This document shows, in pieces, positions 1 to 37,561 of a stretch of DNA of 37,561 nt; position 1 is the first letter of the stretch, and every line of letters begins with the position of its first letter. The stretch comes from Candidatus Berkelbacteria bacterium. GTDB lineage: Bacteria; Patescibacteriota; UBA1384; XYA2-FULL-43-10; CAINNR01. Under the pieces are notes generated by a model. That model searched no databases and had not been told where the DNA came from. It saw only the letters and a list, made by a program, of their open reading frames with translations. Both the position numbers and the translations under genes were made by a program. The DNA is taken from assembly GCA_026397235.1 (NCBI GenBank), contig JAPLVG010000023.1, forward strand, positions 72,378 to 109,938. Reading direction: 5' to 3'.

Positions 1-85
1 CACTCGCTTGAAATGTTGAATTGTTATGCGAGCAAAAATGGAGGGGGTTGGGGGGAGGAAATTTTTGCTCGCTTCTTTTTGGGCG
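1..85. repeat. Left arm of an 85-bp inverted repeat flanking the XRE-S66-LysE cassette
   Basis: These 85 bases are the reverse complement of 1991-2075 with a single mismatch (base 83 against 1993). The arm contains a 12-bp hairpin (GCGAGCAAAAAT/ATTTTTGCTCGC) around a G-rich loop when read on the plus strand. The window opens inside or at the edge of this arm, so its outer limit is unknown. The two arms enclose exactly three co-oriented genes, which suggests a unit that moved or inverted together. That is inference: no transposase lies between the arms. Confidence 0.85.
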
Positions 86-96
86 GGAAATTGATC

Positions 97-720
97 TTAA
101 GTTTTGATCAAACTTGCAAAAGCAAGTATGGCGAAAATCAATATTATTATACCAGAAATTTTGTTAATAATTTTTGTTGATTGCAGATTAAATCTTGATT
201 TCAAAAAACCGACTATCTCGGTCAAAATTATCCACCACAAAATTGAACCTAAGATCACACCGACAACCATTGTAGCTGCAGACGCATGATTGTTAGCTGA
301 AGCACCAAGTCCGAGACCAGCAAATATTGCAACAAAAGAAAGAATTGTAACAGGATTTGTAATTGTTAATATGAAAGTGGAGAAATAATCGCCCCAAAGA
401 CCCTTGCTTCTGCTGGTTACGGAATTTTTATCTCCAGACTTAACAGTGAAAATTTTTATACCTAAATAAAGAAGAAATATCCCGCCAATTAGCCTGAACC
501 AAAATTGCTGTCCAACAAGTAAATTTGAAATTCCAACAAGACCATAAGCAGCAACAGTGCCGTAAAAACCATCAGCCGTTGCAGCCCCTAAGCCAGAGAT
601 CAAACCCGATGCCTTACCGTTTGCGATCGTTCGGCGGATACACAAAATACCTATCGGCCCCACGGGCGCGGCGATAGAAAAACCAATTATTATCCCTTTT
701 ATAAGAAAATTCAAATCCAT
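97..720 (-). CDS. LysE-family amino acid/metabolite exporter
   Basis: A 207-residue inner-membrane protein with the usual LysE/RhtB layout. It has an N-terminal helix with the family motif APVGPIG (about residues 18-24), a Gly-rich stretch GLGAATAD (about 43-50), and TNPVTIL near residue 121 opening the second half; about six hydrophobic segments in all. The family exports amino acids or related small molecules by proton exchange; the substrate cannot be told here. It is the last gene of a three-gene minus-strand unit. The S66 peptidase stop codon lies 3 bases before its ATG, so translation is probably coupled. Exporter next to peptidase suggests removal or processing of a peptide-like compound. 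The family is confident, the substrate unknown. Confidence 0.88.
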   Translation of the reverse strand: MDLNFLIKGIIIGFSIAAPVGPIGILCIRRTIANGKASGLISGLGAATADGFYGTVAAYGLVGISNLLVGQQFWFRLIGGIFLLYLGIKIFTVKSGDKNSVTSRSKGLWGDYFSTFILTITNPVTILSFVAIFAGLGLGASANNHASAATMVVGVILGSILWWIILTEIVGFLKSRFNLQSTKIINKISGIIILIFAILAFASLIKT

Positions 721-723
721 AAT

Positions 724-1695
724 TTAGTGCTTTGTAATTTCAATTTTTTGATTCTTTGTATCAATTTCACATTCTCCGCCTATTGGAAAAGTAACCATTG
801 GAGTTGTGTGGCCGAAGTCCAAATTGGCAATTACAGGAATGTTATCAAGCTCCTTTTTTGTTTTTACAATTTTTGTAAGCAGTTCTCTCGTCATCTTCGT
901 GCCAATTTGGAATCGTCCCAGTACTATGCCTTTTACAGCACTAAAACTGGGCTGATGGATAAGTGATTGTAGATGATTTTCAACTGCTCTAATGCTTTCT
1001 TTGTCATTATCTTCTAAAAATAATATGGAATTTGATAAATCTGGCATAAATTCACTTCCTTGGAGTAAATTGAGAGTGATCAAATTTCCGCCAATAATTG
1101 TTCCCCTAGCTTCGCCATGGTTAATTATCCAGAAACCACCATTTTCAATTTCTTCTTTATCCCACCTATTATTACAAAATTTATCAGATGATTTAATATC
1201 AATAGTATCTTCGCTGAAAAAACATTTTCTAAAATAATCCATTGTGTAATCGACCTGCTTGTCTGCACCGAACAATGTAAAATGGGGACCAGAATAAGTT
1301 ACTAATCCTGTTTTTGTATGAATTGCATTTGCAAGTGAGGTTATGTCCGATAAACCACATAAAATTTTCGGATTATTTTTTATCAGTTCATAATCCAAAT
1401 ATTTTAATAATTGATTTGAAGTTGTCCCGCCCAAAACCGTCAAGATTGCTTTTATGTTTTGATCTCTAAAAGCATCATGTAAATCTTCTAATCTATGTTC
1501 GACAGTTGTAGACTCAAATTCGTTAACCTCATTTACATACTTACCAAAACTAACCTTAAGTCCGAGCAACCCCAATCTTTTGATTGCCGATGCCTTCATT
1601 TCTTCAGTAAAAGATGGCTTAAAGCTCTTTGCTGGTGCAATAACTCTAATTTCGTCGCCAGATTGCAATTTTTTTGGGTAAATAGATGATTGCAT
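724..1695 (-). CDS. Peptidase S66 family protein (LD-carboxypeptidase / MccF-like)
   Basis: A 323-residue cytoplasmic serine peptidase. The nucleophile motif GLSDIT is at about residues 136-141. A Glu-bearing LEDND motif (about 227-231) and FGHTTPM (about 294-300) supply the Glu and His of the Ser-Glu-His triad known for the family. The segment GGTTSNQLLKYLDY resembles MccF-type proteins, which inactivate microcin C-like peptide-nucleotides, more than cell-wall recycling LdcA. The two roles cannot be separated by eye. It starts 8 bases after the XRE stop, with AAGGA overlapping that stop as ribosome binding site, and is followed after 3 bases by the LysE exporter. Regulator, peptidase and exporter together fit self-immunity or detoxification, which is inference. 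Confidence 0.88.
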   Translation of the reverse strand: MQSSIYPKKLQSGDEIRVIAPAKSFKPSFTEEMKASAIKRLGLLGLKVSFGKYVNEVNEFESTTVEHRLEDLHDAFRDQNIKAILTVLGGTTSNQLLKYLDYELIKNNPKILCGLSDITSLANAIHTKTGLVTYSGPHFTLFGADKQVDYTMDYFRKCFFSEDTIDIKSSDKFCNNRWDKEEIENGGFWIINHGEARGTIIGGNLITLNLLQGSEFMPDLSNSILFLEDNDKESIRAVENHLQSLIHQPSFSAVKGIVLGRFQIGTKMTRELLTKIVKTKKELDNIPVIANLDFGHTTPMVTFPIGGECEIDTKNQKIEITKH

Positions 1696-1703
1696 AATAA
1701 TCC

Positions 1704-1907
1704 TTAATTTATTAATTCTTCGATTGGGATATTTAATGCCTTCGCAATTTTAGAAATAACCAAAATGGAAGGATTTTTGATGACATTGCTCTCAATCTTC
1801 GTTAAAGTTGTATATTTTACATCCGATATTTTTGCAAAATCTTCTTGCGACAAACCAAGTTTTAATCGATATTTCTTTATATTTTCGCTTATAATATTTA
1901 TTGTCAT
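1704..1907 (-). CDS. XRE-family helix-turn-helix regulator
   Basis: A 67-residue single-domain DNA-binding protein of the Cro/C1 type. The HTH runs from about residue 8 to 60, with LGLSQEDFAKISDVKYTTL as helices 2-3 and a conserved C-terminal helix ending AKALNIPIEELI. It has no extra domain. First gene of the minus-strand unit XRE-S66-LysE, so it probably autoregulates the promoter upstream (roughly 1910-1960) and with it the peptidase and exporter. No operator could be confirmed. Its size is normal for solitary XRE proteins of plasmids, phages and toxin-antitoxin-like cassettes. Confidence 0.85.
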   Translation of the reverse strand: MTINIISENIKKYRLKLGLSQEDFAKISDVKYTTLTKIESNVIKNPSILVISKIAKALNIPIEELIN

Positions 1908-1990
1908 ATTTCAATATGTTGATAGTACATTAGTGGTATGATATGCTTTCAATATAATACTAACACATGAAATGCATTTCTTCAATTTTG

Positions 1991-2075
1991 CGTCCAAAAA
2001 GAAGCGAGCAAAAATTTCCTCCCCCCAACCCCCTCCATTTTTGCTCGCATAACAATTCAACATTTCAAGCGAGTG
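1991..2075. repeat. Right arm of the 85-bp inverted repeat flanking the cassette
   Basis: Reverse complement of 1-85 (84 of 85 bases). It carries the hairpin of 2004-2048. The arm ends within the left stem of the next hairpin (2073-2115), so repeat and hairpin array are physically fused. The gap between the XRE gene and the recombinase (1908-2453) holds this arm, two C-rich-loop hairpins, a further 8-bp palindrome (2122-2129 with 2158-2165), the recombinase-tail repeat at 2180 and no convincing intact gene. Confidence 0.85.
2004..2048. repeat. Hairpin with C-rich (CCTCC-containing) loop, copy 1
   Basis: A perfect 12-bp stem (GCGAGCAAAAAT with ATTTTTGCTCGC) encloses a 21-base pyrimidine-rich loop beginning TTCCTCCCC and ending CCCCTCC. 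The same hairpin is present in opposite orientation at about 28-72. On the complementary strand the loop is G-rich, with GGAGG at both edges. It is not a standard intrinsic terminator because no T-run follows. Confidence 0.8.
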
Positions 2076-2115
2076 CGACCGCTTTTCCTCCCCACACCCC
2101 TCCAAGCGGTCGCAC
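2073..2115. repeat. Hairpin with C-rich (CCTCC-containing) loop, copy 2 with different stem
   Basis: A perfect 12-bp stem (GTGCGACCGCTT with AAGCGGTCGCAC) encloses a 19-base loop that again begins TTCCTCCCC and ends CCCCTCC. The stem is unrelated to that of the hairpin 24 bases upstream, yet the loop is nearly the same. Conserved loop with freely changing, self-complementary stem implies selection on structure or a shared origin. Confidence 0.8.
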
Positions 2116-2179
2116 GAGCGGAGCTCGAAAATTATTCGCCATTTTGTTCGAAAAAAGTTCGAGCTTGAGAGAGAACACA

Positions 2180-2314
2180 CCACCATAATGTATTTACTTG
2201 TTCGGAAGCCGCCTCGCGCGAGCCAAAGGCTCGCGCTTCGGCTGGCAAATTGTAGAGTAAAGTATATTGTTTTTCAAAATTCATTTGTAGCTTTCCGTCC
2301 AGTAAAATGCGGTT
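2180..2314. repeat. 135-bp inverted repeat, left copy
   Basis: Perfect reverse complement of 3828-3962. It corresponds to the 3' end of the recombinase gene up to the CCACC of the tRNA-Ala end. It contains the hairpin GCGAGCC-AAA-GGCTCGC inside a longer imperfect palindrome. A recombinase inside a pair of identical inverted repeats is a substrate for inversion by homologous or site-specific recombination. Confidence 0.9.
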
Positions 2315-2398
2315 ACTATGCAAAGCAAGGAAAGTATGACTTGTTCATACTTCAGAGCCGACGGTTTTATCGCCTTTTGGGCGAATTGGCAAGATTTC
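2180..2398 (-). pseudogene. Remnant of the 3' end of a second serine recombinase gene
   Basis: On the minus strand this stretch encodes the same C-terminal residues as the intact recombinase (SNRILLDGKLQMNF onward to NTLWW). Beyond the 135-bp identity, shorter matches continue: 2355-2368 with 3813-3826, and 2385-2398 with 3766-3779. Similarity therefore decays away from the tip. A 40-base piece at 2315-2354, itself palindromic (AAGTATGA/TCATACTT), interrupts the match. I read it as the decayed tail of an earlier, oppositely oriented copy of the element. A partial gene conversion by the intact copy would explain the 135 identical bases. Confidence 0.7.
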
Positions 2399-2453
2399 TA
2401 TTGTCGGTGTAATTCCAGAAAGCATTTAATAGACAAAATATAGGGAGGGAAAA

Positions 2454-3986
2454 ATGATCAAGTATTTCATCTACTGCCGAAAGTCGTCTGAGGAAGAAGA
2501 ACGACAAATTTTGTCTATTGAGGCCCAGCTCCAAGAACTAAGAGATTACGCCAAGCAAAACTCACTTTTTGTGATAAAAGAATTCTTTGAAAGTCGAACA
2601 GCCAAGGAGCCGGGCCGACCAATTTTTAATCAAATGCTTTCTGAAATAGAAAAAGGCAACGCCTCAGGAATTTTAGCGTGGAACCCTGATCGTTTAGCTC
2701 GTAACTCAATAGATGGTGGAAAAGTCATATATCTCGTCGATACTGCTAAAATTACATCTCTAAAATTCCCGACATTTTGGTTTGATACAACTCCACAAGG
2801 TAAATTTATGTTAAGCGTTGCCTTTGGCCAGGCCAAATATTACACCGACAATTTAAGAGAAAACATTTTGAGAGGCATAAGGCAAAAACTTCGTCGTGGA
2901 GAATTGCCGGCAAAAGCTCCTTTGGGTTATTACAACGAGCCGAGAATACGCACTATTGAACCCGACAAACAAACCTTCAAGAAAATGAGACAAATTCTGG
3001 AAGCTTTTGCCACTGGCAATTTTACTCTTTCCCAAATAAGGGACAAAATGTTTTCTCTGGGCTTGGTTGGCAAAAATGGAGAACCTTTGCATTTGTCCAC
3101 AGTGCAAGGGCTTTTGAAAAATCCATTTTATTATGGAATGTTTATATATCGAGGCGAACTAATGCAAGGTTCTCATAAGCCAATGATTTCAAAAAAACTT
3201 TTTGACAAAATCCAAAAGGCAATAGTAGATAATGGCAAGCCCCGCAAAAAGATAATAAAGAAAGACCTCATTTTCAAAAACTTTGCGATATGCGGAAAGT
3301 GCGGTTACAAAGTTACTGGCGAAACACATACCAAAAAAAGCGGTTTAGTTTTCTCATATTATCGCTGTACTAAAAAGAGCAAAGTTAAAAATTGTGATGA
3401 GGGCTTTTTGCGGGAGGAAAAACTTGCCGAACAAGTACAAGTGATTTGTCAAAAAGTTTCTATTCCTGACGAGTGGAAAGACAAGTATTTAGCCAAAGTT
3501 GAGGAATGGGAAAACGAACAAAACAACTCCTCAGGAATTTTCGCTCAAAATCTTAAAGACAAGCTAACCAAAGTAAAAGAGAGAACCAATCGGCTTATTG
3601 ATCTGCATTTAGACGGAGAAATTGAGCTTGACGAGTTTAAACACAAGAAAAATATGTTAGTTGAGCAAAAAGCCGATATAGAACAAAAACTTAATGATTT
3701 TGAGCGAAAAGGAAATCATTGGCTCGAACTCCTAAAATCTTGGATTTTAGATGCCAACCAAGCAGGAAATCTTGCCAATACAAAAAATTTCTTCGGAATG
3801 AAGAATTTTTTGAAAACCGTCGGCTCGAACCGCATTTTACTGGACGGAAAGCTACAAATGAATTTTGAAAAACAATATACTTTACTCTACAATTTGCCAG
3901 CCGAAGCGCGAGCCTTTGGCTCGCGCGAGGCGGCTTCCGAACAAGTAAATACATTATGGTGGACCCAAGCGGATTCGAACCGCTGA
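2454..3986 (+). CDS. Large serine recombinase (resolvase + recombinase + zinc ribbon)
   Basis: A 510-residue site-specific DNA recombinase. The N-terminal resolvase domain (about 3-140) has YCRKSS, with Ser10 the likely nucleophile, and PDRLARN as a conserved Arg motif. A recombinase DNA-binding domain follows (about 155-265). A zinc ribbon is formed by CGKC (about 280-283) with later Cys residues in YYRCTKKSKVKNC. A charged coiled-coil-like region spans about 345-425. The start has a strong GGGAGGG 5 bases upstream. The last codons run into the 3' end of the oppositely oriented tRNA-Ala gene, whose sequence supplies the TGA stop. The tail (about residues 459-503) is encoded by the 135-bp inverted repeat and includes a translated palindrome. 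Likely the integrase of an element inserted at tRNA-Ala, perhaps able to flip its own segment. Confidence 0.93.
   Translation: MIKYFIYCRKSSEEEERQILSIEAQLQELRDYAKQNSLFVIKEFFESRTAKEPGRPIFNQMLSEIEKGNASGILAWNPDRLARNSIDGGKVIYLVDTAKITSLKFPTFWFDTTPQGKFMLSVAFGQAKYYTDNLRENILRGIRQKLRRGELPAKAPLGYYNEPRIRTIEPDKQTFKKMRQILEAFATGNFTLSQIRDKMFSLGLVGKNGEPLHLSTVQGLLKNPFYYGMFIYRGELMQGSHKPMISKKLFDKIQKAIVDNGKPRKKIIKKDLIFKNFAICGKCGYKVTGETHTKKSGLVFSYYRCTKKSKVKNCDEGFLREEKLAEQVQVICQKVSIPDEWKDKYLAKVEEWENEQNNSSGIFAQNLKDKLTKVKERTNRLIDLHLDGEIELDEFKHKKNMLVEQKADIEQKLNDFERKGNHWLELLKSWILDANQAGNLANTKNFFGMKNFLKTVGSNRILLDGKLQMNFEKQYTLLYNLPAEARAFGSREAASEQVNTLWWTQADSNR
3828..3962. repeat. 135-bp inverted repeat, right copy (recombinase tail to tRNA end)
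   Basis: Perfect inverted copy of 2180-2314. Its outer edge is the CCACC of the tRNA-Ala 3' end (3958-3962). The shared block thus stops at the expected attachment point of an element inserted at the tRNA terminus. It holds the palindrome CGCGAGCC-TTT-GGCTCGCG at about 3907-3925, which is read as protein in the recombinase. Confidence 0.9.
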
Positions 3987-4033
3987 CCTCTTCGCTGCCA
4001 GCGAAGCGTTCTAGCCAACTGAACTATGGGCCC
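3957..4033 (-). tRNA. tRNA-Ala (anticodon GGC), CCA encoded
   Basis: A 77-base cloverleaf on the minus strand. Acceptor GGGCCCA pairs with TGGGTCC, including the G3-U70 pair that is the alanine identity element. D-stem GTTC/GAAC, anticodon stem CTTCG/CGAAG with loop CTGGCAG (anticodon GGC), T-arm GCGGTTCGAATCCGC, discriminator A and genomic CCA. Its 3' end overlaps the recombinase tail from the other strand, and its first 10 bases contain the stop codon of the GIY-YIG gene upstream on the same strand. Confidence 0.96.
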
Positions 4034-4284
4034 TTAATAACTTCTTCGCAAATTAACTTTTTTATTCTTTTGCCAAATCCGGATTTGTAGAATTTTTCTC
4101 GGGCAACTGCGTCTTCTTTACAATAATACTTTTCTAAATATATAAGCTCAAACGGACCATTTTGGTTACTCCAAGTACTTGATCCTGAATTATGTTCGCA
4201 TAAACGAATTTTTGGATCCCTGGATGTAAATCCAACATAGATTTTCTGATTCTTCAAGCTTTTTGCAAAATATATATAATACAT
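4024..4284 (-). CDS. GIY-YIG nuclease domain protein
   Basis: An 86-residue single-domain nuclease of the UvrC/homing type. MYYIYFAKS carries the GIY-like strand (YIY). KIYVGFTSRDPKIRLCEHN carries the YIG-equivalent (YVG), the catalytic Arg region and the HN motif. The Glu-containing AVAREK follows later. I start it at the ATG of 4284 because upstream in-frame sequence is a tRNA fragment with palindromes, not protein-like. The stop TAG (4024-4026) is bases 8-10 of tRNA-Ala, so RNase P cleavage of a joint transcript would cut the end off the mRNA. Such small proteins are common beside tRNAs in this radiation; the target is unknown. Confidence 0.85.
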   Translation of the reverse strand: MYYIYFAKSLKNQKIYVGFTSRDPKIRLCEHNSGSSTWSNQNGPFELIYLEKYYCKEDAVAREKFYKSGFGKRIKKLICEEVIKGP

Positions 4285-4287
4285 TGT

Positions 4288-4344
4288 CGCTCTTGCCTCA
4301 GCCATAGGCTGATCGGCCTTTGGCCGAAACTGAGCTAACGGCCC
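4288..4344 (-). pseudogene. tRNA 5' fragment split by a 30-bp double palindrome
   Basis: On the minus strand, GGGCCGTTAGCTCAGTT followed, after an insert, by GGCAAGAGCG is the acceptor and D-arm start of a tRNA (GCTC pairs with GAGC). Between the two parts of the D-loop sits a 30-base insert made of two perfect adjoining hairpins, TCGGCC-AAA-GGCCGA and TCAGCC-TAT-GGCTGA (4298-4327). No anticodon or T-arm follows; the GIY-YIG gene starts instead. Most likely the remains of another tRNA gene, since its acceptor does not match the tRNA-Ala 3' end. Confidence 0.6.
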
Positions 4345-4390
4345 GTACAAAAAATATAGCACAATTTTGAGCTCAAATCAACGTTAGCAA

Positions 4391-4468
4391 TTACTTTGAC
4401 TCGTTATAAGCCCACCAGATTAAAACAGCAATAACGATTGCGGTAATCAGCCACCAGTACCACTCCAT
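4391..4468 (-). CDS. Putative 25-residue Trp-rich single-span membrane peptide
   Basis: A 25-codon ORF starting ATG, with an AAAGGGGG ribosome-binding-like run ending 5 bases upstream. It begins MEWYWWL and ends IWWAYNESK, with a hydrophobic core ITAIVIAVL between. Trp pairs at both membrane edges and a charged C-terminal end are typical of a one-helix membrane peptide. The sequence between the GIY-YIG unit and the oxidoreductase operon (4345-4548) otherwise holds no gene that I can see. The function is unknown, and no family is recognised. Confidence 0.5.
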   Translation of the reverse strand: MEWYWWLITAIVIAVLIWWAYNESK

Positions 4469-4548
4469 ATAACCCCCTTTGGGGAATTACTAATTTATAA
4501 TATCTAATTTCTAAATTCTTTTAGTTCTAACCAGTGAGTGTCTGTGTG

Positions 4549-5379
4549 CTATTTCTGTGTAGGTGAGACTTTGATAGCGCTATCAGGACAAAATCGGAAG
4601 CAGTTTCCGCATGTAATGCATTTTTCAATATCAATATCGGGTGTTGGTGTGCCGTAAACGCCAAGTGTTTTGCCAAATGACAAAGCTTGGACTGGACACT
4701 TTTCAATGCAAATGCCACAACCCTTGCAATACTTTGGAATAATAACTGCTAGTCGATCCGAATTCTTTTTGACAATTATTTCTTCACAGGTATCATACTC
4801 AGGTTTACTAAATTTTTTAGTTTCCAATTGAAAATTGTAAGCGAAATCAAATGCAGCTTTAGCTTTAATAGCAAGATCAGGATTCTTGGCGAATTTTTTG
4901 CCTAGTTGGCTAGATATTATTTCCCACATTGCATTTTCCGGGTAATCCAAAAAGTTTTTTGCCAAGACTCCGAGAGCCAAGATGTTCTGGTTTTTATTAC
5001 CAAATTGCTCTTCAGCCAGTTTCGTTGCCGGAATTGCAAATATCTTTGAATTGTTGATGGAAAACTTTTGGCGAGCAATTGTTGATGAATCAAAAAGAAC
5101 TTGAGTATTTGCTCCGATATAAGACATAATGGTATTTATTGCCCGGCGACGCAAAACCATAACAATATCGGCGGTATCAAATTTGGGATAAGTAATCTCT
5201 GATTTTGAAAACTGGATGAATGAGACTGATGGTGTACCGCGCTGCTCCGGGCCAAATTGAGGAATGTAGCTGACAAAATAGCCAGCAGAAACTAGCGCAG
5301 TTGACAAAACCTTAGCAATGGTTTGAATACCTTGTCCGCCCTCACCGGCGAGGACTATTTTTGTTACTTCTTTTTTCAT
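4549..5379 (-). CDS. 2-oxoacid:ferredoxin oxidoreductase, fused gamma and ferredoxin (delta) subunits
   Basis: A 276-residue protein. Residues about 5-180 are the gamma domain (GEGGQGIQT near the N-terminus). About 205-270 is a two-cluster ferredoxin domain with CKGCGICIEKCP and CITCGNCFRFCP, each binding one [4Fe-4S]. In four-subunit enzymes gamma and delta are separate proteins, but here they are one chain. I start at the ATG of 5379, four bases after the beta subunit stop; an upstream in-frame ATG would overlap the beta gene. The protein would pass electrons from the thiamine site to ferredoxin. Last gene of the operon alpha-beta-gamma/delta. Confidence 0.9.
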   Translation of the reverse strand: MKKEVTKIVLAGEGGQGIQTIAKVLSTALVSAGYFVSYIPQFGPEQRGTPSVSFIQFSKSEITYPKFDTADIVMVLRRRAINTIMSYIGANTQVLFDSSTIARQKFSINNSKIFAIPATKLAEEQFGNKNQNILALGVLAKNFLDYPENAMWEIISSQLGKKFAKNPDLAIKAKAAFDFAYNFQLETKKFSKPEYDTCEEIIVKKNSDRLAVIIPKYCKGCGICIEKCPVQALSFGKTLGVYGTPTPDIDIEKCITCGNCFRFCPDSAIKVSPTQK

Positions 5380-5383
5380 AATG

Positions 5384-6157
5384 TTATTCTGAAATTGATT
5401 TAGAATCCTTATCAGATTTATTCTTGATAATTTCACCAACCGGATAAACTTTTTCTAATTTTGCTAAAAATTCAAAACTCTCAGCGGCATTCATTTTCCA
5501 ATTTGTCGGACAGATAGAGAGAATTTCAACCATGGAAAAACTCTTATTTGTAATTTGGTTTTTTAATGCTTTGGTTATAATAGTTTCCATCATGATTGGA
5601 TTGGAAACAGAGGACCTGGCGATAAAAGCTTTTGGATTTGCTATCTGCCTGACAAGTTCCGGGCCGTGAAACGCCGGACCAAAAATACTGGCATTTTTTC
5701 CAAGCGGAGACGTACTAGTGATTTCATCTGGTAACGACGTCGGTGCCATTTGCCCTCCGGTCATTGAATACTCGGTATTGTTAATAACAATCGCCAGTAT
5801 CGGATCATTGCGAAACGCGGCGTGCAGAAGAGACTGAAGGCCAATGGCATAAGCGCCGCCATCACCCATTAGCGCAATGACAATCCGCTTATCGCGCGCC
5901 ATTTTGTAGCCGACAGCAGTGGGAACTGATCTGCCGTGATGAGTTTGAATAATATCGAAATTATAATAATCCCAAGAAAGTAGTGTACAACCGATGTCGA
6001 TTGCCAATGTTATTTTTGACTGAATTTTTTCATTATCAATAACCGCGCCCAAATGCTTTAATATCATGCTCTCGCCGCAGCCAGGGCAAAACAAACTCGG
6101 CTTCGACTTAACATTGAAGCATGCCGGCATTCCAAATTTTTCGTCCGGCAATTTCAT
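5384..6157 (-). CDS. 2-oxoacid:ferredoxin oxidoreductase, beta (thiamine diphosphate) subunit
   Basis: A 257-residue subunit with CPGCGES near the N-terminus (about 24-30). The thiamine diphosphate-binding stretch GDGGAYAIG...NNTEYSMTGGQ lies at about 98-137. It decarboxylates the 2-oxoacid together with the alpha subunit and transfers the acyl group to CoA. AGGAGAAGG before the ATG is a strong ribosome binding site. It sits between alpha (36-base gap) and gamma/delta (4-base gap). Pyruvate is the likely substrate given the neighbouring acetate-forming genes, but 2-oxoglutarate or branched-chain oxoacids cannot be excluded from sequence. Confidence 0.92.
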   Translation of the reverse strand: MKLPDEKFGMPACFNVKSKPSLFCPGCGESMILKHLGAVIDNEKIQSKITLAIDIGCTLLSWDYYNFDIIQTHHGRSVPTAVGYKMARDKRIVIALMGDGGAYAIGLQSLLHAAFRNDPILAIVINNTEYSMTGGQMAPTSLPDEITSTSPLGKNASIFGPAFHGPELVRQIANPKAFIARSSVSNPIMMETIITKALKNQITNKSFSMVEILSICPTNWKMNAAESFEFLAKLEKVYPVGEIIKNKSDKDSKSISE

Positions 6158-6193
6158 TGCCTTCTCCTGCTAAATTACGAATTAATACAATTT

Positions 6194-7237
6194 TTATCTG
6201 TGTTTATTCTGTGTTTTAATCAGTGTAGTTATTTCTTCCGGGGTGAAACCAACGGCCGGTTTGAATACTTTAATCATTTTGCTAGCCAATTCCGGAACAA
6301 CATATACTAAGAGTCGGGCAAACTGTTCAAAAGCAGACTCAATAACATAAACTCTCTGCGCATTTTTAATTTGTGAGCGAATAGCCTTGGTGTCTAATGG
6401 TCGCAGCGTTATTGGCCGAACTAAGCCTGCCTTAACCCCATCTGCACGCAAATCATCAATTGCTGACCTGGCAGCCGAAGCCACACTGCCGTGGGCCAAA
6501 ATAATGTCAGTTGCGCCTGAGACTTTATAATTTTCGGATTCGGCGACCTTGTCTATTAAGTATTTGTAATCAGAAATATTTCGCTGCAAAACTTTGGCAA
6601 ACTCCGGTTCCGAACCGAAACAATTGCGAATATGCGTTGGATTTTCTGGATCCTCTTTAAGAATTTTTCGCGCTGGAAATGGTCGAATCGGCTTATTCAA
6701 CTGTGTGGTGATTTTTTGTTTTCCGAGATAACCGTCGGTCAACATGAAAGTTGGGAAATTATACTTCCAGGCAGTAGAGAATATTTTGGCTGATAGATCG
6801 TAACATTCTGCGACATTTGATGCCGAATATACTATTCGCAAACCATCGCCATTACCACCAAGTGCTGTCAGATTAACTTCTTGCTGTGAATAAATAACTG
6901 TGCCAGTTGAAGGACCACCGCGCTGGGCTATAATACCAACGAAAGGTAACCGCTCATTCTCGGCCATGGAAATTGGATCCTGCATCAAAACATTTCCAAC
7001 CCCAGCAGTGGCGGTAAAAGCTTTCTTGCCAGCTAGAATTGCCCCGATAGTGGCAAAACCTGAGGCGATTTCATCCTCAGCTTGCAAATATTTCAGACTT
7101 TTATCTTCTGACGCAGTATTTATCCAACCCTCTAAAATTTCCGTTGCTGGTGTAATTGGATAGCCAAAAAACATCTCGGCGCCGCCTTCGATTGCGCCAA
7201 GAACCACCGCCTCGTTACCGGTTATAAACTGTTTCAT
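6194..7237 (-). CDS. 2-oxoacid:ferredoxin oxidoreductase, alpha subunit
   Basis: A 347-residue alpha subunit with the pyrimidine-binding domain near the N-terminus (TGNEAVVLGAIEGGA, then FGYPITPATEI) and a C-terminal transketolase-like domain (about 235-345) with LRPLDTKAI. The gamma domain that is fused to alpha in two-subunit KorA proteins is absent here, as it is encoded separately downstream. First gene of the operon. There is no Shine-Dalgarno sequence; instead a TATAAT lies 7 bases before the ATG, so the message may be leaderless. Confidence 0.92.
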   Translation of the reverse strand: MKQFITGNEAVVLGAIEGGAEMFFGYPITPATEILEGWINTASEDKSLKYLQAEDEIASGFATIGAILAGKKAFTATAGVGNVLMQDPISMAENERLPFVGIIAQRGGPSTGTVIYSQQEVNLTALGGNGDGLRIVYSASNVAECYDLSAKIFSTAWKYNFPTFMLTDGYLGKQKITTQLNKPIRPFPARKILKEDPENPTHIRNCFGSEPEFAKVLQRNISDYKYLIDKVAESENYKVSGATDIILAHGSVASAARSAIDDLRADGVKAGLVRPITLRPLDTKAIRSQIKNAQRVYVIESAFEQFARLLVYVVPELASKMIKVFKPAVGFTPEEITTLIKTQNKHR

Positions 7238-7244
7238 TGATTTA

Positions 7245-7250
7245 ATTATA
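7245..7250 (-). promoter_or_regulatory. -10 box of the oxidoreductase operon (leaderless type)
   Basis: TATAAT on the minus strand, followed by 7 bases and the ATG, so a start at the usual distance would fall on or next to the initiation codon. The 16-base string TGTATAATTAAATCAA is identical to that of the phosphoglycerate mutase operon promoter (12314-12329). No good -35 is visible. Confidence 0.6.
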
Positions 7251-7274
7251 CAGTGCTTTTAAATGGAAAAACAC

Positions 7275-7303
7275 TTGACAAATAGCGCAGCATATGATAC
7301 AAT
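7275..7303 (+). promoter_or_regulatory. Strong sigma70-type promoter of a small membrane protein gene
   Basis: TTGACA (7275-7280), 17 bases, TACAAT (7298-7303). Perfect -35 and optimal spacing, followed after about 34 bases by the GTG start with GGAGG at 7338. It diverges from the oxidoreductase operon promoter. Confidence 0.8.
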
Positions 7304-7337
7304 GCGTTTATTCAGTGAATCCAATTGGAGGTTGATC

Positions 7338-7466
7338 GTGGAACAAATCGCATTTGGTGTCTTGTGGGGCATACTGATAGCTGTCATAACCCCTAGTGAT
7401 TGGATCGTTGCGGACAAGATTATAACGGCAGGCTTCTTCGCCATGATGTGGTTAATGATCAGTTAG
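7338..7466 (+). CDS. Small hydrophobic protein (42 residues), two predicted membrane segments
   Basis: Starts at GTG with TTGGAGG placed 6 bases upstream; a longer reading from 7263 would begin before the promoter and is rejected. Segments about 5-18 and 27-41 are hydrophobic (GVLWGILIAVI and ITAGFFAMMWLMI), separated by PSDWIVADK, which suggests a membrane hairpin. It is monocistronic: own consensus promoter upstream and a strong intrinsic terminator 14 bases after its stop. Base usage is more GC-rich than in its neighbours. The family is not recognised. Confidence 0.6.
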   Translation: MEQIAFGVLWGILIAVITPSDWIVADKIITAGFFAMMWLMIS

Positions 7467-7475
7467 TCAGAATGA

Positions 7476-8492
7476 TCATAAGCCGCTGGATTCGTCCAGC
7501 GGCTGTTTTAATTTCTTGGCAATTGCCAATTCCTCGTCTGGTTTGATAAATTTAGTTTCAAAATCAAGATATTCAAGTCCAGCCGTAATTTTTTTTCTGA
7601 TTAAAGATGAGCCAAAGCCGATCTCGCCCGAAAAGACTACCACGTCTACTCCGCCTAGCGCAGCAGCGTAAGCCCCAATATACTTTTTTGTCCGATAGCA
7701 AAGAACATCTATAGCAAGTTTTGACATTTCATCATCGCTCTCCAAGAGCTCTAACATATCACCAGATGTTCCGGAAATTCCTGCCAAACCGGAATGATTT
7801 TCTATTAAATCTCTGGTCTTTTTTTCACTAATTTTCTCAGTTAAAAACAAAACAATTTCCGGATCAATGTCACCGCTCCGCTTTTGCATTGGAAGTCCTT
7901 CAATTGGCGTAAATCCCATTGACGTGTCGATCGGTTTGCCACAATTAATCGCCGCCATACTACAACCGGCGCCTAAATGAATTGTTATGATTTTCTTCTC
8001 ATTGTCCGGATCAATCTGACTCAACATCCAATTATGAGAAATTCCGTGAAAACCAAAGCGCTTAATATTAAATTCTTCAGCAATTTTTTGGTCAATTGGA
8101 TAGGTTTTAGCCACAGCCGGCAAATCTTTGAAAAATGCGGTATCAAAAGCCGCGAAATGTTGGCTCAGGGGCAATTTGTTAATTAAATATCGAATTGCCT
8201 CAATTGCAGGCGGATTATGATGAGGCGCTAATGGGGAGAATTTTTGAATAATGTTTATTGTTGGTAAAGTTATCGGCATAATTTCATCAGCAATATCTCC
8301 GCCATGAACCACTCGATATCCAGTTTTAGTGATTTCGGAAGCCTGATTTCCAATTTCCACCAAAATTTTATCGATAACTTTAGGAATATTGTCTCCGGCA
8401 AAAGAAAACTTTCCGGTCTTAATTTCATCAAGCTCGTCATCAAAAAGTTTGTATTTAATTGAAGATGAACCAGAATTAATTATTAATATCAT
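7476..8492 (-). CDS. ackA: Acetate kinase
   Basis: A 338-residue ASKHA-fold kinase that makes ATP and acetate from acetyl-phosphate and ADP. Motifs: NSGSSSIKYKLFD at the N-terminus, GYRVVHGG, FDTAFF, FGFHGISH, IHLGAGCSMAAI, DTSMGFTPIEGLPMQKRSGDIDPEI, and FSGEIGFGSS near the C-terminus. It is shorter than the usual 395-400 residues but no core motif is missing. It overlaps the pduL end by 17 bases, so the two steps from acetyl-CoA to acetate are translationally linked. Its last codons lie inside the terminator hairpin of the opposing small gene, and read QPLDESSGL. Confidence 0.94.
   Translation of the reverse strand: MILIINSGSSSIKYKLFDDELDEIKTGKFSFAGDNIPKVIDKILVEIGNQASEITKTGYRVVHGGDIADEIMPITLPTINIIQKFSPLAPHHNPPAIEAIRYLINKLPLSQHFAAFDTAFFKDLPAVAKTYPIDQKIAEEFNIKRFGFHGISHNWMLSQIDPDNEKKIITIHLGAGCSMAAINCGKPIDTSMGFTPIEGLPMQKRSGDIDPEIVLFLTEKISEKKTRDLIENHSGLAGISGTSGDMLELLESDDEMSKLAIDVLCYRTKKYIGAYAAALGGVDVVVFSGEIGFGSSLIRKKITAGLEYLDFETKFIKPDEELAIAKKLKQPLDESSGL
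7481..7509 (+). terminator. Intrinsic terminator of the small membrane protein gene
   Basis: Perfect 10-bp stem AGCCGCTGGA/TCCAGCGGCT with a TTCG loop (7481-7504), followed by GTTTTAATTT. It terminates plus-strand transcripts and at the same time encodes the C-terminal end of acetate kinase on the other strand. Confidence 0.88.
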
Positions 8493-9063
8493 TTTCGTCT
8501 AAAATTAATGACCCAAAACATTTATCGGTAATTCCCGCGGCATTTCCTTCGTCAGTATCCAGATGAACACGCAGCTGAAAATTTTTATCAATTTTAACAT
8601 TAACATCGTCAAAAACAATTTTTCCACGTGGTGTCTCGACAGCAATTTCAACCTTTTGATTTTCCTTTATTTTTAATTCCGCAGCATCAGTTGGACTTGC
8701 ATGTAAATGTCTCTTAGCAATCATCATTGCACAACGATGGATTTCTCCATTACTAGTCTTTAAAATTATGTCTGCACAACCATCAATAATTTCTGTTTCA
8801 TATGGTGCTATAACTCCAATTTGGTAACAATCGGTAAGTGAAAATTCAGTTTGAGTTTCTTGGCGAAACGGCGAGAGAAACCGAGCTGGAATTTCACCCT
8901 TTGGTCCGACAATAGTCACAATTTTATCGGTAGCAAATTCCTTTCGCTGACTTAACTCTTTAATTTCTTTAAACGGTGTCTCAGCTCCAAACAAAAAGTT
9001 ATAATCATCTTTAGACAAGTGAATATGTCTGGCTGAAACTTCAATTTCAATTTCCTTTTTCAT
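8476..9063 (-). CDS. pduL: PduL-type phosphotransacylase (phosphate propanoyl/acetyltransferase)
   Basis: A 195-residue enzyme with the two PduL half-domains. VSARHIHLS (about 9-17) opens the first, and AKRHLHASPTDA (about 116-127) the second; the paired His motifs bind the catalytic zinc in characterised PduL. It converts acyl-CoA and phosphate to acyl-phosphate. There is no encapsulation peptide at the N-terminus and no microcompartment gene nearby, so it is probably a cytosolic replacement for Pta. The start overlaps the gpmI stop by ATGA (9060-9063), and it is followed by ackA in a 17-base overlap. Confidence 0.94.
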   Translation of the reverse strand: MKKEIEIEVSARHIHLSKDDYNFLFGAETPFKEIKELSQRKEFATDKIVTIVGPKGEIPARFLSPFRQETQTEFSLTDCYQIGVIAPYETEIIDGCADIILKTSNGEIHRCAMMIAKRHLHASPTDAAELKIKENQKVEIAVETPRGKIVFDDVNVKIDKNFQLRVHLDTDEGNAAGITDKCFGSLILDENDINN

Positions 9064-10688
9064 AATTTAGTTTGATTATTTACAATTATTTCTGATAATA
9101 AACTGGAACCGGTCATCGACTGAGGTTTAGCAATATTTAACAACTCTAAAATCGTTGGAGCAATATCAGCCAAGGATCTTTTCGATGAGATCATGGAAGA
9201 TAAAATATCACCGGAAGAAACCATCGCTTTGTTTTTACCACGTAGATCTGACCGAACCATAATAAACGGAACTGGGCTCAGGGAGTGAAAAGTTTCTCTA
9301 TCATGTCCGCCGGTGACTTGAATCATTTGCTCGGCATTACCGTGATCGGCGGTGATAATTAATGTGCCATCAACGGCCAACACCGTTTCGGTTAACTCTT
9401 TGAGGCAATCGTCAACCACGTCAACCGCTTGTGTGGCGGCGATTAAATCACCTGAATGTCCAACTGAGTCAACATTAGCATAATTGACTAACGCGAATTG
9501 AAACTTTTTTGATTTAATAGCTTGAACTAATTTGCTAGTAATTTCGGCTGCCTCCATTTGTGGTTTTAAATCGTAACTTTTAACATCTACAGACTCAATA
9601 ATTACACGTTCCTCGCCTAACATCGGTTCTTCTTGACCGCAGTTGAAAAAATAACTTATATGAGGATACTTTTCACTCTCAGCTATACGAAATTGTGTCA
9701 AACCCGATTGAGAAATTATACTTCCAAGAGTCGTGTCAATTCTTTCAGGCGGAAAAGCAATATGAATTTTAGATTCAATAACTGCAGGTAAATAATATGA
9801 TGTAAATGAAACAAAAAATATGTTATTTGGCGCCGGAAATTTCGACCCTAAATTATGCATGCCGAGCAATGCCAAAGTCAGTTGCCTTGCCCGGTCCGGG
9901 CGATAGTTAAAAAATATTATACTATCATTATCCAGAATTTTTGTAATCGGCCCACGTTCATTTCTAATTACTGTTGGCGGGATAAATTGATCCGTATAAC
10001 CAGACTTATAAGCATCTGAAATTGCCGCAGGTGCAGAAGCGGCATAATTACCAACCCCATGAATCATTGCTTGAAGTGATTTGGAAATATTTTCCCAATG
10101 ATTATCACGGTTCATTGCAAAATGACGTCCAGTAATAGAGGCGACTTCTCCGACACCAATTTCAGCAATTTTCTTCTGCAGGTGGACAATAAAATCAAGA
10201 GCGCCAGTATCATCAGTATCCAATCCATCAGTTATGACATGAATATATACTTTTTGTAAATTATAGAACTTGGCCAATTTCAAAAGAGCATACAGGTGAT
10301 CGATATGACTGTGAATTCCACCATCAGAAACCAAACCAATCAAATGAAGTGATGAATTATATGATGCGGCATTGCGACAAGCGTCAACTAGCGCCTGATT
10401 TTGAAAAAAAGTTTTATCTATAATTGAATTTGAAATACGTTCCAAATCCTGAAAAACAATTTTGCCAGCACCTATTGATGAGTGGCCAATTTCCGAATTG
10501 CCAACCATTTTATAATTACCAGCAACCTGTCGAAATGCCTGGAGAATTGCATGTGGGTAGTTGCGCCAAAGGGAATTCATTGTTTTGGGTGAAGACATCG
10601 ATATAGCATTTCCTCCCCAAGATGCAGACATGCCCCAACCGTCTAAAATGGCCAGAACTATTGGCAGATTTTGATTATTTTGTTCCAT
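9060..10688 (-). CDS. gpmI: 2,3-bisphosphoglycerate-independent phosphoglycerate mutase, divergent second copy
   Basis: A 542-residue alkaline phosphatase-superfamily enzyme. DGWG (about 16-19) and GNSEIGH (Ser65 nucleophile) bind metal and phosphate. GGIHSH, RHFAMNRD, NYRPDRARQ and DHGNAE are also present. The usual DGRD is DGLD here, so one substrate-binding Arg is lost, and MDRD is MNRD. It is about 30 residues longer than typical. The ATG at 10688 is chosen, with GGAGAG 4-5 bases upstream; it lies inside the end of the other mutase gene. Part of the run mutase-mutase-pduL-ackA. It may retain mutase activity or have shifted to a related phosphosugar, which sequence alone cannot decide. Confidence 0.9.
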   Translation of the reverse strand: MEQNNQNLPIVLAILDGWGMSASWGGNAISMSSPKTMNSLWRNYPHAILQAFRQVAGNYKMVGNSEIGHSSIGAGKIVFQDLERISNSIIDKTFFQNQALVDACRNAASYNSSLHLIGLVSDGGIHSHIDHLYALLKLAKFYNLQKVYIHVITDGLDTDDTGALDFIVHLQKKIAEIGVGEVASITGRHFAMNRDNHWENISKSLQAMIHGVGNYAASAPAAISDAYKSGYTDQFIPPTVIRNERGPITKILDNDSIIFFNYRPDRARQLTLALLGMHNLGSKFPAPNNIFFVSFTSYYLPAVIESKIHIAFPPERIDTTLGSIISQSGLTQFRIAESEKYPHISYFFNCGQEEPMLGEERVIIESVDVKSYDLKPQMEAAEITSKLVQAIKSKKFQFALVNYANVDSVGHSGDLIAATQAVDVVDDCLKELTETVLAVDGTLIITADHGNAEQMIQVTGGHDRETFHSLSPVPFIMVRSDLRGKNKAMVSSGDILSSMISSKRSLADIAPTILELLNIAKPQSMTGSSLLSEIIVNNQTKL

Positions 10689-12234
10689 CGTCTCTCCGTT
10701 CAAATAAACTTTTAGCAGTCATCTCTGGCGGTTTTTGCAAATCCATAATTTCAAGAATTGTTGGTGCAACATTTGCTAGTGCGCCATTTTGAATTAGTGG
10801 TTTTTTAGCAATTTCTATCTCTTTAGAGATTATAACAAATGGAACAGGGTTAGTGGTGTGTTCTGTGTTTGGTTGGTTTGTTTTCGGATTGATACTCTCC
10901 TCAGCATTTCCATGATCTGAAATAATTACGATGGTGTAGTTGTGCATCAGTAGTGAATTGACTAATTTACCTAAGTATAGGTCAATATATTCAATGGCCT
11001 GAACAGTTGCATAAAAATTCCCGGCGTGGCCGACCATGTCAGCGTTAGCAAAATTACAAATTATTAAATTGAAATTTTTTCCAGCATTGTTAATAATTGA
11101 ATCAGCCACTTTCTCAGCGCTCATGGCCGGAGCTAAATCGTAAGTTGCAACTTTTGGTGATGAGATAACCATTCTAAACTCTCCGGGAAACGGTTCTTCG
11201 CGTCCGCCGTCAATAAAGTAAGTGACATGAGCATATTTTTCCGTTTCTGCAATATGAAACTGAGTTAAGCCCGCATTGCTAACAACTTCGGCTAAAGTCT
11301 TTTTTATTTCTTCAGCGTCAAAAGCCAGAATGCCAATCGGGCTTGGATCACGATTGACGAACGTGACAAAATATAAATTGTTCAAAATCTTTCGGTCGTC
11401 CAATTGAGGAATTTTCTGGTTTGAAAAGGCATAGGCAATTTGTCTGGCACGGTCGGGTCGATAATTAAAGAAAATGACCGAATCATTATCCTCAATTGTA
11501 ATTTTTTGATTTGATTCACCGACAATCAACTGCGGCTCGATAAATTCATCAGTTGTGTTGTGCAAATATGACTGAGATATCGCATCCCTAATAGTTAAAC
11601 TTTCTTTGGCTTCGCCCATAACCATAGCGTTATAAGCTCTGGAAGTTCGACCCCAATTTTTGTCGCGGTCCATGGCAAAGTATCGGCCACAAATTGATGT
11701 AATTCTACCAACGCCAATTTCCTTTAATTTCTGTGTAATATTTTCGAATATACCTAAGCCGGATTCCGGATCTGAGTCGCGACCGTCAGTAAAAAGATTT
11801 AAATACACTTTTTCTACCTGATTATCTTTGGCCATTTTCAGAAGTTGATAGAGATGATTAATATCAGAGTGGACATGACCAGTCCCAACCAATCCCATAA
11901 GGTGCAAGGCCGAATTATTTTTTTTCACATGTTCAAAGGCCGCCAGAATTTTTGGATTTGTAAAAAAACTGCCATCTTTAATAAAATTATTGATGAATAC
12001 TAGGTCTTGCGGTATCACCCGACCAGCGCCGATATTTAAGTGACCGGTTTCCGAATTTCCGGCGGTGTTCGGCGGCAAACCGACGGCGGCACCGGACGCT
12101 AAAACAGCAGTGTGCGTGTAAGTGCGCCACCAAATATCCATATTACGGGTTTTAGCTTGCATGATCGCGTTTCCACCCCAAGGCAAACCAATTCCCCAAC
12201 CATCTAAAATAATTAGAGCTACTTTTCTAATAAT
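10675..12234 (-). CDS. gpmI: 2,3-bisphosphoglycerate-independent phosphoglycerate mutase, apparent ATT start
   Basis: Interconverts 3- and 2-phosphoglycerate. Counting from the ATT at 12234 it has 519 residues: DGWG at 11-14, GNSETGH with Ser61 as nucleophile, DGRDSDPESG, GRYFAMDRDKNW, NYRPDRARQ, DHGNAE and a final TTNPVPF. SDGGVHSH of the family reads GTGHVHSD, keeping the catalytic His. No ATG, GTG or TTG exists in frame between an upstream TGA and the DGWG motif. The first conventional start (TTG at 12186) would remove that metal-binding motif. GGGAG lies 6 bases before the ATT. First gene of the operon; overlaps the second mutase by 14 bases. Confidence 0.88.
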   Translation of the reverse strand: MIRKVALIILDGWGIGLPWGGNAIMQAKTRNMDIWWRTYTHTAVLASGAAVGLPPNTAGNSETGHLNIGAGRVIPQDLVFINNFIKDGSFFTNPKILAAFEHVKKNNSALHLMGLVGTGHVHSDINHLYQLLKMAKDNQVEKVYLNLFTDGRDSDPESGLGIFENITQKLKEIGVGRITSICGRYFAMDRDKNWGRTSRAYNAMVMGEAKESLTIRDAISQSYLHNTTDEFIEPQLIVGESNQKITIEDNDSVIFFNYRPDRARQIAYAFSNQKIPQLDDRKILNNLYFVTFVNRDPSPIGILAFDAEEIKKTLAEVVSNAGLTQFHIAETEKYAHVTYFIDGGREEPFPGEFRMVISSPKVATYDLAPAMSAEKVADSIINNAGKNFNLIICNFANADMVGHAGNFYATVQAIEYIDLYLGKLVNSLLMHNYTIVIISDHGNAEESINPKTNQPNTEHTTNPVPFVIISKEIEIAKKPLIQNGALANVAPTILEIMDLQKPPEMTAKSLFERRDDGTK

Positions 12235-12313
12235 AAATCTCTCCCAATTTATGTCAGTGCGAAATCAGTGTTCTTGTCAGTGTTGTCGAATGCCCCCTCG
12301 CTTAAAAATTTGT

Positions 12314-12329
12314 TTGATTTAATTATACA
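12314..12329 (-). promoter_or_regulatory. -10 region of the mutase-pduL-ackA operon
   Basis: Minus-strand TGTATAATTAAATCAA containing TATAAT (12322-12327), identical over 16 bases to the box before the oxidoreductase operon. A leader of roughly 80 bases would precede the ATT start. The -35 is weak (TTTATA). Confidence 0.6.
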
Positions 12330-12360
12330 TTAATCGAGAACAAATATAAATCAGTATGTG

Positions 12361-12367
12361 ATAAAAT
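12361..12367 (+). promoter_or_regulatory. -10 box of the tsaC gene (leaderless type)
   Basis: TGATAAAAT, an extended -10, ends 6 bases before the ATG at 12374. The 13-base string TGATAAAATATCT is shared with the tRNA-Leu promoter at 13523-13535. No Shine-Dalgarno sequence is present between box and start. Confidence 0.6.
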
Positions 12368-12373
12368 ATCTGT

Positions 12374-12970
12374 ATGAAAATAGAAAAAATTAATCAGCTG
12401 AAAATTGACAGTATTTGCCAAATGATAAAATCCGGTCAGATTGTAGTTTTGCCGTTTGATACGGTTTATGGGCTTGTTGCGAACCCTTTTGATGATACGG
12501 CAATTCAAAGGATTTATGACATTAAAGGTCGAGATTTTGACAAGCCGATTGCATTGATTTTTTCGTCGGTTGAGATGCTTACAAAATATATTTCTATTTC
12601 AAAAGATCAAGAAGGTTTTATCCGCGATAGAGTTCCTTGCGCATATACATTTATTCTGCCTTGGTCAAAAGGGGACAAAGAAAAGTTTTCGCCGCAATAT
12701 CAAAAGTTGGGAAAAATAGGAATTCGAATTCCAGATTACAAGTTTATTTTAGAACTGGTTGAAAAGTTAGATCAACCGATCGCCGCAACAAGTGCCAATG
12801 TTTCTGGGATGGAAAACTGCTGGGCCGTTAATGACTTTCAAAAACAAATAAGAAACCAGACTGAAAAACCAGATTTGATAATTGATACCAGTGAATTGGC
12901 AAAAAATCCACCATCAGAGGTTATTGATATATCAAATATAGAGAATATTAGTACTCTTAGAAGCAGATAA
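12374..12970 (+). CDS. tsaC: L-threonylcarbamoyladenylate synthase (TsaC/Sua5/YrdC family)
   Basis: A 198-residue YrdC-domain enzyme making threonylcarbamoyl-AMP for t6A37 of ANN-decoding tRNAs. Motifs: PFDTVYGLVANPF (about 28-40), KGRDFDKPIALIF (about 54-66), IGIRIPDY and the ATSANVSG nucleotide-binding segment (about 139-146). It ends soon after the YrdC domain, so it is the short bacterial type rather than two-domain Sua5. Divergent from the mutase operon, and convergent with the small secreted protein gene, whose terminator T-run overlaps its stop codon. Confidence 0.93.
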   Translation: MKIEKINQLKIDSICQMIKSGQIVVLPFDTVYGLVANPFDDTAIQRIYDIKGRDFDKPIALIFSSVEMLTKYISISKDQEGFIRDRVPCAYTFILPWSKGDKEKFSPQYQKLGKIGIRIPDYKFILELVEKLDQPIAATSANVSGMENCWAVNDFQKQIRNQTEKPDLIIDTSELAKNPPSEVIDISNIENISTLRSR

Positions 12971-12999
12971 AATTAAAATCCACTGCGTACGGCAGTGGA
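12966..12999 (-). terminator. Intrinsic terminator of the small secreted protein gene
   Basis: On the minus strand TCCACTGC-CGTAC-GCAGTGGA (12979-12999 region) is followed by TTTTAATTTTAT. The T-run overlaps the tsaC stop on the other strand. Confidence 0.8.
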
Positions 13000-13006
13000 G
13001 CGGAGT

Positions 13007-13423
13007 TTATCGCAGACCGGCCCGATTTGTGGCAACCGACTGTTTCAGGATCCCCCTCAATGGCCTAAAGACCCAGAGAGCGAAATAGTCGTCAGTCTTG
13101 TCAATAAGTCTCACTTCACCATGAGTCAGTGGTATGATTTCAATGATCGTTCCATCAGGAACGAATGATGCTAGAACGATCATTGAGCCACTTGGCAAGT
13201 CTATGGCGACAAGTGACGACGCTAACTCACCAGCGACAACACAGTAGACAATCGTCTCTCCGACTGGTTTTGGCGTCACAGTAGCTATCAGTTTGAACTT
13301 TTTGCTGATAGCCTTGCTAGCGACGACCCCACGCTTGGCGGTGTGGGTTACAGGTCGACAGTCTCCCTGGAGTTGGATAGTGACCAAACCGAAGATGAGC
13401 GTGAATAGGTAGAGCGATTTCAT
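13007..13423 (-). CDS. Small predicted secreted protein, unknown function
   Basis: A 138-residue protein starting MKSLYLFTLIFGLVTIQLQG, a clear Sec-type signal peptide. The rest is a soluble, beta-rich-looking domain with no motif I recognise. AAGGAGACGACCG before the ATG is a good ribosome binding site, which decides the start against a longer reading from 13474. The extended -10 TGGTAGAAT (13465-13472, minus) and a 3' intrinsic terminator make it monocistronic. Its base composition is clearly more GC-rich than the flanking tsaC and sortase genes, suggesting a different origin. Confidence 0.7.
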   Translation of the reverse strand: MKSLYLFTLIFGLVTIQLQGDCRPVTHTAKRGVVASKAISKKFKLIATVTPKPVGETIVYCVVAGELASSLVAIDLPSGSMIVLASFVPDGTIIEIIPLTHGEVRLIDKTDDYFALWVFRPLRGILKQSVATNRAGLR

Positions 13424-13502
13424 CGGTCGTCTCCTTAATCTCGGTTGTCTGCAACTTAATGATGATTCTACCACAAAAACTGCAAAAAGAACACCTTTTG
13501 GC

Positions 13503-13531
13503 TTGATAAAACTCTGCTAAAATGATAAAAT
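13503..13531 (+). promoter_or_regulatory. Promoter of tRNA-Leu
   Basis: TTGATA (13503-13508), 17 bases, TAAAAT (13526-13531) with TGA directly before the -10, placing the transcript start a few bases before the mature tRNA 5' end at 13547. Confidence 0.75.
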
Positions 13532-13546
13532 ATCTTTATATTAAAC

Positions 13547-13633
13547 GGGCAAGTGGCGGAACTGGTATACGCGTAGGTCTCAAAAACCTATGGCCGTAAG
13601 GTCTTGTGGGTTCGATTCCCACCTTGCCCACCA
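13547..13633 (+). tRNA. tRNA-Leu (anticodon CAA), CCA encoded
   Basis: An 87-base class II tRNA: acceptor GGGCAAG/CTTGCCC, anticodon stem TAGGT/ACCTA with loop CTCAAAA (anticodon CAA), long variable arm TGGCCGTAAGGTCTT, T-arm GTGGGTTCGATTCCCAC, discriminator A73 as required for leucine, and genomic CCA. Followed at once by a palindromic repeat element. Confidence 0.96.
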
Positions 13634-13692
13634 TCCCACGTCGCCCCGAAGGGGCTATGCGGGATGTCCCGCGAAGCCTTGGCGAAGTGGGA
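13634..13692. repeat. Palindromic repeat element after tRNA-Leu
   Basis: Outer arms TCCCAC (13634-13639) and GTGGGA (13687-13692) enclose two perfect hairpins, GCCCC-GAA-GGGGC (13643-13655) and GCGGGA-TG-TCCCGC (13659-13672). It abuts the tRNA CCA end directly. It is another member of the small palindromic elements spread through this window, although its sequence differs from the others. A 14-base perfect palindrome, TAACCCTAGGGTTA, follows near 13733-13746. Confidence 0.75.
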
Positions 13693-13750
13693 CAATATTG
13701 AAGAGTTCCGAGTTGTAAAGTCTCGGTCTGCTAACCCTAGGGTTAAATTT

Positions 13751-14518
13751 ATGAAACATCAAATTACCGAGGACGATTTAGAAAAAATATTTATTGCTTC
13801 AAGGTTTAAAAAAAGAAACCCAGTTGTTGTGATTCTGACTTTTTTAGCACTATTTATATTATTCTTTTTAGTTGTTACCTATGCACTAAATTTTAGTGCC
13901 TTCAACCAAAAATTTGCTTGGTGGTATCAAGATGAATTTGGCCAGCCATCTCATAATTTAATTGATGCCGTTGCAACTTACCAATCAAAGCCAGAGGCAA
14001 CAAAAAATTCTAGCCTGCCTAAAATTGCTGACAACTCGATTTATATCGAAAGCATTGGCACGAAGGCACCAATTACTTTTGGAGTTGAAAATAATGAATC
14101 GGCAGTTAGTGCGAACCTTAAAAATGGTGTTATTCAACTTTCTGGTACCAGCCGGCCCGGAGAAATGGGTAATGTTTTCATTACCGGTCACTCATCCAAT
14201 TATCCTTGGGTAAAAAGTCAGTACAATTCGGTTTTTGCACTTTTGGGTAATGTCGCAGTAGGGGACTTAATTCAAATTAAGTTTAACGAAACAAATTATG
14301 TTTATCGGGTAAAAAAAATCTTTGTTGTTGACTCAGGTGATACTTCGGTGCTCAAATTCGATGATAAAACTTCTGTTTTAACGCTTATGACTTGCACACC
14401 TGTCGGCACAAATCTTAGAAGATTAATAATTCAGGCAGAACAAATTATTCCACCAGTTTCCCAGAACCAAAAATCAGAAAATGAGGGCACTCAAAATATG
14501 CCTACAGGAATACGTTAG
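13751..14518 (+). CDS. Sortase (class D/E-like transpeptidase)
   Basis: A 255-residue membrane-anchored cysteine transpeptidase. A transmembrane segment at about 26-47 is followed by a linker and the sortase barrel (about 95-235). Catalytic His147 is in FITGHSS, Cys215 in TLMTCTP, and Arg223/224 in NLRRL. The start is placed at the ATG of 13751, because an upstream in-frame reading consists only of tRNA-Leu and the palindromic repeat. It would join surface proteins to each other or to the envelope, but none of the large surface proteins at the right end has a visible sorting motif at its C-terminus. Ends 2 bases from the convergent PEGA gene. Confidence 0.92.
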   Translation: MKHQITEDDLEKIFIASRFKKRNPVVVILTFLALFILFFLVVTYALNFSAFNQKFAWWYQDEFGQPSHNLIDAVATYQSKPEATKNSSLPKIADNSIYIESIGTKAPITFGVENNESAVSANLKNGVIQLSGTSRPGEMGNVFITGHSSNYPWVKSQYNSVFALLGNVAVGDLIQIKFNETNYVYRVKKIFVVDSGDTSVLKFDDKTSVLTLMTCTPVGTNLRRLIIQAEQIIPPVSQNQKSENEGTQNMPTGIR

Positions 14519-14520
14519 GT

Positions 14521-15249
14521 CTATTTTATTATCGCCCTTTTATAGACAATTCCATCTTTGTATAGCAGAGCTGAACCATCCCAACTAAATGTAAAATTTG
14601 ACTTGTCGCTGCTTGTTAATTTAACCAGCAAAACATCGTTTGTGCCGTCTCGCTCAATCATATGTATTTCATCACTTTGCTGATAAGCCAAATATTGCGA
14701 TCCCGGATACCAAATTACTCCAGAAATCTGATTTGATAAACGAGTGATTAACAAATCGCCAACCCATATCTCATGCTCATTGAATGCAAGATTGCCCTCA
14801 GGATTTTTAACTAATGTGTCATACGGAGAATCTATAGAGGCAATAGAATTTTGATCAGAGATTATAGAGACTTCAGAATTTGATTTAAATAATGTAATAT
14901 TTTTATACCAGGTAACCTTATCTGCAACAATTTTAGCATGTTGTTGCCAAGTGTTATAACCGTCTTTTGTGACTGAAATATCATAATAACCAGGCAATAG
15001 TTGGGCATCGTAGGGAGATTTATCTTTCAGAATTTGACCCGAAATTTTTATTTGTGCATCCTTAGGTATAAAAGACAAATAAACAATACCGGTGTGACTA
15101 ATTTTCATTGTTTGCCAGTTGATCTTGTATCCAAACCCCCAAAAAACCAGATACAATGAAACAAGGATGATGACTAGCGCGACAAGACTTTGACCGATAA
15201 TAATCTCGTTAAATCGCTGATCGCGAGGTTTAAGATGATATTCTTTCAT
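14521..15249 (-). CDS. PEGA-domain membrane protein
   Basis: A 242-residue protein with one N-terminal transmembrane segment (about 19-40, IGQSLVALVIILVSLYLVFW). A PEGA-type domain follows (about 55-115), including SFIPKDAQIKISG and LLPGYYDISVTKDGYNTW. The remainder (about 125-242) looks like short beta-propeller repeats. Such proteins are extracytoplasmic and poorly characterised. A TTTACA-N17-TAGAAT promoter ends 6 bases before the ATG, predicting leaderless translation. Convergent with sortase with a 2-base gap and no terminator between them. Confidence 0.82.
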   Translation of the reverse strand: MKEYHLKPRDQRFNEIIIGQSLVALVIILVSLYLVFWGFGYKINWQTMKISHTGIVYLSFIPKDAQIKISGQILKDKSPYDAQLLPGYYDISVTKDGYNTWQQHAKIVADKVTWYKNITLFKSNSEVSIISDQNSIASIDSPYDTLVKNPEGNLAFNEHEIWVGDLLITRLSNQISGVIWYPGSQYLAYQQSDEIHMIERDGTNDVLLVKLTSSDKSNFTFSWDGSALLYKDGIVYKRAIIK

Positions 15250-15255
15250 ACAATT

Positions 15256-15284
15256 ATTCTAGCTTGTATTGATAAATTTGTAAA
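15256..15284 (-). promoter_or_regulatory. Promoter of the PEGA gene (leaderless type)
   Basis: On the minus strand TTTACA (15279-15284), 17 bases, TAGAAT (15256-15261), then 6 bases to the ATG at 15249. This is the best-formed of the leaderless promoters here, with both boxes and optimal spacing. Confidence 0.75.
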
Positions 15285-15315
15285 TCGGCGGTATAATAAG
15301 TATGTTTTTATACAT

Positions 15316-15490
15316 TGCCGTCGTCCCGAATTTATAACAAGACAGCGAAAACCTCGAACTTTTAGTTCGAGGATGATGCGATTGATAGTGAAGCTGAAAG
15401 CATACAGAGCGTTAAAAAATACTCTGTGGCCAAAGCCAAAGAGTATTTTATTTCGGTCTACGAAGTGACCCTGCGGGGATCCAATTAATA
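15316..15490. repeat. Intergenic hairpin cluster before murA
   Basis: Contains CCTCGAACT-TTT-AGTTCGAGG (15352-15372, perfect), AAAATACTCT with AGAGTATTTT (15416-15425 and 15440-15449), and the 12-mer GTGACCCTGCGG (15465-15476) that recurs at 19346, 19385 and 22308. No gene is visible here. The second hairpin could act as a terminator for plus-strand transcripts. Confidence 0.6.
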
Positions 15491-15504
15491 ATGTTTGAAT
15501 AATC

Positions 15505-16797
15505 ATGGCAAAATTTCAGATTACTGGCCAACAAAAATTAAATGGAGATTTTAAGGTCTCTGGAGCTAAAAATGCGGCATTAAAAATGGTTGCCGCCGCT
15601 GTTATGATTCCTGGAGTTACAACCCTACATAATATCCCAAAAATTGTTGATATTGAAAGAATGGTTGATGTAATCAAAAGCCTTGGAGCCAAAGTCGAGT
15701 ATACTGACCATACATTAGTAATCGACGCTACAAATGTTAAATCGTTTTCACCGGATGAAACACCGATAAAAAAATTACGCGGATCTGTGGTAATAATCGG
15801 TCCATTACTTGCAAGGTTTGGTAAAGCTCACTTTTCTGAACCAGGTGGCTGTTTAATTGGATCACGTCCAATAGATACTCACCTTAAGGCTTTTGAGGCA
15901 ATAGATGTCTCAATTGAAATTTCCGACAAAGGTGAAAAATTCTTCCTTCAGGCTGGAAGCAAATTTAAAAAGGGGGACATCGAAGTCGTTCTTTCTGAGA
16001 TGAGCGTTACTGCAACTGAAAATATTATGATGGCCGCAGTTTTGCGCAATGGCAAAACTATAATCAAAATTGCCGCTTGCGAACCAGAGATTGTTGACTT
16101 GGCGAATTTTTTGAACCAAGCAGGTGCTAAAATTTCCGACGCCGGGAATCATACTATTATAATTGAGGGGGTAAAAAAATTAAATGATGTGGAATATACT
16201 GTGATGCCCGATCGTATCGAGGCTGGTACCATGGTTATTGCCGCAGCAGTTTGTGGCGGTAGAGTTAAAATAATGAATATTATTCCTGATCACTTAGCGC
16301 TAGTTTTTTCAAAATTTAACGAAATGTCTATTGACTACGAAATTATTCCTGCCAAAAATAATCACGCCGATATTATTATAAATCAAAGAAGCCAACTTGT
16401 AGCACCGGTATCAGCAAAGCTTGATGTCAGGCAGTATCCGGGACTTCCAACTGACCTACAAGCACCTCTTGCAGTTCTTGCCACACAGGCAAAGGGCGAA
16501 ACCAGAATTTTTGAAACTTTGTTTAATTCCCGTTTTGATTATACAAAATGGTTAGTTGAAATGGGTGCAAAAATCGATATTTTAAATCCGTTTCTAATCG
16601 AAATTAATGGTCCATCGCTACTTCATGGTCGAGAAATCGAATCATCTGATATTCGCGGGGGGGCCGCACTGGTTATCGCTGCACTTTGCGCCAGAGGCAC
16701 AACAATCATCAATAATGTTGAGTATATTGATCGTGGCTACGAAGACTTTGATCTACGATTGAAAAAGCTTGGGGCGGAGATTGAAAGGATCGATTGA
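15505..16797 (+). CDS. murA: UDP-N-acetylglucosamine 1-carboxyvinyltransferase
   Basis: A 430-residue enzyme that adds enolpyruvate to UDP-GlcNAc, the first committed step of peptidoglycan synthesis. SGAKNAAL supplies Lys22 and Asn23. The active-site loop EPGGCLIGSRPIDTH carries Cys116, equivalent to Cys115 of the E. coli enzyme, so fosfomycin sensitivity would be expected. The two inverted alpha/beta domains are complete, ending RGYEDFDLRLKKLGA. There is no Shine-Dalgarno sequence. The stop TGA shares its A with the mreB ATG (TGATG), so the two envelope genes are coupled. Confidence 0.96.
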   Translation: MAKFQITGQQKLNGDFKVSGAKNAALKMVAAAVMIPGVTTLHNIPKIVDIERMVDVIKSLGAKVEYTDHTLVIDATNVKSFSPDETPIKKLRGSVVIIGPLLARFGKAHFSEPGGCLIGSRPIDTHLKAFEAIDVSIEISDKGEKFFLQAGSKFKKGDIEVVLSEMSVTATENIMMAAVLRNGKTIIKIAACEPEIVDLANFLNQAGAKISDAGNHTIIIEGVKKLNDVEYTVMPDRIEAGTMVIAAAVCGGRVKIMNIIPDHLALVFSKFNEMSIDYEIIPAKNNHADIIINQRSQLVAPVSAKLDVRQYPGLPTDLQAPLAVLATQAKGETRIFETLFNSRFDYTKWLVEMGAKIDILNPFLIEINGPSLLHGREIESSDIRGGAALVIAALCARGTTIINNVEYIDRGYEDFDLRLKKLGAEIERID

Positions 16798-17804
16798 TGG
16801 CTAAACGCATTGCTATCGACCTTGGTACTACCAATGTTTTGGTATATATCCCTAAAAAAGGTGTTGTAATCAACGAGCCATCAGTTGTTGCTCTTCAAGT
16901 TGAAAACAACCAAATTGTCGCAATTGGTTCAGAAGCAAAGAAAATGATTGGCCGAACACCAGATAGCATCGTCGCCGCCCACCCGTTAAAGGATGGGGTG
17001 ATTGCTAATTACAATATCTCAGAAACGATGTTACGGCATTTTATCAATCAGGTTTCCGGGAGAATCCGCATTGGCAAACCAGAAGTAATGATAGCAGTAC
17101 CAGTGGGAATTACTTCCACCGAACGACGAGCGGTGATAGACGCCACGCTTGCTGCTGGTGCAAAACAAGCATACTTAATCAAACAACCTATAGCAGCTGC
17201 ACTTGGCGCTGGCATTCCTATCGCAACTGCGTCTGGAAACATGATAATCGACATCGGTGGCGGAACGACAGAAGTCGCAGTTATTGCACTTGGTGACGTC
17301 GTTGCTGCTTCGTCCGCTAGAGTTGGTGGAAATAAAATTGATGCGGCCATAGCTGCCTATATTCGGAAAAAACACAATCTGATAGTTGGGGAGCAGACAG
17401 CCGAAGAAGTTAAAAAACGTATTGGTAGCGCTACCCCGCCAAAAAAAGAAATGAAAATGGAGGTTTCTGGCTCAAACGCGATTACCGGTTTGCCGGAAAG
17501 CATTATTATAACTTCAGAAGACCTTGTCAAAGCCGTCAAATCTCCGCTCGCTGATATCATCGCCGCAGTAAAAAGTGTTTTGCAACAAACTCCCCCGGAA
17601 CTTGCCTCAGATGTAATGGATAAGGGAATAATCATCTCGGGTGGCGGAGCGCTGTTGCGAAATATTGACACACTTTTAACAAAAGTCACTGGTGTGCCCT
17701 GTCAAGTTGCAAAAGATCCAGAAACTTGCGTCGTTAAGGGTGCTGGAATTGCTGTTGAACATTTAGACGCATATAAAAAATCAGTTCTTTGGGCCAGAGA
17801 ATAA
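16797..17804 (+). CDS. mreB: Rod shape-determining actin homologue MreB
   Basis: A 335-residue actin-fold ATPase that guides sidewall peptidoglycan synthesis. Phosphate 1 motif DLGTTNVLVY (about 7-16), PVGITSTERRAVIDA, phosphate 2 DIGGGTTEVAV (about 156-166) and adenosine motif ISGGGALLRNIDT (about 280-292) are all present. The ATG at 16797 overlaps the murA stop. mreC and mreD do not follow; a broken gene starts directly at the next base after the stop. Confidence 0.96.
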   Translation: MAKRIAIDLGTTNVLVYIPKKGVVINEPSVVALQVENNQIVAIGSEAKKMIGRTPDSIVAAHPLKDGVIANYNISETMLRHFINQVSGRIRIGKPEVMIAVPVGITSTERRAVIDATLAAGAKQAYLIKQPIAAALGAGIPIATASGNMIIDIGGGTTEVAVIALGDVVAASSARVGGNKIDAAIAAYIRKKHNLIVGEQTAEEVKKRIGSATPPKKEMKMEVSGSNAITGLPESIIITSEDLVKAVKSPLADIIAAVKSVLQQTPPELASDVMDKGIIISGGGALLRNIDTLLTKVTGVPCQVAKDPETCVVKGAGIAVEHLDAYKKSVLWARE

Positions 17805-18215
17805 ATGATTCCATATAAGACAAAAGCAAATAAGCTTTCCGGATCAAATCTGGGCGAAGTTTTAAAATCCGCCTGGTTCATTTATCACCAAATCGAAAAA
17901 TCAACAAAACGAAAACCATATATCAGAAGCGCATTTTTTAAAAAGGATAAAATATTTTTCGATTTTTTCTAGGAGCACATCAAAAGTAAATCCCCAAAAG
18001 AAAGATATAAAAGATTAAAATTCTTTGCCGCTGCAATCGATACAATAAAAAATTCTAATAGCGCGCCAGTAGTCAAAGACAATCCAAACAAAAAATCAGA
18101 AATCTTTTATCGCTTTTCCGGACAAGTCAAAACCGGAGAACTGTTCATTGTTCAAATCAAAGAAAATAGAATTAGCAAAAGAAAATATTTTATGTCCTGT
18201 TTTCCTGTAGAATAA
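17805..18215 (+). pseudogene. Gene of unknown function interrupted by an in-frame TAG
   Basis: A 136-codon reading frame starting ATG right after the mreB stop, with one TAG at codon 56 (17970-17972, ...FFDFF-stop-EHIKS). Reading continues in the same frame to a natural TAA. The second half has the conserved look of a real protein: KSEIFYRFSGQVKTGEL, then FIVQIKEN and a final FPVE. From memory this resembles small basic Patescibacteria proteins with an FxW-x-H region, in which case TAG would be a one-base change from TGG; that alignment is not verified. No internal start with a ribosome binding site is obvious after the stop. The stretch 18216-18319 holds only a weak hairpin and the Nudix gene leader. 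Confidence 0.7.
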
Positions 18216-18319
18216 AATAAAATCCCCCGCCTAAGTGAAGTATGGAAACTTCTGGCCGGAGATTTATTAACTAGAGTATATCAAGCAAATTAAGTTTTGT
18301 CAATAGGGAAAAATACCAA

Positions 18320-18817
18320 ATGAAGTACAAGCAAATCAAAGATCGTGAAATGCATCGAATTGTCGCCACTGCCATCATTCACAAAAATGGCAAATATTTG
18401 ATTACTAAGCGTTCAATGGATAAAAAGGTTTATCCCGGAAAATGGACAGTTCCCGGCGGTGGATTGGCAATCGATGACTACGTTAATGAAAAACCTAATG
18501 ATGATGGCTGTTGGTATTTTTCACTGGAAAAAAGTTTACGGCGGGAAATAAAAGAAGAGGTCAATTTGGAAGTTGGAAAAATCGATTTTTTGCTTGACCT
18601 TTGCTTTATTCGTCCTGACAATACTCCAGTCATCACATTAAGTTTTTATGCGCCTTACAAAAAAGGAAAAGTGGTACTGAGTGACGAAGATGTTGATTTT
18701 GCCTGGACAACCCTCGCTGAGATCAAGAACTATGATTTAATTTCTGGCATTAAAGAAGAAATATATACTGCTGATGATATCATTAACGGTCGAGAATTTA
18801 AAAATTATTTCATATGA
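18320..18817 (+). CDS. Nudix hydrolase
   Basis: A 165-residue pyrophosphohydrolase-fold protein. The Nudix box is recognisable as PGGGLAIDD followed by SLRREIKEEVNLEVG, with the catalytic REIKEE intact at about 74-79. About 20 extra residues sit between the GG and the helix, and the box Gly after EE is Asn. It may hydrolyse a nucleoside-diphosphate sugar, given its place before glycosyltransferases, but the substrate is unknown. The next gene starts inside its stop codon (ATGA), so it is co-translated with the GT4 enzyme. Confidence 0.85.
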   Translation: MKYKQIKDREMHRIVATAIIHKNGKYLITKRSMDKKVYPGKWTVPGGGLAIDDYVNEKPNDDGCWYFSLEKSLRREIKEEVNLEVGKIDFLLDLCFIRPDNTPVITLSFYAPYKKGKVVLSDEDVDFAWTTLAEIKNYDLISGIKEEIYTADDIINGREFKNYFI

Positions 18818-19995
18818 TTATTGGAATCGACGCCTCTAGAGCGGTAAAAAAACAGCGTACCGGTACAGAAAATTACTCACGTAATTTGATTTTTGAGTTG
18901 GCTAAGATTGATTCGAGAAATCAGTATATTCTATATGTCGGATCCGATTACGACGGCAGTTTTGACAACTTTCCAAAAAACTTTTTAGTCAAAATTATTC
19001 CTAACAAAAAATATTGGACGCAAGTTGGTTTGTCATTGGAAATGATTAAAAATAAGCCGGACGTACTGTTTGTCCCATCACATATACTTCCAACTATTTC
19101 CGGAAAAAGATCAGTTGTTACAATTCACGATTTAGCTTGGAAATATTTTCCAGAAGTTTATTCTAATAAAGAAATCCGACTTCAAGATTTATCTATTCGC
19201 AGAGCACTTAAAAAACATGCAGATATTATAGTATATTCCAAATCCACCGCATCCGATCTAAAAAAATTCTATCCGAAATCTGCCGGACTGATCAATTTTG
19301 TACCGATGGGATTTGACTCTTCTGGTCATTGCAATCTTCCGATAGGTGACCCTGTGGGGGAGGAACGACATGGTCTTCCGCAAGGTGACCCTGTGGGCAA
19401 TCTTCCAAAAGAGATTGCTTCTCCGCCTGCTGGCTGGATCGCAATGACAAACCAACCGTATATTCTTTATGTTGGACGGCTGGAATCAAAAAAGAATCTG
19501 GTCAATTTAATTCAAGCCTACGACATGCTCCGAAGCGAAAGGGATATTAAAGAAAAATTAGTTTTGGTTGGAAAGCCTGGCTTTGGCCATGATCAGATTT
19601 CTGTAGAAATTAGTAAATCAAAATTCAAAGCCGATATAATAGAAACTGGTTTTGTATCAGACGATGAGCGAAGTTCTTTGTACCAAAATGCCTCACTTTT
19701 CGTTTTTCCATCACTTTTCGAGGGATTTGGCTTCCCGATTTTAGAAGCTTTTGCCGCCGGTATTCCGGTTGTCACGTCCAATGTTTCATCAATGCCGGAA
19801 GTCGCAGGAAACGGAGCAATTTTGATTAATCCTAAAAAACCTTTTGAGATTGCTGCTGCCATGAGCCAAATTATGAATAAGCCCGAACTAGCACGAAAAT
19901 TGGTACGCGCTGGCCAGAAAGAACTTGAAAAATATAGTTGGGAAATTTGTGCACAACAGACACTGAAAGTTTTAACAGGAATGGATAACGAATGA
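18814..19995 (+). CDS. GT4 glycosyltransferase carrying a translated repeat insertion
   Basis: A 393-residue GT-B enzyme of the mannosyl/glucosyltransferase type. The N-terminal domain begins IIGIDASRAVKKQRTGTENY. The C-terminal donor domain has YILYVGRLESKKN, VGKPGFGHD, and the EX7E-containing SLFEGFGFPILEAFAAGIPV. Residues about 171-212, encoded by 19325-19448, are a palindromic repeat element read in frame, including two PxGDPVG repeats; they fall in the interdomain linker, so activity may survive. The last four codons (MDNE and stop) come from another repeat at 19980. It overlaps the Nudix gene by 4 bases and likely acts in surface polysaccharide synthesis. Confidence 0.9.
   Translation: MIIGIDASRAVKKQRTGTENYSRNLIFELAKIDSRNQYILYVGSDYDGSFDNFPKNFLVKIIPNKKYWTQVGLSLEMIKNKPDVLFVPSHILPTISGKRSVVTIHDLAWKYFPEVYSNKEIRLQDLSIRRALKKHADIIVYSKSTASDLKKFYPKSAGLINFVPMGFDSSGHCNLPIGDPVGEERHGLPQGDPVGNLPKEIASPPAGWIAMTNQPYILYVGRLESKKNLVNLIQAYDMLRSERDIKEKLVLVGKPGFGHDQISVEISKSKFKADIIETGFVSDDERSSLYQNASLFVFPSLFEGFGFPILEAFAAGIPVVTSNVSSMPEVAGNGAILINPKKPFEIAAAMSQIMNKPELARKLVRAGQKELEKYSWEICAQQTLKVLTGMDNE
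19325..19448. repeat. Palindromic repeat element inside the GT4 gene
   Basis: Ends GTCATTGC (19325-19332) and GCAATGAC (19441-19448) are inverted repeats, as in the element at 21210-21289. Inside, GCAATCT and AGATTGC form a further stem. Two copies of a 23-base unit with CTTCCGNNAGGTGACCCTG lie 39 bases apart. The frame stays open through the whole element. Confidence 0.8.
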
Positions 19996-20065
19996 TCCAA
20001 ATGACGAATAACGAATTGGGTTTATTAGTCATTAGTTATTTAGCTTATTAGTCATCCATTGATGG
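19980..20065. repeat. 86-bp inverted repeat, left copy
   Basis: Reverse complement of 22344-22429 with 5 mismatches and no gaps. Supplies the stop and last codons of the upstream GT4 gene and the GGAG before the next GT4 gene. Built of short words such as ATTAGTCATTAGTTA. Confidence 0.88.
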
Positions 20066-20072
20066 AGCATTT

Positions 20073-21197
20073 ATGCGAGTTGCAATCGTTCACGATTACT
20101 TAACAAAACTTGGCGGTGCCGAGAAGGTTTTACAAGTCATTCACAAATTATATCCAGAGGCGCCAATATATACTTTGTTATACGACGAAGCAGGCACAAA
20201 GAAGCAATTTGCCAAAAACTATGACATTAGACCATCACGATTACAGAAGCTGCCAGGCTTTATTCGAAAACGCTCAAGACTACTGTTGTCAAAATTCCCT
20301 AATGCAATAGAGAATTTGGATTTATCTGAATTTGATATTGTCATTTCATCGAGTAACTCTTTTGCTCATGGAGTTATCACGAATCAAAAGCAGCTACACA
20401 TTACTTATTGCTATTCACCAGCCCGGTATCTTTGGGATTGGTCCAGCCAATACTTGAAAGAAAACAACATCAGATTCAGTCCAATTGGATTTTACGTCCG
20501 CAGCCTACTATCCAAACTTCGTATTTGGGATTATTACGCAAGCCGTAGGACAAATGAATGGGTAGCTATTTCAAAAACTGTAGCTAAACGTATCAAAAAA
20601 TACTATCGCCGAGACGCCTCAGTTATTTATCCGCCAACCAATATCAGTGAGCTACTAACAAACGACCGAAAACCAGGAAATTACTATTTGATTGTCTCAC
20701 GACTGACACAATATAAAAATATCGATTTAGCAATTAATGTATTTAATGATCTTAAATTGCCTCTTTATATCATCGGCGAGGGTGCAGACGAAAAGCGATT
20801 AAAAAAAATGGCGGGCAAAACTATTAAGTTTCTTGGCTGGCAGAGTGATTCCGATCGCAACAATTATATTTATGGTTGCCGAGCATTTTTATTTCCAGGC
20901 GAAGACGATTTTGGCCTCACCCCAGTTGAAGCAATGGCCGTCGGGCGGCCAGTAATTGCATACCGCGCTGGCGGGGCAACTGAAACGGTTGTCGAAAGAT
21001 TTACGGGTGAATTTTTTGATGATTTTTCAACAACCAAACCATTAAAAAATACTATTATTAAATTTGAAAAAGAATATACTAAATACAATGTCACTGATTG
21101 CAAAGAACAGGCCCAAAAATTCTCAGAAGAAATATTTATTAAAAATTTTAGAGATTTCATTGAGGAAAAATATAGAAAATTCAAAAATGAAAATTAA
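20073..21197 (+). CDS. GT4 glycosyltransferase
   Basis: A 374-residue GT-B glycosyltransferase. MRVAIVHDYLTKLGGAEKVL is the typical start of this subgroup (the Gly-Gly-Ala loop contacts the acceptor side). SRLTQYKNIDLAIN opens the C-terminal domain, and FPGEDDFGLTPVEAMAVGRPVIAY is the EX7E donor-sugar motif. GGAG 5 bases before the ATG comes from the end of the 86-bp repeat. It follows the other GT4 gene and precedes wecG; the three together suggest assembly of a lipid-linked oligosaccharide or surface polysaccharide. Confidence 0.92.
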   Translation: MRVAIVHDYLTKLGGAEKVLQVIHKLYPEAPIYTLLYDEAGTKKQFAKNYDIRPSRLQKLPGFIRKRSRLLLSKFPNAIENLDLSEFDIVISSSNSFAHGVITNQKQLHITYCYSPARYLWDWSSQYLKENNIRFSPIGFYVRSLLSKLRIWDYYASRRTNEWVAISKTVAKRIKKYYRRDASVIYPPTNISELLTNDRKPGNYYLIVSRLTQYKNIDLAINVFNDLKLPLYIIGEGADEKRLKKMAGKTIKFLGWQSDSDRNNYIYGCRAFLFPGEDDFGLTPVEAMAVGRPVIAYRAGGATETVVERFTGEFFDDFSTTKPLKNTIIKFEKEYTKYNVTDCKEQAQKFSEEIFIKNFRDFIEEKYRKFKNEN

Positions 21198-21209
21198 TAA
21201 CTCTCATTT

Positions 21210-21289
21210 GTCATTGCGAGAGCCGATATTCTTCGGCTCGTGGCAATCTCTATTGAAAAGATTGCCACGTCGTACCTCCTCGCAATGAC
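21210..21289. repeat. Palindromic repeat element between GT4 and wecG-like genes
   Basis: Bounded by GTCATTGC and GCAATGAC. It contains two more perfect stems, GAGCCGA/TCGGCTC and GTGGCAATCT/AGATTGCCAC. It shares ends and the internal CAATCT stem with the element inside the GT4 gene, so they form a family. Elements with CATTGCGAG ends are known in many bacterial genomes as small non-autonomous repeats. Confidence 0.85.
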
Positions 21290-21300
21290 GACACAACAAC

Positions 21301-22140
21301 ATGAAACTAAACCGAAAAAAAATTAACATTCTTGGTGTGCCGATCGATTCATTTGATAGAGGAGAATCGATTCGTTTTATCGATCAGAAAATTTCTGCCA
21401 AAAAACCCGTATTTATAACCACTGTAAATGTTGAGTTTCTCTTTCGAGCACTTAATGATGATAGTGTTTTCCAAATGCTAAAAAATTCATCTCTCAACTT
21501 TGCCGACGGTATCGGTGTTCTTTGGGCAGCAAAATTTTTATCAATCAATTTACCAAAAGACAAATTCTGGCGCCACATAATTGGCTCCTTCAAACTTTTT
21601 GGATCGCTGATGTCGATTGTTCTATATCCAAAATATTTAAAGAAACCAATTCCAGAAAGAATTTCTGGGTCAGATTTCGTTTGGGATCTTTCACGCTACG
21701 CTGCCAAAAATGATTTGCGAATCTTTTTGCTTGGTGGTGATCCAACTGTACCAGAACAAGCGGCGCTAAAACTTCAGACTGATATTTATAATCTAAAAGT
21801 TGCAGGAACCTTCGAAGGCTCTCCAAAACCACAAGATGAAATAAAAATTTTAGAATTGATGAAAAAAGATAAACCAGACATTTTATTTGTCGCATACGGA
21901 GTCCCAGCAGAAGAGCTTTGGCTGGAGAAAAATCTGGCAAAGACCGGTGCTAAAATTGGTATCGGTGTCGGCGGAACCTTTGATTTCCTTGCCGGCCGTC
22001 GGAAGAGAGCTCCAAAATTTGTCCGAACTATTGGACTCGAGTGGCTTTGGCGCTTAATTTTGGAACCGCGTCGCTATCGCCGCCAAACCGCACTATCAAA
22101 ACTTGTTTGGCGAGTTTTTAAATACAAATTAGTAAATTAG
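21301..22140 (+). CDS. WecG/TagA/CpsF family glycosyltransferase (GT26)
   Basis: A 279-residue membrane-associated enzyme that adds UDP-ManNAc, UDP-ManNAcA or a similar sugar to a lipid-linked GlcNAc acceptor. Motifs: TTVNVEFLFRA (about 40-50), NFADGIGVLWAAKFL (about 67-81, with the catalytic Asp), RISGSDFVWDL, FLLGGDP and GVGGTFDFLAGRRKRAP (about 222-238). The C-terminal RLILEPRRYRRQ is the basic membrane-contacting part. No ribosome binding site is visible; the palindromic repeat ends 11 bases before its ATG. Together with two GT4 enzymes it marks a wall-glycopolymer or polysaccharide pathway. Confidence 0.93.
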   Translation: MKLNRKKINILGVPIDSFDRGESIRFIDQKISAKKPVFITTVNVEFLFRALNDDSVFQMLKNSSLNFADGIGVLWAAKFLSINLPKDKFWRHIIGSFKLFGSLMSIVLYPKYLKKPIPERISGSDFVWDLSRYAAKNDLRIFLLGGDPTVPEQAALKLQTDIYNLKVAGTFEGSPKPQDEIKILELMKKDKPDILFVAYGVPAEELWLEKNLAKTGAKIGIGVGGTFDFLAGRRKRAPKFVRTIGLEWLWRLILEPRRYRRQTALSKLVWRVFKYKLVN

Positions 22141-22261
22141 TCTCTCTGGCAAACCAAAACGGTAATTATAATAATCTTTCTAAAAAAATTGCAATTGATT
22201 CTCATCGATCGAGTAAAATCAGTTGCAGTGATATTTAGCTTATACTCGAGACAGCCATCTA

Positions 22262-22291
22262 TTGACAGATATCGTCTGAATTTGCTATCAT
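22262..22291 (+). promoter_or_regulatory. Promoter upstream of nusA
   Basis: TTGACA (22262-22267), 18 bases, TATCAT (22286-22291). The 324-base gap between the wecG-like gene and nusA holds this promoter, the hairpin at 22305 and the 86-bp repeat; no gene is visible in it. Confidence 0.7.
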
Positions 22292-22304
22292 ATTATTGTG
22301 GATT

Positions 22305-22332
22305 GTGGTGACCCTGCGGTGACCACTTTTTT
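22305..22332 (+). terminator. Terminator-like hairpin in the nusA leader
   Basis: GTGGTGACC-CTGC-GGTGACCAC forms a stem with one G-G mismatch, followed by six T. It begins only about 7 bases after the predicted start from the 22262 promoter. It could end upstream transcription or act as an attenuator for nusA. Contains the recurring 12-mer GTGACCCTGCGG. Confidence 0.55.
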
Positions 22333-22343
22333 AAAAAAAACCA

Positions 22344-22429
22344 CCACCAACGGATGACTAATAACCCAAATAACTAATGACTAATAAATCCAATTCGTTA
22401 TTCGTCATTTGGATCATTCGTTATCCATT
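22344..22429. repeat. 86-bp inverted repeat, right copy
   Basis: Inverted partner of 19980-20065 (81 of 86 bases match). The two copies enclose the second GT4 gene, a palindromic element, the wecG-like gene and the nusA promoter. Similar words recur at about 23720-23760 before clpC. Confidence 0.88.
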
Positions 22430-22464
22430 GGTGAGAACTACAATTAAATAAGAAAAGGAGAAAG

Positions 22465-23715
22465 ATGACTGAGGAAAATGTTAATTTCATAGAAGCGATT
22501 GAAGAGCTGTGCGAAGAAAAAGGGTTAGATAAAGAAATTGTAATCTCTACGGTTGAAGCTGCACTAGCTGCAGCTTACAGAAAAGATTATGGCAAGCCAC
22601 GCCAAGTAATTCGAGCTAAAATGGACCCAAAAACCGGCGAAGCTGAAATGTCGCTTGTTACGACTGTTGTTGAAGATGAAGAATTGGAAAATCCGGAAGC
22701 AGAAATTTCTATAACAGACGCGAAAAAAGACAATAAAAAAGCCAAAGTTGCTGATGAAATTATCGAACCTCTTCCAAAAGAAGAGACTTTTGGTAGAATT
22801 GCCGCCCAGACTGCCAAACAAGTCATTATCCAACGAATCCGTGAGGCTGAACGCGATATGATTTTCAGCGAATTCAAAGACAAAGAAGGTACAATTGGAA
22901 ATGGTTCAGTTCAGCAAATCGAAGGCAAGAATGTTATTGTTTCTCTCGGCAAAGTTAATGCCATAATGTTCCCAAGCGATCAGATTCGCGACGAGAGATA
23001 TTATGTTGGCCAACGACTGAAAGTATATATTAAAGAAGTGGCTCAAACTTCGCGTGGTCCACAGGTTTTGGTATCTCGCTCAGATGAAGGTTTAATCAAA
23101 TGTTTGTTTGAATTAGAAGTGCCAGAAATCGCTAATGGCACTGTAGAGATCAAAAGCCTTGCCCGCGAAGCTGGTTCTCGGACCAAAATGGCCGTTATTG
23201 CCAATGATGAAAATATCGATCCGATCGGATCGTGCGTTGGACAACGTGGAACAAGAGTACAATCAGTACTGGCTGAAATCGGCGATGAAAAAATTGACAT
23301 TATTCTTTGGGACGAAGATGTCGAGAAATTTATTATGAATGCTCTTTCACCAGCCAAATGTGAAAAGATCGTTATTTCTTCCAAAGATAATAAAGCTATC
23401 GTTTATGTCCCTGAAGATTCTCTGTCATTAGCAATCGGAAAAAATGGTCAAAATGTCAGGCTGGCATCAAAACTCACTGGCTGGGGAATCGACATTGAAA
23501 AAACTGAAGGCGCGACAAGCTCTAGAAAGGATGACGGTGGTGTGGAGAGCTCCGACGCTCCAATCGTTGAGTCGGAGGTCGGAGTCCCGACCGAAAGCGT
23601 CGGGAAAAAAGCCGTGACTGTTGAAAAAGAAGAAGTCATCAAGGAGGAAGCGGTAGATACTTCTGATAAAGATGCTGAGAAGATTGAAGAAACTATCGAT
23701 TCTGATAAAAAATAA
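22465..23715 (+). CDS. nusA: Transcription termination/antitermination factor NusA
   Basis: A 416-residue RNA polymerase-binding factor. The N-terminal domain (about 1-130) carries an acidic low-complexity insert at about 70-108. An S1 domain (about 133-200) contains VGQRLKVYIKEV at its end. Two KH domains follow (about 210-350): DPIGSCVGQRGTRVQ is the KH1 GXXG region and SLAIGKNGQNVRLA that of KH2. The acidic tail (about 355-416) includes residues 362-381 encoded by a palindromic element. AAGGAGAAAG before the ATG is a strong ribosome binding site. clpC follows instead of the usual infB. Confidence 0.95.
   Translation: MTEENVNFIEAIEELCEEKGLDKEIVISTVEAALAAAYRKDYGKPRQVIRAKMDPKTGEAEMSLVTTVVEDEELENPEAEISITDAKKDNKKAKVADEIIEPLPKEETFGRIAAQTAKQVIIQRIREAERDMIFSEFKDKEGTIGNGSVQQIEGKNVIVSLGKVNAIMFPSDQIRDERYYVGQRLKVYIKEVAQTSRGPQVLVSRSDEGLIKCLFELEVPEIANGTVEIKSLAREAGSRTKMAVIANDENIDPIGSCVGQRGTRVQSVLAEIGDEKIDIILWDEDVEKFIMNALSPAKCEKIVISSKDNKAIVYVPEDSLSLAIGKNGQNVRLASKLTGWGIDIEKTEGATSSRKDDGGVESSDAPIVESEVGVPTESVGKKAVTVEKEEVIKEEAVDTSDKDAEKIEETIDSDKK
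23550..23605. repeat. Palindromic element read in frame in the NusA tail
   Basis: CTCCGAC (23550-23556) pairs with GTCGGAG (23571-23577); a second GTCGGAG follows at once; TCCCGAC (23585-23591) pairs with GTCGGGA (23599-23605) around CGAAAGC. The GC-rich block is unlike the surrounding AT-rich, acidic coding sequence, which marks it as an insertion. Confidence 0.75.
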
Positions 23716-23763
23716 TCTTTCCGTTATTATTCGTTATTCACTATTAGTTATTAGTTGATTTAT

Positions 23764-26268
23764 ATGGACCCAAATATATTCGGAAAATTTTCTGATAATT
23801 TGCGAAAGATCTTGGTTCTAGCCGAGAAAATCGCCAAAGATTCCTCAAAACCACTCGATACCGAGGATATGCTTTTGGCTTTAGTTTTGACAAAGGGGAC
23901 TCTTGCATCTGACATCTTAACTTCAATGGAAATCATTCCTGAAAAAGTTTCGATAGTCGCGAAACTCGTTAGCAATCAAAAACAAAACCAGGGGACACCA
24001 GCAATTTCCATTGATGCAAAAAACGCTATGCAAGGAGCAATTAGAGTTGCGGCAGGGTATAATCACATGGTTGTTGATGCCGAACATTTGCTTTTGGCAC
24101 TTTTGTCCGACTCGAAATTAAACTCTTATAGTGTAGTCGAGCGAATTGGTATCAAACCGGAGCGGATCATTGAACAAATCTCGGCAATTTTCAATGAGAT
24201 CTCCAGGGCGACAGGTGGACTGAATGCCGAACAAACTCAAGGTTTTGACTTGCCAAATATGGGAGATATTCCGATCGATGACTTCGCGACTGGGTTTTCT
24301 GACACTGGCGGCAAAACCAAAATTGCAGAACTAGAAAAATCTTTTCTCGAACAATATACGACCAACTTGACCACTCTGGCTAAAAATAATCATCTCGACC
24401 CATTGATCGGCCGAGATATGGAAATCGAACGCGTGGCTCAAATTCTTTCACGCCGAACAAAAAACAATCCACTTCTAGTTGGCGAATCAGGAGTCGGCAA
24501 AACTGCGATTGTTGAGGGCTTGGCAAAGAAAATTATTGATGGCAGTGTACCACAGACGCTAATTGGCAAAACCATTTTATCTCTCGATCTCGGATCATTA
24601 TTGGCTGGCACAATATATCGCGGTCAATTCGAAGCCCGGGTTAAAAAACTTTTAGCCGAAATTAGAACTTTAGGCAAAATCGTATTATTTATCGACGAAA
24701 TTCACACTACGGTTGGAACAGGTTCGGCCGAAGGATCGCTTGATACCGCAAACATGTTAAAACCAATTTTGACTAAAAGTGATTTTCAAGTTATTGGTGC
24801 TACAACTTTTGATGAATATAAAAAACACATTGAAAAGGATCCAGCCTATGAGCGAAGATTTCAGACTGTCCAAATTCCTGAGCCATCAGTAACAGAAACA
24901 ATAAGGATTCTTCGCGGTTTAAAAACAAAATATGAGCAGCACCACGGCATTAAGTTTTCACCAGAATCTTTGGTTGCCGCCGCCGAACTTTCAGAGCGTT
25001 ATATCACAGACAGATTTTTACCCGATAAAGCAATTGATTTAATTGACGAGGCTGCCGCAGCTACAAATGTCGTGACCCCAGAAAGCGCGAAACTGGCAAA
25101 ACTACAGTCCAAATTGTCCGAGGTTTTGGCCAAAAAGGAAGAAGCCGTTATGTCAGAAAATTACGAATCCGCGACACATCTACGAGAAGAGGAGATTGTT
25201 TACAGTGATAAAATTTCAGAATTAGAAAACATTAACGCAAATCAAAAAAAGAAGTTAATTGACGCAGAAGACATTTCAAAAATCGTTTCTCGCTGGACCG
25301 GAATCCAGGTTGAGAATTTATCAATTAACGAACGTAAACGATATTTAAATCTTGAAGAGAAATTAAAAAAGTCAGTTATCGGTCAAGATGAAGCAATATC
25401 CACAATTGCAAAGTCAATCCGTCGTAATCGCGCTGGCATCTCCGACCCCGATCGGCCTATCGGTTCTTACTTGTTCCTTGGCCCAACCGGAGTTGGAAAA
25501 ACTCATTTATCTAAAACTTTGGCAAAACTGTTATTTGGCTCAGAAGATAATTTAATCAAGATTGATATGTCAGAGTTTATGGAGAAACACAACGTCTCCC
25601 GTCTTGTTGGCGCTCCAGCAGGCTATATCGGCTATGATGACGGGGGAAAATTGACTGAGGCAGTTCGCCAAAAACCATATTCAATCGTTCTGTTTGATGA
25701 AATTGAAAAAGCCCATCCGGAAGTTTTCAACATTCTTTTGCAAATTTTAGAAGATGGGTATTTAACCAATGCCCGCGGCCGACAAGTAAATTTTCGCAAT
25801 ACTATCATAATTCTGACATCAAACCTGGGAACATCAGACCTCAAACGTGTGGAAGAAATTGGCTTTGGCGCTAGGAATGATTCTGAGTCAAAATATGAAG
25901 CAATGAAAAACTTAGTACTAGATACTATTAAAAGAGAAATGCGTCCGGAATTTGTTAACCGACTTGATTCGATCATTGTTTTTCATCAATTGACAAAAGC
26001 TGCGGTTGTAAAAATTGTCGATTTAAGTTTGAGGGAGTTAACTGCTCGGCTGAAAAAACAGGGGATTATGATTACAATTTCCAAAGAGATAAAAGCATAT
26101 ATCGCAGAAAAAGGCTATTCTGATGAATTCGGGGCAAGACCAATTCGGCGGGAAATCACAGAAAAGTTAGAAGATCCAATCTCCGAAGCAATAATCGGTG
26201 GTAAATTTACTCCTGGCGATAAAATTACTGCGTACTTGGTCAATAAAAATATTGTTTTAAAGAAATGA
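23764..26268 (+). CDS. clpC: ATP-dependent Clp protease ATPase subunit ClpC
   Basis: An 834-residue AAA+ unfoldase. Two Clp N repeats (about 5-140), first AAA module with Walker A GESGVGKTA (about 240-248) and Walker B VLFIDEIH, a UVR-type middle segment EEAVMSENYESATHLREEE (about 457-475) that marks ClpC, and second AAA module with GPTGVGKTH (about 573-581). VEEIGFGA includes an IGF tripeptide of the ClpP-docking type, so it should feed ClpP. The ATG at 23764 is preferred to an upstream TTG. No ribosome binding site; AT-rich repeat words precede it. Confidence 0.95.
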   Translation: MDPNIFGKFSDNLRKILVLAEKIAKDSSKPLDTEDMLLALVLTKGTLASDILTSMEIIPEKVSIVAKLVSNQKQNQGTPAISIDAKNAMQGAIRVAAGYNHMVVDAEHLLLALLSDSKLNSYSVVERIGIKPERIIEQISAIFNEISRATGGLNAEQTQGFDLPNMGDIPIDDFATGFSDTGGKTKIAELEKSFLEQYTTNLTTLAKNNHLDPLIGRDMEIERVAQILSRRTKNNPLLVGESGVGKTAIVEGLAKKIIDGSVPQTLIGKTILSLDLGSLLAGTIYRGQFEARVKKLLAEIRTLGKIVLFIDEIHTTVGTGSAEGSLDTANMLKPILTKSDFQVIGATTFDEYKKHIEKDPAYERRFQTVQIPEPSVTETIRILRGLKTKYEQHHGIKFSPESLVAAAELSERYITDRFLPDKAIDLIDEAAAATNVVTPESAKLAKLQSKLSEVLAKKEEAVMSENYESATHLREEEIVYSDKISELENINANQKKKLIDAEDISKIVSRWTGIQVENLSINERKRYLNLEEKLKKSVIGQDEAISTIAKSIRRNRAGISDPDRPIGSYLFLGPTGVGKTHLSKTLAKLLFGSEDNLIKIDMSEFMEKHNVSRLVGAPAGYIGYDDGGKLTEAVRQKPYSIVLFDEIEKAHPEVFNILLQILEDGYLTNARGRQVNFRNTIIILTSNLGTSDLKRVEEIGFGARNDSESKYEAMKNLVLDTIKREMRPEFVNRLDSIIVFHQLTKAAVVKIVDLSLRELTARLKKQGIMITISKEIKAYIAEKGYSDEFGARPIRREITEKLEDPISEAIIGGKFTPGDKITAYLVNKNIVLKK

Positions 26269-26352
26269 GCTCACATGAATTCTAATATATATCTACCTGA
26301 AAAAACTAGCGAGCGAAACCCCGCACCGAAAATTTTAAATAAATACAATTTA

Positions 26353-26387
26353 TATAATAAACACAGCACCACAAATTTTCTGGTGCT
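26353..26387 (+). promoter_or_regulatory. Possible -10 box and leader hairpin of relA/spoT
   Basis: TATAAT (26353-26358) is followed by a hairpin AGCACCA-N9-TGGTGCT (26365-26387), which ends 14 bases before the relA/spoT ATG. There is no good -35 and no T-run, so a stabilising or regulatory leader structure is more likely than a terminator. Confidence 0.4.
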
Positions 26388-26401
26388 AGGGTAATTTCCC
26401 G

Positions 26402-28294
26402 ATGAACTCGAAATTAGAAAAATTCGACTCGTCGGTCGGAAGTTTTTCTCAAGCTTTGCTACCTTACTTATCCGACTTTGACAAAAAAGAAATTCAGTTT
26501 ATTGAAAGTGCTTTTGATTTTGCTAAAAAGATGCACGCAGATCAAAAACGAATTAGTGGTGAACCATATTTTTTTCATCCATTATCAGTGGCAAAAAATA
26601 TTCTTCAACATCAGCCTGACAAGGAAACTGTCGCAGCAGCACTTCTCCACGACGTGGCTGAAGATTGCGATGTTTCGATTAAGGATCTTTCCGATAAATT
26701 CGGCTCAGAAGTCGCATCGTTAGTCGATGGCGTGACAAAAATTTCTTCAATTAATATGAAAGAAAAAGCTCTTGGTTTGGAATTTTCAAAAAATCATTTT
26801 ACCAGCCAGATTGATTCATATCGGAAACTATTAACTGCTATTGCTGGTGATCCGAGAGTTTTAATTATTAAACTTTATGATCGCTTACACAACGCCCAAA
26901 CCTTGGAATGGCTGCCAAAACAGCGACAACGGTTTTATGCCCTAGAAACAATTGAAATTTTTGCAGCTTTAGCCGAAAGGATCGGTATGTCGGCAATTAA
27001 GTCTCAACTTGATGATTTATGCTTTCCTTATGCCTACCCAAAAGAGTATGATGACTTCATAAAAAGTATTACAATTGCCAAAACTGAGCGGGAAAAATAC
27101 ATCAAAAAGATAATCAACATCTTAAATAAAAAACTTCCCGGCATAGAAATATCCGGACGGGCAAAACATAATCTTTCGATCTACAATAAACTTTCAGAGA
27201 AACAATCAATTGACAATATTTATGACCTAGTGGCAATTAGAATAATTGTTCCGACAATTAGCATTTGCTACGAAACATTGGCTCGTGTCCATGAATTATT
27301 TAAACCTATTGATCAGGGAGTTACTGATAGTATTTTAAAACCCCGTGATAGTGGCTATCAATCACTGCACACGATTGTTGCCGGTCCTGACAATATTATT
27401 TTTGAAATCCAAATTCGAACCCCACATATGCACAAAGTGGCCGAATTTGGAATAGCCGCTCACTGGTATTATAAAGAAAAAATGCTCAATAAAGGGAGCG
27501 ACAAAGGAGCCAGTAGTTGGATTTCTGAGCTTCGTGAAGGAAAAGCAGTCAGATCTAAAAAACATTTTTTTGCTGATAAAATATTTGTTTTCTCACCACA
27601 AGGAAAAATTGTCGAGCTACCAAAAAATACCAGTCCGCTGGATTTTGCTTTCTTTATTCATACTGAAATTGGGCTTTCATGTTTTGGTGCCAAAGTAAAC
27701 GGGAAAATGGTACCGATTTCATCTCAGCTAAGAACCGGCGACGTGGTTGAAATTATTAAAAGTGATCGAGTAAAGCCGTCTCGTGACTGGCTGTCTTTTG
27801 TCAAAACAAGTTTTGCCAGAAGCAAAATAAATGAGTATTTTACTGACCTAGATCGTCCAAAAAACTATGCTGCCGGATTGGATATTGTAAATCAAGAACT
27901 GGCTAGGCTGGAAAAACCAATCATTACAGAAAAGAATTTGAAAACCTTATCAACAAAAATTTCCGATTCCAGATTACCATTTAATGATTTAGAAACTGCT
28001 CTAGTTTCTGTTGGTAAAAAAGATATTTCAAAAAACGATATTATAAAAACCTTGTATCCGAATGTTAATTTTGCTAAAGCAAAAATTATTAAAAGAGCCT
28101 CTGGTAAAAAAATTGTTCACTTTGAAATTGGCGACGGTTTCACTCACAGGTTGGCAAATTGTTGTAAGCCAACAGAAAAAGATGAGATAATTGGCTATAT
28201 TACACTGCAGAAAGTCATTACAGTTCATCGTAAAAACTGCCGCGGAACTAAAACTTTCGATAAAGAACGAATTCTTGAAGTCAGCTGGCGATAA
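26402..28294 (+). CDS. Bifunctional (p)ppGpp synthetase/hydrolase, Rel family, without ACT domain
   Basis: A 630-residue alarmone enzyme. The HD hydrolase domain (about 45-195) keeps HDVAEDCD and YDRLHNAQTL. The synthetase domain (about 235-355) has GRAKHNLSIYNKL, DLVAIRI, RDSGYQSLH and FEIQIRT. A TGS domain follows (about 390-455). The C-terminal part has only the Cys-rich zinc finger-like segment (NCCKPTEKDEIIGY...HRKNC) and then stops, so the ACT/RRM domain of the usual 720-750-residue proteins is missing. It should sense starvation at the ribosome. Both catalytic halves look intact. Confidence 0.94.
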   Translation: MNSKLEKFDSSVGSFSQALLPYLSDFDKKEIQFIESAFDFAKKMHADQKRISGEPYFFHPLSVAKNILQHQPDKETVAAALLHDVAEDCDVSIKDLSDKFGSEVASLVDGVTKISSINMKEKALGLEFSKNHFTSQIDSYRKLLTAIAGDPRVLIIKLYDRLHNAQTLEWLPKQRQRFYALETIEIFAALAERIGMSAIKSQLDDLCFPYAYPKEYDDFIKSITIAKTEREKYIKKIINILNKKLPGIEISGRAKHNLSIYNKLSEKQSIDNIYDLVAIRIIVPTISICYETLARVHELFKPIDQGVTDSILKPRDSGYQSLHTIVAGPDNIIFEIQIRTPHMHKVAEFGIAAHWYYKEKMLNKGSDKGASSWISELREGKAVRSKKHFFADKIFVFSPQGKIVELPKNTSPLDFAFFIHTEIGLSCFGAKVNGKMVPISSQLRTGDVVEIIKSDRVKPSRDWLSFVKTSFARSKINEYFTDLDRPKNYAAGLDIVNQELARLEKPIITEKNLKTLSTKISDSRLPFNDLETALVSVGKKDISKNDIIKTLYPNVNFAKAKIIKRASGKKIVHFEIGDGFTHRLANCCKPTEKDEIIGYITLQKVITVHRKNCRGTKTFDKERILEVSWR

Positions 28295-28295
28295 C

Positions 28296-28325
28296 TTGAC
28301 GGAATCAACCGTTTTGTGCTAATTT
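28296..28325 (+). promoter_or_regulatory. Candidate promoter directly after relA/spoT
   Basis: TTGACG (28296-28301), 18 bases, TAATTT (28320-28325). It lies 1 base after the relA/spoT stop and 9 bases before the ATG of a 24-codon ORF. Confidence 0.5.
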
Positions 28326-28334
28326 AAGGTCGTT

Positions 28335-28409
28335 ATGAAAATTCAAACAAAAAAACTAAATAATATCCATCATTACAATTCTTTGCCTTTCGGGAAAGGA
28401 TCGTTTTGA
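28335..28409 (+). CDS. Possible 24-residue leader peptide
   Basis: ATG with AAGG 6 bases before it. It begins MKIQTKKLNNIHHYN and ends with SLPFGKGSF. It lies between a candidate promoter and an intrinsic terminator, with two small stems between (CCTTT/AAAGG at 28386-28399 and ATAGTT/AACTAT at 28410-28431). This order, short ORF then terminator then gene, is that of an attenuator. The peptide lacks a strong run of one amino acid (only two adjacent His), so what it would sense is unclear, and it may be a chance ORF. Confidence 0.35.
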   Translation: MKIQTKKLNNIHHYNSLPFGKGSF

Positions 28410-28435
28410 TAGTTGCATAAATTGAACTATTTCAA

Positions 28436-28471
28436 ATCAGCCCTGTCTCGAAAGAGACGGGCTGATTTTTT
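28436..28471 (+). terminator. Intrinsic terminator before the zinc-ribbon gene
   Basis: ATCAGCCC and GTCTC pair with GAGAC and GGGCTGAT around a GAAA tetraloop with one bulged T, followed by TTTTT. It ends transcripts from relA/spoT or acts as an attenuator of the small gene that follows. Confidence 0.88.
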
Positions 28472-28499
28472 GTTAGTCCTAATCAATGGAGGTCTGGAG

Positions 28500-28688
28500 A
28501 TGTGCAACACGGTTGAGCATTTAGTAGCAAATGCTGTAACGCGACTCGAGACTCGAGATGGCTGGCGCTGCTTCAATTGGACATGTCCGAAGTGCGAACA
28601 CCTTAACGACGGCTCATATTATCAGGATGATGGTGTTCCGAACGAGGCTGAATGTACCAGCTGCAAATCGAGAATCAAGCTTCACTGA
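28500..28688 (+). CDS. Small zinc-ribbon protein, unknown function
   Basis: A 62-residue soluble protein with two Cys pairs, CPKC (about 29-32) and CTSC (about 52-55), giving a likely four-Cys zinc site. It resembles a single rubredoxin- or TFIIS-like ribbon rather than any named family. The ATG is chosen because GGAGGTCTGGAG lies directly upstream; a longer reading would run back through the terminator. The gene is flanked by hairpins on both sides (28436-28471 and 28696-28721) and has higher GC than relA/spoT and hisS. Confidence 0.65.
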   Translation: MCNTVEHLVANAVTRLETRDGWRCFNWTCPKCEHLNDGSYYQDDGVPNEAECTSCKSRIKLH

Positions 28689-28695
28689 TGAACCA

Positions 28696-28721
28696 GCTGG
28701 GGGCGCCTGTCCGCCCCCAGC
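28696..28721 (+). terminator. Strong GC hairpin after the zinc-ribbon gene
   Basis: Perfect 10-bp stem GCTGGGGGCG/CGCCCCCAGC with a 6-base loop, 7 bases after the stop codon. It is followed by AAAATTTG rather than a T-run, so either termination is inefficient or the stem protects the 3' end. Confidence 0.55.
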
Positions 28722-28772
28722 AAAATTTGACCAGAGTTATTTTATCTGATAAATTTCAAGAAAGGAAAAAGA

Positions 28773-30062
28773 ATGGATCAATTACAAAAACCTCGTGGAA
28801 CTAAGGATATTTTGCCGGCAGAGCAGGCTGCTTGGAGTTTTTTTCGTTCAACCGCAGAGCGAGTCCTAAATGGCTTAAGTTTTGGCAAAATTAATACCCC
28901 GCTTTTTGAAGACAAGCGAATTTTTGAACGCGGCGCGGGAGAGTCGAGTGATATTATCGAAAAACAACTTTATCTCATCAAAGCAAACAAAAATGAAGAA
29001 AATGATGAGCTGGCGCTGCGTCCAGAAGGCACCGCAGGGGCTGCCAGAGCCTATATTGAAAATGGGATGAGCTCACAGCCACAACCAGTTCGATTATATT
29101 ATTTTGGCACAATGTATCGGTATGAACGCCCGCAAGCTGGTCGATACCGAGAGCATAATCAACTTGGTGTAGAAATCTTCGGTGATGATTCTGCTGAGTC
29201 TGATTATTTAGCAATTATGTCCGCACTGGAAATTCTTAAGAAACTTGGTTTTTCCGATTTTAATGTTGCGGTCAATTCCATTGGCTGTCCAGAGTGCCGA
29301 CCAAAATATTTGAAGAAACTTAAAGATTACTACGCCGATAAATTATCCAAAGTTTGCCCAGATTGTAAACGTCGATATGATATAAACCCGCTACGGATGT
29401 TGGATTGTAAAAACGAAGAGTGTCAAAAGTTCAAAACCCAGGCTCCTCAAATGGTTGATTCTCTCTGCACAGAATGCCGCGAGCACTTTCAAGACACACT
29501 GCAGTACCTGGATGACTTCGGGATTAAATTTGACCTAGACAACACGCTGGTTCGTGGATTAGATTATTACACTCGAACAGTTTTCGAGATTTCCGCCGGT
29601 AATGACAAGGAACGCCATTCAACTCTCTGCGGCGGCGGACGATACGATAATTTGGTTTCGATATTGGGCGGCCCAAAAACACCAGCCGTTGGTTGGGGCA
29701 TGGGAGCCGATAGAGTTGTTGATCTGCTAAAAGACAATAGCCTCAAGATTCCAAAACCACGCGGAGTCGAAGTCGTAATTTTAGAAATTGGCGATGCGGC
29801 AAAAAAAGTTTGCCGACAATTATTTAATAGTTTAGACAAAGAAGATATTAATGTTTTCTATATCCCATCAAAGCTTTCTCTTCGTTCGCAAATGAAATCG
29901 GCTTCTAAACTCGGCGCCGACTTCGCACTAATCGTCGGTCAACAGGAAGCATTAACCGGCTCCGTCATTGTTCGCGATTTGCGTTCCAGCACCCAAGAAG
30001 ACCTTTCCATTTCCAGCGCCATTGACATGATCAAAGAAAAATATTCTGCAACGAGTGAATAG
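28773..30062 (+). CDS. hisS: Histidine--tRNA ligase
   Basis: A 429-residue class II synthetase. PRGTKDILP starts the protein. Motif 2 is YRYERPQAGRYREHNQLGVEIFG (centred near residue 118). The His-A motif RGLDYYTRTVFEI is at about 262-274, and motif 3 is AVGWGMGADR. The insertion domain has Cys pairs (CPEC, CPDC, CKNEEC, CTEC) suggesting bound zinc. The C-terminal anticodon domain is complete (to about 425). AAAGGA lies before the ATG. Confidence 0.96.
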   Translation: MDQLQKPRGTKDILPAEQAAWSFFRSTAERVLNGLSFGKINTPLFEDKRIFERGAGESSDIIEKQLYLIKANKNEENDELALRPEGTAGAARAYIENGMSSQPQPVRLYYFGTMYRYERPQAGRYREHNQLGVEIFGDDSAESDYLAIMSALEILKKLGFSDFNVAVNSIGCPECRPKYLKKLKDYYADKLSKVCPDCKRRYDINPLRMLDCKNEECQKFKTQAPQMVDSLCTECREHFQDTLQYLDDFGIKFDLDNTLVRGLDYYTRTVFEISAGNDKERHSTLCGGGRYDNLVSILGGPKTPAVGWGMGADRVVDLLKDNSLKIPKPRGVEVVILEIGDAAKKVCRQLFNSLDKEDINVFYIPSKLSLRSQMKSASKLGADFALIVGQQEALTGSVIVRDLRSSTQEDLSISSAIDMIKEKYSATSE

Positions 30063-30114
30063 TTAGATTAGACCTATTGATTCGAAAATTACGGTTATTG
30101 CCGGATTTTTTAGT

Positions 30115-30120
30115 TATAAT
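30115..30120 (+). promoter_or_regulatory. -10 box of the RlmD-like gene (leaderless type)
   Basis: TATAAT, then 7 bases, then ATG at 30128. No Shine-Dalgarno sequence fits in the 7 bases. The -35 is weak. Confidence 0.6.
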
Positions 30121-30127
30121 ACGAAGT

Positions 30128-31462
30128 ATGGAAGTTGAAATTGAAAAAATGGTTTTTGCTGGCAGTGGACTTGCTCACCTTGACTACGGTGAGCCACTTC
30201 GAGGTCATGACCAATCCAAAGGCAAAGCCCTTTTTGTCAGAAAAGTTGTCCCGGGCGACATTGTCGAAGTCAAATTAGTTGATGAAAAAAAGGACTTTGC
30301 CTTTGGAGTTGTTGAAAAAGTTATCAAGCCGTCTGAAATGCGGATTGATCCGCCGTGCAAATATTTTTATCAATGCGGTGGATGCGAACATCAAAATATT
30401 TCTTACCAGAACCAATTAAAAATTAAAGAAGAACTGGTCGGCGAATCATTGTTGCGCAATAAAATCGATGCCAAAGTTTTGCCGATTATCGCCGGTTCCG
30501 ACAAAGAATTTTTCTACCGAAATTCAATTCGCTACATGTTTCTGTTGGATAACAAAAATCAAATTCAGTTTGCTCGTCACGGCTACCCAGATGATCGGGA
30601 ATTGGTGGCAGTTGATAGGTGCTTGCTTCAATCGGAAAAATCAAATTTGATATTAGAAAAATTGCGCCAATATATTAATAAAAATATCGTTGAAAAAAAA
30701 TCACTCTGGCAGCTAAAAATCCGCGAAGGAAAACGTACCGGCGACGTAATGGTAGAAATTATTACTTCATCCGATGATCTGCCAGGAAAAAAGGGGATTG
30801 TCGACGTTTTGAAACAGATCGATGGCATCAAATCAATTTATCATACGATTACACCGGCAAAATCATTGCTGAAATTGCGCCGCCGATTAATTTTCGGCTC
30901 TCCAGTAATTCAGGAAAAAATCGGCAGTTATACTTTTCAAATTTCACCAGAAAGTTTTTTCCAAACTAACTCCGAAGGCGTTAAAACTTTGTACGATAAA
31001 ATAAAAGAATTTGCCAATGTCGAGATAGGCGATGAGATAGTTGACCTATATTGTGGCACGGGATCGATTGGAATTTATTTATCAACTCTGGCCAAAAAAG
31101 TTACCGGCATTGAAGTTGTGCCGGAAGCGATTCGTGACGCCAAAGACAATGCAAAAATTAACAAAATAACCAACTGTGAATTTATTTGCTCTGATATTAG
31201 CAATTTAGCAATTCAGCAATATAACAATTGTATTTTGATTTTGGATCCGCCACGTGCCGGCCTCTCCAAAGATCTAATCGGAAAACTGACAACGGACAAC
31301 TGGAAGCGTTTGATATATACATCCTGTAACCCGGCAACTTTTGCCAGGGACTTAAAATATTTTATGGAAAAGGGAATTACGGCCAAAAAAATCCAGCCAA
31401 TTGATATGTTCCCGCAGACTCATCATACAGAGTTAGTTGCAGAGCTTTTAAAAAAGGATTAA
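30128..31462 (+). CDS. 23S rRNA (uracil-5-)-methyltransferase, RlmD/TrmA family
   Basis: A 444-residue SAM-dependent RNA m5U methyltransferase. A TRAM-like N-terminal part is followed by a four-Cys [4Fe-4S] motif whose visible part is CKYFYQCGGCEHQ (about 77-89). The Rossmann domain has DLYCGTGSIGIYL (about 306-318) as SAM motif I, LDPPRAGLS, and YTSCNPATFARDL with the catalytic Cys. The iron-sulfur motif favours RlmD/RlmC over TrmA, but the target cannot be fixed. The ATG at 30128 is chosen because an upstream TTG would precede the TATAAT box. Confidence 0.92.
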   Translation: MEVEIEKMVFAGSGLAHLDYGEPLRGHDQSKGKALFVRKVVPGDIVEVKLVDEKKDFAFGVVEKVIKPSEMRIDPPCKYFYQCGGCEHQNISYQNQLKIKEELVGESLLRNKIDAKVLPIIAGSDKEFFYRNSIRYMFLLDNKNQIQFARHGYPDDRELVAVDRCLLQSEKSNLILEKLRQYINKNIVEKKSLWQLKIREGKRTGDVMVEIITSSDDLPGKKGIVDVLKQIDGIKSIYHTITPAKSLLKLRRRLIFGSPVIQEKIGSYTFQISPESFFQTNSEGVKTLYDKIKEFANVEIGDEIVDLYCGTGSIGIYLSTLAKKVTGIEVVPEAIRDAKDNAKINKITNCEFICSDISNLAIQQYNNCILILDPPRAGLSKDLIGKLTTDNWKRLIYTSCNPATFARDLKYFMEKGITAKKIQPIDMFPQTHHTELVAELLKKD

Positions 31463-31514
31463 ACTATATTCAAGCAACTTACTTGCATTTGTTTTAATAT
31501 ATTAGGGAGGAAAA

Positions 31515-33119
31515 ATGTCAAAACGAACTAGAACCATTATCTTGATCGTGATTGTTGGATTGTTAATCATTGGAACTGGTGTACTGGTTTGGCTAAAGTA
31601 TTTCCACAAAACATCGGCAGATACTTTTGCTAATATTGAACATCAGAGAATCGCAAGATCATATGCTAACCTTGGTCAAAATTATGTTTTTAATAATGCT
31701 ATCGCCGTACCGGTAACAGTTAATGGCAATGGTACAGCACTCGGGGGCTTTAGTTACCATATTCAGGGTACATATCAAACCCTAGATCCTTCTACCACTG
31801 CTTCTGCAAGAAAATATAATAATCAACCCATCGAATATACTTTCAATATTACTGATGTAAATACTTCATGTAATCGAAATACTGATAATTGCACTGGATT
31901 TGTACCGAAGGAGTCATTAACAAAAGTATGGCTATCTGCAGATTTAACATACTTCGACAACGCAGGTCGTGATACTGAAACTCTGCCGGAAAACTTTTCA
32001 GCGATAATTCACCTGAAGGACGGCACAACCCAAACTTTCAGTTTGGATAAGTTGATTTATCAACCGATTATTCTAACGTCTTATATAAACCCAGTAAAAC
32101 CGGAAATAAAATCTTCAGTAATCGATAAAATTGATCTACTCAGAGCATCTCCTGATCAATCCCAAAAAGAAACTATAATATCAGTCAGTCTTGCAACGCC
32201 AGTAAATTCAGGAGAGTTGAATCTATTACCAGTCACTGTAGTTAAACCCTCCGGTGTAATGTCTCATTACGCTTTTGGTTCAGGTCTGCAATACACCGGT
32301 TATAGCAACTATGAGGATTATGTAAATCAAATCGGCGGAGTAATCGATCGACGCTTAAGTTTTACCAACCATGAACTTGATGTCGGAGCCACAACGCAAT
32401 CGAATAACGCTATGCTCTACGCATACGAACAAGTTTTTGAAGACCAGACTACTATAAACTTAAAAGGTGGAAATACGACAACATATACCTATCCAGTGCA
32501 AATCTACCTTAGAAACGGAACTCGCGTCGATAAAAATCTAGAAACAACCACTTGCACATATCCTTCCCCGCACGGTTGCGGTAATCCGCACATATTTCTT
32601 GCCACCCAGGTAAACAATATTGACCGAATTGATGTTTTTCAATATCCGATTGGCAACGCTTCCGCCAAGGAGCTTTTAGTCAGAGTCGACCGACAAACCT
32701 TCACTGGAGAATACATTCCCGTTACTATTTCAACTGTTTTGACGGTTAGCCCATCCAGTGGAACTAGTAGCCAACTTTACACTATCAAAGCGACTGTCAG
32801 CGATACCAATACGATTACCTCAACTACAAATTATTCTTTTTGGTGGAATTGTAATACTAATTCGATATCAGTCACTGACACTATTAAAGCTTGCGGACAA
32901 CCTAGGGTCAAAGGTGACTTAAACTTTACCCAGCAACAAAGAGACACTGGTTTTCAAGCCGAAAATTACTATGCTACCAATAGTAGTGGCAGACGAATAA
33001 CTGCCAATGAATTTCAAGGTACCAAAAACTTTCCTGCGGGTGCAAGAACTATAAAAGTCATCGTCGAACGAAACGGTCAAGCGGTTGAGAAACGAATAGA
33101 ATTGACTGTTAATCCTTAA
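31515..33119 (+). CDS. Signal-anchored extracellular protein, unknown function
   Basis: A 534-residue protein starting MSKRTRTIILIVIVGLLI, with one transmembrane segment at about 7-30 and the rest outside. The extracellular part is Thr/Ser/Asn-rich and beta-strand-like. The last about 130 residues form a PKD-like unit with YSFWWNCNTNS and a later KACGQP, where two Cys probably make a disulfide. AGGGAGGAAAA precedes the ATG. The next gene starts with the same MSKRT and has a matching FWWDC...SSCGDP unit, so the two are paralogous in architecture and probably form one surface system. Confidence 0.75.
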   Translation: MSKRTRTIILIVIVGLLIIGTGVLVWLKYFHKTSADTFANIEHQRIARSYANLGQNYVFNNAIAVPVTVNGNGTALGGFSYHIQGTYQTLDPSTTASARKYNNQPIEYTFNITDVNTSCNRNTDNCTGFVPKESLTKVWLSADLTYFDNAGRDTETLPENFSAIIHLKDGTTQTFSLDKLIYQPIILTSYINPVKPEIKSSVIDKIDLLRASPDQSQKETIISVSLATPVNSGELNLLPVTVVKPSGVMSHYAFGSGLQYTGYSNYEDYVNQIGGVIDRRLSFTNHELDVGATTQSNNAMLYAYEQVFEDQTTINLKGGNTTTYTYPVQIYLRNGTRVDKNLETTTCTYPSPHGCGNPHIFLATQVNNIDRIDVFQYPIGNASAKELLVRVDRQTFTGEYIPVTISTVLTVSPSSGTSSQLYTIKATVSDTNTITSTTNYSFWWNCNTNSISVTDTIKACGQPRVKGDLNFTQQQRDTGFQAENYYATNSSGRRITANEFQGTKNFPAGARTIKVIVERNGQAVEKRIELTVNP

Positions 33120-33145
33120 TGTCTAGTTAATAAATTGGGAGGAAT

Positions 33146-36100
33146 ATGTCAAAACGAACTAAGTTAGTTTTGGGTATCATTATTGGGGCGGTAATAATTT
33201 CTGCCGGCACAATTTTTGCTTTGGCAAAAACAGGCAAGATTAATTTTAAAATGCTGGCTGACACTTTGTCTCCCAAGAATGCCGGAACAACTATTAATTT
33301 GACGGTGAATGTTACCACGTCCGATAATAGCTCGCCGGTTGGCAAACAGTTTGCAATTTATCCACATGGAAGCACGGTTGCAATTCAGACAACCACAAAT
33401 ACGACTTATGATATAGCGGTGATACCGGAAACAGCAGGCGGATGCACCGGCTCCACATCTGTCGTTGTCGCCAGCGCTAATATTTCAACAAGTCTTGTCT
33501 TATCATGCGGTGGCACAGGCGGATCAATAACTTCAGTACACGGCACAATTACCGACGCCAACAACACGACTAAAAAAATTGGTAACGCGAGTGTGCGATA
33601 CGGAACTGGTTTATACCAAATTGTTTATACAAACTCTAGTGGCTATTATGTTCTTACAAATATTAACTCTGGCAACTATACATTTACTATTTCAGCCACA
33701 AATTATTCCAATTTAACACAAAGTGTCACGCTTGCTGCAATCGATCCATCGACTGGAAATGAGAAAAACTTTTCTTTAAGCCCGGCGACAGTACCAACAC
33801 TTTCTGTCAGTTTAACAGCCACTCCTAGCACCGGTCAAGATCCGTTGTCTAGTACCCTCACCGCCACTGCTTCTAGCTCAGATGCTAGATCATCGTTTAC
33901 CCAATATATTTTTTGGTGGGATTGCAGCAGTTCCAGTAATAGTCTTGAAACAGTAAGATCTAGTTGTGGTGATCCTAATTACTCAGTTGGTTCTGGTGGG
34001 TTACCATTTCCGTTGACTGAAACGATTAACCATATTTATTCTAATGCTGGCACTTATAAACCCAAGGTAATTGTTACTTATGAAACTGCCACAGCCGCCA
34101 CACAAAATGCAACAGTAACGGTCACCGCTGCGCCAGAAGCATACTACGTAGTCGAAGGACGTGTGACTAACGGAGTTTGGCCAGTGACTGATGAAGGGTT
34201 TATTTTTAATCAAGATTTAAAGATATCTTTGGGTTCAAACACCACTAATAATCATGACCATGTCAACATCGATACATTTACTGGAAAGAGTGTGTCATAT
34301 AATTTTTCTCCAATCAAAACTTCAGGTGAAAAACTAAAAATGACTTTCGACGGACCCAAATATCTTAAGTTTGCTTCTCCAGATACAGACGCTGATGGGA
34401 ATATTTGGATTAAAAAGGATAACATCAATGCCACAAAAGTTGGGGGGTTTGATGGTTTGGATGTGTATTCTGTAAATATTGGTATTATCGCTAACATGGA
34501 TCCCTCCAGTTCAAGCGATAAATTTGACACCTATGGTCTAGTAAGAACGTTGAAAGGTTTGCAAGTCGCAAAACCATTAAATGAATTTTTAGATGTAAAA
34601 GTTCAAGTATACTATTATATTCCTGGTTCGCAAACCTTCCCAGTCTCTTTTGATACTACGTTTGCTAATCTACCATCTGGATACAATACAGATTATTTAG
34701 TTAATGATATTCCACTGTACCCTGTCTCATATATCACATATGCTGTCAGTGTTTCATCCACGGATCCTTATTATTACATTCCCGAGAACCAAAGAACTTT
34801 TATTTTTACCGGTGATCAGGTCGTTCACTATGCCAGTATCAACAAGAACTTGTTTCGACATGACATAACTTTCGCAACCGGTGGTGCGCCAAGCTATCCG
34901 AATCCTGTCACAATTTCATACAAAGACGCAATTACTGGCGCTAATATTGCTTGGAAAGATTTGGGCGTGGTGACATCAAGCCAATTGTCGTGTTATACAA
35001 GTTTGGGAGACGAAATAAACGATTGTGCAAGATCCGATTCCAACAACGTTTTTAATATGAATTATCAAGGTTATGACGATGTTAGTAGATTTTACTATAA
35101 TCTGACATCAGAAAAGTACCATTTCGATGGAAATATTGCTATGATAGCTAACCCAATAGTTACGCTAGTTGCGAATGGTACAGATATGACTCAGGCTTTT
35201 ACTTGCCAGACAGTATATAAGGATAATTTCTGTGTATTAAAAAGTACCAATACCCCAGATATTTTTTCTACTGCAAAAAATAGGATGCGACAGATATCAC
35301 TTGCCAAACAACAATACTATGGATATTTGGGTGTTTCTCATTTGGAAAGATACTATATTGTCAAGCCAGGGCAAAGCTTTGGTTATGATGAAATTTCTAT
35401 AAACGAATTACTCAACCCTGATTTATTTATCCAAAATAGATTAGTTCCAAGTTTCTTGAGAAGAATATACCTTGATAATCAAAGCAAAATCGATGCGGTT
35501 TTCAATTTAAATAACAGTCAAAATACTATTTGCAATTCAAAATTCTCATTTACAGGTTGTTTTGTTACAGGTAGCTCTAATATAGAAAAGTTTATTACAT
35601 TCGGCAAGAAGTGGTTATTGGATTATGACTCTATAACAAATACCATAAATAGTTCGGTTTTTAAAGATCAGCCAGATTATAAAGCGTGTCAAAATCTCTT
35701 GATTTCTCTCGATATTCAAATGGGAGAAATTATGGGCCATGTGAAAAACTTTTCTCACCAAATAGTCCAAGCCAAGTCTTTGGATTCGGCAGTTGATACA
35801 AAATCAATTTCGCAAGATGATTTATTTGTTAATGTTATGGGGCAACTTGGTTATGTACCTGCTGTTAGAAATCAATACAATACTATTGGACCAATTTCTG
35901 ATTTAAAATATCTGACTCCGGAACAGTTTTCCTCTGGTGTATGGTTACAAGAAAATTTTGATAAACTAACCGGCACTCAAAGGCTAGTGTTGCGGATTAA
36001 AGTATATACGGGTCATGCTTCCAATATTATTATTAATACATTATCGTCTACGGTTGCTGCTACCAGAACTGCGCTTGCAACAACTAACAACTTTGTTGAG

Positions 36101-36679
36101 AATCTATTGCGTCAACTTGGTATTACGATTACAAACGCTAATATTAGTGGTATTGTTAATAATGGATCTGCTGGGCTAAGAGTTACTATTGGCAACAAAA
36201 CAGATATAACAGATGCAGACGGCAGATATTCAATTACACATGTCCAAGCCGGTGATTTGCCGATTGAGGTTTCCAATGATTTTGATGAAAAGTTTACAGT
36301 TTATCCAAAATCGATTCATATTAATAGCAACCAAACAACTAATATTGCACAAGATATTCTGATTACAAATGCCAATGCTCGCGCAGTAATTGTAATCAAA
36401 AAAGCAGGATTATATATTACGGGTGTTAAGGCGAATGCTGCGAATCATCAAGTCAGCAATCTTAGATCGGTTTTAAGAAACGGCGATAAAACATATTTTG
36501 ACTTTACATTAGTTAGAAATAGTTATAGCTTATCATTTTTTGACACTTCGCTAGTTGATACACCAATTAAGCACTATTTTACAATCGACAATGTAAATTG
36601 CGGCGATGTGATCGACAACCAAGCAGTTATGCATTTGTCAAAAGACGCACCAGCGATATGTGAGATTAACTTGAAATAA
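33146..36679 (+). CDS. Large signal-anchored surface protein with PKD-like and carboxypeptidase-regulatory-like domains
   Basis: A 1177-residue protein. The N-terminal anchor is MSKRTKLVLGIIIGAVIIS. A CarboxypepD-regulatory-like beta-sandwich lies at about 130-215 (VHGTITDANNTTKK ... GYYVLTNINSGNYTFTI), followed by a PKD-like domain (about 220-330) with FWWDC and SSCGDP. A long unique region (about 335-970) has paired Cys residues. A second sandwich is at about 990-1075 (ISGIVNNGSAGLRVTIG ... DADGRYSITHVQAG). There is no LPXTG-type end. Most likely an adhesin or stalk-like surface protein held by its N-terminal helix. GGGAGGAAT is the ribosome binding site. Confidence 0.8.
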   Translation: MSKRTKLVLGIIIGAVIISAGTIFALAKTGKINFKMLADTLSPKNAGTTINLTVNVTTSDNSSPVGKQFAIYPHGSTVAIQTTTNTTYDIAVIPETAGGCTGSTSVVVASANISTSLVLSCGGTGGSITSVHGTITDANNTTKKIGNASVRYGTGLYQIVYTNSSGYYVLTNINSGNYTFTISATNYSNLTQSVTLAAIDPSTGNEKNFSLSPATVPTLSVSLTATPSTGQDPLSSTLTATASSSDARSSFTQYIFWWDCSSSSNSLETVRSSCGDPNYSVGSGGLPFPLTETINHIYSNAGTYKPKVIVTYETATAATQNATVTVTAAPEAYYVVEGRVTNGVWPVTDEGFIFNQDLKISLGSNTTNNHDHVNIDTFTGKSVSYNFSPIKTSGEKLKMTFDGPKYLKFASPDTDADGNIWIKKDNINATKVGGFDGLDVYSVNIGIIANMDPSSSSDKFDTYGLVRTLKGLQVAKPLNEFLDVKVQVYYYIPGSQTFPVSFDTTFANLPSGYNTDYLVNDIPLYPVSYITYAVSVSSTDPYYYIPENQRTFIFTGDQVVHYASINKNLFRHDITFATGGAPSYPNPVTISYKDAITGANIAWKDLGVVTSSQLSCYTSLGDEINDCARSDSNNVFNMNYQGYDDVSRFYYNLTSEKYHFDGNIAMIANPIVTLVANGTDMTQAFTCQTVYKDNFCVLKSTNTPDIFSTAKNRMRQISLAKQQYYGYLGVSHLERYYIVKPGQSFGYDEISINELLNPDLFIQNRLVPSFLRRIYLDNQSKIDAVFNLNNSQNTICNSKFSFTGCFVTGSSNIEKFITFGKKWLLDYDSITNTINSSVFKDQPDYKACQNLLISLDIQMGEIMGHVKNFSHQIVQAKSLDSAVDTKSISQDDLFVNVMGQLGYVPAVRNQYNTIGPISDLKYLTPEQFSSGVWLQENFDKLTGTQRLVLRIKVYTGHASNIIINTLSSTVAATRTALATTNNFVENLLRQLGITITNANISGIVNNGSAGLRVTIGNKTDITDADGRYSITHVQAGDLPIEVSNDFDEKFTVYPKSIHINSNQTTNIAQDILITNANARAVIVIKKAGLYITGVKANAANHQVSNLRSVLRNGDKTYFDFTLVRNSYSLSFFDTSLVDTPIKHYFTIDNVNCGDVIDNQAVMHLSKDAPAICEINLK

Positions 36680-36687
36680 GGAGATAA

Positions 36688-37341
36688 ATGAATCAGGAAT
36701 ATACAAATTCCAAGCTTGATATGCAAAAAACCGAGAGCAGAAACGCTTTTGGGACTATGTTCGGCAAAATCTCCAATGCTGATCAAGCCAACAAAGCGAT
36801 AAAATATGCCTTCTGGTTTATTTTAGGGATTTTGTTCGTCTCGACTGTCATTTGGGTATATTTGGGCAGTTATGCAATTTTGGCCGAAGCGATTATTATA
36901 TTTATCCCGCTGATAATTCTTTATAAAACCAAAAACCGCGCCTCCGCTGTAATAACTTTAATTCTAATTGCACTGGATTTTTTAATAACCGTGGCTGGAA
37001 GAATTTATGTGCCTGAAGCAACCACAATTTCATATGTTGGTTGGATTCAAATTTTGGCACTTTTATATGCAATCCGTGCAGTTCAAGCAACTTTCTGGCT
37101 GAAGAAAAACCCAGAAATCGCTAATCCAACACCGCAAGTGCAACAACCTCTGGTCAAACAAACAATACCTCCAATCTCTCAATCTGTTCCACCTGTGCCG
37201 CCGGCTCCAACCATCCCTACCACTCCTGCTGCTCCAACCATTCAGCCAGTGCAACCAATGACCCAATCAACTCCGCCAACTCAACAAATCCAAACGTCGG
37301 AACCGATGACCCAACCGACCGAAGATCAAACAAATAAGTGA
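36688..37341 (+). CDS. Multi-span membrane protein with Pro/Gln/Thr-rich tail
   Basis: A 217-residue protein with about four hydrophobic segments (about 33-52, 55-72, 80-99 and 109-128) after a polar N-terminus. A tail of about 75 residues is rich in Pro, Gln and Thr with repeats such as PPVPPAPTIPTTPAAP. The tail looks disordered and may span or bind the wall. AAGGAGATAA precedes the ATG, 8 bases after the large surface protein gene, so they are co-expressed. The family is not recognised. Confidence 0.75.
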   Translation: MNQEYTNSKLDMQKTESRNAFGTMFGKISNADQANKAIKYAFWFILGILFVSTVIWVYLGSYAILAEAIIIFIPLIILYKTKNRASAVITLILIALDFLITVAGRIYVPEATTISYVGWIQILALLYAIRAVQATFWLKKNPEIANPTPQVQQPLVKQTIPPISQSVPPVPPAPTIPTTPAAPTIQPVQPMTQSTPPTQQIQTSEPMTQPTEDQTNK

Positions 37342-37357
37342 GAAGATATTTAATCAA

Positions 37358-37561
37358 GTGCAAACATTCATTCATAAGATTTTAATAGTCATTGTTTTAA
37401 TACCATCTTTTTTTACAGGTGTTTATTTAGCTCATTCGCCGATTCAACCCAGATATCACCCCGGTGGACCATATTATTATTCAACTTTCGTCGGCTATTG
37501 GTTGCCACATAGACCATCAGGAGAAATGTCTAAAGACGAGGTGGACAAATACACCTATGCG
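37358..37561 (+). CDS. Start of an exported protein, cut by the window end
   Basis: An open frame from GTG (37358) to the last base, 68 codons with no stop. Residues about 6-22 are hydrophobic (HKILIVIVLIPSFFTGVYL), as in a signal peptide. Then follows an aromatic-rich segment with RYHPGGPYYYSTFVGYWLP and a charged stretch SGEMSKDEVDKYTYA. The start is uncertain because no strong ribosome binding site is seen. It continues the surface-protein operon. The function is unknown. Confidence 0.55.
   Translation, partial: MQTFIHKILIVIVLIPSFFTGVYLAHSPIQPRYHPGGPYYYSTFVGYWLPHRPSGEMSKDEVDKYTYA

Follow-up and report, generated by a model that had tools for sequence, protein, structure and literature searches.

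A putative mirrored second attP in tRNA-inserted serine integrase elements of Patescibacteria

Introduction

Why should a recombinase gene lie between two perfect inverted copies of its own 3′ end? The question is raised by one locus of the window, by which we mean the whole analysed stretch of 37,561 nucleotides from Candidatus Berkelbacteria bacterium (assembly GCA_026397235.1, contig JAPLVG010000023.1, positions 72,378 to 109,938), where positions 2180-2314 are the exact reverse complement of 3828-3962 (135 of 135 bases, the adjoining base being mismatched on each side). Direct comparison bears out the mismatch-free repeat of a preliminary description of this DNA, as well as the decayed matches reported further inwards, which were found (2355-2368 and 2385-2398 against 3814-3827 and 3767-3780) close to where they had been placed and one base out of register. 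An inverted repeat of this length and perfection cannot be of chance origin. The longest inverted pair of the window that is unrelated to the element measures 93 nt at 91% identity; located at 19980-20072 / 22337-22429, it is a palindrome that recurs through the genome, with about 18 matches. Elsewhere in the window, two tandem adjacent ORFs of 547 and 503 aa (9060-12186) resemble phosphoglycerate mutase genes.

Three features were left unmentioned in the preliminary description. The outer end of both arms is a 6-nt core, CCACCA/TGGTGG; the right copy of this core is the 3′ end of a tRNA-Ala gene; and a second inverted repeat (1-94 / 1982-2075, 97%), corresponding to the outer part of a half-site that we call P′, flanks the cargo module, runs past the left edge of the window and forms part of the same structure. 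The 135-bp repeat itself is very probably the P half of the attP of a small integrative element at the 3′ end of a tRNA-Ala gene. Taken as a whole, that is, with this architecture and a proposed working of two attP sites together, such an element is the best explanation and a likely one.

Architecture of the element and its target

The product of int carries an N-terminal Resolvase catalytic domain (PF00239, 3.8e-20) followed by Recombinase (PF07508, 4.3e-11) and zinc-ribbon (Zn_ribbon_recom, PF13408, 1.1e-9) domains, all of them above the Pfam cut-offs, as in a large serine recombinase. The 3′ end of the gene contains half of its own attachment site, P, which terminates in the core TGGTGG, and from there the reading frame runs into the tRNA gene, giving a C-terminus ...WW-TQADSNR in which TQADSNR is read from the tRNA. 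Outside the left copy the frame continues instead as ...WW-CVLSQARTFFEQNGE and a stop, the native C-terminus. The left copy had been taken for the tail of a decayed recombinase gene of opposite direction; a tail it is (ORF 2132-2323 on the minus strand, ending in NTLWWCVLSQARTFFEQNGE and a stop), but the sequence to which it belongs is an intact inverted attP and not a decayed gene.

On the right, P borders directly on the tRNA, as in an attR, and on the left it is followed by the native int C-terminus, which lies in P′; the sequence shows that integration sent P′ to the far end, the attL. Read at the level of sequence, the resulting layout, B.P′ - cargo - rcP′.rcP - int - P.B′, shows an attL at the left, an attR at the tRNA and an extra, intact and inverted attP (attP2) between cargo and int (Table 1). 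Within attP2, the native C-terminus is encoded at 2132-2179, and 1982-2113 holds two hairpins with G-rich loops. A conserved TTGTCGGTGTAAT motif (TTGTCGGTGTAA-like) upstream of int, outside the arm, is probably a promoter or operator.

Table 1. Features of the element within the window
Feature	Position	Strand	Basis
Outer P′ region of attL, hairpin with G-rich loop	1..94	+	97% inverted copy of 1982-2075
LysE-type amino-acid exporter, 207 aa	97..720	-	Pfam PF01810, 2.4e-23
Peptidase S66 (LD-carboxypeptidase family), 323 aa	724..1695	-	Pfam PF02016/PF17676; NCBIfam match far below cut-off
XRE-type HTH regulator, 67 aa, first gene of the cargo operon	1704..1907	-	Pfam HTH_3, 2e-17
P′ half of the putative inverted attP (attP2)	1982..2179	-	Inverted copy at the left end of the element; C-terminus conserved in the P′ of relatives
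Left arm, putative P half of attP2, core CCACCA at 2180-2185	2180..2314	-	100% reverse complement of 3828-3962
Conserved motif upstream of int	2401..2413	+	Similar motif in 37/77 relatives vs 1/225 control windows
int, large serine recombinase, 510 aa as integrated	2454..3986	+	ORF; Pfam domains
Right arm, putative P half of attR, within the int 3′ end, core TGGTGG at 3957-3962	3828..3962	+	Repeat comparison
tRNA-Ala (GGC), integration target (B′)	3957..4033	-	ARAGORN; Rfam tRNA, 67 bits

The element measures ~4.1 kb between cores, lies mostly inside the window and is inserted at the 3′ end of tRNA-Ala(GGC), whose encoded CCACCA end is the right core and which was the sole significant match of the Rfam search. 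The left core, with the junction TTTTGGTGG/TGTGTTC, lies on the same contig ~130 nt to the left of where the window begins (G000:C3:72243-72248; L013:1744-1749), and the inverted copy of P′ meets it there at TTTTGGTGG/TGTGTTCTC; the left-end sequence of the element contains 66 masked or unknown bases in the genome record. As in tRNA-targeted islands, TGGTGG stands at both ends and the tRNA-Ala is intact. Moreover, a genome of the same genus (G001) offers the empty site, with leuS, tRNA-Ala(GGC) and KOR in the same order and without the genes of the element. A transposon with terminal inverted repeats was considered and discarded, the ends of the unit being B.P′ and P.B′ and the repeat being internal on the left.

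P′ regions frequently contain hairpins whose stems vary and whose G-rich loop (GGAGGGGNNTGGGGNGGA-like) is conserved, both in the window (28-72, 1990-2045 and 2075-2113) and in L083, L086, L089, L091, L097, L114, L125 and L134. In the host genome the strict form of the loop motif occurs only on contigs C3 and C15, both times within these elements, and once on C5.

Recurrence and concerted evolution

The arrangement is not private to this locus. The same genome holds a copy of 71% DNA identity at tRNA-Leu, with 135-nt arms of its own at 98%, and a third, more distant element at tRNA-Pro whose arms are also 98% identical. A scan of GTDB genomes yielded 80 loci, nearly all labelled CPR/Patescibacteria, and the inverted arm is present in 66 of the 69 loci with enough sequence on both sides (two loci counted twice), with a median length of 124 nt and a median identity of 99%; L090, L115 and L161 are the loci of the double-attP clade without a detectable arm. 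In the same census, in which two loci appear twice, int has an antisense tRNA or tmRNA at its 3′ end in 81 loci. These represent 14 kinds of target (13 tRNA isotypes and tmRNA), and the core sequence varies accordingly, being TGGTGG at Ala, TGGCTG at Gln and TGGAGC at Gly. One double-attP case, with arms of 124 nt at 100%, stands in the complete chromosome CP055308.1. Integrase relatives at E <= 1e-60, a count that includes single-attP relatives, occur in 57 of 145 Patescibacteria genomes.

A few loci depart from the common pattern at their ends. In L114 / G004:C4 (L048, about 3776) the int end adjoins no recognisable tRNA, and an alternative target is possible. At the same leuS / tRNA-Ala(GGC) site, L068 (G008:C9, 4040-8720) has cargo without int, flanked on each side by the same 30 nt of B and accompanied by an additional 3′ fragment of a tRNA, and looks like a relic of repeated insertions. 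The far ends of L047 (12910-13000) and L048 (9100-9180) consist of an 80-nt P arm remnant rather than plain host DNA, as if a new element had targeted the attR of an older one.

Because the double arm is common to 66 of the 69 testable clade members, the duplication must be old, and a recent duplication in this genome, one of the origins first suggested, is not supported. For the outer 80 nt, mean identity of the arms is 97.2% within an element (median 100) and 55.2% between elements, from which it follows that the perfect identity seen in the window reflects continued homogenisation. In this line, the closest match of 46 of 52 left arms is their own right arm; some of the exceptions look like mosaics, and L095 carries arms of two different subtypes. 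In a tree of 65 integrases the arm-bearing group (44 with the arm, 2 undetermined) has a support of 100/99, and 19 relatives at 27-36% identity are devoid of the arm, 13 of which still end on a tRNA. Of the two states, an attP at the int end beside a tRNA is therefore the earlier one, the mirrored copy having been acquired later and once. Altogether, tree and arm comparisons show a double-attP layout of one origin, kept in nearly all members of one integrase clade that extends across Patescibacteria, and with copies that evolve in concert.

A small hairpin of variable sequence is found in the window (2315-2400) at the inner edge of the left arm, beside GAACCG, and likewise in most left arms of the relatives, so that homogenisation stops at a fixed point in much of the clade; some relatives have a hairpin at this point of the right copy instead. 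A diversity-generating retroelement, considered for this fixed inner boundary and hairpin, was rejected, the copies being identical and no reverse transcriptase appearing among the genes seen.

Cargo

In most complete elements P′ is inverted at both ends of the cargo (about 94-100% over ~150 nt, for cargos of 1.9-7.8 kb). The cargo is usually a single operon that adjoins attP2, has an XRE regulator in front and reads away from int, as in 21 of the 24 classified cargos, and XRE homologues occupy the same place in most relatives. It was turned over in the remaining three (L014, L132 and L133), and L094 and L133 carry the same three-gene operon in opposite orientations. The genes carried by relatives often make up a restriction or other defence operon, including an EcoRI-type methylase with a GmrSD/HNH nuclease, type I restriction-modification and DpnII-like type II systems, as well as OLD-like nucleases, C5 methylases and Z1-domain proteins, whereas the exporter and peptidase of the window correspond to no recognised defence system. 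From a Patescibacteria MAG, a study of 2025 describes a type I RM island and names neither an integrase nor a tRNA (PMC12455944). A prophage was discarded, since the scanned cargos consist of restriction, defence or metabolic genes or lack a Pfam match, and none of the IMG/VR viral contigs encodes a relative of the integrase.

Orientation of int

The arms are identical and inverted, and flipping the segment between them would swap the two tails, so that the present ...WW-TQADSNR would give way to the native ...WW-CVLSQARTFFEQNGE; to this extent the early suggestion that a flip rebuilds a complete tail at either end was right. An in-place switch can be imagined on these grounds, in which the int segment is turned by homologous or Int-driven recombination between the P arms and toggles between tRNA-fused and native tail, and it finds some support in seven contigs (L112, L116, L122, L138, L148, L149 and L152) where the tRNA is joined to the 5′ side of int via the P arm. 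These were found by scanning the 5′ side for tRNAs, except for L152, read by eye, the tRNA of which was missed by ARAGORN. In L152 (about 7690-7770) the flanking tRNA seems interrupted, with only its 3′ part recognisable, and possibly bears an intron.

The census of orientations speaks against such a switch, to which we give a low probability. In 81 loci int faces the tRNA, some of them on contigs of 0.79-1.09 Mb, and no complete locus is reversed, as all seven reversed contigs stop before the other arm. Such a break, which falls inside int or its 3′ arm in the reversed contigs, affects 7 of 7 of these and 15 of 81 loci in which int faces the tRNA (Fisher p 2.7e-5). Behind the seven there may be genuine flips or integrations through attP2, populations of mixed orientation, or misassembly across the identical arms. 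Serine integrases, moreover, act on unlike sites, and with A118 Int the combination of attL or attR with attP or attB gave no reaction (PMC3556126). Given int in one orientation at 81 loci against seven broken contigs, and cargo inverted in 3 of 24, flipping of int is possible, yet rare or confounded by assembly.

Why a second attP is kept

With an inverted second attP between cargo and int, the excised circle would carry two mirrored attP sites, which would divide it into two halves, one with the cargo and the other with int. We propose, tentatively and at somewhat less than even confidence, that the second site is functional. Int would integrate the circle by attP x attB recombination at tRNA 3′ ends, with the core regenerating the CCA. 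Within the circle, the two attP copies would recombine, either homologously or in a weak attP x attP reaction, an event that would homogenise the arms and now and then turn the cargo over relative to int. A precedent is the A118 integrase, which has a 50-bp attP and shows in vitro a weak attP x attP reaction, at <5% of attP x attB (PMC3556126). With mirrored rather than direct copies, such recombination would turn a module over and could not remove it.

Either attP could dock, with int facing the tRNA predominating. This orientation would be a locked state, prevailing in our proposal because int then runs against tRNA transcription, which would silence it, and because the native C-terminus is lost on integration. 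If both sites docked equally, reversed int should be common, and it was observed in 7 of 88 cases, each time on a contig that stops short of the second arm. Single-attP relatives manage without a second site, which makes any benefit of it presumptive. A still more ambitious version, which we regard as doubtful, is a two-module system, in which int and cargo form separate modules, the former bounded by P at each end and the latter by P′, with two mirrored attP sites as the joints; modules would be turned over or exchanged without loss, insertion would swap the integrase C-terminus and lock the element, and defence operons would be spread in this way among CPR bacteria.

The main competing reasons for keeping a second attP are an operator role and passive conversion. 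In the first case attP2 would serve mainly as an operator: occupied by Int, this site between int and the divergent cargo regulator would keep int repressed in the circle and in the chromosome. Its position is suitable, as attP2 lies directly upstream of int with the XRE gene reading away on its other side in those 21 of 24 cargos, but the arms, at about 124 nt, are longer than a 50-bp attP, repression requires neither an inverted site nor a mirror of the whole P and P′, and int has a conserved upstream motif of its own outside the arm; as the main function of attP2 this is no likelier than the switch. Slightly less probable still is a functionless inverted duplication whose identity is kept only by passive gene conversion. 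The sharp end of identity at the inner edge, with decayed similarity beyond, is what a homology boundary would leave; however, conversion does not prevent loss, and the 66 testable members that keep the copy extend down to about 37% integrase identity. An assembly artefact, for which it could be said that short-read metagenome assemblies often break at these arms, is refuted by recurrence of the layout with different sequences in dozens of independent assemblies, CP055308.1 included, and has practically no chance of being true.

Relation to known systems

The closest general relatives of the element, here read as an integrative element with two mirrored attP sites, are the tRNA/tmRNA-targeted genomic islands (Islander/TIGER), with which it shares precise insertion at the tRNA/tmRNA 3′ end, regeneration of the target end, cargo and an integrase of its own. 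In the Islander publication such islands are described as usually driven by tyrosine integrases (PMC4383910). The present one employs a large serine recombinase and holds a second mirrored attP inside.

The large serine integrases of phages (A118, phiC31, Bxb1) have the same Resolvase, Recombinase and Zn-ribbon domains and the same attP/attB/attL/attR logic. Phage-type elements normally have one attP, whereas here attP lies inside the int 3′ end and is duplicated in inverted form. Among named NCBIfam families the nearest are those of SCC (ccr) cassettes and the fdxN element (XisF), an assignment that was rejected because the scores remain far below the equivalog cut-offs (XisF 105 of 375 bits, CcrB 80 of 900); those systems target rlmH and fdxN, in contrast with the tRNA targets, inverted attP pair and CPR hosts found here. 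The Hin/Gin switches also have a recombinase gene beside inverted repeats. Theirs is a small serine invertase, unlike the 510-aa large integrase of the window, whose repeats are attP halves and for which one orientation strongly predominates.

Two mirrored attP sites in one genome are known from CTX-phi, which folds its single-stranded DNA and relies on one-strand exchange by XerCD. A serine recombinase makes double-strand breaks, and integration of a folded strand in the manner of CTX-phi was rejected here because concerted double-strand cleavage on it would break the chromosome.

Meaning of the double attP

The integrase type and tRNA islands are known; what appears to be new is an inverted, concertedly evolving second attP as a clade-defining trait, of which no description was found in the literature searched, whose coverage was partial and excluded preprints. 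Such a site, acquired a single time and retained through a deep clade, is unexpected from the standard integrase cycle with one attP, and raises the question of how such integrases control direction. The clade also yields many integrases for which attP and attB can be inferred at tRNA ends. For the Patescibacteria, whose mobile DNA is poorly known, the element represents a delimited vehicle of defence and other accessory genes.
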